The notes beneath the pieces are model-generated. The model had not been told where the DNA came from, searched no databases, and saw only the letters and a list, made by a program, of their open reading frames with translations. A program made the translations under genes and the position numbers. Positions 1-64,000 of a stretch of DNA of 64,000 nt are shown here, piece by piece (position 1 is the stretch's first letter; every line of letters begins with the position of its first letter). Source of the stretch: Fibrobacter sp. UWB11 (lineage in GTDB: Bacteria > Fibrobacterota > Fibrobacteria > Fibrobacterales > Fibrobacteraceae); contig NZ_FSRT01000001.1 of NCBI RefSeq assembly GCF_900143015.1, positions 558,001 to 622,000 of the forward strand, read 5' to 3'.

Positions 1-1011
1 CAGCGGAGTGCGCCCGATTCTACCCGCAGCCCAGTGGAGGTTGCCGCAGAGGCCGATGACGAGTCCGACGATGAAGATGTCCCGGAAGCGCCCGCCGATG
101 AAAGTTTCGAAGTCTCCACAACTCCTCTATTGAGGGGCAAAACAGGCATCGAAGCTATCGACACGCTTCCCGTGAACGAATGGGATATCCCGACCAAGCG
201 CAATTCGCTTAAATACGCCATGCTTTTTAGCCTGCTTCCTGGTGGCGGTCAATATTATACGGAACATTATGTCCGTGGTGGATTCTTGACAGGAATTGAA
301 GGCTTGCTAATCTACGATGTTTTTTTCAACAGGTCGTACCAGCGCGATAGACTTTTAGATCGTGCTCGTCCCTTCCAAGATTCTGTCCGTTACTTTACTT
401 CGAAGATTATGGAAGGTCCTCGTGATAGTGTCGCTAAATTCCATGCAAAACGCCTTGAGTTCCTTGAACGCGTTCGTGCGCAGAGCGATAAAAAGATGGA
501 ACAGGAAGATGTCTGTAAAGCCGAAGTCGCATGGCTTATAGGCGTTCATCTTTACGGAATGTTCGATACGTTCGGCATTTGGTACAACAACAATTATCGA
601 AGTACGGAATATCGCGATATGAAAACGGCGCTTCTTTGGGCAATCTTGCCGGGCGGTGGTCAAATTTTCAATCGTGATTTTGGCAAGGCCGGTCTAGTTT
701 ACATGGGTATCCTTGGTGCAATTGCAAGTGTTTCTACGTCCCAGAACATGGTCAATTATTACCTTGATCGTAAACACTTGGTCGAAAAAGAAAACCCGAA
801 GTCTGAGGAATTCGATCGCATTAAGGAACGTGTAACGTACTACCGCAAAAACCGCAATACGTACATTTGGGGTGGTGTGTTAATTTACTTGTACTCTATC
901 GCCGATGCCGCTGTAGATGCGCTTCTAAGCGATTTCGACAGCCCCTTGCACATGGCTCTTCTCCCGAATTTCGAAGGCGGCGCCCAAGCCATCATGACGC
1001 TCGATTTTTAA
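1..1011 (+). CDS. DUF5683-like membrane protein, 5' end outside window
   Basis: The reading frame is open from the first base, so the start lies upstream; a GTG at 34 is not a convincing start. The visible part begins with an acidic, Pro/Ala-rich linker. Two similar modules follow, each opening with LLPGGGQ or ILPGGGQ (bases about 229 and 646) and continuing into a hydrophobic segment, with a charged helical stretch between. This repeated LPGGGQ-plus-hydrophobic unit is the hallmark I associate with DUF5683-type membrane proteins, whose function is unknown. It ends in MTLDF. It converges on the phosphatase gene at 1072, and a GC-rich palindrome sits between the two stops. Family assignment is moderately sure; no function can be given. 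Confidence 0.7.
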   Translation, partial: QRSAPDSTRSPVEVAAEADDESDDEDVPEAPADESFEVSTTPLLRGKTGIEAIDTLPVNEWDIPTKRNSLKYAMLFSLLPGGGQYYTEHYVRGGFLTGIEGLLIYDVFFNRSYQRDRLLDRARPFQDSVRYFTSKIMEGPRDSVAKFHAKRLEFLERVRAQSDKKMEQEDVCKAEVAWLIGVHLYGMFDTFGIWYNNNYRSTEYRDMKTALLWAILPGGGQIFNRDFGKAGLVYMGILGAIASVSTSQNMVNYYLDRKHLVEKENPKSEEFDRIKERVTYYRKNRNTYIWGGVLIYLYSIADAAVDALLSDFDSPLHMALLPNFEGGAQAIMTLDF

Positions 1012-1033
1012 CGTCTCGTTTTCACACTTTGTC

Positions 1034-1055
1034 ACCCCGGACACGGTTCCGGGGT
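1034..1055. repeat. REP-like palindrome between convergent genes
   Basis: ACCCCGGA and TTCCGGGGT form a strong hairpin with a short loop. There is no T-tract on the plus side. Similar units beginning GTYACCCCGG occur at 8021 and 54267, so this is one copy of a dispersed element, possibly doubling as a bidirectional terminator. Confidence 0.6.
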
Positions 1056-1071
1056 CGCCATACACAATCGT

Positions 1072-1695
1072 CTACGCTTTTTCCATATTGAGCGTTGGCA
1101 TTGGTATGCCATCGTGAATCTTCGTAAACGTTCCGTGGTACTTCCCGTCCTCGTTACGAGTAAATTCAAAACGAGTGACCATGGCATAAGAGAACATTCC
1201 CTCAACAAAGACCTCATCTGGCAGTCCGCAACGGGAATGTTGTAATGCGGCGATTACGCCTGCATGCGTAATGCAAAGGAATTCTCCATCATCGGGGAGA
1301 GTATCCAAGAACTTTCCGGCGCGTTCGTCAATGTCGTAAAAGTTCTCGCCTTCAGGGAATCTGAATCCGCGAAGGTTGCTTGTCCAGGCATGCATCTCCG
1401 AACGGGGCACCGCGGTTAGCTTTTGCCCTTCCCATGTGCCAAAGTTGAGCTCTATAATAGCCGGTTCCTTTTCGACAGGCAAGCCCAGTAGCTTTGATGC
1501 TTTGTCTGCAAACTTGGTGCAGCGGATGAGCGGGCTCGAAAATAAGCGAGTCGGCTTGGCGTCCGCTTCGGTAAGAGCCTTGAGTGCTTTGTCGGATTCG
1601 TCATCAAATGTAGGGGAGACGTCGAAGTCCAGTCTTCCGTAGCAAACGTCATTGGGGTTGTAAGGCTTGGTATGTCGAATCGTCCAAAGAATCAT
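1072..1695 (-). CDS. Histidine phosphatase family protein (alpha-ribazole phosphatase-like)
   Basis: A 207-aa protein of the histidine phosphatase (phosphoglycerate mutase-like) superfamily. The N-terminus carries the catalytic RHT motif (IRHTKP), followed by a short CYGRLD segment. A second catalytic His lies in CITHAGVIAAL near residue 141, and SSPLIRCTKFA near residue 56 supplies the usual Arg. The CYGRLD-type motif after RHT resembles CobC/alpha-ribazole phosphatases, which remove the 5' phosphate from the cobalamin lower-ligand nucleotide. No other cobalamin gene is in the window, so the substrate is an inference. The gene converges with the DUF5683 gene. The superfamily is sure, the substrate is not. 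Confidence 0.8.
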   Translation of the reverse strand: MILWTIRHTKPYNPNDVCYGRLDFDVSPTFDDESDKALKALTEADAKPTRLFSSPLIRCTKFADKASKLLGLPVEKEPAIIELNFGTWEGQKLTAVPRSEMHAWTSNLRGFRFPEGENFYDIDERAGKFLDTLPDDGEFLCITHAGVIAALQHSRCGLPDEVFVEGMFSYAMVTRFEFTRNEDGKYHGTFTKIHDGIPMPTLNMEKA

Positions 1696-1750
1696 GATAT
1701 TAGTTGGTTATTAAATAAAAAACGCCCTTGGCGGGCGCAATATAAAAAAA

Positions 1751-1845
1751 TCCTAGGCTACCTGAGCACATAAAGATCCGCAAGTCCGTTGCTGCTTTCG
1801 CCCTGGCGAGTTGCCCGCAAATAATCATTGCGCAGGGCCTAGGAC
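1751..1845 (-). ncRNA. ffs: Signal recognition particle RNA, small bacterial type (4.5S)
   Basis: Read on the minus strand, the RNA starts near GTCCTAGGC and ends near GCCTAGGAT, which pair to close the hairpin. The apical part has CAGG, then GC-GAAA-GC, then AGCA. This is the symmetric-loop arrangement (5' CAGG / 3' AGCA) capped by a GNRA tetraloop that Ffh recognises in domain IV. Length is about 95 nt with no Alu domain, as expected for the short form. A T-run directly after the closing stem (plus-strand A-run at 1744-1750) ends it. The partner protein gene ffh is at 54595-55959. The loop is GAAA rather than the more common GGAA. Confidence 0.85.
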
Positions 1846-1850
1846 CCGCA

Positions 1851-1879
1851 AATATAGAATCAAAGTATTCATTTTGCAA
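1851..1879 (-). promoter_or_regulatory. Promoter of the SRP RNA gene
   Basis: On the minus strand, TTGCAA (-35, 1874-1879) is separated by 17 bp from TATATT (-10, 1851-1856, extended to TATATTTG). Transcription would begin a few bases later, at the first base pair of the RNA. The remainder of the gap to 2067 shows no gene; the stretch just before 2053 contains TTACTATATTCAGTAA, a possible -10 (2016-2021) for the adhesin gene. Confidence 0.7.
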
Positions 1880-2067
1880 GGGCTTGGCGTTTTATGTGCA
1901 ACAAATTATCCCATATAATACGTTCCTTTCAAGTCACTTCTCAAAAAGTGGTCAAAATTACCCCATTTTTCGTATTTTCTTCGTAACGAATGTTTTACTG
2001 TTAAAAAAATCTTACTATATTCAGTAATAGGTGTTTGAGGTAGTAGACTTTTTTGTTGGGGTCTGTT

Positions 2068-5000
2068 ATGAAAAAAGGAAATATTTTTTTGAGAACAGTT
2101 TTGAGTACGGTTGCAGCTGCACTAGGGTTGGCAGTCTCCGCTTCGGCAGAAGAAGAACCGGCAATTGAACGCGATACCGTTTTGTTGGAACCGCTTTATT
2201 TTGTAAAGAATGGTTCTGTCATAACGGATGAAAATGAAAACCAGAGCCTTTGGAACGAGCTTATGAAGTATAAGCTCTGGGGAACCGAGTCTGTTATTTT
2301 TAACAAAGGCAATTTTAGGATTGCTGATCCTAGCGGCTATACAGGCTCAGCTACGGGTGACATTGTTTTCAATACCAATCATCATACTCTTGGTGGCCCG
2401 ATTGTTTCTGGTCGAGATCTTGTTTTTGCGATGGGCGATGCGACAAGAGATTCCTTGATTGGAGGTTCGATTTATGCAAGAAACCTTAATCTACCAGGGT
2501 GGTATAAAGCTTCTGATGCTCGATATGATGGCAATATCTGCTTTGAAGGCCCGATTATTTTTAACTCGCCAGATAAAGACACTCAAACGGGTGACTATGT
2601 CTGGACGCTAAATCGCTTTATCGAAAATGCTCATAATGAAATTAAAGATGACGTAAATAGAAAAGAAGGAAAAGTTTATGCGGATTGGGCTTTAGATCTT
2701 CCTAGTAATTATCAAGCTGCTGTAAATCTCGATGGGACTTTTTCAACAACAGATCCAAATAAAAAAAATAATTGTCCTACAGATGTTCCTCGACCAGAAA
2801 AGGAGCTTTCCGTTCCTCTAATGCAAACCCCCTCGAATTGGGGACCCGCTATAGATGTTTCTGCTAATGTAGGGAACATTGTTTTTGTTCATGTCCCGCC
2901 CATAACAGAAACTGATTTGAAACAAAGTCCCAAAAAAGTTTGGTATGATCAGTATGTAGAAGATCTTAGAGCAAGTGGATCGACGGGGCTAATTATTTAT
3001 ATCGTGATGCCATCGAATAAGTGGAACGCCAATAAAAAAACAGGGCGCTTGACCCGTATTTTCTCTAGAGATGGCTTTAATGTCATGGGTTCTGCAAATG
3101 ATTTGAGAATACAGGTTGCTATTGCGAATGAAAATGCTGTTTGGAATTCATCGACTCAAATGTGGGAAAACCTTAATGAGCCTGAATGGGATCCTTCAAC
3201 TAGTCGTTGGAAAGTATCTGAAGATAAACCCTATTGGGAAAAAGAAACAGGATGGCATAATCTAGATAAACTTAACATAAATCCAGTAGCAGATTCGAAT
3301 TATGCTGGTAATCTTTTGTTCTATACACCGGTTGATGTTAATTGGGATGCAATGGTTAATATTCATTATCAGGGTACGTTCATGACCGCTGGTAATTTTA
3401 CCATCGAGGATCATATTAACATTGCAGGGCAGTTGATTGCAGGTAAGACCCTTAAGTTTGAATCTGATGTTAATGGCGAGTTCCACTATGTTCCGTTTAA
3501 CGCCGCAGAAATCAAGTCCGATATCTTTTCTAGTGATGTGTTCAAGGAAAGCGAGACTGTTTGGTATGACATGAATTTCTACCTAACGGATACCGCACAT
3601 ACAGAGGTGAGTTTCGATTACTGCTTGGCGTTCTTCGGTCTTGATGTCGAAAAGCCTGCAAGCTGGGTTAATGCCGGTCGTGAATTTGCTGAGATTGCAG
3701 ACCTTGATTTGGATGACAAAACGCATCCTATGCCGCTTTGCTCGAAAGGCGAAAGCGGACATGTCGTTATTGCCAAGAACACTCGTTATCCGACAGCAGC
3801 AACGATGCCCTATATTAAGGTCAAGTTGGATGGTGTTCTCGAATCCGATGAATGGATGTTGTTCAAAATTACGAATATGAACGGCGCTACGATTTCGGGT
3901 GGCCGATTCGATGGCGGTATTCCTGTGAAGTTGATCGACGATGATAACAAACCGCCTCACTTTATTGATGTGGACAAGATTAAGCTGACTGTTCCTGAAA
4001 ACGCAACAAAGGCAAAGGCTGGTACCATCAAGGCTTCTGACGATGAAAACGATAGCTTTACTTTCGAAATCACCGGTGGTAATGCCAAGGATATGTTTGA
4101 TATTGGGCTTACGTCGGGTGTTGTGACTCTGAAGAGCACTGTTGATCCGCTCGATTACGAAGAATGGGTGGAATCGAAAACATCGTACACTATTAAAGTT
4201 GAAGTCTGCGATACTAGGGCTGGCTCGTACAGTGTTCAGCTCTGCTCTCAGGCTACATTTAAGGTGAATGTTGGTGATGAAAATGAAAAGCCTTACTTCA
4301 CCAATAAAACAGATGTAATCGAAATTGCCGAAAATGCTTCGTTCTCGTCTGATGATGTTCTTTATGATGATACAGACAAGTATAACACGAATGAGTTTAT
4401 TAATAACGAACTGGCTATCGTCGGTGGTGATAGCGATATATTTGATATTACTACCGGTGGTCAGATTAAGCCGAAAAAAGGCGTTGTCCTTGATTACGAA
4501 GTAAAGCAAGAATATGAAATTGTTGTGAGAGTCCGCGATAAAAATAAGGATGGTGATGGCAACTTTGTTTATCCGGATCTCTATGAAGATAAGACATTCA
4601 AGGTTGTTGTAACCGATGTTGATGATGGTCCGAAGTTCGATTATGCTGCTTACAATGGAACCATTGACGAAAACTCCGTTGCAACTACGGCTGTTAAAAT
4701 GGACCACGCTATCAATGCTATAACCACGCAGGTGGGCGCCGTCATTACTTACAGCTTGGTCGATGAAACGAATACGTTTGTAATCGATCCAACTACGGGC
4801 GTTATTACGGTGGCTGCTGGTGCCGTTCTTGATTATGAAACAAAGAGCTCCTATAGCTTGGAAGTTATAGCCTCGGATGAATCCGGTGTTGCAGGCCAGA
4901 TTGTTCAAACCGATAAGGCTACTGTGACTATCACATTGAAGGATGTGAACGAAAAGCCTGTCTTTGTTGAACCGACCACGACGCTTGCGTTCGATGAACA

Positions 5001-7944
5001 TGTGAAGGGTGCTATCGTTGGTACGCTTACTTTCGATGACCTCGATACGGCTTCGAAGTTCCGCAACAACAAGTTTGAATGCCTTGATTGCGATGACAAG
5101 GGCTTTGATCTCGATGAAGATACGGGTCTCCTTAAGACAACTCGCGCATTTGACTACGAAACGGAAGAACATACTTACGAACTCTCCATTGTAATCAAGG
5201 ACGCTGGTGATAAGAACCTTACCGCAACGGGTACGATTACGGTTACGCTCCGTAACGTGAACGAACCTCCGTTCTTGAAAGAAACGGTATTCACTGTTTT
5301 GGAAAGCGATCCTGCTAAAACGGAACTCAAGAATAATCTTGATGGTTTCGATACGGATGGACCTGATATCACATTCAGCTATTACATTATGGATGGCGAT
5401 AAAGAAGGTCATTCGACGAATGAATTCTACTTGGATCCGCTTACAGGTGTGTTCACCGTTACTTCAACTGCGAAACTCGATTACGAAAAGACAGAGTCTT
5501 ATTCGTTCAAGGTTCGTATCAAGGATGAACATTGCCCGAATTCGACTACGGAAGAATCGTATGAAGAAAAATGGAAGGGTTGCCACTCTGATACTACGGT
5601 AACCATCAAGGTTGTTGATGTGAACGAAGCCCCGTCTATTAACGTAGATACGATTTATGTCAAGGAAAATCAGGAAATCAAGAAACCGTTTGAAACGGTC
5701 AAGACCGACAAGGACGATCCGGATGTCAAGAATGCTGATTTCCGCGATAATGTCTACGAAAATATCGACAATAGCGAAATATTCTCCGTGCAGCCAAATG
5801 GTGACGTCATTCTTCTCAAGCCGATTGATTACGAAGCTGACTCTATCTACGTGATTAAGGTTCGTGTAACAGACAAGAACGATAAGACGCTCACTTCGAC
5901 CAAAAATGTTGTTATCAAGGTGAAGGACGTTTACGAAAAGTCCATTGTCGAAATTACGCGCGTTGAAAACAAAGATTCTGTGTATATCAAGCCGGATTCT
6001 GTTTTCGTGAATGATAAAATCGTGGATATTGAATGGACTGCAGACAATAAGTTGAAAAACAGCACTGATACGTTGAAGTTGGGCTGCAATACCGTTATCA
6101 AGACGTTCAAGGATCCGACCAAGAACGATCCGGGTGTCGATACGGTAGTCATTTGCTATAGCACGGCTGCTCCGATTGTGACCGTGACTGCAAATGGCGA
6201 AGATGTTACTGCAGACAACATTTACACTGTCGTTGAAAAGGCTACAAAGAACGATTCCGCCATTTACGTGAACGAAAAGAAGAACAACATCAAGGTGACG
6301 GTTAAGGATACTGCAGCCAAGGTCACGAAGTCGTTTAACGTGAATCTGGAACTGGATACGATTTCTGTTTCGTCGAAGGATTTCAAGAATGTTCAGACTC
6401 TTGCCGATACCAAGACATCTCGCAAGAGCAATCCGTCTTCGGGAATCACCACGACTCCTGAAAATGGTTCTTACAACAAGAACACCTATACCGAAACAAT
6501 CAATGGCGTGAACGTGACGGTCTCTTACTACACCGATAGCAAGGGTAACGACGTCAAGCGCACTGTGGTAACCTCCGATGGCAAGACTAAGGAAATCGCC
6601 GTTATCGAAATCTCGTACACTGTGAAGATTAACGGCAAGGATGTGGTTATCTCGTACTTCGCGGATGCTTCTTCGGGTGAACGCGTAAATCTCAAGACGG
6701 GTCTTACCGATAGCGAATCTGTGCTTTCTGCCGATGGCGATGACGTTGTTGGTTCGTACAAAGTATCTTACACGTACACCGATAAGAACGGTAATACGGT
6801 TGATGTTTCGTACTACCTGGATGATAAGGGCAAGATTGCAAAGAATAGCGATGGCAACATCGGTTATAACGTTGGCTATACCTATGTGAACAAATTCGGT
6901 AACTCTTCTAAGAAAGAGGTGCTGATTGTGCTCGACCAGAAGGGACCTGTTGTAAAGATTGAGTCTCCGACGGATGGCGAAGTGCTTACGTCTAACTTTG
7001 CGGAAGTGATTTGGACTGTTGATGGCGTTGAACAGGATACCCTCCGCGTGCAGGGCCTTGATAATGGCGCACAAACGATTATCCGCGTGTTCCGTGACAA
7101 GGCTGGCAATGAATCTAGCGATTCCGTGTCTGTGATGGTTAAGGGCGCCAAGAATATTGATATTAGCGTTGAAAAGCCGGTAACGCTTGTGGATCGTGAT
7201 TCTGTAATAAAGTATTACGAGACGAACAAGAAGACTCCGAAGAAAGACCAGACTTATTCTGTGACATTCTACAACCACAAGAAGAAGGCTGAAACTGAAG
7301 CGCTTATAGGAATCAAGGGCAAGGCCAACGAAGGATCCGGTGAAGAACCGTATCCGGGCTTTGAAGGTCACCTCGGACCGACACTCACGGTTGACGCTCG
7401 TGTTCCAGTTGCGACTGCAACGGGTGGACTGGCAACGCTGGACGACATTGTGAGTGCTGGAGGCATGGTCGCACTGGAAGGTGTGGACGCCGCTAACGGT
7501 AAGAAGATTTCTGTAAGCGAATACGTCGAAAAGTACTGCACGGATGAATTCAAGAAGTCGATGACTTCGGACTATAGCAAGATGAACCTGTACTGGACAA
7601 CGATCAGGGTGAATATCTGGACCTATTCGAACACAGGCGTGTTCGCAGATCATTACAGCTTTGATTATGACCTTGACGATCCAGACTACGTGAACGAGGC
7701 CGGGCTCCTGAAGTTCTTCTTCGAAATGAAACCGGACAAGAATGGTGACGTAAGGACGAAAGAAGGACGTCTTTATGGCACAGGAGCTTACCTCTTCAAG
7801 ACCGAAGTCAAGATGACGTCTAAACTCCGCTGCACGCTCCCGCCGGTTAGCGAGGACAAGGCAGAAAAGAAGAAGAACGCCATCATCAAGTCTAACGATG
7901 AAATGCTTAAGTCGTTCGGCTACAGAAGACCCGTGAATAAATAA
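2068..7944 (+). CDS. Large secreted cadherin-repeat protein
   Basis: A 1958-aa exported protein. I chose ATG 2068 because it begins a clean signal peptide (MKKGNIF... ending SASAEE); an in-frame TTG at 2053 would only add residues before it. Residues about 30-620 form an N-terminal region ending in hydrophobic, Gly-rich segments such as MTAGNFTIEDHINIAGQ. Residues about 626-1290 hold six cadherin-like repeats of about 110 aa, with xVxEN, DxD, TGxI, LDYE and DVNE signatures, which in cadherins bind calcium between domains. The C-terminal 670 residues contain VSYYxDxKG units, an Ig-like PxxxIxxPxDG unit and a final block ending EMLKSFGYRRPV. The whole architecture recurs in the next gene. A surface or adhesion role is inferred. 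Hairpins at 7968 and 8024 follow the stop. Confidence 0.8.
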   Translation: MKKGNIFLRTVLSTVAAALGLAVSASAEEEPAIERDTVLLEPLYFVKNGSVITDENENQSLWNELMKYKLWGTESVIFNKGNFRIADPSGYTGSATGDIVFNTNHHTLGGPIVSGRDLVFAMGDATRDSLIGGSIYARNLNLPGWYKASDARYDGNICFEGPIIFNSPDKDTQTGDYVWTLNRFIENAHNEIKDDVNRKEGKVYADWALDLPSNYQAAVNLDGTFSTTDPNKKNNCPTDVPRPEKELSVPLMQTPSNWGPAIDVSANVGNIVFVHVPPITETDLKQSPKKVWYDQYVEDLRASGSTGLIIYIVMPSNKWNANKKTGRLTRIFSRDGFNVMGSANDLRIQVAIANENAVWNSSTQMWENLNEPEWDPSTSRWKVSEDKPYWEKETGWHNLDKLNINPVADSNYAGNLLFYTPVDVNWDAMVNIHYQGTFMTAGNFTIEDHINIAGQLIAGKTLKFESDVNGEFHYVPFNAAEIKSDIFSSDVFKESETVWYDMNFYLTDTAHTEVSFDYCLAFFGLDVEKPASWVNAGREFAEIADLDLDDKTHPMPLCSKGESGHVVIAKNTRYPTAATMPYIKVKLDGVLESDEWMLFKITNMNGATISGGRFDGGIPVKLIDDDNKPPHFIDVDKIKLTVPENATKAKAGTIKASDDENDSFTFEITGGNAKDMFDIGLTSGVVTLKSTVDPLDYEEWVESKTSYTIKVEVCDTRAGSYSVQLCSQATFKVNVGDENEKPYFTNKTDVIEIAENASFSSDDVLYDDTDKYNTNEFINNELAIVGGDSDIFDITTGGQIKPKKGVVLDYEVKQEYEIVVRVRDKNKDGDGNFVYPDLYEDKTFKVVVTDVDDGPKFDYAAYNGTIDENSVATTAVKMDHAINAITTQVGAVITYSLVDETNTFVIDPTTGVITVAAGAVLDYETKSSYSLEVIASDESGVAGQIVQTDKATVTITLKDVNEKPVFVEPTTTLAFDEHVKGAIVGTLTFDDLDTASKFRNNKFECLDCDDKGFDLDEDTGLLKTTRAFDYETEEHTYELSIVIKDAGDKNLTATGTITVTLRNVNEPPFLKETVFTVLESDPAKTELKNNLDGFDTDGPDITFSYYIMDGDKEGHSTNEFYLDPLTGVFTVTSTAKLDYEKTESYSFKVRIKDEHCPNSTTEESYEEKWKGCHSDTTVTIKVVDVNEAPSINVDTIYVKENQEIKKPFETVKTDKDDPDVKNADFRDNVYENIDNSEIFSVQPNGDVILLKPIDYEADSIYVIKVRVTDKNDKTLTSTKNVVIKVKDVYEKSIVEITRVENKDSVYIKPDSVFVNDKIVDIEWTADNKLKNSTDTLKLGCNTVIKTFKDPTKNDPGVDTVVICYSTAAPIVTVTANGEDVTADNIYTVVEKATKNDSAIYVNEKKNNIKVTVKDTAAKVTKSFNVNLELDTISVSSKDFKNVQTLADTKTSRKSNPSSGITTTPENGSYNKNTYTETINGVNVTVSYYTDSKGNDVKRTVVTSDGKTKEIAVIEISYTVKINGKDVVISYFADASSGERVNLKTGLTDSESVLSADGDDVVGSYKVSYTYTDKNGNTVDVSYYLDDKGKIAKNSDGNIGYNVGYTYVNKFGNSSKKEVLIVLDQKGPVVKIESPTDGEVLTSNFAEVIWTVDGVEQDTLRVQGLDNGAQTIIRVFRDKAGNESSDSVSVMVKGAKNIDISVEKPVTLVDRDSVIKYYETNKKTPKKDQTYSVTFYNHKKKAETEALIGIKGKANEGSGEEPYPGFEGHLGPTLTVDARVPVATATGGLATLDDIVSAGGMVALEGVDAANGKKISVSEYVEKYCTDEFKKSMTSDYSKMNLYWTTIRVNIWTYSNTGVFADHYSFDYDLDDPDYVNEAGLLKFFFEMKPDKNGDVRTKEGRLYGTGAYLFKTEVKMTSKLRCTLPPVSEDKAEKKKNAIIKSNDEMLKSFGYRRPVNK

Positions 7945-7967
7945 CGCATTAGTTGTTGATAACTTGT

Positions 7968-7996
7968 AAAGGTGGAATGGATATTCCGCCTTTTTC
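7968..7996 (+). terminator. Rho-independent terminator after first cadherin gene
   Basis: AAAGGTGGAAT, a short loop, and ATTCCGCCTTT pair with one G-U type mismatch and run into a T-tract, 24 bases after the stop codon. Confidence 0.75.
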
Positions 7997-8315
7997 TATT
8001 TACTCAGCCCTGTTTAACTTGTTACCCCGGTCACGGTGCTGGGGCTTTTTTGTGTGAAAAATTCTTTTTTTGTAGTCAAAAAGTCTACCTCGACAAGCCG
8101 TTTGGGCTTTATTGATTCTATAAACTTTTCTATACAATACATTTGTTACAGAAAACTGCCAAAATGATACTCTTTTTTGTAATATTTCAAAAAATTAATG
8201 TTGCATTAATATGGAGCGTTACTATATTTCTAAAGAAAGTATTTGGATGCTTGGGGAAAACTGTGGCAAATTGGATGCATACGATTTGCCGTAGCAAAAG
8301 GAGCGTAGATAAAAT
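7997..8315. other. Intergenic stretch between the two cadherin genes
   Basis: No gene seen. It holds a second GC-rich hairpin with a T-run (8024-8052, GTTACCCCGG type, shared with 1031 and 54267), an AT-rich stretch, a possible -10 box TATATTTC at 8223-8230, and an inverted repeat GGCAAAT/ATTTGCC (8265-8290) just upstream of the ribosome site AAAGGAG at 8296. The inverted repeat could be an mRNA leader hairpin or an operator. Confidence 0.5.
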
Positions 8316-11300
8316 ATGTGGTTTAGCAAGTTAAGTCTTAAGGCTGCAGCCCTGGTTTTGACAGGTGTGGTTTCGTCGATGGCACAATCTGGTGTCGCTC
8401 CATTGACGTTTGGGGATCCTAAAACCGATGTTAACAACTGGAATTACCTGACCCAGTATAAGCTTTGGGGTACTAATGGTATTGAACTAGGTAACAGACC
8501 TGGTTTTTACGATCCAAAGTATTTCGATAAATCTACAATGAGTTATCCTGCAGACATCGATTTGTTGACGCTTGGTGCTGTAGGTACAGTGAAGAATCTC
8601 TCTTCAGTGGGTGATGGCGGATGGCTTGATGGCCCTATTGTTGTTGGTGGCAGCATTACCAATAGTGGTCAGAATTTTGAAATTTTGACAGGCCCTGTTC
8701 GTGTGGGCGGTTCAAATGGAGCTATAGTCCGTAATGGAGTCCATACTTGTAGCATGACTGAATCGACTGGTCTATGTGATCCTTCGATTATTCCGGACTA
8801 TCGCTCGAACATTAAGGTTCCGACTTTGAGTGGCGTTACATGGGGTGGATCTCTCTCTGTAGGTAATAATTCTAACAAAAGAACGCTTCTTGATGTAAGT
8901 TCTGCATGCTCTGGTGGTACTTGTGACTTGTATTATAGCTCTATTGATTTCCAAAATGATAGTCGTCTCGCTATTTCAATCCCTGAAAAGCAAATTGCAC
9001 GTATCTTTACTAAGAGCCTGAATTTGAAAACACATCCGGAAATTGTGGTCCGTGATCCTGTCGCTGGCAAGGATCTCGCTCCTTCGGAATATAAAGGCAA
9101 CTTGGTGATATATGTCGATGGTGACATTACTTTCGAAAATATTGATAACGTTCAAATTATGGGTACCCTGGTTAGTAATGGTACGCTTACTATGAAATGC
9201 AATATGATTGTTTCTGGTCAATTTATTGCAAATAAAATTGTTATCGGTAATGAAATTGATGCCAAGAACTTTACTTTTACACCCGTTCATCCGACTCCAA
9301 AGCTTGTTGTCGATAATAACTCAAAGAAACTAAAGGAAAGCACATCTTGGTACACTCTTGACATCGTTTTGGATGGTGAATCTGAAAAGGAAGTAACCTT
9401 TGATTATTGCTTTGAATTCCAATCCGCAACTGGTGTCGAAGGTAAATACGCTGGATATCAGGATGTTGCTGAGACCGATGCTGATCATGATTTCCCTATA
9501 TGCGGTAAGAAGGTTGGAAAAGGAAAAATTCCAGCAGGCGAAACAAAGGCTAAAGGAATCTATTTCAAGCCTTTGATTGATGGCCTTGTTGAAAATGATG
9601 AAGCTTTGTGGTTCCAGGTTAATAATATTGAAGGCGCTGAATTATCTAGTGATTATGAAAACGGTCTTGGATACAAAATTTACATTGTAAGTAACGATGA
9701 ATTCCCAACGGTTAAGACTGCCCTTAAATTTGATGTTAATGAAGATGAAAAGCATACATTCACTAAAGCTGAATTCCAGTTCCAGCATGCTACACAAAAT
9801 TTTGCTTCTGTTATTATAACCAGCCTTCCGAATAAGGGTTCCTTGGTTTTGAATGGTACAAAACTTACTTCTGCTGGTTCGGGTATAACTGTTGCTGTTG
9901 CTGACCTTGGCAAGCTTACATATCAGGCTGCTGCCAATGAATTTGGTAATAACTACACCACGTTTAAGTACAAAGTTGTTGGCGATGGCGCTGCTGGTGG
10001 TAACACATCTACGGAATACACGGCTACCGTGAACGTTATCCCGGTCAATGACAAGCCGACTGTTGCCGATGCAGTGTTCACCGTGAACGAATTGGATCAT
10101 GTTGTCGCTGGCGGCCCGATTGTCGTTACAGATGTTTCTAATGAAAGAAACACAGATACTTATACCTATAAACTGGTTAATGTATCTGGCAGTGACTATG
10201 CTGCATTCAACAGCCTGTTTGAAATCAGCAAATTGAGCAATCAGAATGCAACAATCAAGGTCAAGAACAATGCGGTGATTAATTACAGCCAAAAGAACAA
10301 GTATGTTGTTTATGCAACTGTTACAGATGATGCTGCTACAGAAACAAAGGCTGTGAACGGTCCGCTGACTTCTGCACAATTTAAGATTACGGTTACGATT
10401 AAGAACGAAAATGATCCTCCGACTATCGGAAATCAAACATTCACGAAACCTGAAAAGCAGTCTAACGGAAAAATTTGGCCGGCAGGTACGAGCGTTGGTA
10501 AGGTCACCACGGCAAGTGATCCTGACGGTGATCCGTTGACCTATAGCATTATCACTACGGGTGTTCCGTTTAAGTTTAACAACGGCTCTAACGAACTTGT
10601 TATTACGGATGGTAGCGTCCTTGATTACGAAACTACGCCGACCTATACATTGAAGGTCCAGGTTTCTGATGGCGAACTTACAGCTACGGCTACTATTACC
10701 GTGAAAATTACAGATGTCAATGAAGGCCCTGAAAATCTGGTTCTGGTAAATGAATATTCTGTCGATGAAAATACGGCAACAGGAAAAACTGTTGGTACGT
10801 TTACGGTCTTTGACCCTGATGCTGGTGATGCATTGACTTATACTTTGACGGGTGCTTTGACTGGTGCCGTTGATGCTACGACTGCTACAAAGAACTTGTC
10901 TGCTATCTTTGTGCTTAAGGAAGCTAAAAATGCCAATGGTACAAGAACGGTGAATATCAATGTAAAGGATGGCGCTTTGCTTGATTACGAAAAGCTCTTC
11001 ATTAAGAACAAGGGCAATGCAACGTATCAGGCTACGGTTACTGTCAAGGATGCTGCAGGTCTCTCTGTTTCCAAGACGACGAATATCGCCGTTAAGGATG
11101 TCAATGAAAAGGTTTCTGCAAAGGGTGGAACGTTCTACTTGAATGAACATTCTCCGATTGGAAGCCCTGTTTGTGCTGTTCAATATAAGGATGATGAAAA
11201 TAATCCGTTGGATTGCAGTAAAGTGGCTCGTGTAGAAGGCTCGGATCTTGATATCTATGCCGATGACGACGTCTATTCCAATAATGATTCCTTTAACAAT

Positions 11301-14300
11301 TTGACTTATCAGATTATTCCGGGCAAAAACACAGGAACCGATTATAAGAAGTTTACCGTAAACAAAAATACGGGAGCCTTGTCCACTAACGATGAATTTG
11401 ACTATGAATCTGGCTCGCATCAGTATACGTTTGTGGTGACGGTTTCCGATGGTACGTTTACTGCCGATGCTGAGGTTGTTGTGAATATCGATAATATTGA
11501 AGAACCGAAGCTCTCGACAGAATACGAAGGCGATGTTACTGTTGAAGAAAATACCGGTGAAGGCGAAACAGTTGTAGACTTTGTGGAAATTCTTGAAAAG
11601 ATAAAGGCTGAAAACGATGAAATCAGAGAAAAACTCGAAAAAATTGTTGGAAAGGTTAGCTTCAAGATAGACCAGGAAGCTTCAGCTAATGCGAACGGTA
11701 TTTTTGCTATCACTACGACTGCTGGCAAAGCTATTGTTAAGGTAAAGGACCCGACAAAACTGGATTTCGAAGCCCTTTATTCGAAGGATAAAACAAAGGA
11801 TAAAACGACATATAAAGTTGTTGTTGTTGCTTCTGGTGAAGATGCTAATGGTTTCGATGTAGAAGCCTTGATTACCATGGGAATTACCGTCACTGACGTT
11901 AATGAAAAACCGGAAATTACGACTGCCGCCCCGCTTACTGTACCTGAATCGTTCACAATTGATGATGGCGAATTTGGTAAAGTGACTGCAACGGACCAGG
12001 ATAATGCTTATGGTTCTGTGCATCCTGCAGGCTTCAACAAGTTGACTTATAAGGTTGACGAAGTTCTTGAAGTCAATGGTAGTACGGACTTCCCGTTTGA
12101 ACTCAATCCCAATACGGGCGTATTTACGGTTGCTGACGGTCAAAAGCTTGACTATACCAAGCAGAAGCAATATAAGTGCATTGTGAAGGTTGTTGACAAT
12201 CCGAAGCTCTTTGATGATGAAGGAAAACTGATTTATCCGGCTCTGTCTGCAACAAAGACTATTGTTATTAATGTTACGGATGTCAATAGACCTTCCGAAT
12301 TCAAGGTGCTGACGAACCCGTACGAAGTTGAAGAAAATGTAGATAAGGGTACTGCATTGCAAGGCAAGCAGATTGTCGTCTATGACGAAGATGATATTGA
12401 CCTTGATGAATTGCAGATTACCATAACGGATAACAATGCTACTGCAACTCGTGATGCAGCAAAGCTTTTCGAAGTCGTTCAGGTGGGTAAAACCGACAAG
12501 ACAACTCATTTGAGTACGTTTGTTATCAAGACAAAGGCTGGTATCAATTACGAAGACCTTTACGATAAAACAGCATCTGAAGCTGCGTTCGATATCACTT
12601 TGACTATTGTTGATACTGAAGTAAGAACGAAGTATCCTGAGCAAGATACTAGAATTCAGATTATTGACGTGAACGAGGAACCTGCGTTTACAAAGCCTGC
12701 TTATGATTTCGAGGTTGCAGAAAATGTTGCCAAGGAAGCTATCGTGGGTACTGCAGAAGCTACTGACCCGGATATTTATAACGCTAGGTTTGGAACGCTT
12801 TACTTCTCGCTCGAAGGTGACGAAGCCGCTCCGTTCGATATCAACGGTAGCACTGGTGAAATTTCTGTCTCCAAGTCTGCAAAGCTTGATTACGAACTCA
12901 AGAATATTTATGAATTCTATGCCGTTGTGACGGATAAGAAGTTCAAAAAGAAAGTTCCTGTTACGGTTAAAGTTACGAATGTTAAAGAAACTCCAGAATT
13001 CCCGGATGTTCCTGAATTGGCTGTCGATGAAAACTCTGCTACAGGAACTAAGGTTGGTGTTGTAACAGCCAATGATGACGATTGCAAGAATAGCAATACG
13101 TGCAAAAAGCCGACTTATTCGCTTGAGGCTACCGACGTTGCTGCCGATGATTACAAGTCGTTCTCTATCGACAAAACGACGGGAACCATCAAGGTGAATG
13201 GTGACTTGAACTATGAAAAGAAGGACGAATATTCTGTTCGCGTTGTTGCTACAGATGGTGATGATCCGACACTTACTTCTTATGTCGATGTCACGATTAA
13301 GATTAATGACGTGAACGATAAGCCGACCTACGCAGAAAGTGAATATGTATTCGAAGTCCATGAAAACGCTCCGATTGGCGAATTCATTGGCTCTGTTGTT
13401 GCCGATGATGAAGATACATGGAGCAAGCTCACGTATGCAATTGAGGATTATGTTGAAGACTCTAAGGATGCTGCTGCCTTCAAGATTGATGATGGTAAGA
13501 TTTACTTGAATACAAGTTCTTTGAACTTCGAAAAGAAGAAACAGTACCAGATCGTGGCCAAGGCTACGGATAATGGTAAATCTTATGGTGCTTCAATCGG
13601 AAGAACGGACTTTGTAAATTACACGGCAACGACGCTTGTGACCATCAACTTGATTGATGATCCGGATGGTCCGGAAATTGTCGATGATGGTAAGAAGAGC
13701 TATGATGTTGAAGAAAATACTGTCGATAATAATACTCCGAACGGTAAGGAAATCAAGTGCTACTTGGTCAAGGATGAAGATAAGGGCCAGCTTGCAACTC
13801 TCGTCGCTTACGTGACGGATGTTGGCAATACGGATGCCGATCGCATCTTTGATGCCAAGATGAAGAGCGACAGCCTCTGCCTTATTGTGAAGGATGCTTC
13901 TAAGCTCAATTACGAAACCAATAAGCATGTCCACAAGATCACTGTCGAAGTGATGGATACTGATAATCTTACCGCTAAGGTGGAAAAGACCATCAATATT
14001 ATTGACGTGAACGAAATGCCGATGATTTCGGGTAACAAGGTCTTCTCGCTCTATGAAAATAAGGGTGAGGGGTATGTCGTTGGCAAACTTTATCCGGATG
14101 ATATCGATACTTCCAAGGCCTTTATCGATAACGTGTTCAGCGCTGTGGGTGGCGATACCGATTTGTTCACGATTACCGAAGATGGCAAGATCAAGGCTAA
14201 GCGTGACTTTGACTACGAAAAGGAAACGATTCGTACGTTCGAATTGGATGTCGCTTTGTCTGATAGAAATAAGACGAAGTATCCGAAGCTTACCACTAAG

Positions 14301-17078
14301 ACTACGATTACGATTAACTTGAAGGATGAACCGGAAGTTCCTGAAATCACAACCAAGGAATTTAGCGTCTATGAAAATTCTCCTGCTGATTCTTTGATTG
14401 GTGTCATTAAGGCTACCGACCCGGATGGTGATTCTGAATTCCTCTTCTCGCTTACCGAAGAAAGCCCGTATGTGACTGTAAAGCCGAATGGCGAAATTCG
14501 AGTCAAGGAAGGTGCTAATATTGACTACGAAAAGATGCAGAAGTTCACCATCAAGGTGACTGTCAAGGATGTTGACGGTCTTGAATTTAGCGATGACATC
14601 GTTATCAAGGTCATTGACGTGAACGAACCGCCAAAGATTACTCCGCAGGAATTCACATTCCCGGAAGATTCCAAGCCTGGTACCAAGAAGGGACCGATCG
14701 AAGCCAAGGATCCGGATACAAAGAATCCGAAGTTCAACGATTTGAAGTTCTATCCTGTTGACGAAAATGAAAAGTTCGAAATCAAGACGAATGGCGACGT
14801 TGTCTTGAAGGGCGATCTCGATTACGAATCCGAAAAGAGCTATGTCATCAAGGTCTATGTGACGGATGGCGAATTCAAGGATACGACTGATATTACTATC
14901 AAGGTTGGTAACGTCATCGAAAAGTCTGTTGTCGAGATTACTCGCGTCGAAGCCGGTGACTCCGTCTATATCAAGCCGCCGAAGGACAAGCCGATTTACA
15001 CGAATCAGCCTGTTATTACGGTGGAATGGACTCAGGATGGCAAGACCAAGTCTAGCCTCGATTCCTTGAAGGAAGGCTGCCAGTACATTATCAAGAAGTA
15101 TAAGGCTCCGGATAAGGACGTCGAAGGTGCCGATACTATCGAAGTGTGCTACAGCACAGCCGCTCCGATTGTCGATATCGATGCCGATAAGATCAAGGTG
15201 ATTGCCGAAAACATCTATACGATTGTTGAAAACGTAGACAAGAAGGACTCTTCTGTTTATGTGAACAACAAGACTAAGGATGTCGAAGTCTCTGTTATTG
15301 ACACCGCTTATAAAGATGCTGGCTCTAAGTACAAAGACAAGTTCAAGGTGACTGTTGTCTTGGATACTGTGGCTGTGTCTGATAAGACCGTGAAGGAAAT
15401 GGTGGAAATCTCCAAGTCCGAGATTACGCTTGAAAAGAATCCGAAGTCCGATGTCAAGACGAAGCCGATTGGCGACAAGACCAAGGTCTCTTATAATAAG
15501 GTTATTAACGGTGACTCTGTGACGGTTTCTTACTACACCGATGACAAGGGTGAAGTCATCAAGACGACTGTTATTGACGAAAACGGCGAAAAGAAGAAGA
15601 TCGACGTGATTGAAGTCTCTAAGGTCGTGGATGTGAAGGGTCAGTCTGTGACGGTTTCTTACAAGGCCGATGCCGAAACGGGCAAGATCTTGTACGGTGA
15701 CTCCGAAGGTAACTTGCTGGTCAACATCCCGAAGAGCTCTTCTAGCAGCAGCGACAAGGATGAAGACGCTGTTGATTTGAAGACTGGCGTGGGCGCCTTT
15801 ACGGTGACTTACGATGCTAAGGGTAAAGATGGCAACAAGACTACGGTCTCTTACGCTATTGATGAAAAGGGTAAGATTCCTTCTAACGAAGAAGGTGACA
15901 AGGGTTACCTCGTGACTTACACCTACACCAACAAGTATGGCAACTCTGCCGACAAGTCGGTGTTCATGGTGCTCGACAAGCGTGCTCCGATTGTGAAGAT
16001 CTTGACTCCGGCTGATGGTGATGTGGTCTATGCAAACTATGTTGATGTGGACTGGTGCATTGCTGTCGATGGTGACGAAAAGAACTGCGTAAAGCAGGAT
16101 ACTTTGAAGTTCCAGAGCCTCAACAAGGGCGTGAACCGCATCAAGCGTATCTATCGTGACAAGGCTGGTAACGAAACTATCGCTGAAATTCAGGTGATGA
16201 TGAAGAAGGCGAAGGATGTCAATATCAACCTCGAAGAACCGATGGTTATCGTTTCGATAGACTCTGTGAGAAAGTATTACGATAACAATCCGCCTGAAGA
16301 AAATCAGAAGTATGCAGTATCTATCTTGAACCCGACGACTCAGACCGAAAAGGAAGTTATCAAGGGCTTTAAGAAAGACACTAAGAAGGGCTCTGGCGAA
16401 GAACCTTATCCGGGTTACGAAGGTCATATTGGCCCGACGGTTACGGTTGACATGAAGGTGCCTCTCGTAAGCGCTGTGGGTGGCCTTGCTACGTTGGACG
16501 ATATTATCATCAACGGCAACATGATTCCGTTGGATGGTGTCGATGCTGACAATAGTGAAAAGGCTACTGTGGAAGAATACGTTGAAAAGTATTGCTCTGC
16601 CGAATTCAAGAAAGATTTGGGTAAGGACTACAGCAAGGCTTTGCTCTACTCCACAACGGCTCGCGTGACTCTCTGGTTCTACACGACTGGCGGTCAGTTC
16701 GTTGACAAGTATCGCTTCGACTACGATATCGAAGATCCGGAAATGGTCGACAAGGCTGGTCTCGTGAAGTTCTTCTTCGAAATGAAGCCGGATATCAACG
16801 GTGAATTGAGAGATAAGAACGGTCGTCTCTATGGTACGGGTCCGTACATCGTTAAGACCAAGGTCGATATCCGTTCTACACAGCGTTGCGTTGTGCCGCC
16901 GGTAGACAAGTCCAAGGTTGGCGATGTGCTGAAGTCTAGCGACGAAATGCTCAAGCGCTTCGGTTACAGACGCCCGGTGTTACGCGGCAACGAAAAGTCT
17001 TCTGAATCTTCTAAGAAGGAAGATAAGAAAGAAGACAAGAAGGACGACAAAAAGAAGTCCAACGAAAAGAAAAAGTAA
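8316..17078 (+). CDS. Giant secreted cadherin-repeat protein, paralogue of the preceding gene
   Basis: A 2920-aa exported protein, start fixed by AAAGGAG 13 bases upstream and a signal peptide (MWFSKLSL... ending SSMAQSG). The N-terminal region matches the previous protein (YKLWGT, DGPIVVGG, a GTLVSNGTLTMK segment). About 14 cadherin-like repeats fill residues about 577-2203, with the same EN, DxD, LDYE and DVNE signatures; repeat boundaries read NDKP, NEGP, NEEP and so on. The C-terminal 700 residues match the paralogue block by block (YTIVENV, VSYYTDDKG, GSGEEPYPGYEGH, GRLYGTG, EMLKRFGYRRPV). A Lys/Asp/Glu/Ser-rich tail of about 30 residues is unique to this copy, and a short serine run lies near base 15735. 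Probably a surface filament or adhesin; function unproven. Confidence 0.8.
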   Translation: MWFSKLSLKAAALVLTGVVSSMAQSGVAPLTFGDPKTDVNNWNYLTQYKLWGTNGIELGNRPGFYDPKYFDKSTMSYPADIDLLTLGAVGTVKNLSSVGDGGWLDGPIVVGGSITNSGQNFEILTGPVRVGGSNGAIVRNGVHTCSMTESTGLCDPSIIPDYRSNIKVPTLSGVTWGGSLSVGNNSNKRTLLDVSSACSGGTCDLYYSSIDFQNDSRLAISIPEKQIARIFTKSLNLKTHPEIVVRDPVAGKDLAPSEYKGNLVIYVDGDITFENIDNVQIMGTLVSNGTLTMKCNMIVSGQFIANKIVIGNEIDAKNFTFTPVHPTPKLVVDNNSKKLKESTSWYTLDIVLDGESEKEVTFDYCFEFQSATGVEGKYAGYQDVAETDADHDFPICGKKVGKGKIPAGETKAKGIYFKPLIDGLVENDEALWFQVNNIEGAELSSDYENGLGYKIYIVSNDEFPTVKTALKFDVNEDEKHTFTKAEFQFQHATQNFASVIITSLPNKGSLVLNGTKLTSAGSGITVAVADLGKLTYQAAANEFGNNYTTFKYKVVGDGAAGGNTSTEYTATVNVIPVNDKPTVADAVFTVNELDHVVAGGPIVVTDVSNERNTDTYTYKLVNVSGSDYAAFNSLFEISKLSNQNATIKVKNNAVINYSQKNKYVVYATVTDDAATETKAVNGPLTSAQFKITVTIKNENDPPTIGNQTFTKPEKQSNGKIWPAGTSVGKVTTASDPDGDPLTYSIITTGVPFKFNNGSNELVITDGSVLDYETTPTYTLKVQVSDGELTATATITVKITDVNEGPENLVLVNEYSVDENTATGKTVGTFTVFDPDAGDALTYTLTGALTGAVDATTATKNLSAIFVLKEAKNANGTRTVNINVKDGALLDYEKLFIKNKGNATYQATVTVKDAAGLSVSKTTNIAVKDVNEKVSAKGGTFYLNEHSPIGSPVCAVQYKDDENNPLDCSKVARVEGSDLDIYADDDVYSNNDSFNNLTYQIIPGKNTGTDYKKFTVNKNTGALSTNDEFDYESGSHQYTFVVTVSDGTFTADAEVVVNIDNIEEPKLSTEYEGDVTVEENTGEGETVVDFVEILEKIKAENDEIREKLEKIVGKVSFKIDQEASANANGIFAITTTAGKAIVKVKDPTKLDFEALYSKDKTKDKTTYKVVVVASGEDANGFDVEALITMGITVTDVNEKPEITTAAPLTVPESFTIDDGEFGKVTATDQDNAYGSVHPAGFNKLTYKVDEVLEVNGSTDFPFELNPNTGVFTVADGQKLDYTKQKQYKCIVKVVDNPKLFDDEGKLIYPALSATKTIVINVTDVNRPSEFKVLTNPYEVEENVDKGTALQGKQIVVYDEDDIDLDELQITITDNNATATRDAAKLFEVVQVGKTDKTTHLSTFVIKTKAGINYEDLYDKTASEAAFDITLTIVDTEVRTKYPEQDTRIQIIDVNEEPAFTKPAYDFEVAENVAKEAIVGTAEATDPDIYNARFGTLYFSLEGDEAAPFDINGSTGEISVSKSAKLDYELKNIYEFYAVVTDKKFKKKVPVTVKVTNVKETPEFPDVPELAVDENSATGTKVGVVTANDDDCKNSNTCKKPTYSLEATDVAADDYKSFSIDKTTGTIKVNGDLNYEKKDEYSVRVVATDGDDPTLTSYVDVTIKINDVNDKPTYAESEYVFEVHENAPIGEFIGSVVADDEDTWSKLTYAIEDYVEDSKDAAAFKIDDGKIYLNTSSLNFEKKKQYQIVAKATDNGKSYGASIGRTDFVNYTATTLVTINLIDDPDGPEIVDDGKKSYDVEENTVDNNTPNGKEIKCYLVKDEDKGQLATLVAYVTDVGNTDADRIFDAKMKSDSLCLIVKDASKLNYETNKHVHKITVEVMDTDNLTAKVEKTINIIDVNEMPMISGNKVFSLYENKGEGYVVGKLYPDDIDTSKAFIDNVFSAVGGDTDLFTITEDGKIKAKRDFDYEKETIRTFELDVALSDRNKTKYPKLTTKTTITINLKDEPEVPEITTKEFSVYENSPADSLIGVIKATDPDGDSEFLFSLTEESPYVTVKPNGEIRVKEGANIDYEKMQKFTIKVTVKDVDGLEFSDDIVIKVIDVNEPPKITPQEFTFPEDSKPGTKKGPIEAKDPDTKNPKFNDLKFYPVDENEKFEIKTNGDVVLKGDLDYESEKSYVIKVYVTDGEFKDTTDITIKVGNVIEKSVVEITRVEAGDSVYIKPPKDKPIYTNQPVITVEWTQDGKTKSSLDSLKEGCQYIIKKYKAPDKDVEGADTIEVCYSTAAPIVDIDADKIKVIAENIYTIVENVDKKDSSVYVNNKTKDVEVSVIDTAYKDAGSKYKDKFKVTVVLDTVAVSDKTVKEMVEISKSEITLEKNPKSDVKTKPIGDKTKVSYNKVINGDSVTVSYYTDDKGEVIKTTVIDENGEKKKIDVIEVSKVVDVKGQSVTVSYKADAETGKILYGDSEGNLLVNIPKSSSSSSDKDEDAVDLKTGVGAFTVTYDAKGKDGNKTTVSYAIDEKGKIPSNEEGDKGYLVTYTYTNKYGNSADKSVFMVLDKRAPIVKILTPADGDVVYANYVDVDWCIAVDGDEKNCVKQDTLKFQSLNKGVNRIKRIYRDKAGNETIAEIQVMMKKAKDVNINLEEPMVIVSIDSVRKYYDNNPPEENQKYAVSILNPTTQTEKEVIKGFKKDTKKGSGEEPYPGYEGHIGPTVTVDMKVPLVSAVGGLATLDDIIINGNMIPLDGVDADNSEKATVEEYVEKYCSAEFKKDLGKDYSKALLYSTTARVTLWFYTTGGQFVDKYRFDYDIEDPEMVDKAGLVKFFFEMKPDINGELRDKNGRLYGTGPYIVKTKVDIRSTQRCVVPPVDKSKVGDVLKSSDEMLKRFGYRRPVLRGNEKSSESSKKEDKKEDKKDDKKKSNEKKK

Positions 17079-17099
17079 CGCTTAGCTTTAAGTGAGAAA

Positions 17100-17126
17100 A
17101 TCCCGAGCACCGCTCGGGATTTTTTC
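17100..17126 (+). terminator. Terminator after giant cadherin gene
   Basis: ATCCCGAGC and GCTCGGGAT pair perfectly around a 3-base loop and are followed by a T-run. Confidence 0.9.
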
Positions 17127-17167
17127 GTATGAGAAATTTCTATTTTTGAACGAAAAAGAGGATTCTT

Positions 17168-17494
17168 ATGGGTATCGAAGAACGTTCTACATTGGTGTTT
17201 GCTAGTGGTGTTGGCCGAATCAAAGAAGAAAAGCCTAAGGCTTCTCGTCCGCAGGGCGATGGCGTTGTCCGCATTATGTTAAAGCGCCTTGGTGGCGGAA
17301 AAATGGCTAGCGTAGTCTCTGGTATTCCGGTGGACGAAGACGAACTCAAGGAATTGGCTCGTGCTTTAAAGCAAAAATGCGGTGTGGGCGGTTCCGTCAA
17401 GGATTTTAATATCGAAATTCAGGGCGACAAGCGTAATGTGCTGAAGGCTGAACTCGAAAAGAAAGGCTATACTGTCAAGCTTGCTGGCGGGTAA
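17168..17494 (+). CDS. SUI1/eIF1 family translation factor
   Basis: A 108-aa protein of the SUI1 (YciH-like) family. The conserved C-terminal fold is visible: VVRIMLKRLGGGK, a basic beta strand, then LKQKCGVGGSVKD and IEIQGDKRNVLKAELEKKGY. In archaea and eukaryotes aIF1/eIF1 monitors start-codon choice on the small ribosomal subunit; the bacterial members are less well understood. AGAGGA precedes the ATG. It stands alone between the cadherin gene terminator and the FecR-like gene. Confidence 0.9.
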   Translation: MGIEERSTLVFASGVGRIKEEKPKASRPQGDGVVRIMLKRLGGGKMASVVSGIPVDEDELKELARALKQKCGVGGSVKDFNIEIQGDKRNVLKAELEKKGYTVKLAGG

Positions 17495-17583
17495 TGTGTT
17501 TATATTCACGTTCTGAATATTTCTTTCCCAAATCTCGACAAAAAAAAGTAAATTTATCGTAAGAAAATTAGTAGAGAGGTCTT

Positions 17584-18936
17584 ATGTTTAAGCATCTGTC
17601 TTTATCATGTCTTTTACTTACGACAATTACTGCCTCAAGTGTTATTGCAGCCCCACTAGTTGGACAAGTTAGTAACGTTGTCCCGGATGCTTTTAAAAGT
17701 GACAAAGGCTGTGCTGATGATGCTGTGTGGAAACCAGCTAAATTCCCGCAAAAATTTAACCAGAAGAACTGCTTTAAAACTAATGATGGTGGTTCTGTCA
17801 TTTTAACGTTGAAGAGCGATAACAGCACGCTCGTCATTGGTGAAAATTCAATTGTTCTTGTCGATTCGCTTCTTGAAAACGATGGTCAAGGGAATTTTAT
17901 CATAAAGCCCAAGATTCAAAAAGGGTATATGGGCTTTAACGTCAAATCAAACGAAGGCCATAAGGTAGACTTCTCTACGGGGACGGCTGCGGCTTCGATT
18001 CGCGGTACGAAAGGTGTTATTGGTGGCGATGAAAAGTCTTTCTTTGTCGGTCTGAAAGATGGTCATTTGACTGTTTTTGATTCTGTGCGAGTTACTGATT
18101 CTATTCCTATAGCTAATGGCCAGACGGTTCTTGGCAGAGAAAAATTCCTCGTTCTCAATTTAAAGTCTTCGGGCGATACAGCTTTTGCAAAAACGTTGGT
18201 GACCCTTTTGGCGGATTCTACGCTTTCCTTAGAAGAATTGGAAGCGGCTGTTGTAAAGGCTGATTCTGCTTATCAGGAATCGCATGCCTCAAGTGCTGCT
18301 GCATCTCAGTCTCCGGCAGATGTTGCAAATAAGGAAGATCAAGCGACAGCATTGAAGGTCCCGAAAATCAAGTATTCTTCTTATGATTCCTTGCGTTGTG
18401 TGGCTAACGTTTCTGTGTCCGATGTGCAGGGGGATGATGTCCGCTTGTCCTCGTTGATGGATGGAACTCCTATTGCTGAAGTGGGCGTTAAACGTAATAT
18501 GTCCAAGCGCCTTGATCTGCGTAGCGGTGTCCATGAATATGAATTTGTTGTTGAAAATAGTGCTGGCCGCAATAGCGTTAAAAAGACTCTGGGCTGCTAT
18601 CCGATGAAGCCTTTCTCGATCAAGCTCTTTGGCAAAAAGTATGAGTCCCTCACAATCCCGCCTGAACCTCCGATTGCGAATTTCGATGGAACCATTATGC
18701 AAACTGTTCAATTCCAGATTCGTGTGCCTGAGAATGATCCGAGTTTCTTGAACAAGGTTACGGTTCGTCAGAACGGAAAAGTTATTTTGCAGGAACGTCT
18801 CTCGCAAATCCAGAACTTGGACTACCAGATTCCTGTGGAACTGAATCGCAATATGAAAAACCGCTTTGATATTGAAGTTATCCATAAGAGTGGCTATGTT
18901 GTCAAGACCTCCAAGGTTTACGGGGTTAGTAAATGA
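17584..18936 (+). CDS. Secreted FecR-domain protein
   Basis: A 450-aa protein with a signal peptide (MFKHLSLSCLL... cleaved after VIAA). Residues about 50-190 resemble the FecR fold: FKTNDGGSVILTLKSDNSTLVIGENS, then VDFSTGTAAASIRGTKG and FVGLKDGHLTVFD. This is the form found in many periplasmic FecR-like proteins without a sigma-factor partner. The C-terminal half has Ig-like beta-rich sequence. The last four bases overlap the next gene (ATGA), so the two are translationally coupled. With no sigma factor beside it, a structural or envelope role is likelier than iron signalling. The RBS is GAGAGG. Confidence 0.75.
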   Translation: MFKHLSLSCLLLTTITASSVIAAPLVGQVSNVVPDAFKSDKGCADDAVWKPAKFPQKFNQKNCFKTNDGGSVILTLKSDNSTLVIGENSIVLVDSLLENDGQGNFIIKPKIQKGYMGFNVKSNEGHKVDFSTGTAAASIRGTKGVIGGDEKSFFVGLKDGHLTVFDSVRVTDSIPIANGQTVLGREKFLVLNLKSSGDTAFAKTLVTLLADSTLSLEELEAAVVKADSAYQESHASSAAASQSPADVANKEDQATALKVPKIKYSSYDSLRCVANVSVSDVQGDDVRLSSLMDGTPIAEVGVKRNMSKRLDLRSGVHEYEFVVENSAGRNSVKKTLGCYPMKPFSIKLFGKKYESLTIPPEPPIANFDGTIMQTVQFQIRVPENDPSFLNKVTVRQNGKVILQERLSQIQNLDYQIPVELNRNMKNRFDIEVIHKSGYVVKTSKVYGVSK

Positions 18937-21245
18937 TTTTTCGAAAACTCGCTTTAGCTTCTGTTTTTGCCATACCAACTTTTGCTCAGACTGCTGCGGA
19001 TTCGGCTAATTCAACGTCTGAAAATTCATGGACTGTGAACGGTTCTGTGGGTGCAGAATTTGGCTACCATTCTGTTGTGACCGAAAAGAACAAAACAGAT
19101 GAAGTTTATGACGACGGCATATCCATGATTATGCCGGGAAGCAAGTACAGAAACTATTTCCAGGTTCCTGGATTCTATGGTGCATGGAATGCGTTTGTCC
19201 AGATGCAATCGTCTACGGGGAAGAAAATTGAATTCACCATGGACGTTTCGCATGATCAATGGAATCACTTTGACTTGAAATATTTGCAGGCTTTGTACGA
19301 AGATCGCTTCCAGAAATTGATTTTGGGCGATTTCAATGTTTCGGGCGGTGAATTGTCTTTGTCTAGTGTCGATGTATTTGGTGCTAGCTACGATATTTAT
19401 GTGAATCCGAAAAAATCGGAAAAACCTTTGCTTGTGCTGAGTGCTTTTGGTGGTGAATCGGTTGCGCCTAAGTTGCCTGGCGAAAGGGATCCGGACCAGT
19501 ACAACATGTATATTGGTCTTGATGATGTCGAAGCTCAAAAGATGGTCGTTGGCGGCAAGATTCTTTTGAACGCCACTAAGAACTTTGATGCTTCGTTTGG
19601 CTTTATTGGAAGCAAGGATTATTTGGATGATCCGTTCTTACGCGATGGTACTTCTGATAACGTAAATCTTTCAAACCCGATGTTCTCTTCGAAAACGTTC
19701 TTTGGCGAAGTCAACGGAAAGGTGCTTGGCGGACGTGGAACGTATAATTTGCAAATCGGTTTCGGTGGGGCAGATACAGTTAATGTTGTTGCCCATCGTG
19801 CTGTTAACGCTGTCTTTGAAGAAGCTGGGCTTGATGTATCCCGCTTTGCGCAATTGCGCCGCCTGATGAATAATTCATCGCTTGTAAACCGCATGGACCG
19901 CGATGAATTGGAATTGATTTTTGGCGACAATACGGACATGACCGTAGACGAAATGCGTAGTGAATTGACTCGCCTTTTGAAAGTTGCTCAAGATGCTTTG
20001 AAAGCTCACCGAGACGAAAAGAGTGACGATCCGACGGAATGGACGGCTCAGAATCTTGCTTTGTCGGGATCTTACAATTGGAAAAACAACTCGACGATGA
20101 TCGATGCTTATTTCCGCTTTGTGGGTCGCAATTATTATAGTGCGGGTTCTGCGGACTTGTTGCAGAATTCTCGTTTGTTAGGTGCAAAGCTAGACCAGAA
20201 GATTAAAGATTTCTGGAAGTTGAACTTTGGGTATGAATTGAATATCGAAAATGCGTCTGGTAGTGGTGATGCATACAACGTATTTGGCTTTGCCGAAGGT
20301 TCCAAGCTTGGACTTTTGCCGGGCGCTGATGACGATTGGCTTGAAAAGCATGAACAAGATGCTTCGAGAACGCTCTATGACCACAATTTCGATTTGATGA
20401 ATACGTTTAAGGTTCGCGATTCAATTGATCTTAAAGTCCGTTACGCTTTGAACTACCGCACGCGTAGCACGCCGCAAAGACTTCATGGCAATTTCTTTGG
20501 TTCTTCGGGAATCTATTCGGACTCTTGGTTTGAAAAGCAGAAGGGCAAGCCGACTGTAGATGTAAAAACTGCAGACGGTACGATTCAAATTGACTCTGCT
20601 CGTTGGGCTAAATATGCCGCCTTGCAGAGCGAAGAATATTTGGCAACGCAGTTCGAGGAACGCTTGCTGAAGCACACGGTTGAACTTGAAGCAACGATTA
20701 AGTTCCCTAAGAATGTGTTAAAGATTGGTGGTGTCTGGACTTACCGTACTGATATGTCGAAGTTCAATGAAGATGACTTGCTGGATGGCTTTGATTTTTC
20801 TGATGAAACTTACGGTCTTTTGGGCTATTATTTCCATGGCGGCGATTATTTGGATGCTCGCTATCCGATTTCTCTCACGACAACGCTTGATCGTGTGCGC
20901 AATACAGTGGCCGTGACTCCGAGATTTAGAGTTTATAATCGCAATGATATGAGTGAATTTGAATGGAATCTCTTGGACAATGCGACTATCCAGTTGAAGC
21001 CGAATTTCCTTGATCTTTTGTTGCATGGCAACGTTCGTCAGAACTTTATGAGCCGCAAGGAAGATGGCAAGACGGTTGACGAGATGGAAATGGATTTGGA
21101 TGTCTCGACAGGTCTGAAATTCCAGTTTACTGAAAAACTCGGCATGGAATGTGCTTTTGGCGCGTTCTTTAACTATCGTCCGGATAATGCTTCTGAAGAT
21201 TACAGAGATCTTTACGGCATGATTTCGATGAATTACGATTTCTAA
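18933..21245 (+). CDS. Outer-membrane beta-barrel protein, unknown function
   Basis: A 770-aa protein with a signal peptide ([20 protein letters not shown]). The rest alternates aromatic and polar residues in the manner of porin-like barrels, with many strands starting Trp/Tyr-Lys/Asn and a terminal Phe (SMNYDF), the usual barrel-assembly signal. It overlaps the FecR-like gene by 4 bp, and the endonuclease IV start overlaps its stop by 1 bp, so the three are probably co-transcribed. It may work with the FecR-like protein at the envelope, possibly with the large cadherin proteins upstream; that link is contextual only. Confidence 0.65.
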
Positions 21246-22072
21246 TGCATATCGGATGTCATTTGTCCTCAACGGGCGGCTTTTTGGCGATGGGGGTGAC
21301 TGCTCTTTCCATCGGGGCCGACACGTTCCAGTTTTTTACACGTAACCCGCGTGGTGGTGCTGCAAAACCGTTTGATAAGGCGGACGCTGAAGCTTTGAAT
21401 GCGTTTATGGACGCGCATGGCTTTGCTCCGATTTTGGCTCATGCTCCTTATACGTTGAATGCTTGTGCTGCGGATCCTTCGCTTCGACAGTATGCGCAAG
21501 ACGTGATGAAGGATGATTTGTTCCGTATGGACCATTTCCCGCATGCGATGTATAATTTTCACCCTGGCAGTCATGTGAAGCAAGGTGTCGAGGTGGGGAT
21601 AGAGCTCATTTCGCAGCATTTGAACAATATTCTGCACAAGGATTTGAAAACGAAAGTGCTCCTGGAAACGATGGCTGGAAAAGGCTCTGAAGTGGGGCGT
21701 ACATTCGAAGAACTGCGTGCAATTATAGACCGAGTGGAGCTTAACGAGAAGGTTGGCGTGTGTTTGGATACGTGCCACGTTTTCGATGGTGGCTACGATA
21801 TCGTGAACCACTTGGATGATGTTCTTGAGAAATTTGACAAGGCTGTTGGACTTGAGCGTTTGTGTGCGATTCATTTGAACGATAGCAAGAATCCGATGGG
21901 TAGCCACAAGGATCGCCATGAGGTAATCGGAGGTGGATTCATTGGTCTGGAAGCCCTCGTAAATGTGGTTAATCACCCTTCTCTCAAGAAGTTGCCGTTC
22001 TATTTGGAGACGCCGAACGAATTGCCTGGTTATGCTGCAGAAATTGCGCTGATGCGTAGTCGGGAACGCTGA
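21245..22072 (+). CDS. nfo: Endonuclease IV (apurinic/apyrimidinic endonuclease)
   Basis: A 275-aa TIM-barrel enzyme that cleaves DNA 5' to abasic sites in base-excision repair, using three zinc ions. Family motifs are all visible: the N-terminal [64 protein letters not shown] and the C-terminal LETPNE. The His, Glu and Asp zinc ligands within these motifs are intact. The length is usual for the family. The start is fixed by the 1-bp overlap (TAATG) with the barrel gene, an unusual partner for a repair enzyme. Confidence 0.95.
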
Positions 22073-22104
22073 CGAAAAAAGTTCAACTTTTTTATGCCTA
22101 AGCC

Positions 22105-22133
22105 TTGACAAAAGAGTGAAAATCATCTATATT
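22105..22133 (+). promoter_or_regulatory. Promoter of first tRNA-Asn gene
   Basis: TTGACA (22105-22110), 17-bp spacer, TATATT (22128-22133) extending to TATATTTG. About 48 bp separate it from the tRNA. Confidence 0.85.
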
Positions 22134-22181
22134 TGAGCGCGTCAATGAATCTCTCCCAAAGAAAGTTGAATTGACGAATGA

Positions 22182-22254
22182 TGCTTCATAGCTCAGTTGG
22201 TAGAGCCCGCGACTGTTAATCGCGTTGTCCTTGGTTCGAGTCCAAGTGAAGCAG
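22182..22254 (+). tRNA. tRNA-Asn (GTT), copy 1
   Basis: Cloverleaf of 73 nt. The acceptor TGCTTCA pairs with TGAAGCA, the D-arm has GCTC-AGTTGGTA-GAGC, the anticodon stem CGCGA/TCGCG encloses CTGTTAA with anticodon GTT at 22215-22217, and the T-arm contains GGTTCGAGTCC. The discriminator base is G and CCA is not encoded. It is identical base for base to the copy at 22443. A hairpin terminator follows after 2 bases. Confidence 0.97.
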
Positions 22255-22256
22255 CT

Positions 22257-22289
22257 GAAAAAGCCTCGGTCTTTGACCGGGGCTTTTTC
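22257..22289 (+). terminator. Terminator of first tRNA-Asn
   Basis: GAAAAAGCCTCGGTC and GACCGGGGCTTTTTC pair around TTT; the 3' arm ends in a T-run. Confidence 0.9.
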
Positions 22290-22305
22290 GTTTTCAGGTT
22301 GTCAT

Positions 22306-22330
22306 TCCATCGGGGCGAAGCCGCGATGGA
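22306..22330. repeat. Hairpin repeat containing GCGAAGCCGCGAT
   Basis: TCCATCG-GGGC-GAA-GCCG-CGATGGA is nearly a perfect hairpin. Its core GCGAAGCCGCGAT is shared with the hairpins at 30441 and 39931. Confidence 0.6.
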
Positions 22331-22365
22331 ATCCATTATTTTTAAACTTTATTCGTGGCGATGCC

Positions 22366-22393
22366 TTGACAGATGCTGAGGTTTATCTATATT
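22366..22393 (+). promoter_or_regulatory. Promoter of second tRNA-Asn gene
   Basis: TTGACA (22366-22371), 16-bp spacer, TATATT (22388-22393) extending to TATATTTG. It repeats the promoter of copy 1 with one base less in the spacer. Confidence 0.85.
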
Positions 22394-22442
22394 TGAGCCC
22401 GTCAATTGGAATCCTTCAAAAGATTTTTGAATTGATAAATGA

Positions 22443-22515
22443 TGCTTCATAGCTCAGTTGGTAGAGCCCGCGACTGTTAATCGCGTTGTCCTTGGTTCGA
22501 GTCCAAGTGAAGCAG
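22443..22515 (+). tRNA. tRNA-Asn (GTT), copy 2
   Basis: Identical over all 73 nt to the copy at 22182, with the same GTT anticodon and no encoded CCA. The duplication includes promoter and terminator, while the sequence between has diverged, so each copy is its own transcription unit. Confidence 0.97.
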
Positions 22516-22517
22516 CT

Positions 22518-22550
22518 GAAAAAGCCCCGGTCATTGACTGGGGCTTTTTC
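22518..22550. terminator. Terminator of second tRNA-Asn, shared with opposite gene
   Basis: GAAAAAGCCCCGGTC and GACTGGGGCTTTTTC pair. It lies 2 bases from the minus-strand stop at 22553, and with A/T runs on both sides it can serve both directions. Confidence 0.85.
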
Positions 22551-22552
22551 GT

Positions 22553-23422
22553 TTATCGGCGGGCTGGTGACCAGCGTCTCTTGAATCGGGGCTCGTCGAT
22601 GATTTTGCCCCAGATGAATCCGCGTCGTACGCTTTCCCGGCTTATCGAGCGTACGGCGGTACGCTTGGTGAGCGGGTCGGCAATCTCGACGGCTTCGCTG
22701 GTGTAACCGTTTTCACGGTCGCTTTGGCGGGCCGCCGCTGCGGCTTCTTCGCGTGCCCTGCGGGCGCGCTCTTCAAGGATTTTGAGCTGGCTTTGCTTAT
22801 CGCTAGATGTAGAGCTTTGTGCATCTACGGCAGGGGCGGCCGCGGATCTCTCTGCGGTCATGGGTGCTGCCTTGAGCTCGCGCGATAGCAGGTTGTTGAG
22901 TTCGTCTATGTCTTGTACGAGAACGTCGTATTCGCCGTCTCCCATATCGTGCCCGATAATGCGGTGCTGCTGGAGTTCGTTCAGTATTTCGATTGCGCAA
23001 CCCTTGGACATTTCGAATTCTTCCATCAGGTACTCGATATCGACAACGTCTAGCTGTACGATGTCTTCTGCAACTTCACGCATGGTCACGTTATTGCCTA
23101 TGCGATGCGTTCTCTCGGGTATCGGAGGCGGCATTGCTGGCTCAAGCGTTCCTTGGGAGGCTTCGCGTTGAGCTTCTTCGAATTGCTTGATGTACTCTTG
23201 CAATCTACGAGAAGCAGATGGCGAAGGCTTTGGGAAATCTTCTGAATTCTCGTCGTAATCATCATTTACATCATCTTCGGTTTCCTGCGTAGAATCATCC
23301 TCAGGAGCATACGGTGACGTTTGCTCCTGCTGAGATTGCTTCTTCTTCGCTTTCGCCCTTTTGATAACTTGGTCGACGATGATTGCGATAATGACAATGA
23401 CTAGTTTGTCAAATGAATCCAT
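22553..23422 (-). CDS. Membrane-anchored protein with FtsK-gamma-like winged helix
   Basis: A 289-aa protein I cannot name. Residues 6-18 are a single hydrophobic segment (LVIVIIAIIVDQV) followed by a basic stretch, then a long acidic, disordered linker. Residues about 113-170 (VDIEYLMEEFEMSKGCAIEILNELQ..., then HRIIGHDMGDGEYDVLV) resemble the winged helix of the FtsK gamma domain, which reads oriented DNA motifs. No ATPase motor is present. The C-terminus is rich in Arg, Ala and Glu. It is the third gene after NfeD and FloA, starting 23 bases beyond the FloA stop, and ends against the tRNA-Asn terminator. Function unknown. Confidence 0.6.
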   Translation of the reverse strand: MDSFDKLVIVIIAIIVDQVIKRAKAKKKQSQQEQTSPYAPEDDSTQETEDDVNDDYDENSEDFPKPSPSASRRLQEYIKQFEEAQREASQGTLEPAMPPPIPERTHRIGNNVTMREVAEDIVQLDVVDIEYLMEEFEMSKGCAIEILNELQQHRIIGHDMGDGEYDVLVQDIDELNNLLSRELKAAPMTAERSAAAPAVDAQSSTSSDKQSQLKILEERARRAREEAAAAARQSDRENGYTSEAVEIADPLTKRTAVRSISRESVRRGFIWGKIIDEPRFKRRWSPARR

Positions 23423-23444
23423 GGGCTAAACCCTTTTGGTCAAA

Positions 23445-24419
23445 TTACTTGTTTGCTTCCGGGGCAGAACCGATTTCCTTGCGCATTTGCGTGTCGGCTT
23501 CGATGTTCTTGAGGTTGTAGTAGTCCATCACGCCGAGCTTGCCGTCGCGGAGTGCAGAGGCCATGGCCATCGGAATCTGGGCTTCGGCTTCCACGAGCTT
23601 TGCCTTCATTTCCATCACCTTGGCCTTCATTTCCTGTTCGGCAGCGAATGCCATGGCGCGGCGTTCTTCTGCCTTGGCCTGTGCAATCTTCTTGTCGGCT
23701 TCGGCACGGTCGGTTTCGAGGATAGCACCGATGTTCTGGCCCACGTCCACATCTGCAATGTCGATAGAAAGGATTTCGAATGCGGTACCGGCATCGAGAC
23801 CGGAAGCGAGCACCTTCTTGGAAATCATGTTCGGGTTTTCGAGCACTTCCTTGTGGCTCTGTGCAGAACCGATGGAAGACACGATGCCTTCGCCAACACG
23901 GGCGACAACTGTTTCTTCGCCTGCACCACCGACGAGCTTCTGGATGCTTGCGCGCACGGTGATACGGGTAATGGCGTGGAGCTGAATACCGTCGAGAGCC
24001 ACGGCGGAGACCTTCGGGGTTTCGATGACTTTCGGGTTCACGGACATCTGCACTGCTTCGAGCACGTTACGGCCGGCAAGGTCAATTGCTGCAGCTTCCT
24101 TGAAGTCGAGCTTGATGTTTGCCTTGTTGGCGGCGATGAGAGCCTGGATCACGCGGAGCACGTTACCGCGGGAAAGGTAGTGGGCTTCGAGGAGGTTCGT
24201 GTCGACCGGAAGGCCTGCCTTGCAGCTCAAAATGCGAGCTTCGACAATCACCTGAGGCGGCACCTTACGCAAACGCATACCGATGAGCTGGAAAATGCTC
24301 ACGTTTGCCTTGGAAAACAAGGCCTGAAGCCAAAGGCTAAAGAACTTGCCGATGAAGGCGAGTAGGATGATGACGACGATAGCGGCAATAATAATGCCAA
24401 TGATGATGAGATTATCCAT
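23445..24419 (-). CDS. floA: Flotillin-like protein FloA
   Basis: A 324-aa SPFH-type scaffold protein. The N-terminal hydrophobic hairpin ([21 protein letters not shown]) anchors it to the inner face of the membrane. The flotillin core follows ([74 protein letters not shown]). A coiled-coil rich in Glu/Ala repeats ([19 protein letters not shown]) drives oligomerisation. FloA proteins organise functional membrane microdomains. The gene follows an NfeD-family gene with a 40-base gap, the standard floA-nfeD pairing. Confidence 0.93.
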
Positions 24420-24459
24420 TTATCTTCTCCAGTTTATGTTTTTTGTTTTAAAATTTATG

Positions 24460-26025
24460 CTAGGCGCGGGTGACCCAGATGTGCCCTTCTTGCACGGCTT
24501 CGACTTTTATGCGTTGGCCGGCTTCGATGATTTCTCCATGAGTTTGTACGTCAAAGAGCTTGGTAGAACCATCTGGCATGGTAAAACTTGCTTGTCCAAC
24601 GGGACGGAGGAATGTTTTGGCAATACCGGTGTCGCCAATGGAAACGACTTGCACGTTTTCGGTGGGGGCGACTGCTGTTTCCATGTCGGTCTTGAGCATG
24701 GGAGTCCAGCCTTCGGGGAGTAGCGGTATTAAATACTTGCTTGCCGCAATTGGAATGATTAACGCAATGGCTGCGCTTCCGAGAACGAAGAATAGCCCGA
24801 ATAGCCAGGGGGTTGCATCAAATGTCGTTTCGACGGCTTCAGGGACGTATTCAGGAATGTTTGTGGTATCGACGCTCATGATGAGTGCTATGATCATACA
24901 TGCGATACCGCCTATGCCAAATAGGAATGTCCCTGGCATGACGAATATCTCGACGAGGAACAAAATAACGCCTGCAATAAGGAGGATGACCGGGAAGTAG
25001 CCATCGAGCTGCGGAGCGAACTGTCCGAAGAAGACAATACCGATTAGGATGATGCCGATGATGCCGAACATTCCAAATCCGGGAGTCTTGAATTCGATAT
25101 AGAGTGCTCCGAAGCCGAGAATCAAGAGAATGCCCGAGATGGCGGCAATGGCGCTTGCAATTTTTTCACCCGTATTTGTTTCGACTTCGCTTTTGCGTTC
25201 GATAGCGAGTTTCGTTTCAAAGTCTTCGCGGTTCTTGAACGTGCCCTTGGAAAATCCGAGTTCTTCGGCTTCCTTGTCGGTCATAGTCAAAAGTTCGCCT
25301 TCTTTCACGAGAATCTTGGGCGATCCCCAGAATTTCTTTTCGGTACTGTCGAGAACGGCAAATTTTTTCCCTTCGATAATGAGCGTCGTGTCGCGTTCTG
25401 TTGCCGTACCCTTGTCAAGTTTTGCCGTGAGTTCGAGAACTTCGAGTTCCGGAGTCACGAATGAAGAGGCCAAAAGTTCCGGGTAGCCGTTGCGCTGGGC
25501 GAGGTTCCTGAACTTGGCGCGGAGCGGGGATTGGATTTTTTCACCCACGATTTGCGGGGTGCCGTCGCCGCCTTGTACAATCGGAGCGCAGTCGCCAATG
25601 GTCGTGGCTTCGAGCATATAGAGCTTTTTGCAGGCAAGAGCAATGAGCGAACCCGCGCTGATGGCTTTCTTTTTCACGAGAGCGATGGTTTCTGGGCCCT
25701 TGACGGCCATGATGGTATCGACGAGGTCGAACGCGGCATCAAGACGCCCGCCGAACGTATTGATTTCAAAGACGATATAGTCTGGCTTTTTATCGAGAGC
25801 TTCGCCGATGGCGCGGGCGCAGAATTCGTACATGGCAGGGTCAACATCCCCTTCCAGCTTAATCCATACAGCTTGCTTTTTCGGTGTTGAAATTTGGGTA
25901 GCTTCAGTCACCTTGGGGGTGGTTGCAGAATCTTTTGTAACAGAATCGACTGTAACGCCTTCTGCAGCAAATGAAATTGAGACTAAAAGTGTAAAAAGAA
26001 CGAGCAGTTTTGATAAAATTTTCAT
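24460..26025 (-). CDS. NfeD-family membrane-bound serine protease (ClpP class)
   Basis: A 521-aa long-form NfeD protein. The start at 26025 gives a signal peptide (MKILSKLLVLFTLLVSISFA); an upstream in-frame ATG at 26082 would put 19 polar residues before it. Residues about 40-240 are the ClpP-like protease domain with FEINTFGGRLDAA and catalytic Ser in KAISAGSLIALAC; the Lys partner is probably in the KIQSPLRAKFRNLA segment. Several transmembrane helices follow (about residues 285-420), then a C-terminal OB-fold domain. It is thought to cleave or regulate membrane proteins together with the flotillin-like partner encoded next. It diverges from the histidine kinase gene. Confidence 0.92.
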   Translation of the reverse strand: MKILSKLLVLFTLLVSISFAAEGVTVDSVTKDSATTPKVTEATQISTPKKQAVWIKLEGDVDPAMYEFCARAIGEALDKKPDYIVFEINTFGGRLDAAFDLVDTIMAVKGPETIALVKKKAISAGSLIALACKKLYMLEATTIGDCAPIVQGGDGTPQIVGEKIQSPLRAKFRNLAQRNGYPELLASSFVTPELEVLELTAKLDKGTATERDTTLIIEGKKFAVLDSTEKKFWGSPKILVKEGELLTMTDKEAEELGFSKGTFKNREDFETKLAIERKSEVETNTGEKIASAIAAISGILLILGFGALYIEFKTPGFGMFGIIGIILIGIVFFGQFAPQLDGYFPVILLIAGVILFLVEIFVMPGTFLFGIGGIACMIIALIMSVDTTNIPEYVPEAVETTFDATPWLFGLFFVLGSAAIALIIPIAASKYLIPLLPEGWTPMLKTDMETAVAPTENVQVVSIGDTGIAKTFLRPVGQASFTMPDGSTKLFDVQTHGEIIEAGQRIKVEAVQEGHIWVTRA

Positions 26026-26184
26026 ATCGTCAATGTATAAAGTTTTGTTTTGTACTGAACAAGTTTTTGTGAAAAAAAACACGATTTGGCGTAAAAGATG
26101 GTTAAAAACGCGTTTTTTTTTGAATTCTTAATCAGTTTGTCTCTGTAAAATGTATAATATATCTTGAATTCTTACAAAAAACTT

Positions 26185-29100
26185 ATGAATCAGAATTTTT
26201 TTAAACGAAATCTAGTTGTATCGTTACTGTTAGTTGCGTTCCTGTTTATTGTTACAAACGTTTCCTTTTTGTACATAAACGGAAAGGCTATTGATGATAG
26301 TTGGGACTCCCTTGACGAAGTGGCTTATGCTTCTGAAGCGAAACTAGGCTTTTTGGGACGATCCCTTTTGAGTGCCTTGACCAATATTTCGACTGTGGTG
26401 GGGATGGAAGAAGACATGCTTTCAGAAAGCATGGTTAGAATGATTCGTGGTTCGCGAATTGGGCCTTTGGTATCTGCTGCACGTTTGTATTTGCCTGATG
26501 GACACATTATCGTTGATCAAGGTGTTGTTTTTGACTCTTCTTATATACAGCACTACAATTCGATTGTTTCGTCGAAACCGTATATTTCGAAGGTTGGCCG
26601 CGATGTGGTCCATTCCGAAAATATTGTGTTTGAACAGTTTGTTCCTGTCCGTCGTAGGGGGCAGGTGGTCGCTATGCTTTCGGCTGTATCCGATATTAGG
26701 CCGTTGTATGGTTTTGTAGCGACAAGTGCGTTTAAGGGAAAGACATCTTTGGTTGTTCTAGACCGTAGGGACGGTTCCTTTGTTGTCGAAAAGACAGGGA
26801 AGTGGAACAGTTTCAATGACTTTATAAGAACGATTACTCCAAAGAGCGGGTATTCGCTGGAAGAGTGGGCCGCAAACGTGATGAAAGGCGAGCTTGCCCA
26901 TTTGGCTTATGAAGAACAATCTTCGGATGATGAGAAACTTTTGGTCTCGCTCCCCTTGTTTGGCGGCAGTTGGTCTTTGATTTTGTACGTCAACAAAAAT
27001 ATTGCCTTTGCGCGAGTGGATACAATCCGTAGGTTCTATATTGCGGTTTCGGCTATTGAACTTTTAGTGATTCTTTTGTATCTCCTGAGGATGGTGTGGA
27101 ATGCCCGCCGTATGGCAGAAGCGGAATCTAGCGAATATTCTGAAATTGCGGATGCGTTGAGCGGAACATACGAGTGCATTTTCTACGTGAATGTCTTGGA
27201 CGATACCTTTGATTCGTTCCATGCTGACACGCTTATGAATAAGTTGCACGAATCGGTAAATGGACGGGACTTTTTCTTTGAATCCATTTCGAGTTTGCGC
27301 AACAACCTTTACGAAGACGATCTTGAAATCGTCATGCACTTTATGGAAAAGGGTGCCTTCCTCAAGCGTCTTGAAGAAAATTCGAGTGCTTCTGTTGAAT
27401 ATAGGCTTGTGATAGACGGTGTTCCTCAGTACTATAGAATGAAGGTTATTCGGTCTCACAAGGATGAAAACCATGTTATTGTCGCTATAGAAAACATTGA
27501 TTCTGAAGTCAATAAGGCTATTGCTCAGCGTCAAGAACTTGACCGTAACAACAGGGTGATTGAATCGCTTGCTTCTGACTTCGATTTTGTGAACTATGTA
27601 ACGATTGGCGATGATGCTGCATCGGACTACGTGGTGACGTACCGCGCAAGTTCTGTGCTTTTGAAGGCTATTCCGGGATGGTCTTTGGAAAAGAGCTTTA
27701 CGAAGAGAATGGAGCTGTTGCAAAAATACTTGGTTTGCGATTCGGATAAACTCCAGTTCCACGAACAGGCAAATCGTGACCGCCTTGTGACCGTATTGAA
27801 AGATGAATCTGTTGTCCATATTAACTTCAAGATTAATCTTGATGGTAAGGAAGTCTTTTACCAGATGAAGGTTATTGCCGATAAGGATGAAATCGGCAAT
27901 CTTAAGGGTCTTGTTTTTGGATTGCATAGTGTTGATGACGAAATCAAGAAACAGATGCAAATCCAATCGAATTTGAAGCGCAACCTTGAAATTATCGATA
28001 TTTTGTCAGAAGATTATTCTTCGCTCTTCTATTTTAACCTTGTGGACAACACAAGTGGCGTGCTTGCGGTTCGTGAGGATATTAGGGGTGCTTTGAAGGA
28101 TTTGTTTGCAAATTGCGAAAGACTTGAAGATGTGTTTAAGGCGTTTGTCTTGGATATGGCTCATCCCGATGATCGCGACAAGCTTATAGGGCTTGCTTCT
28201 AGAGAAGTCGTGGCTGAAAAACTCGAACACCAGAAACGCTTGACGATTGTGTTTAGGCATCTTTATGGTTCTGAATACAAGTACACGCGCTTGGTGTTTG
28301 CCAAGGCTGAACCGACCGATGTTCCGGCTAAACTCATTGCAGTCGGTTTTGTGGAAGTAGACGATCAGTATCGTGCCGAAACGGAACATCAGGAAAATAT
28401 TGACCGTATCATGAGCCTTTCGGACCAGTATGAAATTGTGTTCGATATCGACATCGATACGGGCATGTTTAGTACTTCGTTGAATGGCAGTAAGTTTAAA
28501 GATGCTATTGATGAAAAGACGGGCGAAGCCCTGATTTTCTTTAAGGATAAGGAAGGCGACTTGCAGAAGTCCGTGTACAAGGATGACTTGCCGCATGTGC
28601 TGAGATCAATTAATCGTGATGTTGTTTTGACTCGTTTGCAAAACGAGAATTCGTTTGTTCAGGATTATCGCCGCGTGACGACTAATGGTCTCAAGTGGTA
28701 CCGCCTGAAGGTGACTAAAATGGGTGACTGGTCCAAATCGCATCGTGTGCTCGTTGGCCTTTTCAATAACGATATTGTTTACCGCAAGGAAATTGCGCAG
28801 CAGGCAGCTCTTGAACAGGCTCTTGAAATGGCGAAGTCCGCGTCTCGTGCAAAGACGATGTTCCTTAACAACATGAGCCATGATATCCGTACTCCGATGA
28901 ATGCGATTATCGGTTATACGGAACTTGCGACTATGCATCTTGATAACAAGGACTTGGTTAAAAACTTCCTTGGAAAAATCGAACTTTCGTCGAATCATTT
29001 GCTCTCGCTTATCAACGATGTGCTTGATATGAGCCGCATCGAATCGGGCAAATTGAACTTGAATGAAAAGCCGGAACATATTCCGGAAATCATCCATACG

Positions 29101-30378
29101 TTAAAGGATATTGTTCAGGCCGATATTAACGCTCGCAAGTTGCAGTTCTTTGCAAATAGCATTGGCATTCGAAACGAAGATGTTGTTTGTGATAAGCTTC
29201 GCATGAATCAGGTGTTATTGAACGTGATTTCGAATGCTATCAAGTACACTCCGATTGGGGGTTCTATATGGTTCTCTGTGGAACAGAAAGCGTGCGATGA
29301 ACCTGGCTTTGGCGCCTATGAGTTTAGAATTAGGGACTCGGGCATAGGCATGAGCGAAGAATTCTTGCCTAAAATTTTCGATGCATTTACTCGAGTGAAT
29401 TCGTCGACTGTTTCAGGAATCCAGGGAACAGGGCTTGGCATGGCGATTACAAAGAATATCGTCGATATGATGGATGGTACCATCGATGTCAGCAGTAAAG
29501 TGGATGAAGGAACAGATGTTGTTCTTAACTTCCAGTTTAAACTTGCGCCTGCAAAACAAGAACTGACGAAGGTTAAGGAACTGGAAGGCAAGAAGATTCT
29601 TGTTGTAGATGATGATGTTGATTGTATAAGGAGTATCCCGCAAATCTTTAACGCGATGGGTGTTGAAGTTGATTGCTGTTATTCTGGTGCTGAAGCTTTG
29701 GAAAAGGTGCAAAAGGCAAAGGCTAGCGGCTTTGCGTATGATGCGTTCCTTGTGGATTGGCGAATGCCGGATATGGATGGCATCAACACGACTACTCGTC
29801 TGCGTGAGGAACTGGGTGATGATATCCTTGTGATTGTGATGTCGGCTTATGAATGGTCGGATATCGAAGATAAGGCTCTTGCTGTCGGTATTCGCAATTT
29901 TGTAAGCAAGCCCGTGTTCCCGTCGGATGCTAGGGAAACGCTGTTGCAGAGCTTTGGGCTATTGCAGACGGATGCTCCGGTAACGGATAAGAAGGTCTGT
30001 TTTAGCGGTAAAAAGGTGTTGCTTGTCGACGATAATGAATTGAACCGCGAAATTGCCGAGGAAATTTTGGAAGATTGCGGTATTGTGGTGACTACGGCTT
30101 GCGATGGAGAAAAGGCTGTGGAATACATGAGAACTGTCACGCCGGGGGCATGCGACTTGATTTTGATGGACGTTCAGATGCCGATTATGGATGGTTACGA
30201 GGCTACTCGCCAAATCCGTAAGCTAAACAAGGTTGCGGCTGAAATTCCGATTATCGCCATGACGGCGAATGCTTTTGCCGATGATCAGCAGGCGGCCTTG
30301 GATGCCGGTATGAACGAACATGTGGCAAAACCTGTGAATGTCAACAAACTGAAAGAGGTACTATCGAGGTTTTTGTAG
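26185..30378 (+). CDS. Hybrid sensor histidine kinase with two receiver domains
   Basis: About 1397 aa, inner membrane. ATG 26185 puts MNQNFFKRN directly before the first membrane helix; a TTG at 26164 is possible but neither has a good ribosome site. Two helices (about residues 9-30 and 280-305) flank an extracytoplasmic sensor region. Four PAS-like repeats follow, with motifs such as CIFYVNVLDDTF, LFYFNLVDNTSG and IVFDIDIDTG. Then come HisKA with phosphoacceptor His in NMSHDIRTPMNAIIG (near residue 898), HATPase with N, G1 (RDSGIGMS) and G2 (GTGLGMAI) boxes, and two receivers with Asp in LVDWRMPDMDG and LMDVQMPIMDG. No HPt domain or output domain is present, so phosphate must leave through another protein. 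The signal is unknown. Confidence 0.92.
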   Translation: MNQNFFKRNLVVSLLLVAFLFIVTNVSFLYINGKAIDDSWDSLDEVAYASEAKLGFLGRSLLSALTNISTVVGMEEDMLSESMVRMIRGSRIGPLVSAARLYLPDGHIIVDQGVVFDSSYIQHYNSIVSSKPYISKVGRDVVHSENIVFEQFVPVRRRGQVVAMLSAVSDIRPLYGFVATSAFKGKTSLVVLDRRDGSFVVEKTGKWNSFNDFIRTITPKSGYSLEEWAANVMKGELAHLAYEEQSSDDEKLLVSLPLFGGSWSLILYVNKNIAFARVDTIRRFYIAVSAIELLVILLYLLRMVWNARRMAEAESSEYSEIADALSGTYECIFYVNVLDDTFDSFHADTLMNKLHESVNGRDFFFESISSLRNNLYEDDLEIVMHFMEKGAFLKRLEENSSASVEYRLVIDGVPQYYRMKVIRSHKDENHVIVAIENIDSEVNKAIAQRQELDRNNRVIESLASDFDFVNYVTIGDDAASDYVVTYRASSVLLKAIPGWSLEKSFTKRMELLQKYLVCDSDKLQFHEQANRDRLVTVLKDESVVHINFKINLDGKEVFYQMKVIADKDEIGNLKGLVFGLHSVDDEIKKQMQIQSNLKRNLEIIDILSEDYSSLFYFNLVDNTSGVLAVREDIRGALKDLFANCERLEDVFKAFVLDMAHPDDRDKLIGLASREVVAEKLEHQKRLTIVFRHLYGSEYKYTRLVFAKAEPTDVPAKLIAVGFVEVDDQYRAETEHQENIDRIMSLSDQYEIVFDIDIDTGMFSTSLNGSKFKDAIDEKTGEALIFFKDKEGDLQKSVYKDDLPHVLRSINRDVVLTRLQNENSFVQDYRRVTTNGLKWYRLKVTKMGDWSKSHRVLVGLFNNDIVYRKEIAQQAALEQALEMAKSASRAKTMFLNNMSHDIRTPMNAIIGYTELATMHLDNKDLVKNFLGKIELSSNHLLSLINDVLDMSRIESGKLNLNEKPEHIPEIIHTLKDIVQADINARKLQFFANSIGIRNEDVVCDKLRMNQVLLNVISNAIKYTPIGGSIWFSVEQKACDEPGFGAYEFRIRDSGIGMSEEFLPKIFDAFTRVNSSTVSGIQGTGLGMAITKNIVDMMDGTIDVSSKVDEGTDVVLNFQFKLAPAKQELTKVKELEGKKILVVDDDVDCIRSIPQIFNAMGVEVDCCYSGAEALEKVQKAKASGFAYDAFLVDWRMPDMDGINTTTRLREELGDDILVIVMSAYEWSDIEDKALAVGIRNFVSKPVFPSDARETLLQSFGLLQTDAPVTDKKVCFSGKKVLLVDDNELNREIAEEILEDCGIVVTTACDGEKAVEYMRTVTPGACDLILMDVQMPIMDGYEATRQIRKLNKVAAEIPIIAMTANAFADDQQAALDAGMNEHVAKPVNVNKLKEVLSRFL

Positions 30379-30520
30379 GAGTTAGGTTACAGGTGGTAGG
30401 GGTTAGGATTAATTTCATGCGCTATGCGCATTTGTAAAGGGCGGCGAAGCCGCGATTATTCACCTAATCCCTAAGACCTAATACCTAAAACCCATAAAAA
30501 GACTTTAATTTCGATGTATT
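30379..30520. repeat. Long imperfect inverted repeat around a GCGGC hairpin
   Basis: Left arm 30381-30411 is built of GTTAGG/GGTAGG units; right arm 30461-30492 carries the complementary CCTAAT/CCTAAG units. Between them is GCGGCGAAGCCGCGATT (30441-30457), found unchanged at 39931. The structure lies directly after the histidine kinase stop and may also end its transcript. Confidence 0.65.
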
Positions 30521-30566
<46 letters not shown>

Positions 30567-30687
30567 CTCTCAAATTGCATTTTTGCCTGGGTCCTGTGAC
30601 CAGATTCGCCAATTCCACTGGTGCTAGAGCAGAGAAACTCGGACAAAAACATGTGATGAAACAACAAACAAAAAAGGAATGGCTACA

Positions 30688-30960
30688 ATGGCTACTATTA
30701 CTAAAGAAAAAGCTGCAGAACTCACCGCACAGTTTGGTGCTAACGAAAAGGACACTGGTAACGTCCGCGTTCAGATCGCAATCCTCACGGAAAAGATCAA
30801 GAACCTCACCGAACACATCAAGACCAACAAGAAGGACTTCCACTCCCTCCGCGGTCTTTCTGCGATGGTTGCAAAGCGCAAGAACCTTCTCAAGTACTAC
30901 GGCGAAAAGGACATTATCGCTCAGCGTGCTTTGATCAAGGAACTCGGTCTCCGCGGCTAA
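30688..30960 (+). CDS. rpsO: 30S ribosomal protein S15
   Basis: S15 binds 16S rRNA early in assembly of the small-subunit platform. The 90-aa product shows the family core DTGNVRVQIAILTEKIKNL, HIKTNKKDFHSLRGL and the C-terminal LIKELGLRG. Two in-frame ATGs exist; I chose 30688 because AAAGGA is 9 bases before it and the length matches the usual 89 residues. The ATG at 30679 touches the ribosome site. pnp follows 21 bases after the stop, the common rpsO-pnp order. Confidence 0.97.
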   Translation: MATITKEKAAELTAQFGANEKDTGNVRVQIAILTEKIKNLTEHIKTNKKDFHSLRGLSAMVAKRKNLLKYYGEKDIIAQRALIKELGLRG

Positions 30961-30981
30961 TTCTCGTATTGGAGATTTTTT

Positions 30982-33225
30982 ATGTCAACAGAAGCTTATC
31001 AAGCTAAATACGGCAAGATGCTCGATCCGAAGGAAGTGTCGGTAAACCTTCCGGATGGTCGTGTCATTACGTTTGAAACTGGCCGTATCGCAAAGCAGGC
31101 ACGTGGTTCTGCTGTCGCCAAGATGGGGGACGCGTTTGTCCTTTCTACCGTTTGCTACGGTGAAGAAAAGGATGGTGACTTCTTCCCTCTGACAGTTGAA
31201 TACCGCGAAAAGTCTTATGCTGCCGGACGCCTGCCTGGTGGCTATAGCAAGCGCGAACCGGGTCGTCCGAGTGATGAAGAAATTCTTTCTGCTCGTATTA
31301 TTGACCGCCCGATTCGTCCGATGTTCCCGGAAAACTTCACTCGTGAAGTCCAGGTCATTGTTCAGGTTCTTTCTTCCGACAAGAAGTTCGCTCCGGACGT
31401 CTTGGGCGTGAGCGCCGCATCTCTTTCCATCGGTCTTTCTGAACTCCCGTTCGAACAGCAGGTTGCTGCGGTTCGCGTGGCTGTCGTCGATGGTCAGAAC
31501 GTTGTGATGCCGACTTACGACCAGGTTGCCGTGGCCGATCTAGACCTCGTGGTCGCCGGTACGGAAGACTCCGTGTGCATGGTCGAAGGTGGTGCTTACG
31601 AAGTGTCCGAAGACACGATGATTGGTGCTATCCTCGCTGGTCACGAAGTAATTAAGGAAATGTGCAAGGCCCAACAGCAACTGGTGGACCGCTGCTCCAA
31701 GCCGAAGATGGAACTCAAGCCGAAGTTTGTTGGTGAAGAACACGACAAGCTCGTTGCTACGGTTAAGGAAGTTGTCTGGGACGAACTGAACAAGGACGTC
31801 CACTCCAACATGGTGAAGACGGACTTCTATCCGGCTATGGCAGACCTCTGTGCCAAGATGCTCGAAGATCCGCGTATCCTCGCTATTATCGGTGAAGGCG
31901 AAGCTCAGAACGCTCAGCTTGCTGCCGATGCGAAGGGCATCTTCAGCGATCTCGAACGCACTGCAATGCGCGAAATGATTTTGAACGAAGGCGTTCGTCT
32001 TGACGGCCGTACCACGACCGAAGTCCGCCCGATCGAAATCGAAATGGGCGTGCTCCCGCGTGCTCACGGTTCTGCAATCTTCCAGCGTGGCGAAACCCAG
32101 GGTCTCGTCATTTGTACGCTTGGAACAAAGGCTGACGAACAACGTTTCGAAAGCTTGCAGGGCGAAGGCGCAAAGAGCTACATGCTCCATTACAACTTCC
32201 CGCCGTTCTCCGTCGGTGAATGCAAGAAGCTCGGTCTCTCTCGCCGTGAAATTGGTCACGGTCACTTGGCCGAACGCTCCCTCGCTGCAGTCCTTCCGCT
32301 CCCGGAAGACTTCCCGTACACAATCCGTGTGGTTTCCGAAATCATGGAATCCAACGGTTCTTCTTCCATGGCCTCTGTTTGCGGTGGCTGCCTCAGCTTG
32401 ATGGACGCTGGCGTTCCTATCAAGGCTCCGGTTGCAGGTATCGCCATGGGCCTCATCTCCGAAAAGGGCTCCGTCAAGGAAGGCGGCAAGATCAAGATCT
32501 TGTCCGACATTACTGGTACGGAAGACCACCTCGGCGATATGGACTTCAAGGTGACGGGTACTGCAGAAGGTATCACTGCATTCCAGATGGACATCAAGAT
32601 CCGCGGTATCACCCCGGAACTTATGCGCGAAGCTTTGGAACAGGCTCGTCAGGGTCGTATCCATATCCTCGGCAAGATGGCTGAACTCGGTCTCCCGGCA
32701 CCGCGTCCGCACGTTTCTGAAAAGGCTCCGACGATGCTCAAGATGCGCATCCCGACCACGAAGATTCGTGACGTTATCGGTTCTGGTGGCTCTGTCATCA
32801 AGGGTATGCAGGCTCAGACTGGCTGCACCATCAACATTGACGACAACGGCAATATCGACATCGCCGCCCCGACGGGTAAGGCCGGTGAAGTTTGCCGCCG
32901 CATGATTGAAGAACTCACTGCAGAACCGGAACCGGGCCGCAAGTACAAGGGCAAGGTCAAGACGATTCAGCCGTTTGGCGCATTCGTCGAAATCCTCCCG
33001 GGTCGCGATGGCCTCGTCCACATCTCCGAACTTGCCGACCGCCGCGTCGAAAAGGTTGAAGATGTTGTTCATGTCGGTGACGAAGTCGAAGTGCTCTGCC
33101 TCGGTGTTGACCCGAAGGGCAAGGTGAAGCTTTCTATCAAGGCTTTGCTCCCGCCGAAACCGGCTGCCCCTGCAGAAGCTGCCCCGGAAGCACCCGCTGC
33201 CGAAGCTCCGGCTCCTGAAGCTTAG
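30982..33225 (+). CDS. pnp: Polyribonucleotide nucleotidyltransferase
   Basis: A 747-aa PNPase, a trimeric phosphorolytic 3'-5' exoribonuclease and degradosome component. Two RNase PH-like domains are seen: the first with [21 protein letters not shown] and IDRPIRP, the second with [21 protein letters not shown] and the [18 protein letters not shown] core that holds catalytic Asp residues. A KH domain ([18 protein letters not shown]) and an S1 domain ([26 protein letters not shown]) follow. The tail is an Ala/Pro/Glu-rich extension. The length is normal. Co-transcribed with rpsO. Confidence 0.97.
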
Positions 33226-33251
33226 TCGTGGACTAGTCCAATTAGACTATT

Positions 33252-33290
33252 AAAGAGAACGCATGGCTTTGGCTGTGCGTTCTCTTTTTT
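33252..33290 (+). terminator. Terminator after pnp
   Basis: AAAGAGAACGCA and TGCGTTCTCTTT pair perfectly with a 12-base loop and a T-run. Confidence 0.92.
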
Positions 33291-33397
33291 TATATTTTTC
33301 CCGCTTTTTGTGTTAAATGGAGAAATTTGGGAGGGGGATAATGTTCTTTTTTGAAAAAAAAGATTAACTTTATAATTGTTGTATTCCAATAGCGGAT

Positions 33398-35104
33398 ATG
33401 GGTTATCTTTATTTAACATTGATGTTTGTGTTGTCAGCTGTCAATTTGGCAGTGCTTTCTCTGCGTTTCCAGAACCAGAGAAATAATTACGTTTATTATT
33501 CTTTTTACGCCATTCTTGTTGCAAATTTTGGCCATTGGCTGCTCGGTTTTTCGGAAACGGTTGAAGGGGCGATTATCGCCAATAAGGTGAACTACCTTGG
33601 TGGGTCGTTCCTTCCGATGTTCATGTTCTTTGCGCTTTTGAAAGTCTGCAAGATGACAATTCCGAAGTGGCTGCACCTGACTCTTATCCTCATGAGCTTT
33701 ACGATTTGCGCACTGGCTATGACGGTCGGGTATTTCCCTGCTTATTACAAGACTGTGGAATATGTGGTTCATGCGGGTGTCGGTAATTATGTCGCGACGT
33801 ACGGATGGGCTCACGGCCTGTTCAATGCGTTCTTGTTGAGCTATGTTATTTTGGATATTTGGGTTATCGTCCGTGCAATCATGCACCAGAAAATGGTCTC
33901 GCTCAAAAATATTGCGGCGATGATTATTGGCGAAATTGCAACGATTTTCTCGTTCTTCTTGGCTCGTTATTTAGGCAGCGACATGCTTGTCATGCCGGCT
34001 ATCTATGTGATTGACCAAATCCTTTTGCTCTATATTTGTAACAACGTCAAGTGGTACGATATTACGGAATGTGTGATTGAATCCATCGAAACCGAAAGTT
34101 CTTGTGCGTATATGTCGTTCTCGGTTGATTGCGCTTACTTGGGTGCAAACCGGATTGCAATGGATTTCTTCCCGGAACTTGTAAAGATGAGGGTGGACGC
34201 TCACCTGAAGGGCGAAACGGAATTGCAACAGCACATCATGTCGTGCATTGAAAAATACCGTAGGTCCAAAATCTTGACGGATTACAGCCAAATGACGGAA
34301 TTCAATTATTTGGGACGTCATTACAAGTGCGAAGTGAAGGTCTTGAGACAAGTTCATGGAAAGAATGTGTTCTTGTTTAGAATTGAAGACAATACGCAGG
34401 AACAGCAGTATATCGATGCACTCGGTCGTAGCAATTCCATGTTGCAAAAGAACATGGTAAAGACCGAAAACGAAAAACTCTCGGTGCAGGAAAAGTGGAT
34501 TGTCGGTATGGCGCAGATGGCCGAAAGCCGTGCAGGTAATATGGAAGGTCATATCAAGCGCACTAGCGAAGTCGTGAAAATTTTAGTGTCGATGATGCGC
34601 AAGAAAGGCATAGACAATTTGTCTGATAAATTCCTTGATGTGTTGATTGCAGCTGCACCGATGTACGACTTGGGCAAGGTCGCCATTGACGATGCCGTAT
34701 TGCGTAAGCCGGGCCGCTTTAATTTTGATGATTACGAAATCATGAAGACCCATGCGGCGAAGGGCGCTAATATCATTGAAAAGCTTCTCTCCGATGTCAA
34801 GGACAGTTATTTTGTCAGCGTCGCTAAGAACATGGCGCTTTATCATCATGAACGTTGGGATGGTACAGGGTATCCGGAACGTCGCTCTGGTGAGAATATT
34901 CCGATGGAAGCTCGTATCATGGCTCTTGCGGACGTGTACGATGCTTTGGTGAGCAAGCGTTGCTATAAGGAACGCATGTCTTTCCGTGAAGCTCGTGATG
35001 TGATTGTTGCGTCGATGGGTAAACAGTTTGACCCGCATTTGAAAGACTGCTTCTTGGAATGTCAAGACCAGTTGATGGATTATTATTGTTCTGTGGATCA
35101 TTGA
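33398..35104 (+). CDS. 7TM/HD-GYP protein with altered HD motif
   Basis: A 568-aa membrane protein. About seven hydrophobic helices fill residues 1-215, a sensor type often placed before signalling domains. A PAS-like region and coiled segment follow, then an HD-GYP domain (about 365-560). HD-GYP enzymes hydrolyse cyclic di-GMP. The first His (GHIKRT), the later His (THAAKGANII), HHERWDGTGYP and DVYDAL are present. However, the signature His-Asp reads Tyr-Asp (MYDLGKVAIDD; TAC at 34664-34666). The paralogue encoded next has MHDIGKIAIDD. Losing this metal-binding His probably weakens or abolishes hydrolysis, so it may act as a c-di-GMP sensor. It is 24 bases from the paralogue. Confidence 0.88.
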   Translation: MGYLYLTLMFVLSAVNLAVLSLRFQNQRNNYVYYSFYAILVANFGHWLLGFSETVEGAIIANKVNYLGGSFLPMFMFFALLKVCKMTIPKWLHLTLILMSFTICALAMTVGYFPAYYKTVEYVVHAGVGNYVATYGWAHGLFNAFLLSYVILDIWVIVRAIMHQKMVSLKNIAAMIIGEIATIFSFFLARYLGSDMLVMPAIYVIDQILLLYICNNVKWYDITECVIESIETESSCAYMSFSVDCAYLGANRIAMDFFPELVKMRVDAHLKGETELQQHIMSCIEKYRRSKILTDYSQMTEFNYLGRHYKCEVKVLRQVHGKNVFLFRIEDNTQEQQYIDALGRSNSMLQKNMVKTENEKLSVQEKWIVGMAQMAESRAGNMEGHIKRTSEVVKILVSMMRKKGIDNLSDKFLDVLIAAAPMYDLGKVAIDDAVLRKPGRFNFDDYEIMKTHAAKGANIIEKLLSDVKDSYFVSVAKNMALYHHERWDGTGYPERRSGENIPMEARIMALADVYDALVSKRCYKERMSFREARDVIVASMGKQFDPHLKDCFLECQDQLMDYYCSVDH

Positions 35105-35128
35105 TGAACTTGTCTTGAGAGAAGCGGT

Positions 35129-36868
35129 ATGTTTGTTATTTATTACTTGATTGCGATGTGTGTCTTTTCGGGGGTGAACGCCTGCCTGCTTTCGTATTTT
35201 TACCGTAGGCCGCTAAACTCCTTTTTTACGGCATTCTTCTTTTCGATTGTTCTTGCTGATTTTGGCTACCTCTTTTTGGCGCTCTCGACGACGATTGAAG
35301 GGGCTATTGTTGCAAATAAGGTGTGCTATTTGGGTGCATGCTTTTTGCCGTTATTCCTGTTCCTTTTGATTTGCCGTTTGTGCTCGTTTAATATTCCACG
35401 TTGGTCGAAATTGTTGCTGTTCCTGTACAGCGCTTTAGTTTTTGCCCTTTCGTGTACGGTTGGCTTTAGCGATGTGTTCTATGAATCGGTTCGCTATGTT
35501 ATCCTGAACGGTTTTGGCAGTTATATTCCGACGTATGGGCCTGGCCATATTTTGTGGGACTTGTTGCTTTATTTTTATGCTGTTGCCAATTTGGTGGTTA
35601 TTGGTATTGCTGCAAAGAAAAAACGCAATGTTAGCTATAAGACTTTGATGGCGATTGCATCGCTTGCTTTTGTTTCGATTGCATCGTTTATTTTGACGCG
35701 CTATCTGGAAAATGACACCTTGCTCATGCCGCTTGTTTACTTGATTGATGAACTGGTGTTGCTTTATGTTTGCGCCCTGGTGAAAATGCACGATGTGATG
35801 AACAGTGTGCTTGAATCGCTTGAAGCTGAGAATACAGCGGCGTACGTGGCGTTCTCTCCGAAAGGGCTTTATCTTGGTTGCAACGATATTGCAATTAGGT
35901 ATTTCCCGGATTTGTTGGATTGCCGTGTAGACCATGTCTTGCCGACGAATACTGAAATAGCTTCTTCCTTTAAAGAAGGCATGGAGCAACTGAAAAACTC
36001 CAGTGGTGACTGGGTTTATCGCTTTACATACAAGGAACGTTATTTCAAGGCGGTAATGAGGAATGTGCACCAAAATAAGAAGTTGCAGATATTACTGTTC
36101 CGTATTGAAGATGAAACAAATATCCAGCGCTACATTGAACGCTTGGATGCCAATAACACGGAATTAGCAGCTCTTATCAAGAATAACAAAGATCAAATTC
36201 GCCTTTTCCAGAACCAGATGCTTGTTGGCATGGCTGAAATGGTCAACAACAAAGATGGCTTTACTGGGGCACACCTCAAGCGTACAAAGGAAGTGGTAAG
36301 TATCCTTGTCGAAAAGATGCAGCGCGATCCGAATTTGAATTATTCGAAGGAATTCTATGATGACATGATTGCGGCCGCACCGATGCACGATATTGGTAAA
36401 ATTGCAATAGATGACAAGGTGCTTTGCAAGCCGGGCAAGTTTACGGAAGAAGAATTCGCAGAGATGAAAACTCACGCCGAAAAGGGTGCAATCATTATCA
36501 AGAACTTGCTTTCGAATTTCCAGAGCGAACTTTTTGTTGAAATCGCAAAGAATATGGCTGGTGGCCACCATGAACGCTGGGATGGCAGTGGATATCCTTA
36601 TGGCTTGAAGGGCGAGAGTATTCCGCTGGAAGCCCGCGTGATGGCCATTGCGGATGTGTACGATGCCTTGGTGAGTAAGAGATGCTATAAGGATGCGTTC
36701 TCTTTTGACGAGGCCTATAACATCATAGACAGTTCGATGGGCAAGCATTTCGATCCGAGCCTCAAAAAGTATTTTGATCAAAGCCGTGGTGAACTGGAAG
36801 CCTACTATAAAAAAGAATGTGAGGCCGAAAGAGCTGAAGCGGAAAAGGCTGCTGCTGAAAAATCCTAG
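35129..36868 (+). CDS. 7TM/HD-GYP cyclic di-GMP phosphodiesterase-like protein
   Basis: A 579-aa paralogue of the preceding protein, with the same seven-helix N-terminus (MFVIYYLIAMCVFSGVNACLL...), PAS-like middle and HD-GYP domain. All expected metal and signature residues are visible: GAHLKRTKEVV, MHDIGKIAIDD, THAEKGAIII, GHHERWDGSGYP and IADVYDALVSKRCYK. It is therefore likely an active phosphodiesterase. The C-terminus is a short Glu/Ala/Lys-rich helix. The two genes are a tandem duplication and probably co-transcribed. What the membrane part senses is not evident. Confidence 0.9.
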   Translation: MFVIYYLIAMCVFSGVNACLLSYFYRRPLNSFFTAFFFSIVLADFGYLFLALSTTIEGAIVANKVCYLGACFLPLFLFLLICRLCSFNIPRWSKLLLFLYSALVFALSCTVGFSDVFYESVRYVILNGFGSYIPTYGPGHILWDLLLYFYAVANLVVIGIAAKKKRNVSYKTLMAIASLAFVSIASFILTRYLENDTLLMPLVYLIDELVLLYVCALVKMHDVMNSVLESLEAENTAAYVAFSPKGLYLGCNDIAIRYFPDLLDCRVDHVLPTNTEIASSFKEGMEQLKNSSGDWVYRFTYKERYFKAVMRNVHQNKKLQILLFRIEDETNIQRYIERLDANNTELAALIKNNKDQIRLFQNQMLVGMAEMVNNKDGFTGAHLKRTKEVVSILVEKMQRDPNLNYSKEFYDDMIAAAPMHDIGKIAIDDKVLCKPGKFTEEEFAEMKTHAEKGAIIIKNLLSNFQSELFVEIAKNMAGGHHERWDGSGYPYGLKGESIPLEARVMAIADVYDALVSKRCYKDAFSFDEAYNIIDSSMGKHFDPSLKKYFDQSRGELEAYYKKECEAERAEAEKAAAEKS

Positions 36869-36943
36869 AATTTGCGGGACTCAAAATCGAGTCTGCCTGT
36901 AAGTTTGGTTGCCGTAAAATTCTCTTTTTTTTATCTTTGCGGC

Positions 36944-38683
36944 ATGCTAGATTTTACTACACTTCCGTATGTTGATGACCGTTTTAAAGCGGTTCGCAGG
37001 GAAACTGTTCAAGTCCGCGTAGGCGATGCTTTGATAGGGGGCAATGCCCCCATTTTAGTTCAATCCATGACGACAACCAAGCCGAAGGACGTCGAAAAGA
37101 CGGTGGCTGAAACACTTGCTTTGGCCAAGGTCGGTTGCGGTTTGGTGCGTATTACGGCGCCTACATTTGCCGATGCTCAGGGACTCGAAGAAGTCATGAA
37201 GCGCGTGCGTGCTGCCGGTTGCACGGTCCCTGTTTCTGCCGATATCCATTTCCAGCCGAAGGCTGCTTTCGAAGCGCTCAAGTGGGTGGAAAAGGTTCGC
37301 ATCAACCCGGGTAACTTTGTAGATACTGGAATTTTGACGCTTGACCAGCAGACGGACAAGTCTTTTGAAGAAGGCAAGGAAAAGGTTGCCGAAGCATTTA
37401 CTCCGTTTGTGCAAGAAGCAAAGCGCCTTGGCCGTGCTATCCGCATTGGCGTGAACCACGGTTCCTTGAGTGCCCGTATGATTTATCGCTATGGCGACAC
37501 CGTGGAAGGCATGGTGGAAAGCGCCATCGAATATTTGGCTGTTTGTGAAGCCGAACATTTTGACCAGGTGGTCTTGAGCCTCAAGTCGAGCAATCCGCGC
37601 GTGGCTATTTCGGCTTACCGCTTGCTCGCCGCTCGATTGAAGCAGGAACACTTTAAGCCGTATCCGTTCCATGTGGGCGTGACAGAAGCGGGTGCCGGTT
37701 CCGACGGACGTTTGAAGTCTGCGGCTGGCATTGGTGCGCTTTTGCTCGATGGTCTTGCCGATACGATTCGCGTGTCGCTGACTGAAGATCCGGTGGCTGA
37801 AGTCCCGGTGGCGCAGGAACTCATCAAGGCTTGCGAACTCAAGGCGGATGCACCGAAGTTTGCTGTGCCGGTTTTGGAAAAGGATCCGTACCACTACGAA
37901 CGCAGGGAAACTGTTCCGGTGACGCTTGCTGGCGTAAAGATCGGTGGTTCGGAACCGGTGCGTGTCGGCATGAAGGCCGATGCCGTGAGCCTCACAGGCG
38001 AACGCCGCAATGCAGAATTTGCTTTGGCAGGTCTCGATGCAAAGCCGGTTGTGGAATTCAAGGATACGATGGATATTGCGGGCTTTGCTGCAAATCCGAA
38101 CTCCGTGCCGGAAGTATCGCTCTTCTGCTATACGGGCCCTGAAATGGTGATGGGCGTACGCGCTCTCGCTTCGGCTTTGTATGCTGCAAACCGCAAGGAT
38201 CCGATTCTCCTTTATGCAAAGATTACAGATAGTGAAAAGGATACACTCCGTGTATCTGCCGACATTGGAAGCCTTGTGACGGACGGTCTTGGCGATGCCG
38301 TTGTAATCGACGGTTACAAGAGCCCGAAGGATTCTGTAATTCTCGCATTCGATATTTTGCAGGCCGCTTATTGCCGCCGTAGCAAGACAAACTTTATCAG
38401 CTGCCCGAGCTGCGGTCGTACACTTTACGACATCCAGCAGGTGATGGGCAAGATTAAGGCCCGCTTTGGACATTTGCAGGACATTTCGATTGGCATCATG
38501 GGATGCATCGTGAATGGCCCAGGTGAAATGGCTGATGCTGACTTCGGTTACGTGGGCGGAGGCCCCGGCCGTATTACGCTTTTTGAAGGCAAGACTGCCG
38601 TGAAGAAGAACATCCCCGAAGAAGACGCTATCGAGGAATTGGTGAATTTGATTAAGGAGCGCGGTCGCTGGGTCGAACCGTAA
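36944..38683 (+). CDS. ispG: 4-hydroxy-3-methylbut-2-enyl diphosphate synthase (long form)
   Basis: Converts methylerythritol cyclodiphosphate to HMBPP, the penultimate step of the MEP isoprenoid pathway, with a 4Fe-4S cluster. I chose ATG 36944 (MLDFTTLPYVDD); the open frame extends to 36872 without a plausible start. The N-terminal TIM barrel shows GGNAPILVQSMTTTKP, ADIHF and KVRINPGNF. A large insertion domain (about residues 265-475) separates it from the C-terminal cluster domain with FISCPSCGRTLYD and IMGCIVNGPGEMADADFGY, including the three Cys ligands. At 580 aa this is the three-domain form also seen in plants, Chlamydia and Bacteroidetes, longer than the E. coli enzyme. Confidence 0.95.
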   Translation: MLDFTTLPYVDDRFKAVRRETVQVRVGDALIGGNAPILVQSMTTTKPKDVEKTVAETLALAKVGCGLVRITAPTFADAQGLEEVMKRVRAAGCTVPVSADIHFQPKAAFEALKWVEKVRINPGNFVDTGILTLDQQTDKSFEEGKEKVAEAFTPFVQEAKRLGRAIRIGVNHGSLSARMIYRYGDTVEGMVESAIEYLAVCEAEHFDQVVLSLKSSNPRVAISAYRLLAARLKQEHFKPYPFHVGVTEAGAGSDGRLKSAAGIGALLLDGLADTIRVSLTEDPVAEVPVAQELIKACELKADAPKFAVPVLEKDPYHYERRETVPVTLAGVKIGGSEPVRVGMKADAVSLTGERRNAEFALAGLDAKPVVEFKDTMDIAGFAANPNSVPEVSLFCYTGPEMVMGVRALASALYAANRKDPILLYAKITDSEKDTLRVSADIGSLVTDGLGDAVVIDGYKSPKDSVILAFDILQAAYCRRSKTNFISCPSCGRTLYDIQQVMGKIKARFGHLQDISIGIMGCIVNGPGEMADADFGYVGGGPGRITLFEGKTAVKKNIPEEDAIEELVNLIKERGRWVEP

Positions 38684-38724
38684 CGCGCCACACAAAAGTT
38701 TTAACTTAAACAAAGGAATGAAAA

Positions 38725-39891
38725 ATGGCAACTATTAAGACGATGAACAACATTTCCAAGAAAGGCTTGAGCCTGTTTGGCTCGTTCTACCAGGTTTCCG
38801 ATTCTATCGAAAATCCGGATGCTATCTTGGTGCGTTCTGCCCAGGTTGATACCGACAACTTTGATGGCCTTTTGGCTGTCGCTCGCGCTGGTGCTGGCGT
38901 GAACAACATCACGATTGACAAGGCTTCTGCAAAGGGCATTTGCGTGTTCAACACTCCGGGTGCAAACGCAAACGCTGTTGCCGAACTCGTGATGACCGTG
39001 CTCGGCATGGCTGTCCGTAACGCAGACAAGGCTGCTGCTTGGGTCAAGGGTCTCGATGTGAATGATCCGGATCTCGCAAAGACTGTCGAAAGCGGCAAGA
39101 AGAAGTTTGCTGGCATGGAACTTGCCGGCAAGACTCTCGGTGTTGTTGGTCTTGGCAAGATTGGCGTGCTCGTTGCTAACTACGCTCGTTGGAAAAACAT
39201 GCGCGTGATCGCTTACGAACCGTATCCGAACGCAAACAACATGCATGAACTTTCTAACAAGGTCGAAATTGCTGATCTCGACACCGTGATTGCAAATTCT
39301 GACTTCCTCACGGTTCACGTTCCGTTCATCAAGGGCGTTACCGAAAACCTCCTCAACAAGAAGAACCTCGCTCAGTTCAAGGGTTCCTACATCATGAACT
39401 TTGCTCGTGGTGGCATTGTTGAAATGGATCCGGTGAACGAAATGCTCGCTTCTGGTTCCCTCCAGGGCTACCTCTGCGACTTCCCGACTGCAGAACTCAT
39501 CAAGAACGACAAGGTCACTTGCTTCCCGCATCTCGGCGCTTCTACCGAAGAAGCTGAAGAAAACTGCGCAGTCATGGCTGTTGAAGAATTGAAGGACTAC
39601 ATCGAATTCGGTTGTGTCCGCAATTCCGTGAACTTCCCGGCTCTCGTCGATCATCCACATGCTGGCATCAAGAGTCGCGTTGTCGTGATCAACCAGGACG
39701 TTCCGAACATGATTTCTGAAATCACGAAGGTGTTCGGTGCAGAAGGCATCAACATTGCTTCTTTCAGCAACAAGAGCAATGGCAAGATCGGTTACAACCT
39801 CGTTGACGTCGAAAGCAAGGTCGATGATTCCATCGTCGAAAAGCTCTCCAAGCTCGACAAGGTCATCAAGGTCCGCGTGATCCACTTCTAG
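38725..39891 (+). CDS. serA: D-3-phosphoglycerate dehydrogenase
   Basis: First step of serine synthesis, oxidising 3-phosphoglycerate with NAD. The 388-aa protein has an N-terminal substrate domain with RAGAGVNNI and VFNTPGANANAVAE, a nucleotide-binding domain with GVVGLGKIGVLVA, the catalytic MNFARGGIVE and the FPHLGASTEEAEENCA His, and a C-terminal ACT domain (VVINQDVPNMISEITKVFGAEGINI) that usually mediates serine feedback. AAAGGAA lies 8 bases before the start. It follows ispG by 41 bases. Confidence 0.94.
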   Translation: MATIKTMNNISKKGLSLFGSFYQVSDSIENPDAILVRSAQVDTDNFDGLLAVARAGAGVNNITIDKASAKGICVFNTPGANANAVAELVMTVLGMAVRNADKAAAWVKGLDVNDPDLAKTVESGKKKFAGMELAGKTLGVVGLGKIGVLVANYARWKNMRVIAYEPYPNANNMHELSNKVEIADLDTVIANSDFLTVHVPFIKGVTENLLNKKNLAQFKGSYIMNFARGGIVEMDPVNEMLASGSLQGYLCDFPTAELIKNDKVTCFPHLGASTEEAEENCAVMAVEELKDYIEFGCVRNSVNFPALVDHPHAGIKSRVVVINQDVPNMISEITKVFGAEGINIASFSNKSNGKIGYNLVDVESKVDDSIVEKLSKLDKVIKVRVIHF

Positions 39892-39981
39892 TCATTGGTC
39901 AATGGTCTTTGGTTATTCGATTTCAATCAGGCGGCGAAGCCGCGATTGTTAAACTAGTGACTAATGACTAACAACTAATAG
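39892..39981. repeat. Imperfect inverted repeat around GCGGC hairpin, between convergent genes
   Basis: The left arm has TCATTGGTCAATGGTCTTTGG-like units, the right arm (39952-39981) the complementary CTAATGACTAACAACTAATA-like units. The centre is GCGGCGAAGCCGCGATT (39931-39947), identical to 30441-30457. It fills the gap between serA and the acyl-CoA synthetase stop and could terminate both. Confidence 0.65.
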
Positions 39982-41751
39982 CTAAGAATACATCTTTTCG
40001 ATTTGTTCGGCGTACCGTTTTTCAGCAACGGTGCGCCGAATTTTTAATGTGGGGGTCAAGAGCCCTGATTCGATGGTGAGTTCATCACCGATTAAAGTCC
40101 ATTTGCGAATTTGTTCCCAATGGTTCAACTTTTCGTTGATATGTTCGATATGGCGGTTGATAGCATCGCGGACAAGCGGTGATCTCAGTGCGTTTTCTAC
40201 ATCGTAATCTTCGTTTTGCGGCTTGAGCATACGACGTGCACCGACGGGGTTTAGCCAAATAATTGCCGATACAAATTTGCGATCATTTGCTATGACAAGA
40301 GCTTGCTCTACAAGCGGATGGCGGATGATTTCGAGCTCGATGGGGTTGGGGCTCACGTATTTCCCGGTGCTTGTTTTAAGAAGTTCCTTGATGCGTCCGG
40401 TAAAGTAAAGATACCCGTCATCGTCAAAATAGCCTTGGTCGCCGGAATGATAAAATCCGTCTTCGGTAAATGCTTTTTCATTCAAGTCTGGACGGTTGTG
40501 GTAGCCTTTAAAGACACTTTCGCCGCGAATTTGAATTTCGCTACATTCACCGATTCTTACTTCGAGGTGGGGGAGAGGTTTGCCTATGGAACCGGGTTTG
40601 ATAGCTTGTTTGCAATTGGCCGAAACGACAGGTGAACATTCTGTCATGCCGTAGCCTTCGAAAACGGGGAGACCGATATTCAGCAAAAAACGTAGAATAG
40701 ATTTGTTGAGAGAACTGCTGCCCGAAATGATCATGCGGAAGTTTCCACCGACTGCTTCGCGCATTTGTTTGTAAACAAGCAGATTGAGAATCCGTTGCAT
40801 TATGCACGGACGCTTGGTGGGGTCTTTAATTTTGGCAATCTTGATAGCTTGTTTAATGGCGAATCGCTTAAGACCTTTTGCACGGTCTGCAGCAGTAGTC
40901 ATGGCTTCGTAAAGACGTTCGAGAATGCGAGGCACGACAATCATGATGGTCGGGCGGACTTCGCGCAACATGTGCGAGAGATTCTTGGGATTGTCTCCAA
41001 AGTAAATGGAAACTCCGCTTAAGGTGTAAAAATACACGGCCATGCGTTCAAGAACATGGGCTACCGGGAGAATTGTGAGACACGAATCTTTTTGTGTGTC
41101 GAACCGGAACATAGGTGCTATGTTTTGAATTTGTACAAGCATGTTTCGGTGCGTGAGTTCGGCGCCTTTGGGACGTCCTGTAGAACCGCTTGTGTAGATG
41201 ATGCTGAACTGGTCGTCAGGATTGATTGTTGCTAGCTGATTGTCAATCCATTTAGCTCGCATCTTGTCGGCAAGAGCGTCCGATCCTCTTTTGATAAGTT
41301 CGTTCCAGTATATACCATTGGGTGGACGCGATGAGCTGTTCTCCATGCATATAATGGTTTTGAAAAATGAGAGGTTCTCGAGGAGCGGTGCATCAAGTTC
41401 TTCGATTGAATTGACGATGAGAATTCTGACGTTCGCATCGTTAATTTGGAATAAAAAATTCTCGGATGAGATGTTTGGGAAAAGTGGAACGACACAGGCT
41501 TGGTTCAGTTGAATGGCTATATCTGCAATGAGCCAGTTTGGTGAACTTGGGGCAATGATGCCGACGCTTTCGTTTTTTGTCAATCCGAGGGAATTCAGTG
41601 CAAGCGCAAGAGCTTTTGTTTCGGTCTTCAGTTTTTGGGGAGAATAGTGAATCCACTCGCCGTTTTTACGGTGATACCATCCTTTGAAATCGGAGCGGTC
41701 ACAGTTCGCGAAGAACATCGACGGTAGAGATGTAAACTGAAGCTCTTCCAT
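39982..41751 (-). CDS. Long-chain acyl-CoA synthetase-like AMP-forming ligase
   Basis: A 589-aa member of the AMP-dependent synthetase family that activates a carboxylic acid as acyl-AMP and then the CoA thioester. The start at 41751 (MEELQFTSLPSMFF) is preferred over 41787, which adds a Cys/Lys-rich stretch with no ribosome site. Core motifs: IIYTSGSTGRPKGAELTHRN (P-loop), GYGMTECSP, YHSGDQGYFDDDGYLYFTGR and IKELLKTSTGKYVSP. The order and spacing match FadD15-type long-chain synthetases. It stands alone, so the substrate length is an inference. Confidence 0.88.
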   Translation of the reverse strand: MEELQFTSLPSMFFANCDRSDFKGWYHRKNGEWIHYSPQKLKTETKALALALNSLGLTKNESVGIIAPSSPNWLIADIAIQLNQACVVPLFPNISSENFLFQINDANVRILIVNSIEELDAPLLENLSFFKTIICMENSSSRPPNGIYWNELIKRGSDALADKMRAKWIDNQLATINPDDQFSIIYTSGSTGRPKGAELTHRNMLVQIQNIAPMFRFDTQKDSCLTILPVAHVLERMAVYFYTLSGVSIYFGDNPKNLSHMLREVRPTIMIVVPRILERLYEAMTTAADRAKGLKRFAIKQAIKIAKIKDPTKRPCIMQRILNLLVYKQMREAVGGNFRMIISGSSSLNKSILRFLLNIGLPVFEGYGMTECSPVVSANCKQAIKPGSIGKPLPHLEVRIGECSEIQIRGESVFKGYHNRPDLNEKAFTEDGFYHSGDQGYFDDDGYLYFTGRIKELLKTSTGKYVSPNPIELEIIRHPLVEQALVIANDRKFVSAIIWLNPVGARRMLKPQNEDYDVENALRSPLVRDAINRHIEHINEKLNHWEQIRKWTLIGDELTIESGLLTPTLKIRRTVAEKRYAEQIEKMYS

Positions 41752-41872
41752 ATTTTTAAAATAACATTCTATTTTGCAATAGCTCAATTTTTTTTGAAAA
41801 AAATGGCTTTTGCATCTTTTGTAAAAGCGCGGATGGATCCCTTTTTGAAAAAGAATTCTTTATATTTAAAGT

Positions 41873-42199
41873 ATGCTGAAAAAGTTGAATGACTACGAGA
41901 GTGAACTTTTACATTTAGTGTCGCAGGAGAGTCCGCTGACGGCTGAGCAATTATTGTCGGTGCGGACGCATATTGGATTTTTCCAGCACGAGCGATTGGT
42001 GCACGAACTTGTGATGATCTTGTTTGCGCTTTTGACGGTTGGCGGAATTTTATTTTTGGTGGTTGTGCCGGAAATTCCGGTGCTTGCTCTAGATGTGCTG
42101 TTCTTTGCGCTCTTGGTGCCGTATGTGAGGCATTACTACGGGCTTGAGAATGGGGTGCAGAGGTTGTACGACGTGTACGATAAATTGGAAAAGTTGTAA
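41873..42199 (+). CDS. Small membrane protein, unknown
   Basis: 108 aa. A charged N-terminal helix (residues 1-40) is followed by two hydrophobic helices (about 43-62 and 66-84, LVMILFALLTVGGILFLVVV and VLALDVLFFALLVPYV), then a charged helix ending VYDKLEKL. A -10-like TATATT sits about 14 bases before the ATG, so the transcript may be nearly leaderless. I do not recognise a family. A perfect terminator follows immediately. Confidence 0.7.
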   Translation: MLKKLNDYESELLHLVSQESPLTAEQLLSVRTHIGFFQHERLVHELVMILFALLTVGGILFLVVVPEIPVLALDVLFFALLVPYVRHYYGLENGVQRLYDVYDKLEKL

Positions 42200-42203
42200 A
42201 TGA

Positions 42204-42232
42204 AAAAAGCAAGTCCGTGGGACTTGCTTTTT
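42204..42232 (+). terminator. Terminator after small membrane protein gene
   Basis: AAAAAGCAAGTCC and GGACTTGCTTTTT pair perfectly around GTG. Confidence 0.93.
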
Positions 42233-42267
42233 GAAATTCGATGGATCCTGTCTTGCCATAACAAGAG

Positions 42268-42296
42268 GGAGGTGCCCGGTCAAGCCGGGCATGACA
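42268..42296. repeat. REP-like palindrome, GGTGCCCG type
   Basis: GAGGTGCCCGGTCAAGCCGG and following GCATGACA form a hairpin. The same unit occurs in reverse orientation at 56219-56248. Confidence 0.65.
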
Positions 42297-42301
42297 ATTC
42301 A

Positions 42302-42334
42302 TTACTTCTTCGGGGTGATGAATTCAAGCCCACC
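42302..42334 (-). pseudogene. Remnant of a serS 3' end
   Basis: On the minus strand these 33 bases read GGLEFITPKK followed by TAA. The intact serS ends GGLEFIKPKA with its stop at 42407, so this is a second, diverged copy of the last eleven codons about 105 bases downstream. No other serS sequence is visible beside it. Confidence 0.75.
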
Positions 42335-42348
42335 CCGATGAGCGGGCA

Positions 42349-42395
42349 AGGTTTCTTGCGAAACCTCGCACTCGGATTTTTCTTGCGAAAAATCC
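42349..42395. repeat. Twin hairpins with identical TTGC loops
   Basis: AGGTTTC-TTGC-GAAACCT (42349-42366) and GGATTTTTC-TTGC-GAAAAATCC (42374-42395) stand 7 bases apart, each perfectly paired, with similar CTC-AC sequence after each. They lie between the real serS stop and the serS remnant. Confidence 0.85.
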
Positions 42396-42406
42396 TCACT
42401 ACATGG

Positions 42407-43693
42407 TTAGGCTTTCGGTTTGATAAACTCAAGCCCACCCATGTACGGACGGAGGACTTCAGGAATCTTGAGCGAGCCGTCTTTCTGCTGGTAGTTGTCG
42501 CAGATGCCGACCATCACGCGCGGAGTGGCGAGGCCAGAGCCATTAAGCGTGTGGAGGTAGACGTTCTTGCCGTTGACCTTCGTCTTGATGTTGGCGCGGC
42601 GTGCCTGGTAGTCTTCGAAGTTCGAGCAGGAGCTGACTTCGAGCCACTTCTTTTCGACCGGAGCGTAAACTTCGAGGTCGTAGCACTTGGCTGCTCCGAA
42701 ACCGAGGTCGCCCTTGCAGAGTGCAAGGCGGTGGTACGGGAGGCCGAGCTTTTCGAGGAGTTTTTCACCGAAGCGGGTGAGTTCTTCGTGATCTTCGTAG
42801 CTGTGTTCCGGATGAGCGAAGTAAACCATTTCAACCTTGTTGAACTGGTGCAAGCGGAGAAGACCGCGGGTGTCCTTGCCGTAGCTACCTGCTTCGCGGC
42901 GGAAGCAAGCGGAGTAGGCGCAGATGCGTTTCGGAAGTTCAGATTCCGGAATCACTTCGCCAGAGTAGAGGTTGGTGAGCGGGACTTCTGCAGTCGGGAT
43001 GAGGAACAGGTCATCATCCTTGTCGCAACGGTACATGTCTTCTTCGAACTTCGGGAGCTGACCCGTGCCGCGCATGGTGTTGCGGGTAACGAGGTACGGC
43101 GGAGTGAATTCTTCGAAGCCAGCCTTCTGGTGTTCGTCGAGGAAGAACTGGATGAGGGCGCGTTCGAGGCGGGAGCCGAGACCGCGGTAAACCGGGAAGC
43201 CGGAACCAGAAATCTTGGCGCCACGTTCAAAGTCAAAAATGCCAAGGCGTTCGCCGAGAGTCTTGTGGTCGACGCGGGCGAAGTCATCGTTCTTGGTGTA
43301 GTAGTCAAACGGAATCGGGCCGTCTTTTTCGACAACGTTGTCCGAACTGTCCTTGCCTTCCGGAGAACGCGGAGCGATGTTCGGAACGTGCATGAGCATT
43401 TCGGTCTGCTTGTAGTCGAGTTCCTTGAGCTTCTTGTCGAGTTCGTCAATCTTGTTGCCGAGTTCGCGTGTTGCGGCCTGGGCTTCGTCAGCGTTTTCGC
43501 CTTTCTTCTTGAGTTCGCCGATGCGCTTGGATTGGGCGTTGCGTTCACTCTTGAGGCGTTCGACTTCGGTGAGGAGCGGGCGGCGTTCGTTATCAACGGC
43601 GAGCACGTCACGAAGGCTTACGGTCGTATATTTCTTTTCGGTTTCAGCAATATAATATTCCGGATTTTCGCGGATTTTCTTAATGTCAAGCAT
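42407..43693 (-). CDS. serS: Seryl-tRNA synthetase
   Basis: Charges tRNA-Ser. The 428-aa protein starts at MLDIKKIRENP (43693); the open frame upstream is not coding. Residues about 1-105 form the antiparallel coiled-coil arm that grips the tRNA (ERRPLLTEVERLKSERNAQS...). Class II motifs follow: motif 2 in RICAYSACFRREAGSYGKDTRGLLRLHQF and motif 3 in SGLATPRVMVGICDNYQ. The length is standard. A heptad-repeat-containing promoter lies upstream and a duplicated 3'-end remnant downstream. Confidence 0.96.
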   Translation of the reverse strand: MLDIKKIRENPEYYIAETEKKYTTVSLRDVLAVDNERRPLLTEVERLKSERNAQSKRIGELKKKGENADEAQAATRELGNKIDELDKKLKELDYKQTEMLMHVPNIAPRSPEGKDSSDNVVEKDGPIPFDYYTKNDDFARVDHKTLGERLGIFDFERGAKISGSGFPVYRGLGSRLERALIQFFLDEHQKAGFEEFTPPYLVTRNTMRGTGQLPKFEEDMYRCDKDDDLFLIPTAEVPLTNLYSGEVIPESELPKRICAYSACFRREAGSYGKDTRGLLRLHQFNKVEMVYFAHPEHSYEDHEELTRFGEKLLEKLGLPYHRLALCKGDLGFGAAKCYDLEVYAPVEKKWLEVSSCSNFEDYQARRANIKTKVNGKNVYLHTLNGSGLATPRVMVGICDNYQQKDGSLKIPEVLRPYMGGLEFIKPKA

Positions 43694-43726
43694 TTTATGC
43701 CTCGGTTGAAAATTTTTACGCGGTAA

Positions 43727-43762
43727 AAGATAGAAAAGTAGGGCGTAGGAAGTAGGAAGTAA
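43727..43762 (-). promoter_or_regulatory. serS promoter with heptad repeats at -35
   Basis: On the minus strand TATCTT (43727-43732) is a plausible -10. The hexamer 17 bp upstream is CTACTT, inside a CTTCCTA-type heptad tract (43738-43762). The ffh promoter has the same hexamer at the same spacing. Confidence 0.5.
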
Positions 43763-43935
43763 AACGTGAAAATTTAACGAAAACCAATGATTAATAACTT
43801 GCAATCATTCATTAATCGCAAGATTTTACTGGGTCTTTTTTTTATGCTGAATGCGCTCGGGATTGTTTATGGAAAATGCGCGGGGCGTTTTGGGCGAATG
43901 CTTTATGAAGTGCGCGTGGTCTCGTTTAGATTTTG

Positions 43936-45300
43936 TTAGGCGATAGGTTCTGCGAGCAGAGCGAAGGGTTCCGCATCGGTGATGCGGACGCGAAGCGTTG
44001 TTCCCGCAGGGAACGAACCCTGAAGCGCTACGGGGCGGTAAGCCATGTTGCGGGCGATTGTCGTGCCGCTGCGGTAGCCGGGTTTCTCAGTGACTACGGT
44101 ACATTCGTCGCCAATCCAGTTGCTGTTGTTTTCGAGCGCGATTTTTTGGAATGCTTCGGCGAGAATCGCGGAACGCTCGTGCTTAACATTGTCGGGTACG
44201 GCAGCGGCACTTGCTTCGAGGCGTGCGGCAACAGTGTTCGGACGCGCAACGAATCGCGTGATATTGCAGACTGTCGGACGCGTTTCTTTCAAGATATTTA
44301 GCGTATCGTTGAAGTCTTCGGCGGATTCTCCGGGATAGCCCACGATCAAATCGGTGCTGAGTGTGAACTTGCTAAAGCGTTTGTTGAACTCGTTTGCAAG
44401 GGTTATGTAATCTTGTGCGGTATGGCGGCGGTTCATTGCCTTGAGCACGTTTTCGCTACCGCTTTGAACAGGAATGTGGATAAACTTGTAAATGCGTTCG
44501 TCCGTGAAGCAATCGAGCAATGCTTCTTGATAGCCGAGGACATGGCGCGGATTGCCCATGCCGAGTCGAATGCGGTAATTCCCGTTTACGTGCGTGAGGA
44601 TTCTCTGCGTAAGTTCGGCGAGATTTGTGCCGATGTCAAAGCCGTAGCAGGCGCAGTCTTGGCCTGTAAGCTGAATTTCGAGGCATCCATCGTCGACGAG
44701 CGATTGAACTTGATCGACAATCGCGTTGGGCGCATAGCTGTGGAGACGTCCCTTGACGAGATGCGTGCTGCAAAAAGCGCAAGCATCGAGGCAGCCTTCT
44801 TCGATATTCACGATGCCGACGAATGGCGATTCGCGAAGGACGTTCCTATGGCGGGCAAAGTTCTCGTCGGATTTTTTATAGCGAGTGCGGTCTTGTATGG
44901 CATTACCCGAATCATACCCCAATTGCTGTTCTTTTTCGAGCTCCGAAAGAGTTGTAAATTGCACTTTTGGGACGGCTCGAATTGCTTCTTCGCGGAAGTC
45001 CTTGGGGGCGCAACCCGTGATGTAAATGGGAACGTTTGGATAAGTGCTTGCTGCTTTGCGTAATAGCTTGAGGGCGCCTGAATTTCCTTTGACCGTACAG
45101 ACGTTCAAATAAAACGCTTCAGGCTTTTCTGTGTGACAGTCCGCGGGGGACGCGGCATTTTCAAAATTTGCGGCGTTTTTCGTCGCATTTGTGGGTTCTG
45201 GAAATGTGAAGGTGACTTCGGATTTTTTCGAGAGTAGGCGCGCTATTTTTTCACCGTCGCCGAAGTTTGCGGCGCAGCCTTGGCTTAAGACGACTATCAT
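43936..45300 (-). CDS. CDKAL1/archaeal-type tRNA methylthiotransferase (e-MtaB)
   Basis: A 454-aa radical-SAM methylthiotransferase that in this family converts t6A37 of tRNA to ms2t6A. The N-terminal domain has three cluster Cys (SQGCAANFGDGE, LNVCTVKGNS, ITGCAPK); the SAM cluster motif is EGCLDACAFCSTHLVKGRL; a TRAM-like C-terminus follows (ECTVVTEKPGYRSG...). CTVK, the DxxxYGxDIGTNL segment, IRLGMGNP and FIHIPVQSGSENVL match human CDKAL1 and archaeal homologues better than bacterial MtaB, which has CTVT. It is the second gene after the SpoIID-like gene, overlapping it by 4 bp. Confidence 0.85.
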   Translation of the reverse strand: MIVVLSQGCAANFGDGEKIARLLSKKSEVTFTFPEPTNATKNAANFENAASPADCHTEKPEAFYLNVCTVKGNSGALKLLRKAASTYPNVPIYITGCAPKDFREEAIRAVPKVQFTTLSELEKEQQLGYDSGNAIQDRTRYKKSDENFARHRNVLRESPFVGIVNIEEGCLDACAFCSTHLVKGRLHSYAPNAIVDQVQSLVDDGCLEIQLTGQDCACYGFDIGTNLAELTQRILTHVNGNYRIRLGMGNPRHVLGYQEALLDCFTDERIYKFIHIPVQSGSENVLKAMNRRHTAQDYITLANEFNKRFSKFTLSTDLIVGYPGESAEDFNDTLNILKETRPTVCNITRFVARPNTVAARLEASAAAVPDNVKHERSAILAEAFQKIALENNSNWIGDECTVVTEKPGYRSGTTIARNMAYRPVALQGSFPAGTTLRVRITDAEPFALLAEPIA

Positions 45301-46526
45301 CTGGTGAATTTTTCCAGCGTGATGCCGGGATAATAGTGCGTTAAAATTTGAATGTAGCTTTGCCCTGCTTGTGCGCGTGCGCGTGCGCCCATTTGGCAGA
45401 GCCCGACACCATGGCCGAAACCCTTGCCTTTAAGAATCCATTGATTTCCGTTGCGATGGATGCGGAAAAAACAGGAGGGGAGGATGGTGCTGCTGCGTTT
45501 AAACAGCCAGCGGATTTTGTCTGCTTTTGCGGTGAACGTGCCGTTGTTCGTTTCTACGACGAGCGTGTGGATGCGGCCGCTCTTGAGCGTGTCTTGAATG
45601 TGCATTGACTTGATGCTCGAAAAACTCGGGACGTTCGCTTTGGCTTCTTTGGCGTTTATCTGGAATAAGTCTTGCAATTCGTCTTCGGTAAATTCACGAG
45701 TCCATTCGGTGTAGTTGGATTCTCTGCACCAAGGGGTTCCATCTGGGCGAAGATCGGGTTTGTTCTTGAGATAGGGATGGTCTGGGCGGCCCCAGGTGGC
45801 AACGCCTTCTGTTTCGCCACCGCAGGTAGAATGGTAGTAGGCGGTGATAAATTCACCGTTGTACGTCATCACGACACCTTCGGTTTCGCGGACTGCTTTG
45901 TCCGTGATTTCGGTCGCGCTGTGGAGGCCTTTGTAAACTTGGTCACGCGTGTCGGCGTAGACGTCGAAGCCTTGTGTTTTGCGACTCCCGAAGTGCTTGT
46001 AAGCGTATGTTCGGGCGGCAACGGCTTGAGCCTTGAGCGCTTCGAATTTGGATTCGTCGAGTTTGCCGATTTCGTAGGGGACTACGCCGCGCAAGTATTC
46101 TTCGATGTCGATGATGTTGATGGCGTTTACCTTGTTGCCATTGGCGGTGACCACGAATTCACCTTCGTAGCAGGCTTTGTTGAGGGATGCCTTGTCGGTT
46201 GCGATGGCAATACATTCGCCTGTTGTAGACCCAGTGGCTTTGAATACGCGGCGGTCTATAGTCTGTTGGCGTTTCGCCTTTGTCTTGATTTTGAGTTTGC
46301 CTTTAGAGGCTGTGATGTGGAACTCTTCGTTCTTTTGGCGGACGGTGATGCTTGGCACGCCTACAAAAACGCCCACTTGGATAGGGCGATTGAGTTCCTT
46401 TGCGATTTTTTGAGGAACGATGGTCTGCTCGGATACACTGCTTGCTTCAATCGGATCTAGCGGTATCGCCAAAGCTAATGGCGACATCGCTAGCGCTAAA
46501 ACAGAAATTATCCGGCGCAGACTCAT
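45297..46526 (-). CDS. SpoIID/LytB-domain protein
   Basis: A 409-aa exported protein with a signal peptide (MSLRRIISVLALAMSPLALA). The SpoIID core covers residues about 125-330: INIIDIEEYLRGVVPYEIG, FEALKAQAVAARTYAYKH, DVYADTRDQVYKGL, AYYHSTCGGETEGV and PYL. SpoIID in Bacillus is a lytic transglycosylase that trims peptidoglycan; in non-sporulating bacteria the domain is linked to cell-wall turnover. The C-terminal KGFGHGVGLCQMGARARAQAG is typical of the family. Overlaps the methylthiotransferase gene by ATGA and lies 6 bases from the deformylase stop. Confidence 0.9.
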   Translation of the reverse strand: MSLRRIISVLALAMSPLALAIPLDPIEASSVSEQTIVPQKIAKELNRPIQVGVFVGVPSITVRQKNEEFHITASKGKLKIKTKAKRQQTIDRRVFKATGSTTGECIAIATDKASLNKACYEGEFVVTANGNKVNAINIIDIEEYLRGVVPYEIGKLDESKFEALKAQAVAARTYAYKHFGSRKTQGFDVYADTRDQVYKGLHSATEITDKAVRETEGVVMTYNGEFITAYYHSTCGGETEGVATWGRPDHPYLKNKPDLRPDGTPWCRESNYTEWTREFTEDELQDLFQINAKEAKANVPSFSSIKSMHIQDTLKSGRIHTLVVETNNGTFTAKADKIRWLFKRSSTILPSCFFRIHRNGNQWILKGKGFGHGVGLCQMGARARAQAGQSYIQILTHYYPGITLEKFTR

Positions 46527-46531
46527 GAACG

Positions 46532-47071
46532 TTATTTCTTCTTGAGCTTCGCTTGAGTTTCTTTGGCCATCTTGCGGAGCTTGGACTGGTTCAGCGTGCG
46601 GTCCGATGTCGAAATCTTATCGACAAAGAGGTCGCCGTTCAGGTGGTCACATTCGTGCTGGATGCAGCGTGCGAACAGACCTTCACAGTTGTGAATTTCC
46701 TGAGCTTCACCGTTAATGTCGAAGAATCGCACCGTGACACGGTCCGGACGGACTACGTTGCAGAAAATATCCGGGAGCGAGAGGCAACCTTCGTCGTAGT
46801 CGGCTGGCTTTGCATCCGGTTCTGCTTCCCATTCGGGATTGAACATAATGTACGGGCGCGGTTCTTCTTCGTCGGGGATGGCGGTGTCGATAACCACGAG
46901 ACGGATGTTCTTGCCTATCTGCGGTGCTGCAAGTCCACAGCCTGGTGCTTCGTACATGGTTTCGAGCATGTCTTTTGCGAGCTGGCGGAGTTCCGGCGTG
47001 ATTTCGGTAATGGGTTCGCACTTTTTGCGAAGCACCGGATCACCGTAAATTCTGATGGGGAGAATAGCCAT
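46532..47071 (-). CDS. def: Peptide deformylase
   Basis: Removes the formyl group from N-terminal Met of new proteins, using a metal held by one Cys and two His. The 179-aa product has all three motifs: GCGLAAPQIG, EGCLSLP and QHECDHLNG. N-terminus MAILPIRIYGDPVLRKKCEP is typical. The C-terminus has a Lys-rich extension. It begins 2 bases after the yajC stop, so the two are surely co-transcribed. Confidence 0.97.
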   Translation of the reverse strand: MAILPIRIYGDPVLRKKCEPITEITPELRQLAKDMLETMYEAPGCGLAAPQIGKNIRLVVIDTAIPDEEEPRPYIMFNPEWEAEPDAKPADYDEGCLSLPDIFCNVVRPDRVTVRFFDINGEAQEIHNCEGLFARCIQHECDHLNGDLFVDKISTSDRTLNQSKLRKMAKETQAKLKKK

Positions 47072-47073
47072 GA

Positions 47074-47442
47074 TTACTTCTTTTCTTCGACCTTAGCGGA
47101 AAGGTCGTTGTTGAGGACGCGGAGGATAGCAGCCTTTTCGAATTCGATGGTGGAGGTGCCAGTGCGGAGCGTGATGATGTTTTCTTCCATGCTAGCGATG
47201 GTGCCGATGATGCCTGCTGCGGTCATGACCTTGTCACCCTTCTTGAGCTGCTTGCGCATTTCGTCCATCTGCTTCATTTCCTTCTGCTTCGGGCGGATGA
47301 AGAAGAGCCACATCACAACAAAGAGAAGAATGATGGGGAGGAAGCTGGCGAGTGCACCCGGCTGTTCCGGCTGGGCTGCTGCTGCATCCTGTGCGAAAGC
47401 GGCGATGGAGGAAAGAGTCACGAGAAGTGCAGAAAGTTTCAT
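47074..47442 (-). CDS. yajC: Preprotein translocase subunit YajC
   Basis: 122 aa. An N-terminal signal-like segment (MKLSALLVTLSSIAAFA) is followed by a membrane helix (FLPIILLFVVMWLFFIRP) and the YajC core QKEMKQMDEMRKQLKKGDKVMTAAGIIGTI. YajC associates with SecDF in protein export. The extra cleavable-looking N-terminus is longer than in E. coli. It heads the yajC-def-SpoIID-mtaB run. Confidence 0.94.
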   Translation of the reverse strand: MKLSALLVTLSSIAAFAQDAAAAQPEQPGALASFLPIILLFVVMWLFFIRPKQKEMKQMDEMRKQLKKGDKVMTAAGIIGTIASMEENIITLRTGTSTIEFEKAAILRVLNNDLSAKVEEKK

Positions 47443-47555
47443 AATAAACCTTTTAGGGGGTTGAGTGTTTTGTTCAATGAAAAAATAGAAATTTTTGATG
47501 CACTGGATTCTTCGGCTACGCCTCAGAATGACGTTTTACGCTTTTGTCTTACGGA

Positions 47556-48497
47556 CTATTGAACAGTAATTAATTTCTTGTCCAATAACGGGTAGATGCG
47601 GTTGAGCTCGACTAGGTTCAGCAATCTATCGAAATCGGCTGAAAATTTTTCGATGAATTCTAGCCCGGGCAAATCGTTGTTCTTTGTGGATGTTTGCGGT
47701 GCGGCTTGCAACAATCGCTTTTGCAGGAGCGATTCGAGGCTTCGCATCGTGAGTGTCATTCCGTGCATGGAATGTTTTGTTTGTGCGGCAAGATCAGTTG
47801 TCTTGACGGCTACAAGACCGTTTGGCTGTAGTTCACCTTTTTCGCTTGCTGTTTTGACGAAAGCTGAGAGCACGGCTTGCTCTGTGAGCGATAGAATGTA
47901 GTGCGAAGAATTCTTGTAGATTGCTCTGAGCCGGAGCGTGTCATAAAGGAGCTCGATGAGCTTTTCGTTTTCGATGGTAAGCGATTCTGCTTGCAAGCGG
48001 ATCAACTTAAAATCTTGTAAAATGAGCAATAGTTTGTATGTCTCGAGTGAAGACAAATTTGAAAAATTCTTAAGCTCGTTCTTGATTGTTTTTAAGCTGA
48101 TTAATTTGTCTTCGGATTTTGCAAGAATGAATAAAAGTGATGGAAACGATGTAATAAATTCTTTCTTGCGTTTGTTTTCTTTTGCTATGCGGTTGCGTTG
48201 CGTTAAAAACGAAATGATGGATTTCATCCAGATAGGCTGTTTTTCCATCGTCTCCTGGAATAAACTTTGCGGGATGACTTCGATTTCGCTGTCTTCTTCT
48301 GCGCGTACTGTATATTCCAGGGGTTCGCCTTCGACAAGACTCATTTCGCCGAATGTGGAACCCGGTCCTAAATTCTTTGTCTGGATTTCGTTTTGTTCGT
48401 CCTTGTATGTTGCGACAAGGGTTCCTTTTTTGACGATATAGAAGGAGTGGGGCGTGTCTCCTTGCATGCAAAGAATTTTATCAGCAGCGATTTCCAT
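47556..48497 (-). CDS. Cyclic nucleotide-binding-domain protein (Crp-like N-terminus)
   Basis: A 313-aa soluble protein. Residues 1-95 form a cNMP-binding beta-roll (LCMQGDTPHSFYIVKKGTLVA, LGPGSTFGEMSLVEGEPLEYTV). The signature Arg of a true cAMP pocket is not in its usual place, so the ligand is uncertain. The rest is helical; residues about 200-270 (TEQAVLSAF... TTDLAAQTKHSMHGMTLTMRSLE) look like a winged helix but not the Crp HTH. It is the second of two tandem paralogues, overlapping the previous stop by 1 bp (TAATG). A GGATTCTTCGG...CAGAATGAC REP element lies downstream. Confidence 0.75.
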   Translation of the reverse strand: MEIAADKILCMQGDTPHSFYIVKKGTLVATYKDEQNEIQTKNLGPGSTFGEMSLVEGEPLEYTVRAEEDSEIEVIPQSLFQETMEKQPIWMKSIISFLTQRNRIAKENKRKKEFITSFPSLLFILAKSEDKLISLKTIKNELKNFSNLSSLETYKLLLILQDFKLIRLQAESLTIENEKLIELLYDTLRLRAIYKNSSHYILSLTEQAVLSAFVKTASEKGELQPNGLVAVKTTDLAAQTKHSMHGMTLTMRSLESLLQKRLLQAAPQTSTKNNDLPGLEFIEKFSADFDRLLNLVELNRIYPLLDKKLITVQ

Positions 48498-49402
48498 TAG
48501 ACTGTCCCCTTGAGATTTTGTTCGTACTTTAAGGCTGTTTCGTAGTAGTTTATTTTTTTCAAATCAAGAGAAAGAAGATGATTCCCTTTTTCGATAAACC
48601 ACTCGAATTGCTGTATTTGGAGCCAGTCGGCGACTGTTATGGGAATATTGCGTTCCTTGAAAAAAGCGATCCAGTCCGTTGCATCTTTCGATGTGCCATT
48701 TTCTAATGTCGAAAGCAACACAAGAATTCTTTTTTGCTGGAGCGTAAGGCAAAACGGGTTCCAAGGCTTGTCCAAATCCTTTGCCTTTTGGTAATCAGAG
48801 AATATACCGAGAAGGTATGGGTTTGGAATGGAAAGACAGGTTTTGTCACCATGGAAAACAATCAACTTGCGACGAATGAGAGCCTTTAAAGCTTCTGTTG
48901 CTGCTGGTAAGGGAGTCTTGGTAAGCCACGAAAATTCTTGCAGCAGTGCGTTTGTCTGCAAAAAATCTTCGCTTTTGTAGAATTTGCAAAATGACGCGAG
49001 ACTTGCAAGCGTGTTGTCTGTCTTTGCCGAGCGGATGGAATCGTTGATTCTTCTTGTTCTAGCAGAAATAGCCTTGATAACTGCCAAAAGCCATACGGGG
49101 AGGCTCTTTAGCTCGGATTCCATACATTCGTCGTTGATAATCGTAATGGAGGAATCAACCGTAGCTTGGAATACGTAACGTACGGGCTCACGTTCAAGGA
49201 GCGCTCCGACGCCTACGAGATTTCCGGGAAGAATTTTAAAAACAACCTTGTTGTTTGCTTTGGGGTCAAGCGCAACAAGCTCACCCTCGTTCAAAAGGAT
49301 GATTTTTTTGTCTTCGTCCTGTGGCGAAGATACAACAAAACCCGCCTTCACGCGGAGTTGCGTGGGCGGGATAAGTTTCTTTCGGGAATCCCCCGTAATC
49401 AT
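48497..49402 (-). CDS. Diverged paralogue of the cyclic nucleotide-binding-domain protein
   Basis: A 301-aa protein with the same layout as the next gene: a beta-roll (LRVKAGFVV... IILLNEGELVALD... ILPGNLVGVGALLEREPV) and a helical C-terminus in which LPVWLLAVIKAISARTRRIND aligns with PIWMKSIISFLTQRNRIAKE. The cNMP pocket is not conserved, so ligand binding is doubtful. The start is uncertain: ATG 49402 is used, but a hairpin followed by TTTT lies in codons about 12-23 and may be the rplS terminator. It lies just downstream of rplS on the same strand. Confidence 0.65.
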   Translation of the reverse strand: MITGDSRKKLIPPTQLRVKAGFVVSSPQDEDKKIILLNEGELVALDPKANNKVVFKILPGNLVGVGALLEREPVRYVFQATVDSSITIINDECMESELKSLPVWLLAVIKAISARTRRINDSIRSAKTDNTLASLASFCKFYKSEDFLQTNALLQEFSWLTKTPLPAATEALKALIRRKLIVFHGDKTCLSIPNPYLLGIFSDYQKAKDLDKPWNPFCLTLQQKRILVLLSTLENGTSKDATDWIAFFKERNIPITVADWLQIQQFEWFIEKGNHLLSLDLKKINYYETALKYEQNLKGTV

Positions 49403-49433
49403 CGGGAAATAACCGCCTTCGAAGTCGGGCTAA

Positions 49434-49781
49434 TTAAGCCTGACGTTCTTCGATACGTGCAGCCTTACCACGGAGGTCGCGCATGTAGTAAATGCGAGCC
49501 TGGTGGACCTTACCGGAGCGTTCGACAACGATGGAGTCGATGCGCGGAGAGTTGACCGGGAAGATACGTTCGACAGCCACGGAACCAGACATCTTGCGAA
49601 CCGTGATGGACTTGCCGATGCCAGAGTTCTTCTGCTGAATAACGACGCCCTTGAACGGCTGGATACGTTCCTTCGTACCTTCGATAACCTTGACGTTAAC
49701 GGTAACGGTATCGCCGGCGCGGAATTCCGGAAGGTCGGTCTTCAAATTTTCATTCTGGATTGCTTCAATGTTCAGGGACAT
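49434..49781 (-). CDS. rplS: 50S ribosomal protein L19
   Basis: 115 aa, at the interface of the two ribosomal subunits. Start [14 protein letters not shown] (49781) is preferred over the frame upstream. Core: [56 protein letters not shown] and [20 protein letters not shown]. Last gene of the rpsP-rimM-trmD-rplS cluster. Confidence 0.97.
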
Positions 49782-49797
49782 AATGTGTACCTCGTTA

Positions 49798-50502
49798 TTA
49801 TTTGTCGCCAAATGTAGTATTTATTTCAAGATTTTTAAAGATGTCGGGACGTCTTTCTTGCGTTCTTTTTAACGATTCTTGGCGTCTCCACTCTGAAATG
49901 TTCTTGTGATGACCGGAAAGTAGCACCTCAGGCACCTTTTTTCCTTCGAATTCTTCGGGGCGGGTGTAGACAGGCCAGCCCAAAACGCCTTGCGCGAAGG
50001 AGTCCGTTTCGCCGGATTCCTTGTGGCCCAGAGCTCCGTCCAGCAGTCGCACTACGGCGTCCGTGACGAGCATCGCCGGAAGTTCGCCTCCGCTCACGAC
50101 AAAGTCCCCGATGGAAATCTCCATGTCGACCTCGGTCTGGCGGATGCGGTCATCGATTCCCTTGTAGTGTCCGCAGACAAGTACAAGGTGGTTTTCTTGA
50201 GAGAGTTCTTTGGCAATCTTATGTGTGAAGGGAACGCCGTCTGCCGTGAGATAGATGACTTTGCCGCCATCATCCTTGACACCCGTGCTGCGAATGGCCT
50301 TCGCAAGCGGTTCGGGACGGAGTACCATGCCCGGTTCACCACCGTACGGGACATCGTCTACTTGCCCGTAGGCGTTGATGGCGAAGTCGCGCAGATAGAC
50401 TGTGTTGAACTCAAACAAGCCTTTTGCCTGTGCGCGGCCCATGATTGAACTTTTCATCGGCGCGAACATTTCGGGGAAGATGGTGATGCAGTCGATCTTC
50501 AT
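49798..50502 (-). CDS. trmD: tRNA (guanine-N1)-methyltransferase
   Basis: Makes m1G37 in tRNAs that read CNN and some other codons, preventing frameshifts; a SPOUT knot enzyme. The 234-aa protein begins [13 protein letters not shown] (ATG 50502, overlapping the rimM stop as ATGA). Motifs: [31 protein letters not shown] and [24 protein letters not shown]. The C-terminal [18 protein letters not shown] is typical. Confidence 0.97.
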
Positions 50503-51056
50503 CGTTCCTCCGGGCAAAGGGATTTTAGATAGTCGCTATCGCAAACTATGAACTTTCCGTCTTCGTTGATTTCCTTGACACAATCATCAATCCAGGGGGC
50601 GAGGATGGACTTGCTGCTGAATTCGGATTGCATGGCGAGGTCGAACTTGATATGGAACGCATCGACCGTCATCAGTTCTTGCACTTCGAGGACTTCGCCT
50701 ATGTCGCGACCGTCTTCGGTGTGAACGCGGAAACCTTCTAAATCGTCAATGTAATATTCGCCTTCGGGGAGCGGGAGACGTTCGGATTCGGGAATCATGA
50801 CGTCGCTATTGACGAGGACTGCTACGGCTTCGGGAGTATCAAAACCCTTGAATTTCAAGTGCCAAATCGTGTTGGCGACTTTAGCGTCTTCGAGGGTGAG
50901 TTCCACGATTTCGCCATTCCTCTTTTTGACGCGCACGTCTTTAAGGCTCTTGCAGCGAGTCAGGTCATGGGTCAGGGGCATTGCCTTGATGTAGCCTTTG
51001 ACGCCATGCGCACGCATGAGTTGGCAGACGGTGATGTAGGATTCGTTTTGGTCCAT
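50499..51056 (-). CDS. rimM: Ribosome maturation factor RimM
   Basis: A 185-aa 30S assembly factor that binds S19 and the 16S head. N-terminal barrel: CQLMRAHGVKGYIKAMPLTHD; the C-terminal PRC-like half has EYYIDDLEGFRVHTEDGRDIGEV and ILAPWIDDCVKEI. Placed between rpsP and trmD as usual. A hairpin lies between rpsP and this gene. Confidence 0.93.
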   Translation of the reverse strand: MDQNESYITVCQLMRAHGVKGYIKAMPLTHDLTRCKSLKDVRVKKRNGEIVELTLEDAKVANTIWHLKFKGFDTPEAVAVLVNSDVMIPESERLPLPEGEYYIDDLEGFRVHTEDGRDIGEVLEVQELMTVDAFHIKFDLAMQSEFSSKSILAPWIDDCVKEINEDGKFIVCDSDYLKSLCPEER

Positions 51057-51109
51057 TTTAGCGGATTGGCGAGTGTGGAAAACCGGGAGGGAAAGTTGTT
51101 GCTAAAGAA

Positions 51110-51137
51110 AAAAGTCCCGTGCAAGCGCACGAGACTC
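51110..51137 (-). terminator. Hairpin between rpsP and rimM
   Basis: On the minus strand AGTCTCGTGC-GCTT-GCACGGGACT is followed by TTTTTTC, a good terminator shape. It probably ends part of the rpsP transcripts and lowers rimM-trmD-rplS expression. Confidence 0.75.
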
Positions 51138-51153
51138 TTCTTTAAAGGCGTAA

Positions 51154-51567
51154 TTAAGCCTGTGCTTCTTCAGCGGCCGGAGCTTCAGCAGCTGCCTTGG
51201 CAGCCTTTTCAGCTTCGAGACGAGCCTGAGCCTTCGGGCTCAACTTGCGCTGCTTGGACTTGATTTCGCGAGCCTTCGGTGCCTTGCCTTCGATGGAGCG
51301 GTTGGCCTTGAGGTCGTGGAACAAGTCAGAGATACCGGTCTTCTTGAGGAGGGACTTGACGGTGTCAGACGGCTGAGCACCAACAGAGAGCCACTTGAGA
51401 ACCTTTTCCTGTTCGAAGCGGATTTCCGGCTGCTTGAGGTTCGGGTTGAAGAAGCCGACCTGTTCGATAAAGCTATCGTCGCGAGCCTTGCGGTTGTCGA
51501 TGACGACGATGCGGTAGATCGGGTTGTGACGCTTGCCGAAGCGGGCGAGACGGATAACAGTTGCCAT
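51154..51567 (-). CDS. rpsP: 30S ribosomal protein S16
   Basis: 137 aa. Start MATVIRLARFGKRHNPIYRIVV at 51567 with GAGG 9 bases upstream. The conserved S16 core fills residues 1-80. The C-terminal tail of about 50 residues is Ala/Lys/Glu-rich and longer than in E. coli (82 aa), similar to extended S16 in other phyla. It has its own promoter and lies 286 bases after a lipoprotein gene. Confidence 0.96.
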   Translation of the reverse strand: MATVIRLARFGKRHNPIYRIVVIDNRKARDDSFIEQVGFFNPNLKQPEIRFEQEKVLKWLSVGAQPSDTVKSLLKKTGISDLFHDLKANRSIEGKAPKAREIKSKQRKLSPKAQARLEAEKAAKAAAEAPAAEEAQA

Positions 51568-51626
51568 TTTATACCTCTTTATGGGGTTTTTCCCGAAATT
51601 TCGGGGTTTTAGTTCTTTTGATGCCA

Positions 51627-51655
51627 AATATAGCAAACTTGCTTTTGTGTGTAAA
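51627..51655 (-). promoter_or_regulatory. rpsP promoter
   Basis: On the minus strand TTTACA (51650-51655), 17-bp spacer, TATATT (51627-51632) extending to TATATTTG. Confidence 0.75.
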
Positions 51656-51765
51656 GGACGGCAATGAAAAAAAATCCGTCCTTTTCTTATAAAGTAATTT
51701 GTGAAATAGCCGAAAAATGCCAAAAAGTGTCGAAATTTTGATAGAAACGGCAATTTTAGTGCATG

Positions 51766-51792
51766 TGAAGAAAGCCCCGTGAATCCGGGGCT
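51766..51792 (-). terminator. Terminator after lipoprotein gene
   Basis: AGCCCCG and CGGGGCT pair around six bases, with TTTCTTC after the hairpin on the minus strand. It separates the lipoprotein gene from rpsP. Confidence 0.75.
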
Positions 51793-51852
51793 AGAATGAT
51801 TTTTTGACTTGATTAATGCTGTTTGGGGATCAATATTGGGTTTAATCTGGAT

Positions 51853-52593
51853 TTAGAATGTCGTTATGGGCTCGATTTGAGGGCGAATTCTGCATGCTTC
51901 GATGGTTTGCGAGGCAAATTCATTCCAGTATATGTCGAGGTAATTGTAAAAATAATGGGGCTTAAAGTATTTTCTCGAATCTCTCGAGGGATCGTCTTGA
52001 GACGGGCTTGGCTCTATTTTTACATTGCAGACGATTTTTGTTTCTGTTTCTTCCGTGATATCGCCGAATTCGGCTTTGCAAGATTCCTTGAATTGCAATT
52101 TGGATTGCGCGAACATTTCAGTGTTGAACCACGGGTTTGTCCATTTTTTCGTGATGGTGTTGCTGTGCAAGTAAACGGAATAAAAGATGGTGTCCTGGTA
52201 TGTTTCGCACGCGATCACATCGGAATTGCCATTATAAAACTCGAATGCGGTTCCGTTTTCCAACTGGATTCGATTGGGCAAGCACCACAAGGGATTTTCG
52301 GGGTAGTCCGGATTTTCTGCACACCAATAATCTACGGTGATATCGTTGCTTATCGGGTTGCCGTTCAACCAGCTTTCAAGAGTCTCTTTGGTCTCGTCAG
52401 AAATTGCAAATATTGGTGGAGTGTATGTGGAGTCTTGTTGATGCTCGAGGCGTATCTGTTTGCTCGGCTCTTCTTTGATTTGCGCAACGGATGCTTCCGG
52501 TGCAACGGAATTGCTCGAGGAGCAGGCGGTGAACGCGAGTGCTACTGCGGCTCCAACGATTGTTTGTGAGATTGATTTGGTGATGTAGTTCAT
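51853..52593 (-). CDS. Lipoprotein, unknown function (paralogue of next)
   Basis: 246 aa. Signal peptide with lipobox LAFTAC (Cys 24) followed by a Ser-rich linker, so it is lipid-anchored in the envelope. The mature part has paired Cys residues and a C-terminal block (CNVKIEP... WNEFASQTIEACR) that aligns with the lipoprotein at 52723 (CNLIPT... WKKYGTQIIKVCR). AAAGGAGG lies 7 bases before the ATG. No family recognised. It is placed downstream of the second lipoprotein with a 129-base gap. Confidence 0.75.
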   Translation of the reverse strand: MNYITKSISQTIVGAAVALAFTACSSSNSVAPEASVAQIKEEPSKQIRLEHQQDSTYTPPIFAISDETKETLESWLNGNPISNDITVDYWCAENPDYPENPLWCLPNRIQLENGTAFEFYNGNSDVIACETYQDTIFYSVYLHSNTITKKWTNPWFNTEMFAQSKLQFKESCKAEFGDITEETETKIVCNVKIEPSPSQDDPSRDSRKYFKPHYFYNYLDIYWNEFASQTIEACRIRPQIEPITTF

Positions 52594-52722
52594 GGTGTCC
52601 TCCTTTAGATAGGTTATACTTCCTAACGGGTCAGAACATTGAAATTCTGACTCATTTGTTTGTCATCCTATCGGTGCAATTTCGTCCTAGAGCATCGCGA
52701 TAGAATTCGTTAAATGATTCTG

Positions 52723-53400
52723 TTATTCTCTACAGACTTTTATAATCTGCGTTCCGTACTTTTTCCAGTTCGGATCGGTGTATTGCGTTGCTCCCGCGGA
52801 TGTGGAATTTTCCTTGGTTGGTATTAGATTGCAACGGTAGCTTCGTTGCCCTTCTGTGACGCCTTCTGTTTTTTCGATGAATTCTCCGTTTTCGAGAATA
52901 CAATCATCTTCGAAATCCTTTGCAATTGATGTTGCCGAGGAATCAGGGATGGTGAATGCTTTTTGTATAAGCGAACTTGAAACTTGGACGGAGTAAGCGA
53001 ACCACGTTTCTTCTGTTTCGCAACTGATTGTGGCGACATAAGCAATTTCAAGGTGCCGCAATGTTCCATGCTCGGTCTTTACTCCTGTGAGTAAACTTGT
53101 ATGTTGTGCAGAAGTGTCTAGATTAATGATTATATCGTGTATGGGCGTGGGGGTTAGGGGATTAAAGCTTGCCTTGGAATCGACGATAAATGTTTTTTCG
53201 CCTTGGAACCAGATGGCCGATGCGCTGTCGACAGCTGCGTTGATTTGCGCCGTGATGGCGTTCGGCTGTTCATCCGTGCCGGCTGAGTTTTCGTTTCCGC
53301 AGGCGGCGAGGGAGGCGATTGTGACCAACGAGAAAGCGACCGCTATAAGACTTACCAATATCGTGATCGGGAATGATAAAATTTTGTACAAGTGCTTCAT
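52723..53400 (-). CDS. Lipoprotein, unknown function
   Basis: 225 aa. Long hydrophobic signal with lipobox SLAAC (Cys 34). It shares with the previous lipoprotein the YSVxxxS, FxxxC, ExTE and TQIIxxCR positions, including the Cys pattern, so the two arose by duplication and probably form disulfides outside the cytoplasm. AGGAGG precedes the start, which is 11 bases after the TIGR02147 gene stop, making an operon likely. Confidence 0.75.
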   Translation of the reverse strand: MKHLYKILSFPITILVSLIAVAFSLVTIASLAACGNENSAGTDEQPNAITAQINAAVDSASAIWFQGEKTFIVDSKASFNPLTPTPIHDIIINLDTSAQHTSLLTGVKTEHGTLRHLEIAYVATISCETEETWFAYSVQVSSSLIQKAFTIPDSSATSIAKDFEDDCILENGEFIEKTEGVTEGQRSYRCNLIPTKENSTSAGATQYTDPNWKKYGTQIIKVCRE

Positions 53401-53411
53401 AATTCATCCTC

Positions 53412-54224
53412 CTATACTTTGTCCGTCAGCGGGAAAAGTTGCAAGTTGAGGCGGTAAACTTGATCGATTTTCTTGCATTCGTTGGCGAGCGTGATGACGC
53501 GCTTGCGGCAGTTGTCGACCTCTTCGGAAATGCGCGCGAATGTTGCTGCGTCGATGCCCATGGTGACTCCCGAAATGTTCCTTTCGTTCACGTCGATTTT
53601 GTCGATGGCTTCTTTCGCGAGGTCGGTCATTTCGCGGTTCATGGCACGGAGAGCAAGCGGGATGGCCTCGGACGAACCGGTGATGGCCTTGTCCGTTTGC
53701 TGGTAAGTGTTTTCGTCTGTTTCTTCAAGGAACTTTGCCTTGGTGAGCATGGCTAGCGAATCTCGGACTTGTTGCGCCGTGAAGGCATGCTTGATTTTTT
53801 TTGCGATTTCAAGCGGGAGGGCGCCCGGCATCAAGGGTGCGAGTTCACGAACGATGGAATTTATGGCAGATTCGTAATAGGCGAATGTGTCGGCGTCAAT
53901 GACACGTGCATGCTGTTCTTTTGCAATGCGGGTGAGGTCGGCAAATGCGGCCTTTTTCTTCTCGTCGTTTGTGGCGTTCCCGAATTCGACCATCTTTTCG
54001 AAGTACGAAAGTTCAAAGCCCGAAAGTTTCATCGCAGCAGCGACACGCGGTAGCCCAACGCGACTCAGCGAACTTTTCCCTTCGCAAACGAGCTTGAGAT
54101 ACGATGGCGAGGCGAATCCGGCGTCCTTCGAAAATTCACGCCAGGTAAAACCGGACTTCTTGTGTTCTTCGTAGAAGTCCTGCATGTAGCGGCGGTAATC
54201 TTGGTATTCGGTTATCGGTTTCAT
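53412..54224 (-). CDS. TIGR02147-family protein (putative regulator)
   Basis: A 270-aa protein of the TIGR02147 family, found in many copies in Fibrobacter and some Bdellovibrio-like bacteria. Start MKPITEYQDYRRYMQDFYEEH (54224). Residues about 25-70 (FTWREFSKDAGFASPSYLKLVCEGKSSLS) look like a helix-turn-helix; the remainder is helical (LAPLMPGALPLEIAKKIKH, AFTAQQVRDSLAMLTKAKFLEE). DNA binding is a reasonable inference. It is directly followed by a lipoprotein gene it may control. CCTAA-type repeat units abut the start codon. Confidence 0.8.
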   Translation of the reverse strand: MKPITEYQDYRRYMQDFYEEHKKSGFTWREFSKDAGFASPSYLKLVCEGKSSLSRVGLPRVAAAMKLSGFELSYFEKMVEFGNATNDEKKKAAFADLTRIAKEQHARVIDADTFAYYESAINSIVRELAPLMPGALPLEIAKKIKHAFTAQQVRDSLAMLTKAKFLEETDENTYQQTDKAITGSSEAIPLALRAMNREMTDLAKEAIDKIDVNERNISGVTMGIDAATFARISEEVDNCRKRVITLANECKKIDQVYRLNLQLFPLTDKV

Positions 54225-54228
54225 GAGG

Positions 54229-54320
54229 TTAGGTGTTAGGTAATAGGTATTAGGTGTTAAGGGTGTCACCCCGGATTTATTCCGGGAGCGCCTTTTAAAA
54301 ATCGCGTTCTCCTGCTTGTT
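54229..54320. repeat. GTTAGG/TATTAGG units and REP palindrome before TIGR02147 gene
   Basis: 54229-54262 repeats short GTTAGGT/AATAGGT units. It is followed by GTCACCCCGGATTTATTCCG, the same palindrome type as 1031 and 8021. Confidence 0.6.
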
Positions 54321-54473
54321 TATAATATAACTCTGAAAAACTCGAAAGTCAATAGTTTGTGATACAAAAACTTTGAATTTTCACGAAAAATCAAAGAAAT
54401 TTTGATATTTATAAAATTTATTTTTGTTAATGAAACAAAATTCTTTGCTAATGATACAAGGGCGAAATTCGCG

Positions 54474-54557
54474 GCAGTAGACGGCAGAAAGTAGACGGTA
54501 GGAAGTAGGCTGTAGGAAGTATGAAAAAAGCCCGCTTGCTTTTGCAAACGGACTTTT
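54474..54557 (-). terminator. ffh terminator with adjoining heptad tract
   Basis: On the minus strand GTCCGTTTGC-AAAA-GCAAGCGGGC with TTTTTT ends ffh (54524-54557). Beyond it, 54474-54521 consists of GTAGACGG/GTAGGAA heptad-like units, followed by AT-rich sequence with no gene. Confidence 0.75.
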
Positions 54558-54594
54558 GAAATTTTATGGACGAGATGCGCGGGATGCGCGGCGC

Positions 54595-55959
54595 TTATCT
54601 CTTTTTCTTCTTGTTCTTGTCTTTAGGCGGGGTGTAGTTCGAACCGATCGTACCGCCGTTGTTCTGGCGCTTGGCGAAATCGCCGACCTTCTTGAACATT
54701 TCCTTCATGCTTTCGTACTGCTTGAGCACGGCGTTCACGCGGGCGGCATCCGTGCCTGAACCCTTTGCGATACGGGCCTTGCGGCTACCGTCGATAATCT
54801 GCGGCTTCTTGCGTTCCTTCGGCGTCATGGAACTGAGGACTGCTTCCACATAGACCAACTGCTTTTCGTCAATCTGGTCGAGCGGGAGCTTGTTGAGTCC
54901 CGGGATGAGGCTCAAAATGTCCTTGATGCGTCCGAGCTTCTTGATCGTGCGGAGCTGCTTCAAGAAGTCGTTCAAGTCGAACGTGTTGTTGAGAATCTTT
55001 TTCTTGAGGTCCTTCGCGTCCTTTTCGTCGATGACCTGCTGTGCTTTTTCCACGAGGGATACCACGTCGCCCATGCCGAGGATTCGGCTTGCCATGCGGT
55101 CCGGGTGGAAAAGGTCGATTTCGTTCAGCTTTTCGCCAACACCGATAAAGCATATAGGCACGCCCGTCATCTTCTTGATGCTAAGCGCTGCACCGCCGCG
55201 GGTATCGCCATCCATCTTCGAGAGGCAGACGCCCGTGAAGTTCAGGCGGTTCCAGAACGTTTCGGCGACATTCACCGCTTCCTGACCGATCATAGCATCG
55301 GCAACGAACAAAATTTCGTCCGGATGAACCGCGTCACGGGCCTTTTCAAGTTCTTGCATCAACTCTTCGTCAATCTGCAAACGGCCTGCCGTATCGTAAA
55401 TCACGAGGTCAAAACCGTTGTCCTTAGCATACTGGTAGCCGTGCTTGATGATTTCGACCGGATTGCCCTGGCCTTCGTCATAAACCGGAACGCCGATGGA
55501 CTTGCCGAGCACCTGCAACTGCTTGATAGCGGCCGGACGGTAAACGTCAGCGGCAACGAGGAGCGGCTTCCTCTTCTTCTTGCTGCGCATCCAGAGTGCG
55601 ATCTTGCCTGCGAAAGTTGTCTTACCCGAACCCTGCAGACCAACCATCATGATGCCCACGGGAGAAGGTGCGGAGAGGTTGATTTCCTTAGTTTCGCCAC
55701 CCATGACGGCCACAAGCTCGTCGTGGATAATCTTCACAATCTGCTGACCCGGGGTCACGGAATTGAGCACTTCGGCGCCCATGGACTTTTCCTTGACAGA
55801 CTTGACAAAGTCGCGGGTCACGTTGAAGTTCACGTCGGCAGCGAGGAACGCACGACGCACCTCACGCAGCGATTCCGCCACATTTTCTTCGGTAAGTTTG
55901 CCCTGCCCACGCAGGTTCTTGAGAGTATTTTCTAGAGAATCAGTCAGCTGTGAAAACAT
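54595..55959 (-). CDS. ffh: Signal recognition particle protein Ffh
   Basis: 454 aa, the GTPase that with SRP RNA targets membrane proteins to the translocon. N domain (MFSQLTDSLENTLKNLRGQGKLTEENV), G domain with GLQGSGKTTFAGKIA, DVYRPAA, DTAGRLQID, SKMDGDTRGG and GVGEKLNEIDLF, then the Met-rich M domain with DGSRKARIAKGSGT, which contacts RNA. The C-terminus is a basic tail. Usually ffh directly precedes rpsP; here three accessory genes intervene. Confidence 0.97.
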   Translation of the reverse strand: MFSQLTDSLENTLKNLRGQGKLTEENVAESLREVRRAFLAADVNFNVTRDFVKSVKEKSMGAEVLNSVTPGQQIVKIIHDELVAVMGGETKEINLSAPSPVGIMMVGLQGSGKTTFAGKIALWMRSKKKRKPLLVAADVYRPAAIKQLQVLGKSIGVPVYDEGQGNPVEIIKHGYQYAKDNGFDLVIYDTAGRLQIDEELMQELEKARDAVHPDEILFVADAMIGQEAVNVAETFWNRLNFTGVCLSKMDGDTRGGAALSIKKMTGVPICFIGVGEKLNEIDLFHPDRMASRILGMGDVVSLVEKAQQVIDEKDAKDLKKKILNNTFDLNDFLKQLRTIKKLGRIKDILSLIPGLNKLPLDQIDEKQLVYVEAVLSSMTPKERKKPQIIDGSRKARIAKGSGTDAARVNAVLKQYESMKEMFKKVGDFAKRQNNGGTIGSNYTPPKDKNKKKKR

Positions 55960-56469
55960 AGTGGGTCAAATTTAGTAAAGTCGGAAGTAGGAAGTAGGCG
56001 GTAGGAAGAAAATGTGAGTGAAAAAGCTTGTAACTGAGTCATTCTGAGCGGAGCCAGTAAGGCGAAGTCGAAGAATCTATAAAACTTAGGAATGTTGGTG
56101 AAAATGCTTGTAATGACGTCATCCTGAATGTGAAGCGTGAAGGATCCAGTAAATTTTATATGGGGAGGGAGAAGCCTCTCCCTCGCTTCAGCCCCGGCTT
56201 TCAAGTGCGAATGCTGTATGTCATGCCCGTCTCCGAACGGGCACCTCCATTTTTTTGCAAAAAATGAATCTGCGCTGGGGCTTCCGCTACCCTCTCTAGC
56301 GGGCTTCAGACGCCAGCCCGCAATGCCTGGCTTACGCCGCCTTCGATAGTTCCTTTAGAAACGTTTGATCCGATCTTATCCTTTCATGCGTCGGTAGTTG
56401 TCGCATTGCGGTCGTATATTTTCCTATAGAATTTAATGGAGACAACCATTTTTGCAAACTATAGGAAAA
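55960..56469. other. Repeat-rich intergenic region between ffh and the accessory genes
   Basis: No gene. It contains: the ffh promoter on the minus strand (TAAATTTG, 55967-55974, with CTACTT 17 bp upstream in a heptad tract 55980-56008); two GTCATYCTGA-type REP units (56038-56083, 56117-56152); a perfect hairpin GAGGGAGA/TCTCCCTC (56165-56184); a GTGCCCG-type palindrome (56219-56248); and the promoter-like motif at 56395-56420. Confidence 0.7.
56395..56420 (+). promoter_or_regulatory. Shared accessory promoter motif, copy 1
   Basis: TAGTTGTCGCA (56395-56405), then TATATT (56415-56420). Seventeen bases (from TTGTCG) precede the -10 box, exactly as in copies 2 and 3. Confidence 0.65.
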
Positions 56470-57225
56470 ATGAGAAGTAAACATTTTAAAGAACGTGCCT
56501 TTGAGCAGGTGGAGTACAATTACTGGAAAAAACTGGTGGGCGAGATTCTTGTTCCCGGAGAGCCAGGGAGTTACCCTTCCGAAGGGGAAATCCTTAGCGC
56601 CTATAATGAGATGTCGGCTCGGCATCCGGAATGCAAGTGCAAAATATTGAAAGCGAAAAATCTAGGCCAACCTAAGCCGAGTTCGGAATGTTTGTTTCAA
56701 AGGGGGGATAAAATCAGTGGAATCTGGATAATTCGGCAGATGGGGTCTACAGATGACGTGCTTGAATTTTTTATGAGTTCTGCACAACTTTATGTGAGTC
56801 TTAAGCATAAGGGCTTACCATCGATTTTTGTGCGGTCTGCGACCTGTAACCTGCAGCAGACTATGAAAAATTTTGAGGACTTTATCGACAACTACTTACT
56901 TCATCTTGTGGGCCTTGAACAGGAGAAAATAGAATTTGAAAAGATGCTCAAAATCGAAAAAATGGCAAAATTAAGCATAAGAACGGGCGTTTCTCAGGTC
57001 TTGTCCTCATTGAGTTACGAATGGAATTTGGAGGACAAGGGGGAATGTTTTGCTCTACGGATTGGACTTGGAAAGAAAAAACTTGTTGAAATGTCGCTAA
57101 ACGATAAAAATTTCACTAAGAGAATCCCTGCTATACCCGAAATGCTAAAAAACATTGAAGGACTGCTAAAAATAATGCCGTTTCCGGTGGACATTTCAAT
57201 GACAAAGGAACTCTTAAAACTATAG
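56470..57225 (+). CDS. Unknown soluble protein upstream of MoxR-type ATPase
   Basis: 251 aa, start chosen at ATG 56470 behind AGGA (an in-frame TTG at 56452 is less likely). No family recognised. It is mixed alpha/beta: the middle (LFQRGDKISGIWIIRQMGST, AQLYVSLKHKGLPSIFV) alternates strands and helices, and the last 90 residues (SIRTGVSQVLSSLSYEWNLE, GECFALRIGLGKKKLVEMSL) faintly resemble CesT/YbjN-type chaperone folds, which is only an impression. The ATPase gene begins 8 bases after its stop, so it belongs to the same operon. Confidence 0.7.
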   Translation: MRSKHFKERAFEQVEYNYWKKLVGEILVPGEPGSYPSEGEILSAYNEMSARHPECKCKILKAKNLGQPKPSSECLFQRGDKISGIWIIRQMGSTDDVLEFFMSSAQLYVSLKHKGLPSIFVRSATCNLQQTMKNFEDFIDNYLLHLVGLEQEKIEFEKMLKIEKMAKLSIRTGVSQVLSSLSYEWNLEDKGECFALRIGLGKKKLVEMSLNDKNFTKRIPAIPEMLKNIEGLLKIMPFPVDISMTKELLKL

Positions 57226-57233
57226 AGGTATGT

Positions 57234-58304
57234 ATGTCGGTAAGGATCAATGCGCGGGAATTGGAAAGTTTGTTGGCTGCGACTCCCGCATCGCAGAACA
57301 TTATGCTCACGGGCAAACACGGAATCGGCAAGTCGCAGATTCTGGAGAAGTTCTTTACAGCCCGCGGCGAGCGTGTGGTGATTCTGTTCTTGGGGCAGAT
57401 GAGTGATCCGGGTGACTTGATTGGGCTTCCGCGGCTTGACGAGACAACCGGAAAGACTCTGTTTATGCCGCCTTACTGGTTTCCGACCGATGGCAAGCCA
57501 GTGGTGCTGTTTTTGGATGAACTGAACCGCGCCCGCCCTGAGGTGTTGCAGACAATCATGGACTTGACGCTGAATCGTACACTTGCGGGCCGAAAGTTAC
57601 CCGAAGGTTCTCGTGTGATTAGTGCGGTGAACGATGGTGAGGAATACCAGTTGACCGATTTGGATCCGGCGCTCGTGAGCCGTTTTAATATCTACGAATT
57701 CAAGCCCACTACGCAGGAATGGTTGCTGTGGGCGGCGAAGGCGGGGCTCGATTCTCGCGTAATAGACTTTATTTCGGAAAATCCAGAAATGCTCGATGGG
57801 GCCGCCTTTACTCGCGAAGATCAAGGACTTGAAAAATCACCTGACCGCCGCGGATGGGAACGAGTATCGAATGTGCTGCAGACGAACGAGGTGACGCCGC
57901 TTTTAAAGATTGTAATTGCGGGTATTGTCGGCATGCCTGCAGCAACCAAGTTCTTTGCGACAATCAACCAAAAACGTTTGCCTAGCGCAAAGGAAATTTT
58001 GCTCGGCGATTTCGCAAAGTTGCAAACAGCGCTCAAGAAATGCTCAACGCCGGAACTTGCCTCAGTGAACGAATCGATTCTTCGCTTTATCGAGACGAAG
58101 AGTTATGATGAGAAGGATGATGCGAAGGTATCGAAGAACGTTGCTGCATATTTTGAATTCCTTTCGGGTGAAAATTTTCGCGAGGCGCAGGCTCATTTTG
58201 CGAACCTGTATTCTTCTTCGCTGTACCCGTCGACGATGACATTTGTGATTATGCAGTGCCCGGATTTGTATAAGAAGATTACGGCATTTGTTAAGTCAAT
58301 TTAA
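57234..58304 (+). CDS. MoxR-type AAA+ ATPase
   Basis: 356 aa. Walker A GKHGIGKSQ (residues about 27-35), Walker B VVLFLDELNRA (about 95), sensor-1 region SRVISAVNDG and the Arg-containing LDPALVSRFNIYEF. This arrangement is the MoxR clade, chaperone-like ATPases that act on VWA-domain partners. The C-terminal 150 residues are helical and not recognised. An upstream unknown gene and a VWA protein gene 59 bases downstream complete the set. RBS AGAGG precedes the start. Confidence 0.88.
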   Translation: MSVRINARELESLLAATPASQNIMLTGKHGIGKSQILEKFFTARGERVVILFLGQMSDPGDLIGLPRLDETTGKTLFMPPYWFPTDGKPVVLFLDELNRARPEVLQTIMDLTLNRTLAGRKLPEGSRVISAVNDGEEYQLTDLDPALVSRFNIYEFKPTTQEWLLWAAKAGLDSRVIDFISENPEMLDGAAFTREDQGLEKSPDRRGWERVSNVLQTNEVTPLLKIVIAGIVGMPAATKFFATINQKRLPSAKEILLGDFAKLQTALKKCSTPELASVNESILRFIETKSYDEKDDAKVSKNVAAYFEFLSGENFREAQAHFANLYSSSLYPSTMTFVIMQCPDLYKKITAFVKSI

Positions 58305-58363
58305 GACTGTCATCTTGGAGCGTAGCGATAGGATTCAGTTAAGATGAGTATAGAAGGACTGGG

Positions 58364-59635
58364 GTGAATGTTTTAAATATGGATTGTATAGATAGAATAA
58401 AGAAAATTGGTGAAAGGTGGTTCCTGACGGAGCCTCTGTTGTTTGCTGTATATTGCAGTCACGAGTTTTGTGAGAATGATTCGCTTGATGTGGCGATGCG
58501 AACCGGAAACAGAAAGGTCGAATTTTCTCCGAAGGTTTTGCTAAATGTGTCTGATATTGTGTTGGCGGAATTCCTAAAAGTCGAAATATTCCGCATTCTG
58601 CTCAAACACCCGTATCAGCGACAACCTCCGTTTGCCGAAAAATCGTTGCTTACGTGGGCGAGCAATATCACAATTGCCGATGTGTATGATTTACCGCAAT
58701 CTGTCAAAAAACAGATGAGTGGCACGGAATTGAAATTGCCCCAAGGGTTGTGTTTCGAGGAATACTATAACCTGCTCAAACAAGTGGCAATGCCGGCGGG
58801 CGGGGTGGGGGACAAGTCGGACGATATGCCGGTTGGCGAATCGCAACAAATGGGTGGAGAATCAGGGCTGGGAGGCAGCGGTTCTAAAAGTAATGTTGGT
58901 GGCCCTCGCAATACACAAGAAAATGTCGATGCTCAAGAAAAACGGGATACGCAAATTTCGGAGCTTTGGGATGAAGATGAAGAAGCCTGTTGCGACATAA
59001 ATGGATATATCGAAGTTGCCGAAGCGAGCAACAACTGGGGCTCTATTTCGGGCAAACTGCAAGGCATCATCAAGGCGAGCCTGAAAGTAGACATGGACTA
59101 TCGCAAAATGTTGAGCCTGTTCAAAACCTCGATCATTTCGAGTAAGCGTCGCCTTACGCGTATGCGCCCGAATCGCCGTTTCGGTTTTGATGCCATGGGT
59201 AGTCGCTACGAACTTTCGACAAACTTGCTGATTGCAGTTGATGTTAGCGGCTCTGTAACCGACAAAAGTCTATCCTTTTTTTTCTCGGTGATTAATAGGC
59301 TCTTCAAATACGGCGTCGAAAAATTAGATGTATTGCAGTTCGATGCCAAAATTCAAGGTGAACCGGAACCGTTAAAAAATGCGCGCAAGACTGTCAAAAT
59401 AATGGGCCGTGGTGGTACGAATTTTCAGCCTGCTGCTGACTATTTCTGCACACATCCCGAATATGACGGACTCATCTACTTTACCGATGGCTTCGCTCCG
59501 GTGCCAAAGTTCAACACCAAGCGCCCCATCGATGTACTGTGGGTTTTATGTGGAAAATCCGCCTACGACCAAAACGCAGAGCGAATTAAAAAATTGAAAC
59601 GGAACCGTGTCACATACATTCCTAAAAGAGAATGA
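58364..59635 (+). CDS. DUF2201/VWA-like metallopeptidase-type protein
   Basis: About 423 aa. GTG 58364 follows AAGGA; ATG 58379 (MDCIDRIKK) is an alternative. Residues about 20-130 resemble the N-terminal putative metallopeptidase region of DUF2201, but the zinc-site helix reads EIFRILLKHPY instead of HExxH, so activity is doubtful. A Gly/Ser/Asp-rich linker (about 150-200) leads to a VWA-like domain: LLIAVDVSGSVTDKS is the metal-binding DxSxS site, with GRGGTNFQPAADYF and LIYFTDGFAP as the other two loops. It is the expected partner of the MoxR ATPase. Such pairs assemble or remodel protein complexes; the target here is unknown. Confidence 0.82.
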   Translation: MNVLNMDCIDRIKKIGERWFLTEPLLFAVYCSHEFCENDSLDVAMRTGNRKVEFSPKVLLNVSDIVLAEFLKVEIFRILLKHPYQRQPPFAEKSLLTWASNITIADVYDLPQSVKKQMSGTELKLPQGLCFEEYYNLLKQVAMPAGGVGDKSDDMPVGESQQMGGESGLGGSGSKSNVGGPRNTQENVDAQEKRDTQISELWDEDEEACCDINGYIEVAEASNNWGSISGKLQGIIKASLKVDMDYRKMLSLFKTSIISSKRRLTRMRPNRRFGFDAMGSRYELSTNLLIAVDVSGSVTDKSLSFFFSVINRLFKYGVEKLDVLQFDAKIQGEPEPLKNARKTVKIMGRGGTNFQPAADYFCTHPEYDGLIYFTDGFAPVPKFNTKRPIDVLWVLCGKSAYDQNAERIKKLKRNRVTYIPKRE

Positions 59636-59653
59636 TGACTGAAAAGAAATTGA

Positions 59654-60340
59654 TTAAATCTCCATAAAATAGTAACGATATGTTGGATCGTTCGATATAA
59701 ACTTCCACTTAATTTTTTGAGTTAGTTGTTGATTTAATGTTGTAATGTCATCCTTTTTCCCTGTAGGCTTTCCAATATCTTTAGCTGAAGGGATTATTTC
59801 TTCTGCTTGTATTTCGTCTTTTGAAGAAATGTTTGTTTCTTTACTTCTGAAATATTTGTAGATGTCTTTTTCTTCTTCACCTTTTTTCGGTTCTAATTTT
59901 GTGAAGAAATTTAGATCATCAACAATTGTTAAAACGAATGTCCTTGCATAATGTTTTTTTTCTTTCACTTGTTGCATAAATTTGATGTCCTTTATAAAGG
60001 AGTACATTTGTTCTGGATATTGTTTATTTCTAGGGAACTTTAATTCAATGGCGTAAATTTCATCTATATCCTTAACTTCTTTTTTATTATTTTTCTTATA
60101 GACAAAAATATCCATTTCTGTTTTTTTCCATTTTTCTTTTTCAAAAACTCCCCAAAGTTTCTTTGCGTTTCGTTCAAATTGAACTTTGTAGTTCTCTCCA
60201 AGTTTTTCTCGAATATATATTCCTAGTTCATGCTGCAAGGAAAATTCGTTATATATATCATAATCCTTATTATTGGGAGTTTCTAATTTTTTGAGCAATT
60301 CCTTGTCTAAGAAATCTTTAATTATTTCTTTTATATCCAT
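59654..60340 (-). CDS. Predicted PD-(D/E)xK-like nuclease fold protein
   Basis: 228 aa, start MDIKEIIKDF at 60340 with AAGGA 9 bases before it. Clearly more AT-rich than its neighbours and on the opposite strand. KTEMDIFVYKK followed about 18 residues later by IYAIELKFPRN gives the D...ExK spacing of restriction-endonuclease-like folds, and QMYSFIKDIKFMQQV resembles the helix after it. The N-terminal YNEFSLQHELGIYIREKL also fits such proteins. No methylase or specificity gene is near. It could be a defence or repair nuclease; likely acquired separately. Confidence 0.55.
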   Translation of the reverse strand: MDIKEIIKDFLDKELLKKLETPNNKDYDIYNEFSLQHELGIYIREKLGENYKVQFERNAKKLWGVFEKEKWKKTEMDIFVYKKNNKKEVKDIDEIYAIELKFPRNKQYPEQMYSFIKDIKFMQQVKEKKHYARTFVLTIVDDLNFFTKLEPKKGEEEKDIYKYFRSKETNISSKDEIQAEEIIPSAKDIGKPTGKKDDITTLNQQLTQKIKWKFISNDPTYRYYFMEI

Positions 60341-60478
60341 TTTTATTTCCTTCTTGCCATAATCATGGTAATTAAACATTTTTCTCCATAAATATACTCC
60401 TAAAATGTCGAAATAGCCCATTTTTTAGAGAATTCGCATCTTTGGGCGGTTTTTAAGCGGACTCCATTTAAGTGTCTG

Positions 60479-60504
60479 TAGTTGTCGCATGTGAGCTGTA
60501 TATT
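60479..60504 (+). promoter_or_regulatory. Shared accessory promoter motif, copy 2
   Basis: TAGTTGTCGCA (60479-60489), then TATATT (60499-60504), 24 bases before the start codon of the next gene. Confidence 0.7.
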
Positions 60505-60528
60505 TATAAGCAAATAAAGGAGTTCTTT

Positions 60529-61788
60529 ATGATCGAAGAAAAAATGGCCGAAGAAGAAATGAACAAGGCTTTCCGCTACTATAATTACGTGCGAGAGTTT
60601 TACGGTTATTTGTGCGATTCGCTGGACTTGGTTTTTGAAGATGATTGCTGTGAATTTGACCCAGCATATGCTCCCGCTGAAAAGGAATTCCCTCCTGCAG
60701 AGGGAATAGATGAAAATTCTACCGCCAAGGCGATTGCGCTTGATAAAATGGCGCGGGCTATTCGAGCCTACGAAACAATGCGGACTATTGTTGCGGTGCT
60801 TGACAAAGATGGCGTGGAGAAGTCCGCGAATAATCGCGGAATGATGCAGGATCCCCATAAGTTTGCGCTTACAAGTATTGGGGAGTATTTTCCTACGACA
60901 ACGCTATGGCGCGAATTTGAAGAACCTGCGCAAAAACGGCTTGGAAAATATGCGGATGATGCTCAAAGTGCGATTATGTTGATGGAACCGCTATCACTTG
61001 AATCTGCAATTCACAATATTTTCGCAGAGCAGAAAGAATGCCTCGAAAAATTTTTACCGCAAAAAATTGAGGAATTGAAAAAGTTGCAGGCTGAGATGGA
61101 ATCCTTCTTTGATGAAAAAAATGAAAATCCGCAGAATCTCCACAGGCGGCAATTTAAATACGAAGATCGCAGAAGCCAGGAATACATCAATAGTATAATG
61201 GAAAGCCTAATCAAGGATGATGGCTGGATTGGTGCGCGAAAGAAATGCAAACTTGAAGAAAAACTTCATCAAGATATGCAGCTGTTGGCACGGAAGGCCT
61301 TGGCCAATGCCCGCTTTGAACACCGCAAAGAAAATATTGATAAACTGTTGCTGCTGAACAAACGGCTCCATGAACTGCAAGATGAATGTGCAAAAGTCAC
61401 CTTCGATATGTACAGGGACATGAGGGCTCTCATGGCGCAAGGCAAGTCGTATTACAAGACTTTTGGCATTGAGTCGTTTATTGTGTATGAATCAGAAGAG
61501 GACTGGGAGGGCGACGTTTCCGGTCTTTACGATTCCTACGATAGGGCGAATCGTTTTCAGGTAAATCTCAATGACGCTCCCGGCAAGGAACCCGCCGATT
61601 ACAAGGATTTGAACGCCTGGCACGAGGAACTGAGCTGGAACATCGAGGGGCTTGACCTGCCTGAATTCAAGGACGAATATATCTGCTTTGCGATGCACAA
61701 GTTCTTTGCCGATGGCAGTTACTCCCTCGAAGATGCCATGCGCATGAAATTAGAGGAATTTTATGTCCACACCGAGATTCATATTTAG
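60529..61788 (+). CDS. Unknown helical protein
   Basis: 419 aa, start MIEEKMAEEEMNKAF at 60529 with AAAGGAG 6 bases upstream. No family recognised. The N-terminal 60 residues and residues about 150-310 are strongly helical and charged (PQKIEELKKLQAEMESFF, RKENIDKLLLLNKRLHELQD), probably coiled coil; the last 90 residues (NLNDAPGKEPADYKDLNAWHEELSWNIEG... HKFFADGSYSLEDAMRMKLE) look globular. No signal peptide. It shares a promoter motif with the operon at 56470, suggesting joint regulation. Confidence 0.7.
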   Translation: MIEEKMAEEEMNKAFRYYNYVREFYGYLCDSLDLVFEDDCCEFDPAYAPAEKEFPPAEGIDENSTAKAIALDKMARAIRAYETMRTIVAVLDKDGVEKSANNRGMMQDPHKFALTSIGEYFPTTTLWREFEEPAQKRLGKYADDAQSAIMLMEPLSLESAIHNIFAEQKECLEKFLPQKIEELKKLQAEMESFFDEKNENPQNLHRRQFKYEDRRSQEYINSIMESLIKDDGWIGARKKCKLEEKLHQDMQLLARKALANARFEHRKENIDKLLLLNKRLHELQDECAKVTFDMYRDMRALMAQGKSYYKTFGIESFIVYESEEDWEGDVSGLYDSYDRANRFQVNLNDAPGKEPADYKDLNAWHEELSWNIEGLDLPEFKDEYICFAMHKFFADGSYSLEDAMRMKLEEFYVHTEIHI

Positions 61789-61844
61789 GGATTCGTGTTG
61801 ATAGTGTCAGATGTATGGTTAAGACGATTTTTTTAATACGTCTG

Positions 61845-61870
61845 TATTTGTCGTGTGCTGGGGCTAGATT
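61845..61870 (+). promoter_or_regulatory. Shared accessory promoter motif, copy 3
   Basis: TATTTGTCGTG (61845-61855), then TAGATT (61865-61870). Same spacing as copies 1 and 2, sequence slightly weaker. Confidence 0.6.
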
Positions 61871-61894
61871 TAAATAAAAATATATAGGAGAAAA

Positions 61895-62356
61895 ATGAGT
61901 AGAACAGAAAAAGTCCATACGCATAGATGCCCATGCGTGCGCTATATTGATGCTAGCTGTCAAGCTAAGGCTAAAGCAGTTAGATCTGCCGCCAAAAATG
62001 AAATCAGAAAGATGCAGGATCCCGATGATTTAGATTTTTTTCTCGAAAATAGCCGTCGAGGTCGTCTTGGGCGCACCTATAGCGCGGGGTATCTTGATCC
62101 CACCGTAAGTGAAGCGGATTATTTAAAGAAGGTCTTGTCCGTCAAACAATCTGTGGCGAATGGGACTGTGCCGTGGGACACTTGTCTGTTTGCTAGTAAC
62201 GCTTTTCATAAAGATGTCCTAAATCGTGTAAAACAGAAGGACCCAACATTCAAAGGCGACAGAAATCAAGCGATGTTGTTGCTTTCTAACGAAGAATTGG
62301 CGGAATGTGTTCATCGTTTTTATGCGAGTAAAGGACTCAAGGGTCGTAAACGGTAA
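61895..62356 (+). CDS. Unknown small basic protein
   Basis: 153 aa, start behind AGGAG. An N-terminal HRCPCVRYIDASCQ segment has three Cys and a His, possibly a metal site. The rest is mixed and basic (RRGRLGRTYSAGYLDPT..., VHRFYASKGLKGRKR). I recognise no family. It follows the third copy of the shared promoter motif. The 227 bases after its stop are AT-rich and show no convincing gene. Confidence 0.65.
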   Translation: MSRTEKVHTHRCPCVRYIDASCQAKAKAVRSAAKNEIRKMQDPDDLDFFLENSRRGRLGRTYSAGYLDPTVSEADYLKKVLSVKQSVANGTVPWDTCLFASNAFHKDVLNRVKQKDPTFKGDRNQAMLLLSNEELAECVHRFYASKGLKGRKR

Positions 62357-62583
62357 TTATATTAAAAGAGGATGTTTGACAGGAACAGTATCTCGAAACC
62401 TCGTCCTTCCAAGTTGGAATATTCCCTTTCCCTTTGCAATTTGGTTCAAAAACGCCAATTTCGCTACAAAATCAAGCTCTTTTGTAAACTTCCTGTACGT
62501 TCAGTTTGCATTTAAGTTATTTTCAAATTGGACATATTAGAGAGTTTTGCAGAAACTCTAAACACTCGTTATGAGAGGTTGTT

Positions 62584-63378
62584 ATGGCTAAAAGAAATCA
62601 AGAAGCGAAAAAGCAGAAAACTATAAAATATGGAACAGAAAAAGCTAAAGAATATCTTGATACGATTGATTGTCTTCGAAAGAATAGGCCTCGAATTGAA
62701 GAAAAAGAAAGACAATCAGACATTCTGTTTATAACAGGATGCACGAGCGATAAAGATGGTCGCGATGGTGAATTGCCTGCTTTTGAACGATATGTTGGAG
62801 GTGCTTCTGTTGGAATACTCAAATTTTTTTCCAAATTCGTTGAAGAAAAAAAACGCCCTTTTGACCTATACGTTCTATCTGCGGGCTATGGGTTTATTCC
62901 TGCCGAAGCTGATATTCAAAAATATGACATTTCGTTTAACAATGTTGATGCTAAATTGCGTAGCGAAATGGCTCAAAGCCGGCATTTGAACTTGAGTGCA
63001 GATTTTCGATCACTCCTTGAAAAAAAATACAAATTGATTATTTTGCGTTTGGGGCCTAAATACATTGATGCTCTTAATAAAGCCGTAAAAAATGATAATG
63101 TGAAATTTTACGAACTCCCTAACGAAACACATGTTTTTTACTTAAAACCCAAATCTACGGACCAGATTTTGTTTCAGGCGAAATCAACACAAACTCATTC
63201 CATTAAGCCATTAGAAATTTACGGCTCAGAAGTAAAAAAAATATCGGGTAGCAAACTCCTCAATGATGCTCAGGATTCATTATGGTGCAAATTCTTTGAT
63301 AAAAACCAATGCATGTCTACGGATGAAATTATCCAAAAAATCAACGATGCAAAAAACGTGGAGGATCTATTGAAATGA
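62584..63378 (+). CDS. DUF6884-like protein
   Basis: 264 aa, AT-rich. After a Lys-rich N-terminus, residues about 42-185 have FITGCTSDKDG, LPAFERYVGG, FDLYVLSAGYGFIPAEADIQKYD and LIILRLGPKYIDAL. A Cys-containing first strand, the LSAxYGFIPxxxxIxxYD loop and the following strands match the DUF6884 type as I recall it. Its function is not established. The C-terminal 70 residues are separate. GAGAGG precedes the start. It overlaps the next gene by ATGA, so the two proteins are coupled. Confidence 0.6.
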   Translation: MAKRNQEAKKQKTIKYGTEKAKEYLDTIDCLRKNRPRIEEKERQSDILFITGCTSDKDGRDGELPAFERYVGGASVGILKFFSKFVEEKKRPFDLYVLSAGYGFIPAEADIQKYDISFNNVDAKLRSEMAQSRHLNLSADFRSLLEKKYKLIILRLGPKYIDALNKAVKNDNVKFYELPNETHVFYLKPKSTDQILFQAKSTQTHSIKPLEIYGSEVKKISGSKLLNDAQDSLWCKFFDKNQCMSTDEIIQKINDAKNVEDLLK

Positions 63379-64000
63379 ATACAGAAAAGAAAGACACCAA
63401 GGAGCTTTGCTTGAAAATTCATGAGTTTTTTAGTAAGCTTCCAAAATACAAAATGGCGGACATAAAAATCGCCCAGCAAAATAACAGGGGTATTATTGGT
63501 GGAGTTTACGTTATGTTCGAGGAGGGGGAAGACTATCATGGCTATTCACGGATTACCCGCATTGGGACCCATCAAGCGGATAAAAAAACTGCTCCGGACA
63601 TTCCTGATAAAAGCCAATCTGTATGGAAAAGAATGATGCAGCATTATGGCAATATGAAAAGTTTATTAGGAAGAAAGGATGGAAGCATCTTTAGAAAAAA
63701 CATAGGCATTGCTATGTTGCAAAAAAGTAGGGATTCATACATTGAAGCGTGGCTGTTTGATCGCACTTCTCGTGCCAATAGAGAAAAATATGATTCCGAC
63801 AAATCTAAAGTTCCTTACAATAAAGAAAAACAAGATAAAATTGAGGCGAAAGTAAGCGATTATATACGCAATAAAATCAGTTTTGTTGTTATTCCCATCA
63901 ATAATCGAAAAAAGAGACATGATTTTGAATATGGGTTGATTTCGGCGATTTGCCAAGCTTCTGATTTTTATCCTAGCAAAAATTGGCTTGGAAACTTTAA
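63375..64000 (+). CDS. GIY-YIG-like nuclease domain protein, cut by window end
   Basis: At least 208 aa; no stop before the edge. GGVYVMFEEGED...SRITRIGTHQ matches the first strands of GIY-YIG nucleases, with GVYVMF in the place of the GIY motif and a distal Arg-rich strand. It continues with VWKRMMQHYG, SIFRKNIGIAML, a YIRNKISFVVIPI strand and FEYGLISAI, where the Glu could be the metal ligand. This version, with an FRKxIG helix, is typical of uncharacterised bacterial GIY-YIG proteins. It starts inside the stop of the DUF6884-like gene. Confidence 0.65.
   Translation, partial: MNTEKKDTKELCLKIHEFFSKLPKYKMADIKIAQQNNRGIIGGVYVMFEEGEDYHGYSRITRIGTHQADKKTAPDIPDKSQSVWKRMMQHYGNMKSLLGRKDGSIFRKNIGIAMLQKSRDSYIEAWLFDRTSRANREKYDSDKSKVPYNKEKQDKIEAKVSDYIRNKISFVVIPINNRKKRHDFEYGLISAICQASDFYPSKNWLGNF

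What the first reader, a model, noticed from the sequence alone, without database searches (positions are those of the whole stretch)
56470..61788. MoxR ATPase-VWA module with two unrecognised partners
A MoxR-type ATPase and a DUF2201/VWA protein sit in one run with an unknown 251-aa protein, and a 419-aa helical protein follows with the same promoter motif. MoxR-VWA pairs are known as complex-remodelling machines and also occur in defence or conflict loci. The added proteins have no family I recognise, so this may be an undescribed variant.
Basis: inference. Interest (0 to 1): 0.6.

Follow-up and report, generated by a model that had tools for sequence, protein, structure and literature searches.

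The report
Co-regulated MoxR–VWA island, possibly phage defence
A rumen-type bacterium carries an unfolding-motor protein and its helper together with an undescribed, fast-changing partner family and a DNA switch shared with neighbouring genes; the same set recurs in three other bacterial phyla inside defence islands, so it looks like an inducible, probably anti-phage, machine that nobody has named.

Summary
A (56470-57225), B (MoxR AAA+, 57234-58304) and C (VWA, 58379-59635) form a conserved operon. A's C-terminal domain ("PD") defines an unnamed family also found beside MoxR–VWA in Treponema, Bacteroidales and Elusimicrobia. PD and MoxR co-occur genome-wide: 16 of 18 PD genomes in Fibrobacterota, 13 of 15 in Treponema, 8 of 8 in a Bacteroidales sample. 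E (60529-61788) is a two-domain fusion whose C-terminal domain recurs in such loci. The "promoter motif" is a 21-bp palindrome, ATGCGWC-N7-GWCGCAT, over the -35 box. It precedes A, E and F and, beyond the window, a WYL regulator and a second E-domain gene. Related Fibrobacter loci hold 24 copies (≤1 mismatch) against none in 400 kb elsewhere. The island also carries PADLOC's candidate PDC-M57 and an AddAB-like pair. Best reading: a WYL-repressed, inducible defence regulon built on a new class of MoxR–VWA ternary system whose VWA lacks the HExxH of related phage pairs. Some homologous loci carry partial copies of host machines (FlhA, FlhB, FliG, DnaB, DnaE), suggesting decoys or dominant-negative parts. 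Function is inferred, not shown.

The parts
56386..56406 (.). palindromic operator ATGCGTC-GGTAGTT-GTCGCAT over the -35 of gene A, 9 nt before the -10 TATATTT
   Evidence: 0 mismatches; same element upstream of A/PD genes in L072-L082
56470..57225 (+). gene A, 251 aa; N-terminal region plus C-terminal PD domain (about residues 124-247)
   Evidence: family A1/A4, PD profile, AF2 pLDDT 89.2, pTM 0.77; no match in family libraries
57234..58304 (+). gene B, MoxR-type AAA+ ATPase, 356 aa, Walker A GKHGIGKS, Walker B LFLDELN
   Evidence: AAA_5 and PHROG_1297; 78-92% identical in Fibrobacter, 55-71% in other phyla
58379..59635 (+). gene C, VWA co-chaperone (DUF2201_N + DUF2201), 418 aa, MIDAS DVSGS intact, HExxH absent
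   Evidence: start chosen from the conserved N-terminus in A3
59654..60379 (-). gene D, probable PD-(D/E)XK-like nuclease (EMDIFVY...YAIELK); ATG at 60379 or 60340
   Evidence: homologues only in two other Fibrobacter PD loci; nuclease call is by eye from conserved motifs
60470..60490 (.). operator copy upstream of E (2 mismatches), followed by -10 TATATTT
60529..61788 (+). gene E, 419 aa fusion: EN (1-206) + EC (207-419)
   Evidence: EN is fused to a DnaB_C-like domain in L074/L076/L077/L098; EC is standalone elsewhere
61836..61856 (.). weaker operator copy upstream of F (3 mismatches), -10 TAGATTT
61895..62356 (+). gene F, 153 aa, unknown, placed in the regulon only by its operator
   Evidence: no homologue in fetched loci
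62584..63378 (+). gene G, DUF6884 / PADLOC PDC-M57A-like (same island, no operator)
   Evidence: PDC-M57A 1.8e-8; DUF6884 1.1e-6, just under the Pfam cut-off
63375..64000 (+). gene H, PADLOC PDC-M57B (same island; runs to 64115, past the window end)
   Evidence: PDC-M57B 3.1e-54

Best explanation
An inducible, WYL-repressed multi-operon defence (or defence-like stress) regulon whose core is a new class of MoxR-VWA ternary system. In resting cells the WYL regulator encoded just beyond the window sits on the palindromic operators over the -35 boxes and blocks A-MoxR-VWA, E, F, EC2 and its own gene. Phage or DNA-damage signals relieve repression. The MoxR ring, recruited through the VWA MIDAS, then remodels the fast-evolving PD protein A; A is the sensor or specificity part and its C-terminal PD domain is the docking part. 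The changed complex engages downstream parts of the island: E/EC proteins, DnaB-like ATPase, nuclease D, AddAB-like helicase-nuclease. Shown: gene content, the protein family, co-occurrence in three phyla, the palindrome, MIDAS, absence of HExxH, rate differences, defence-island context. Inferred: repression by this WYL protein, physical A-VWA-MoxR contact, role of A as sensor, antiviral function.
For: A-MoxR-VWA order conserved in Fibrobacter. VWA next to MoxR in 80 of 82 loci and PD present in 43 of 82 across phyla. PD/MoxR genome co-occurrence: 16 of 18 PD genomes (MoxR in 17 of 150), 13 of 15 (34 of 98), 8 of 8 (9 of 178). PD family by iterated profiles and profile-profile comparison, with a sharp gap between members (96.7% or more) and the rest (1.5% or less). 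A diverges fastest: mean identity to the window 51% for A, 76% for C, 89% for B; A, B and C distance matrices correlate. Operator; also before MoxR, PD and WYL genes in Bacteroidales L123/L124, L120, L134, and a same-geometry 7-7-7 palindrome GACTATC-N7-GATAGTC before WYL, PD, MoxR and other genes in Treponema. Island: WYL, PDC-M57A/B, metallophosphatase, PDDEXK_1 protein, UvrD+PDDEXK protein; R-M, GmrSD/SspE-like and DrmC-like PLD genes in homologous loci. Same grammar as published MoxR-vWA conflict systems, where the third gene precedes MoxR and evolves fast (PMC7159879). WYL regulators of defence islands bind inverted repeats and repress (PMC9122601).
Against: No phage challenge, expression or binding data. 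Part of the MoxR-VWA clade has no recognised PD (39 of 82 loci, e.g. L122, L135-L137; some of these loci are short), so the pair can work without it. PD proteins also occur without MoxR in G050 and G102, and in a second locus of this genome (L087). Foldseek and VIA gave no fold for A that would name a biochemical role. E is linked to MoxR more weakly (11 of 27 E genomes, p = 5e-6), and EC is nearly absent from the Bacteroidales sample (1 of 178, weak). The Treponema palindrome is weaker statistically (40 sites with 3 mismatches or fewer in 382 kb against 25 in 809 kb).
Confidence: 0.55

Rival explanations
1. Decoy or dominant-negative regulon: the WYL-controlled genes are partial copies of host machines, used either to trap invader proteins that attack those machines or to jam the host's own motility and replication during infection, with MoxR-VWA-PD reading or driving the complexes.
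For: Treponema PD loci carry a standalone FlhA cytoplasmic domain (4.8e-71, 3.9e-60) while full-length FlhA sits elsewhere in each genome; FlhB_C fused to a PD domain (1.3e-10, 2.7e-13); FliG_C, a T3SS-type ATPase and FliM; DnaB_C alone or fused to EN; a 434-aa DNA polymerase III alpha fragment in L150; an FtsK motor piece in L145. Several have the Treponema palindrome just upstream.
Against: Flagellar FlhA was not found in the Fibrobacter genomes checked, and in the window E has lost the DnaB-like part. FliM and the T3SS-type ATPase copies look nearly whole. FlhA N-terminal pieces also exist, so a split second export system is possible. FtsK and DnaB relatives are common on mobile DNA.
Confidence: 0.2
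2. Remodelling chaperone for an ordinary cellular complex: like RavA-ViaA, NorQ-NorD or CbbQ-CbbO, the pair matures a specific enzyme, and PD proteins are its clients or adaptors.
For: Known MoxR-VWA pairs do this (PMC9976466 and PMC3893208 abstracts); MoxR-VWA without PD sits beside ordinary genes in some Bacteroidales.
Against: Patchy distribution (17 of 150 Fibrobacterota), fast-evolving and tandem-duplicated partners, WYL and defence-island setting; no metabolic neighbour is conserved.
Confidence: 0.15
3. Cargo or lysogeny regulon of a mobile element: the set is the regulated module of an integrative element or cryptic phage, not host defence.
For: Phage MoxR-VWA homologues exist (PMC7824862); viral contig L175 carries MoxR-VWA, PD and EC; ParA-like genes near some Treponema loci; cross-phylum mixing in the tree.
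Against: No integrase or structural genes seen next to the core in the window; components shared across three phyla are defence-type genes.
Confidence: 0.1

Closest known systems
MoxR-vWA ternary conflict systems (VMAP, iSTAND, FtsH and beta-propeller classes; Kaur et al. 2020, PMC7159879)
   Same: MoxR AAA+ plus vWA with MIDAS, a third gene upstream of MoxR, third component evolving fastest, defence context
   Different: Third component is an unnamed alpha/beta PD protein; vWA is of the DUF2201 type with an N-terminal metallopeptidase-like domain that lacks HExxH and with no C-terminal effector; canonical P-loop GKHGIGKS, not GXXXTAKS; WYL operator regulon; found here in Fibrobacter, Treponema, Bacteroidales and Elusimicrobia
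Jumbo-phage MoxR-vWA pair with N-terminal metallopeptidase (PMC7824862)
   Same: Homologous ATPase and DUF2201-type vWA (PHROG_1297/1314 matches)
   Different: HExxH kept in 33 of 41 viral homologues and in 0 of 73 bacterial ones; bacterial clade is one branch; bacterial pairs have PD partners and WYL-type operators
WYL (BrxR-type) regulated phage-defence islands (PMC9122601)
   Same: WYL regulator with inverted repeats near promoters, inside a defence island
   Different: One palindrome shared by many operons of the island (A, E, F, EC2, WYL), 7-7-7 geometry instead of 11-5-11; core is MoxR-VWA, not BREX
PADLOC candidate system PDC-M57
   Same: M57A- and M57B-like genes lie in the same island (62584-64115)
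   Different: Separate gene pair without the palindrome; probably a neighbour, not part of the MoxR system

Membership tests
MoxR-vWA ternary conflict systems | MoxR-clade AAA+ with intact Walker A/B | tested here: met
   GKHGIGKS and LFLDELN invariant in A2; AAA_5
MoxR-vWA ternary conflict systems | vWA co-chaperone with MIDAS | tested here: met
   DxSxS in 114 of 114 C homologues
MoxR-vWA ternary conflict systems | third gene directly upstream of MoxR, order third-MoxR-vWA | tested here: met
   A-B-C in the window and most Fibrobacter loci, PD directly upstream in many Treponema and Bacteroidales loci; in Elusimicrobia PD follows VWA
MoxR-vWA ternary conflict systems | third component is FtsH or a beta-propeller protein | tested here: not met
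   A has no AAA+ or propeller match and its confident model is two alpha/beta halves
MoxR-vWA ternary conflict systems | third component is VMAP or iSTAND | tested here: inconclusive
   no convincing Pfam or NCBIfam match for any of 38 members; distant homology not excluded
MoxR-vWA ternary conflict systems | variable effector fused C-terminal to the vWA (VMAP class) | tested here: not met
   DUF2201 domain ends at residue 398 of 423
jumbo-phage MoxR-metallopeptidase-vWA pair | HExxH metallopeptidase motif in the vWA protein | tested here: not met
   0 of 73 bacterial, 33 of 41 viral
WYL-regulated defence island | WYL-domain regulator encoded in the island | tested here: met
   window coordinates 66241-67251, WYL 2.7e-7 and WCX 1.2e-6
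WYL-regulated defence island | regulator binds the inverted repeats | not testable with these tools
   sites found; binding needs an assay
anti-phage defence system | protects against phage | not testable with these tools
   context only

The most novel reading that the evidence does not exclude
A prokaryotic decoy or dominant-negative immune regulon: one WYL switch turns on a MoxR-VWA-PD core plus soluble pieces of the host's own machines (flagellar export gate FlhA/FlhB, rotor FliG, replicative helicase DnaB, polymerase DnaE), with the PD domain as the common tag that couples each piece to the remodelling motor (as in the FlhB_C-PD fusions).
Probability: 0.2. Interest if true: 0.92.

Novelty: new variant of a known kind. 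Interest (0 to 1): 0.74.

Why it matters
It would add a fifth class to the MoxR–vWA ternary systems, with a new third-component family spanning at least four phyla of mostly gut bacteria, and it gives a palindrome that objectively delimits which neighbouring genes belong to the system. That makes a group of otherwise nameless proteins testable as a unit. If the partial copies of flagellar and replication proteins are decoys, bacteria would have a direct parallel to the integrated decoys of plant immune receptors. It also shows a link between phages, where the metallopeptidase motif of this chaperone pair is intact, and bacteria, where it is absent.

Tried and rejected
AF2 of E gave a poor model (mean pLDDT 57), so no fold search was done with it. 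Foldseek/PDB for A: best E 0.08, no consistent hit; VIA best Z 7.5, below the level its note treats as more than a common arrangement. k5 (Bacteroidaceae, 400-560 aa, directly upstream of MoxR) was tested as a PD relative and rejected by profile comparison. A Treponema operator of the form ACTATCAT-N-ATGATAGT was tried and rejected before the 7-7-7 form fitted. DUF2201 alone gave no relevant literature. No held paper was found that describes this MoxR/FlhA/WYL combination.
Full report
What is in the window. The reported genes are present at the reported positions. A is 251 aa with no match in Pfam, NCBIfam, PADLOC or PHROGs; B is a MoxR-type AAA+ protein; C has the DUF2201_N and DUF2201 (VWA-like) domains; E has no significant match. 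A, B and C form one run. Gene D lies on the other strand between C and E, so E is its own unit. D has conserved EMDI...AIELK motifs typical of PD-(D/E)XK nucleases; that call is by eye.

Conservation and linkage in Fibrobacterota. In 150 genomes of the phylum A is found in 18, C with high identity in 16 and B strongly in 17; A and B share 16 genomes (Fisher p = 2e-18). Neighbourhoods of 20 loci show A-B-C in the same order, often followed by a second, more divergent A paralogue. Identity to the window averages 89% for B, 76% for C and 51% for A over the same 11 loci, so A is the fast-evolving part, while distances of the three proteins still correlate.

A wider family. The MoxR protein led to 80 bacterial loci in Fibrobacter, Treponema, Elusimicrobia and Bacteroidales at 55-92% identity, and to 45 viral contigs. 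VWA lies next to MoxR in 80 of 82 loci. The C-terminal ~120 aa of A (the "PD" domain) was extended by iterated HMMs to 111 proteins in these loci; profile–profile comparison separates members (96.7-100% probability) from all other neighbour families (1.5% or less). N-terminal regions vary, tandem arrays of up to four PD genes occur (L124), and none of 38 members matches a known family convincingly. Independent genome-wide scans confirm the link: in 98 Treponema genomes 13 of 15 PD genomes carry MoxR (34 carriers); in 178 genomes of a Bacteroidales order all 8 PD genomes are among the 9 MoxR genomes. PD genes often lie within 2-3 kb of MoxR.

Structure. AF2 models A with pLDDT 89 and pTM 0.77: an N-terminal alpha/beta half, a long helix (142-179) and a C-terminal beta-beta-beta-alpha half. 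Neither Foldseek nor VIA assigns a known fold. E could not be modelled well.

E. E is a fusion. Its first half (EN) is, in other Fibrobacter loci, fused to a DnaB_C-like domain (Pfam DnaB_C 4.9e-46 in L098) whose P-loop is altered; its second half (EC) is a separate protein elsewhere, also in Treponema, Porphyromonas and viral contig L175. DnaB_C-like genes without EN occur in Treponema and Bacteroidales loci. E genomes overlap MoxR genomes 11 of 27 (p = 5e-6), a looser link than A's.

The promoter motif is a likely operator. A, E and F share ATGCGWC-N7-GWCGCAT over the -35 with a -10 8-9 bp downstream. Beyond the window the same element precedes an 82-aa gene, a second EC gene and a WYL regulator. 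In 20 Fibrobacter loci there are 24 sites at 1 mismatch or fewer (0 in 400 kb of this genome elsewhere) and 44 at 2 or fewer (6 elsewhere); they precede PD, WYL, EC, EN–DnaB, k7 and AAA genes. 21 of 24 have a -10-like element against 5% of random positions. Bacteroidales loci have it before MoxR (L123, L124), PD (L120) and WYL (L134). Treponema loci have a palindrome of the same 7-7-7 geometry, GACTATC-N7-GATAGTC, about 40 bp before WYL, PD, MoxR and several other genes. WYL regulators of BREX islands bind inverted repeats and repress (PMC9122601); that this WYL protein binds this element is inference.

Defence-island setting. The island runs to about window coordinate 73.3 kb: PDC-M57A-like and PDC-M57B (3.1e-54), metallophosphatase, WYL, an 895-aa PDDEXK_1 protein and a 1090-aa UvrD–PDDEXK protein, i.e. 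AddAB-like. Some relatives have RecB/RecC-like genes directly after C. Homologous loci elsewhere carry R-M, GmrSD/SspE-like, DrmC-like PLD and DnaQ-like genes.

Origin of the pair. Jumbo phages encode a MoxR–vWA pair with an N-terminal metallopeptidase, proposed to act in virion assembly (PMC7824862). The HExxH motif is present in 33 of 41 viral homologues and in none of 73 bacterial ones; in the tree all bacterial proteins lie on one side of a fully supported branch, with a few phage sequences that also lack it. The tree mixes phyla, which fits transfer between gut bacteria.

Partial copies of host machines. In Treponema the loci include an FlhA cytoplasmic domain (4.8e-71), FlhB_C fused to PD, FliG_C, a T3SS-type ATPase and FliM, with full FlhA elsewhere in the genomes. 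Porphyromonas L150 has a DNA polymerase III alpha fragment. This is the strangest observation and the basis of the decoy reading; it rests on homologous loci, not on the window itself.

Conclusion. The pair works like the published MoxR–vWA ternary conflict systems (same order, same rate pattern) but does not belong to the FtsH or beta-propeller classes, and VMAP/iSTAND membership is unproven; the PD family gives it its own class. The antiviral role, the sensor role of A and repression by the WYL protein are inferred.

Noticed in passing
L109-L116, L229-L238 (Treponema): Standalone FlhA cytoplasmic domain, FlhB_C-PD fusions, FliG_C, T3SS-type ATPase and FliM copies in WYL/MoxR-VWA islands, separate from the full-length FlhA of the same genomes.
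   Followed up: partly
62584-64000 (continues to window coordinate 64115): PADLOC candidate defence pair PDC-M57A/PDC-M57B.
   Followed up: partly
L239:13306-19265 (window coordinates 67306-73265): AddAB-like pair: 895-aa PDDEXK_1 protein and 1090-aa UvrD helicase with PDDEXK, just past the window; relatives in Treponema L233.
   Followed up: partly
L087 (G000:C1:114000-133000): Second locus of the same genome with a PD protein, an EC protein, a c10-type protein and WYL but no MoxR-VWA.
   Followed up: partly
L175: Viral contig (IMG/VR) with MoxR-VWA, a PD protein and an EC protein; may be a phage, a prophage or a misassigned bacterial contig.
   Followed up: no
L150:13205-14509: 434-aa fragment of DNA polymerase III alpha (NTPase start plus finger domain) beside PD and MoxR-VWA in Porphyromonas.
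   Followed up: no
L122, L133, L135-L137, L139: Paludibacteraceae-type MoxR-VWA pairs without PD, next to two small proteins (one membrane-like) and a Lon-like protease: a possibly ordinary, stable version of the pair.
   Followed up: no
G164 (genome of L132): A dolphin-mouth Bacteroidia genome has nine PD matches inside long frames (400-1000 aa) on many contigs, an architecture not examined.
   Followed up: no
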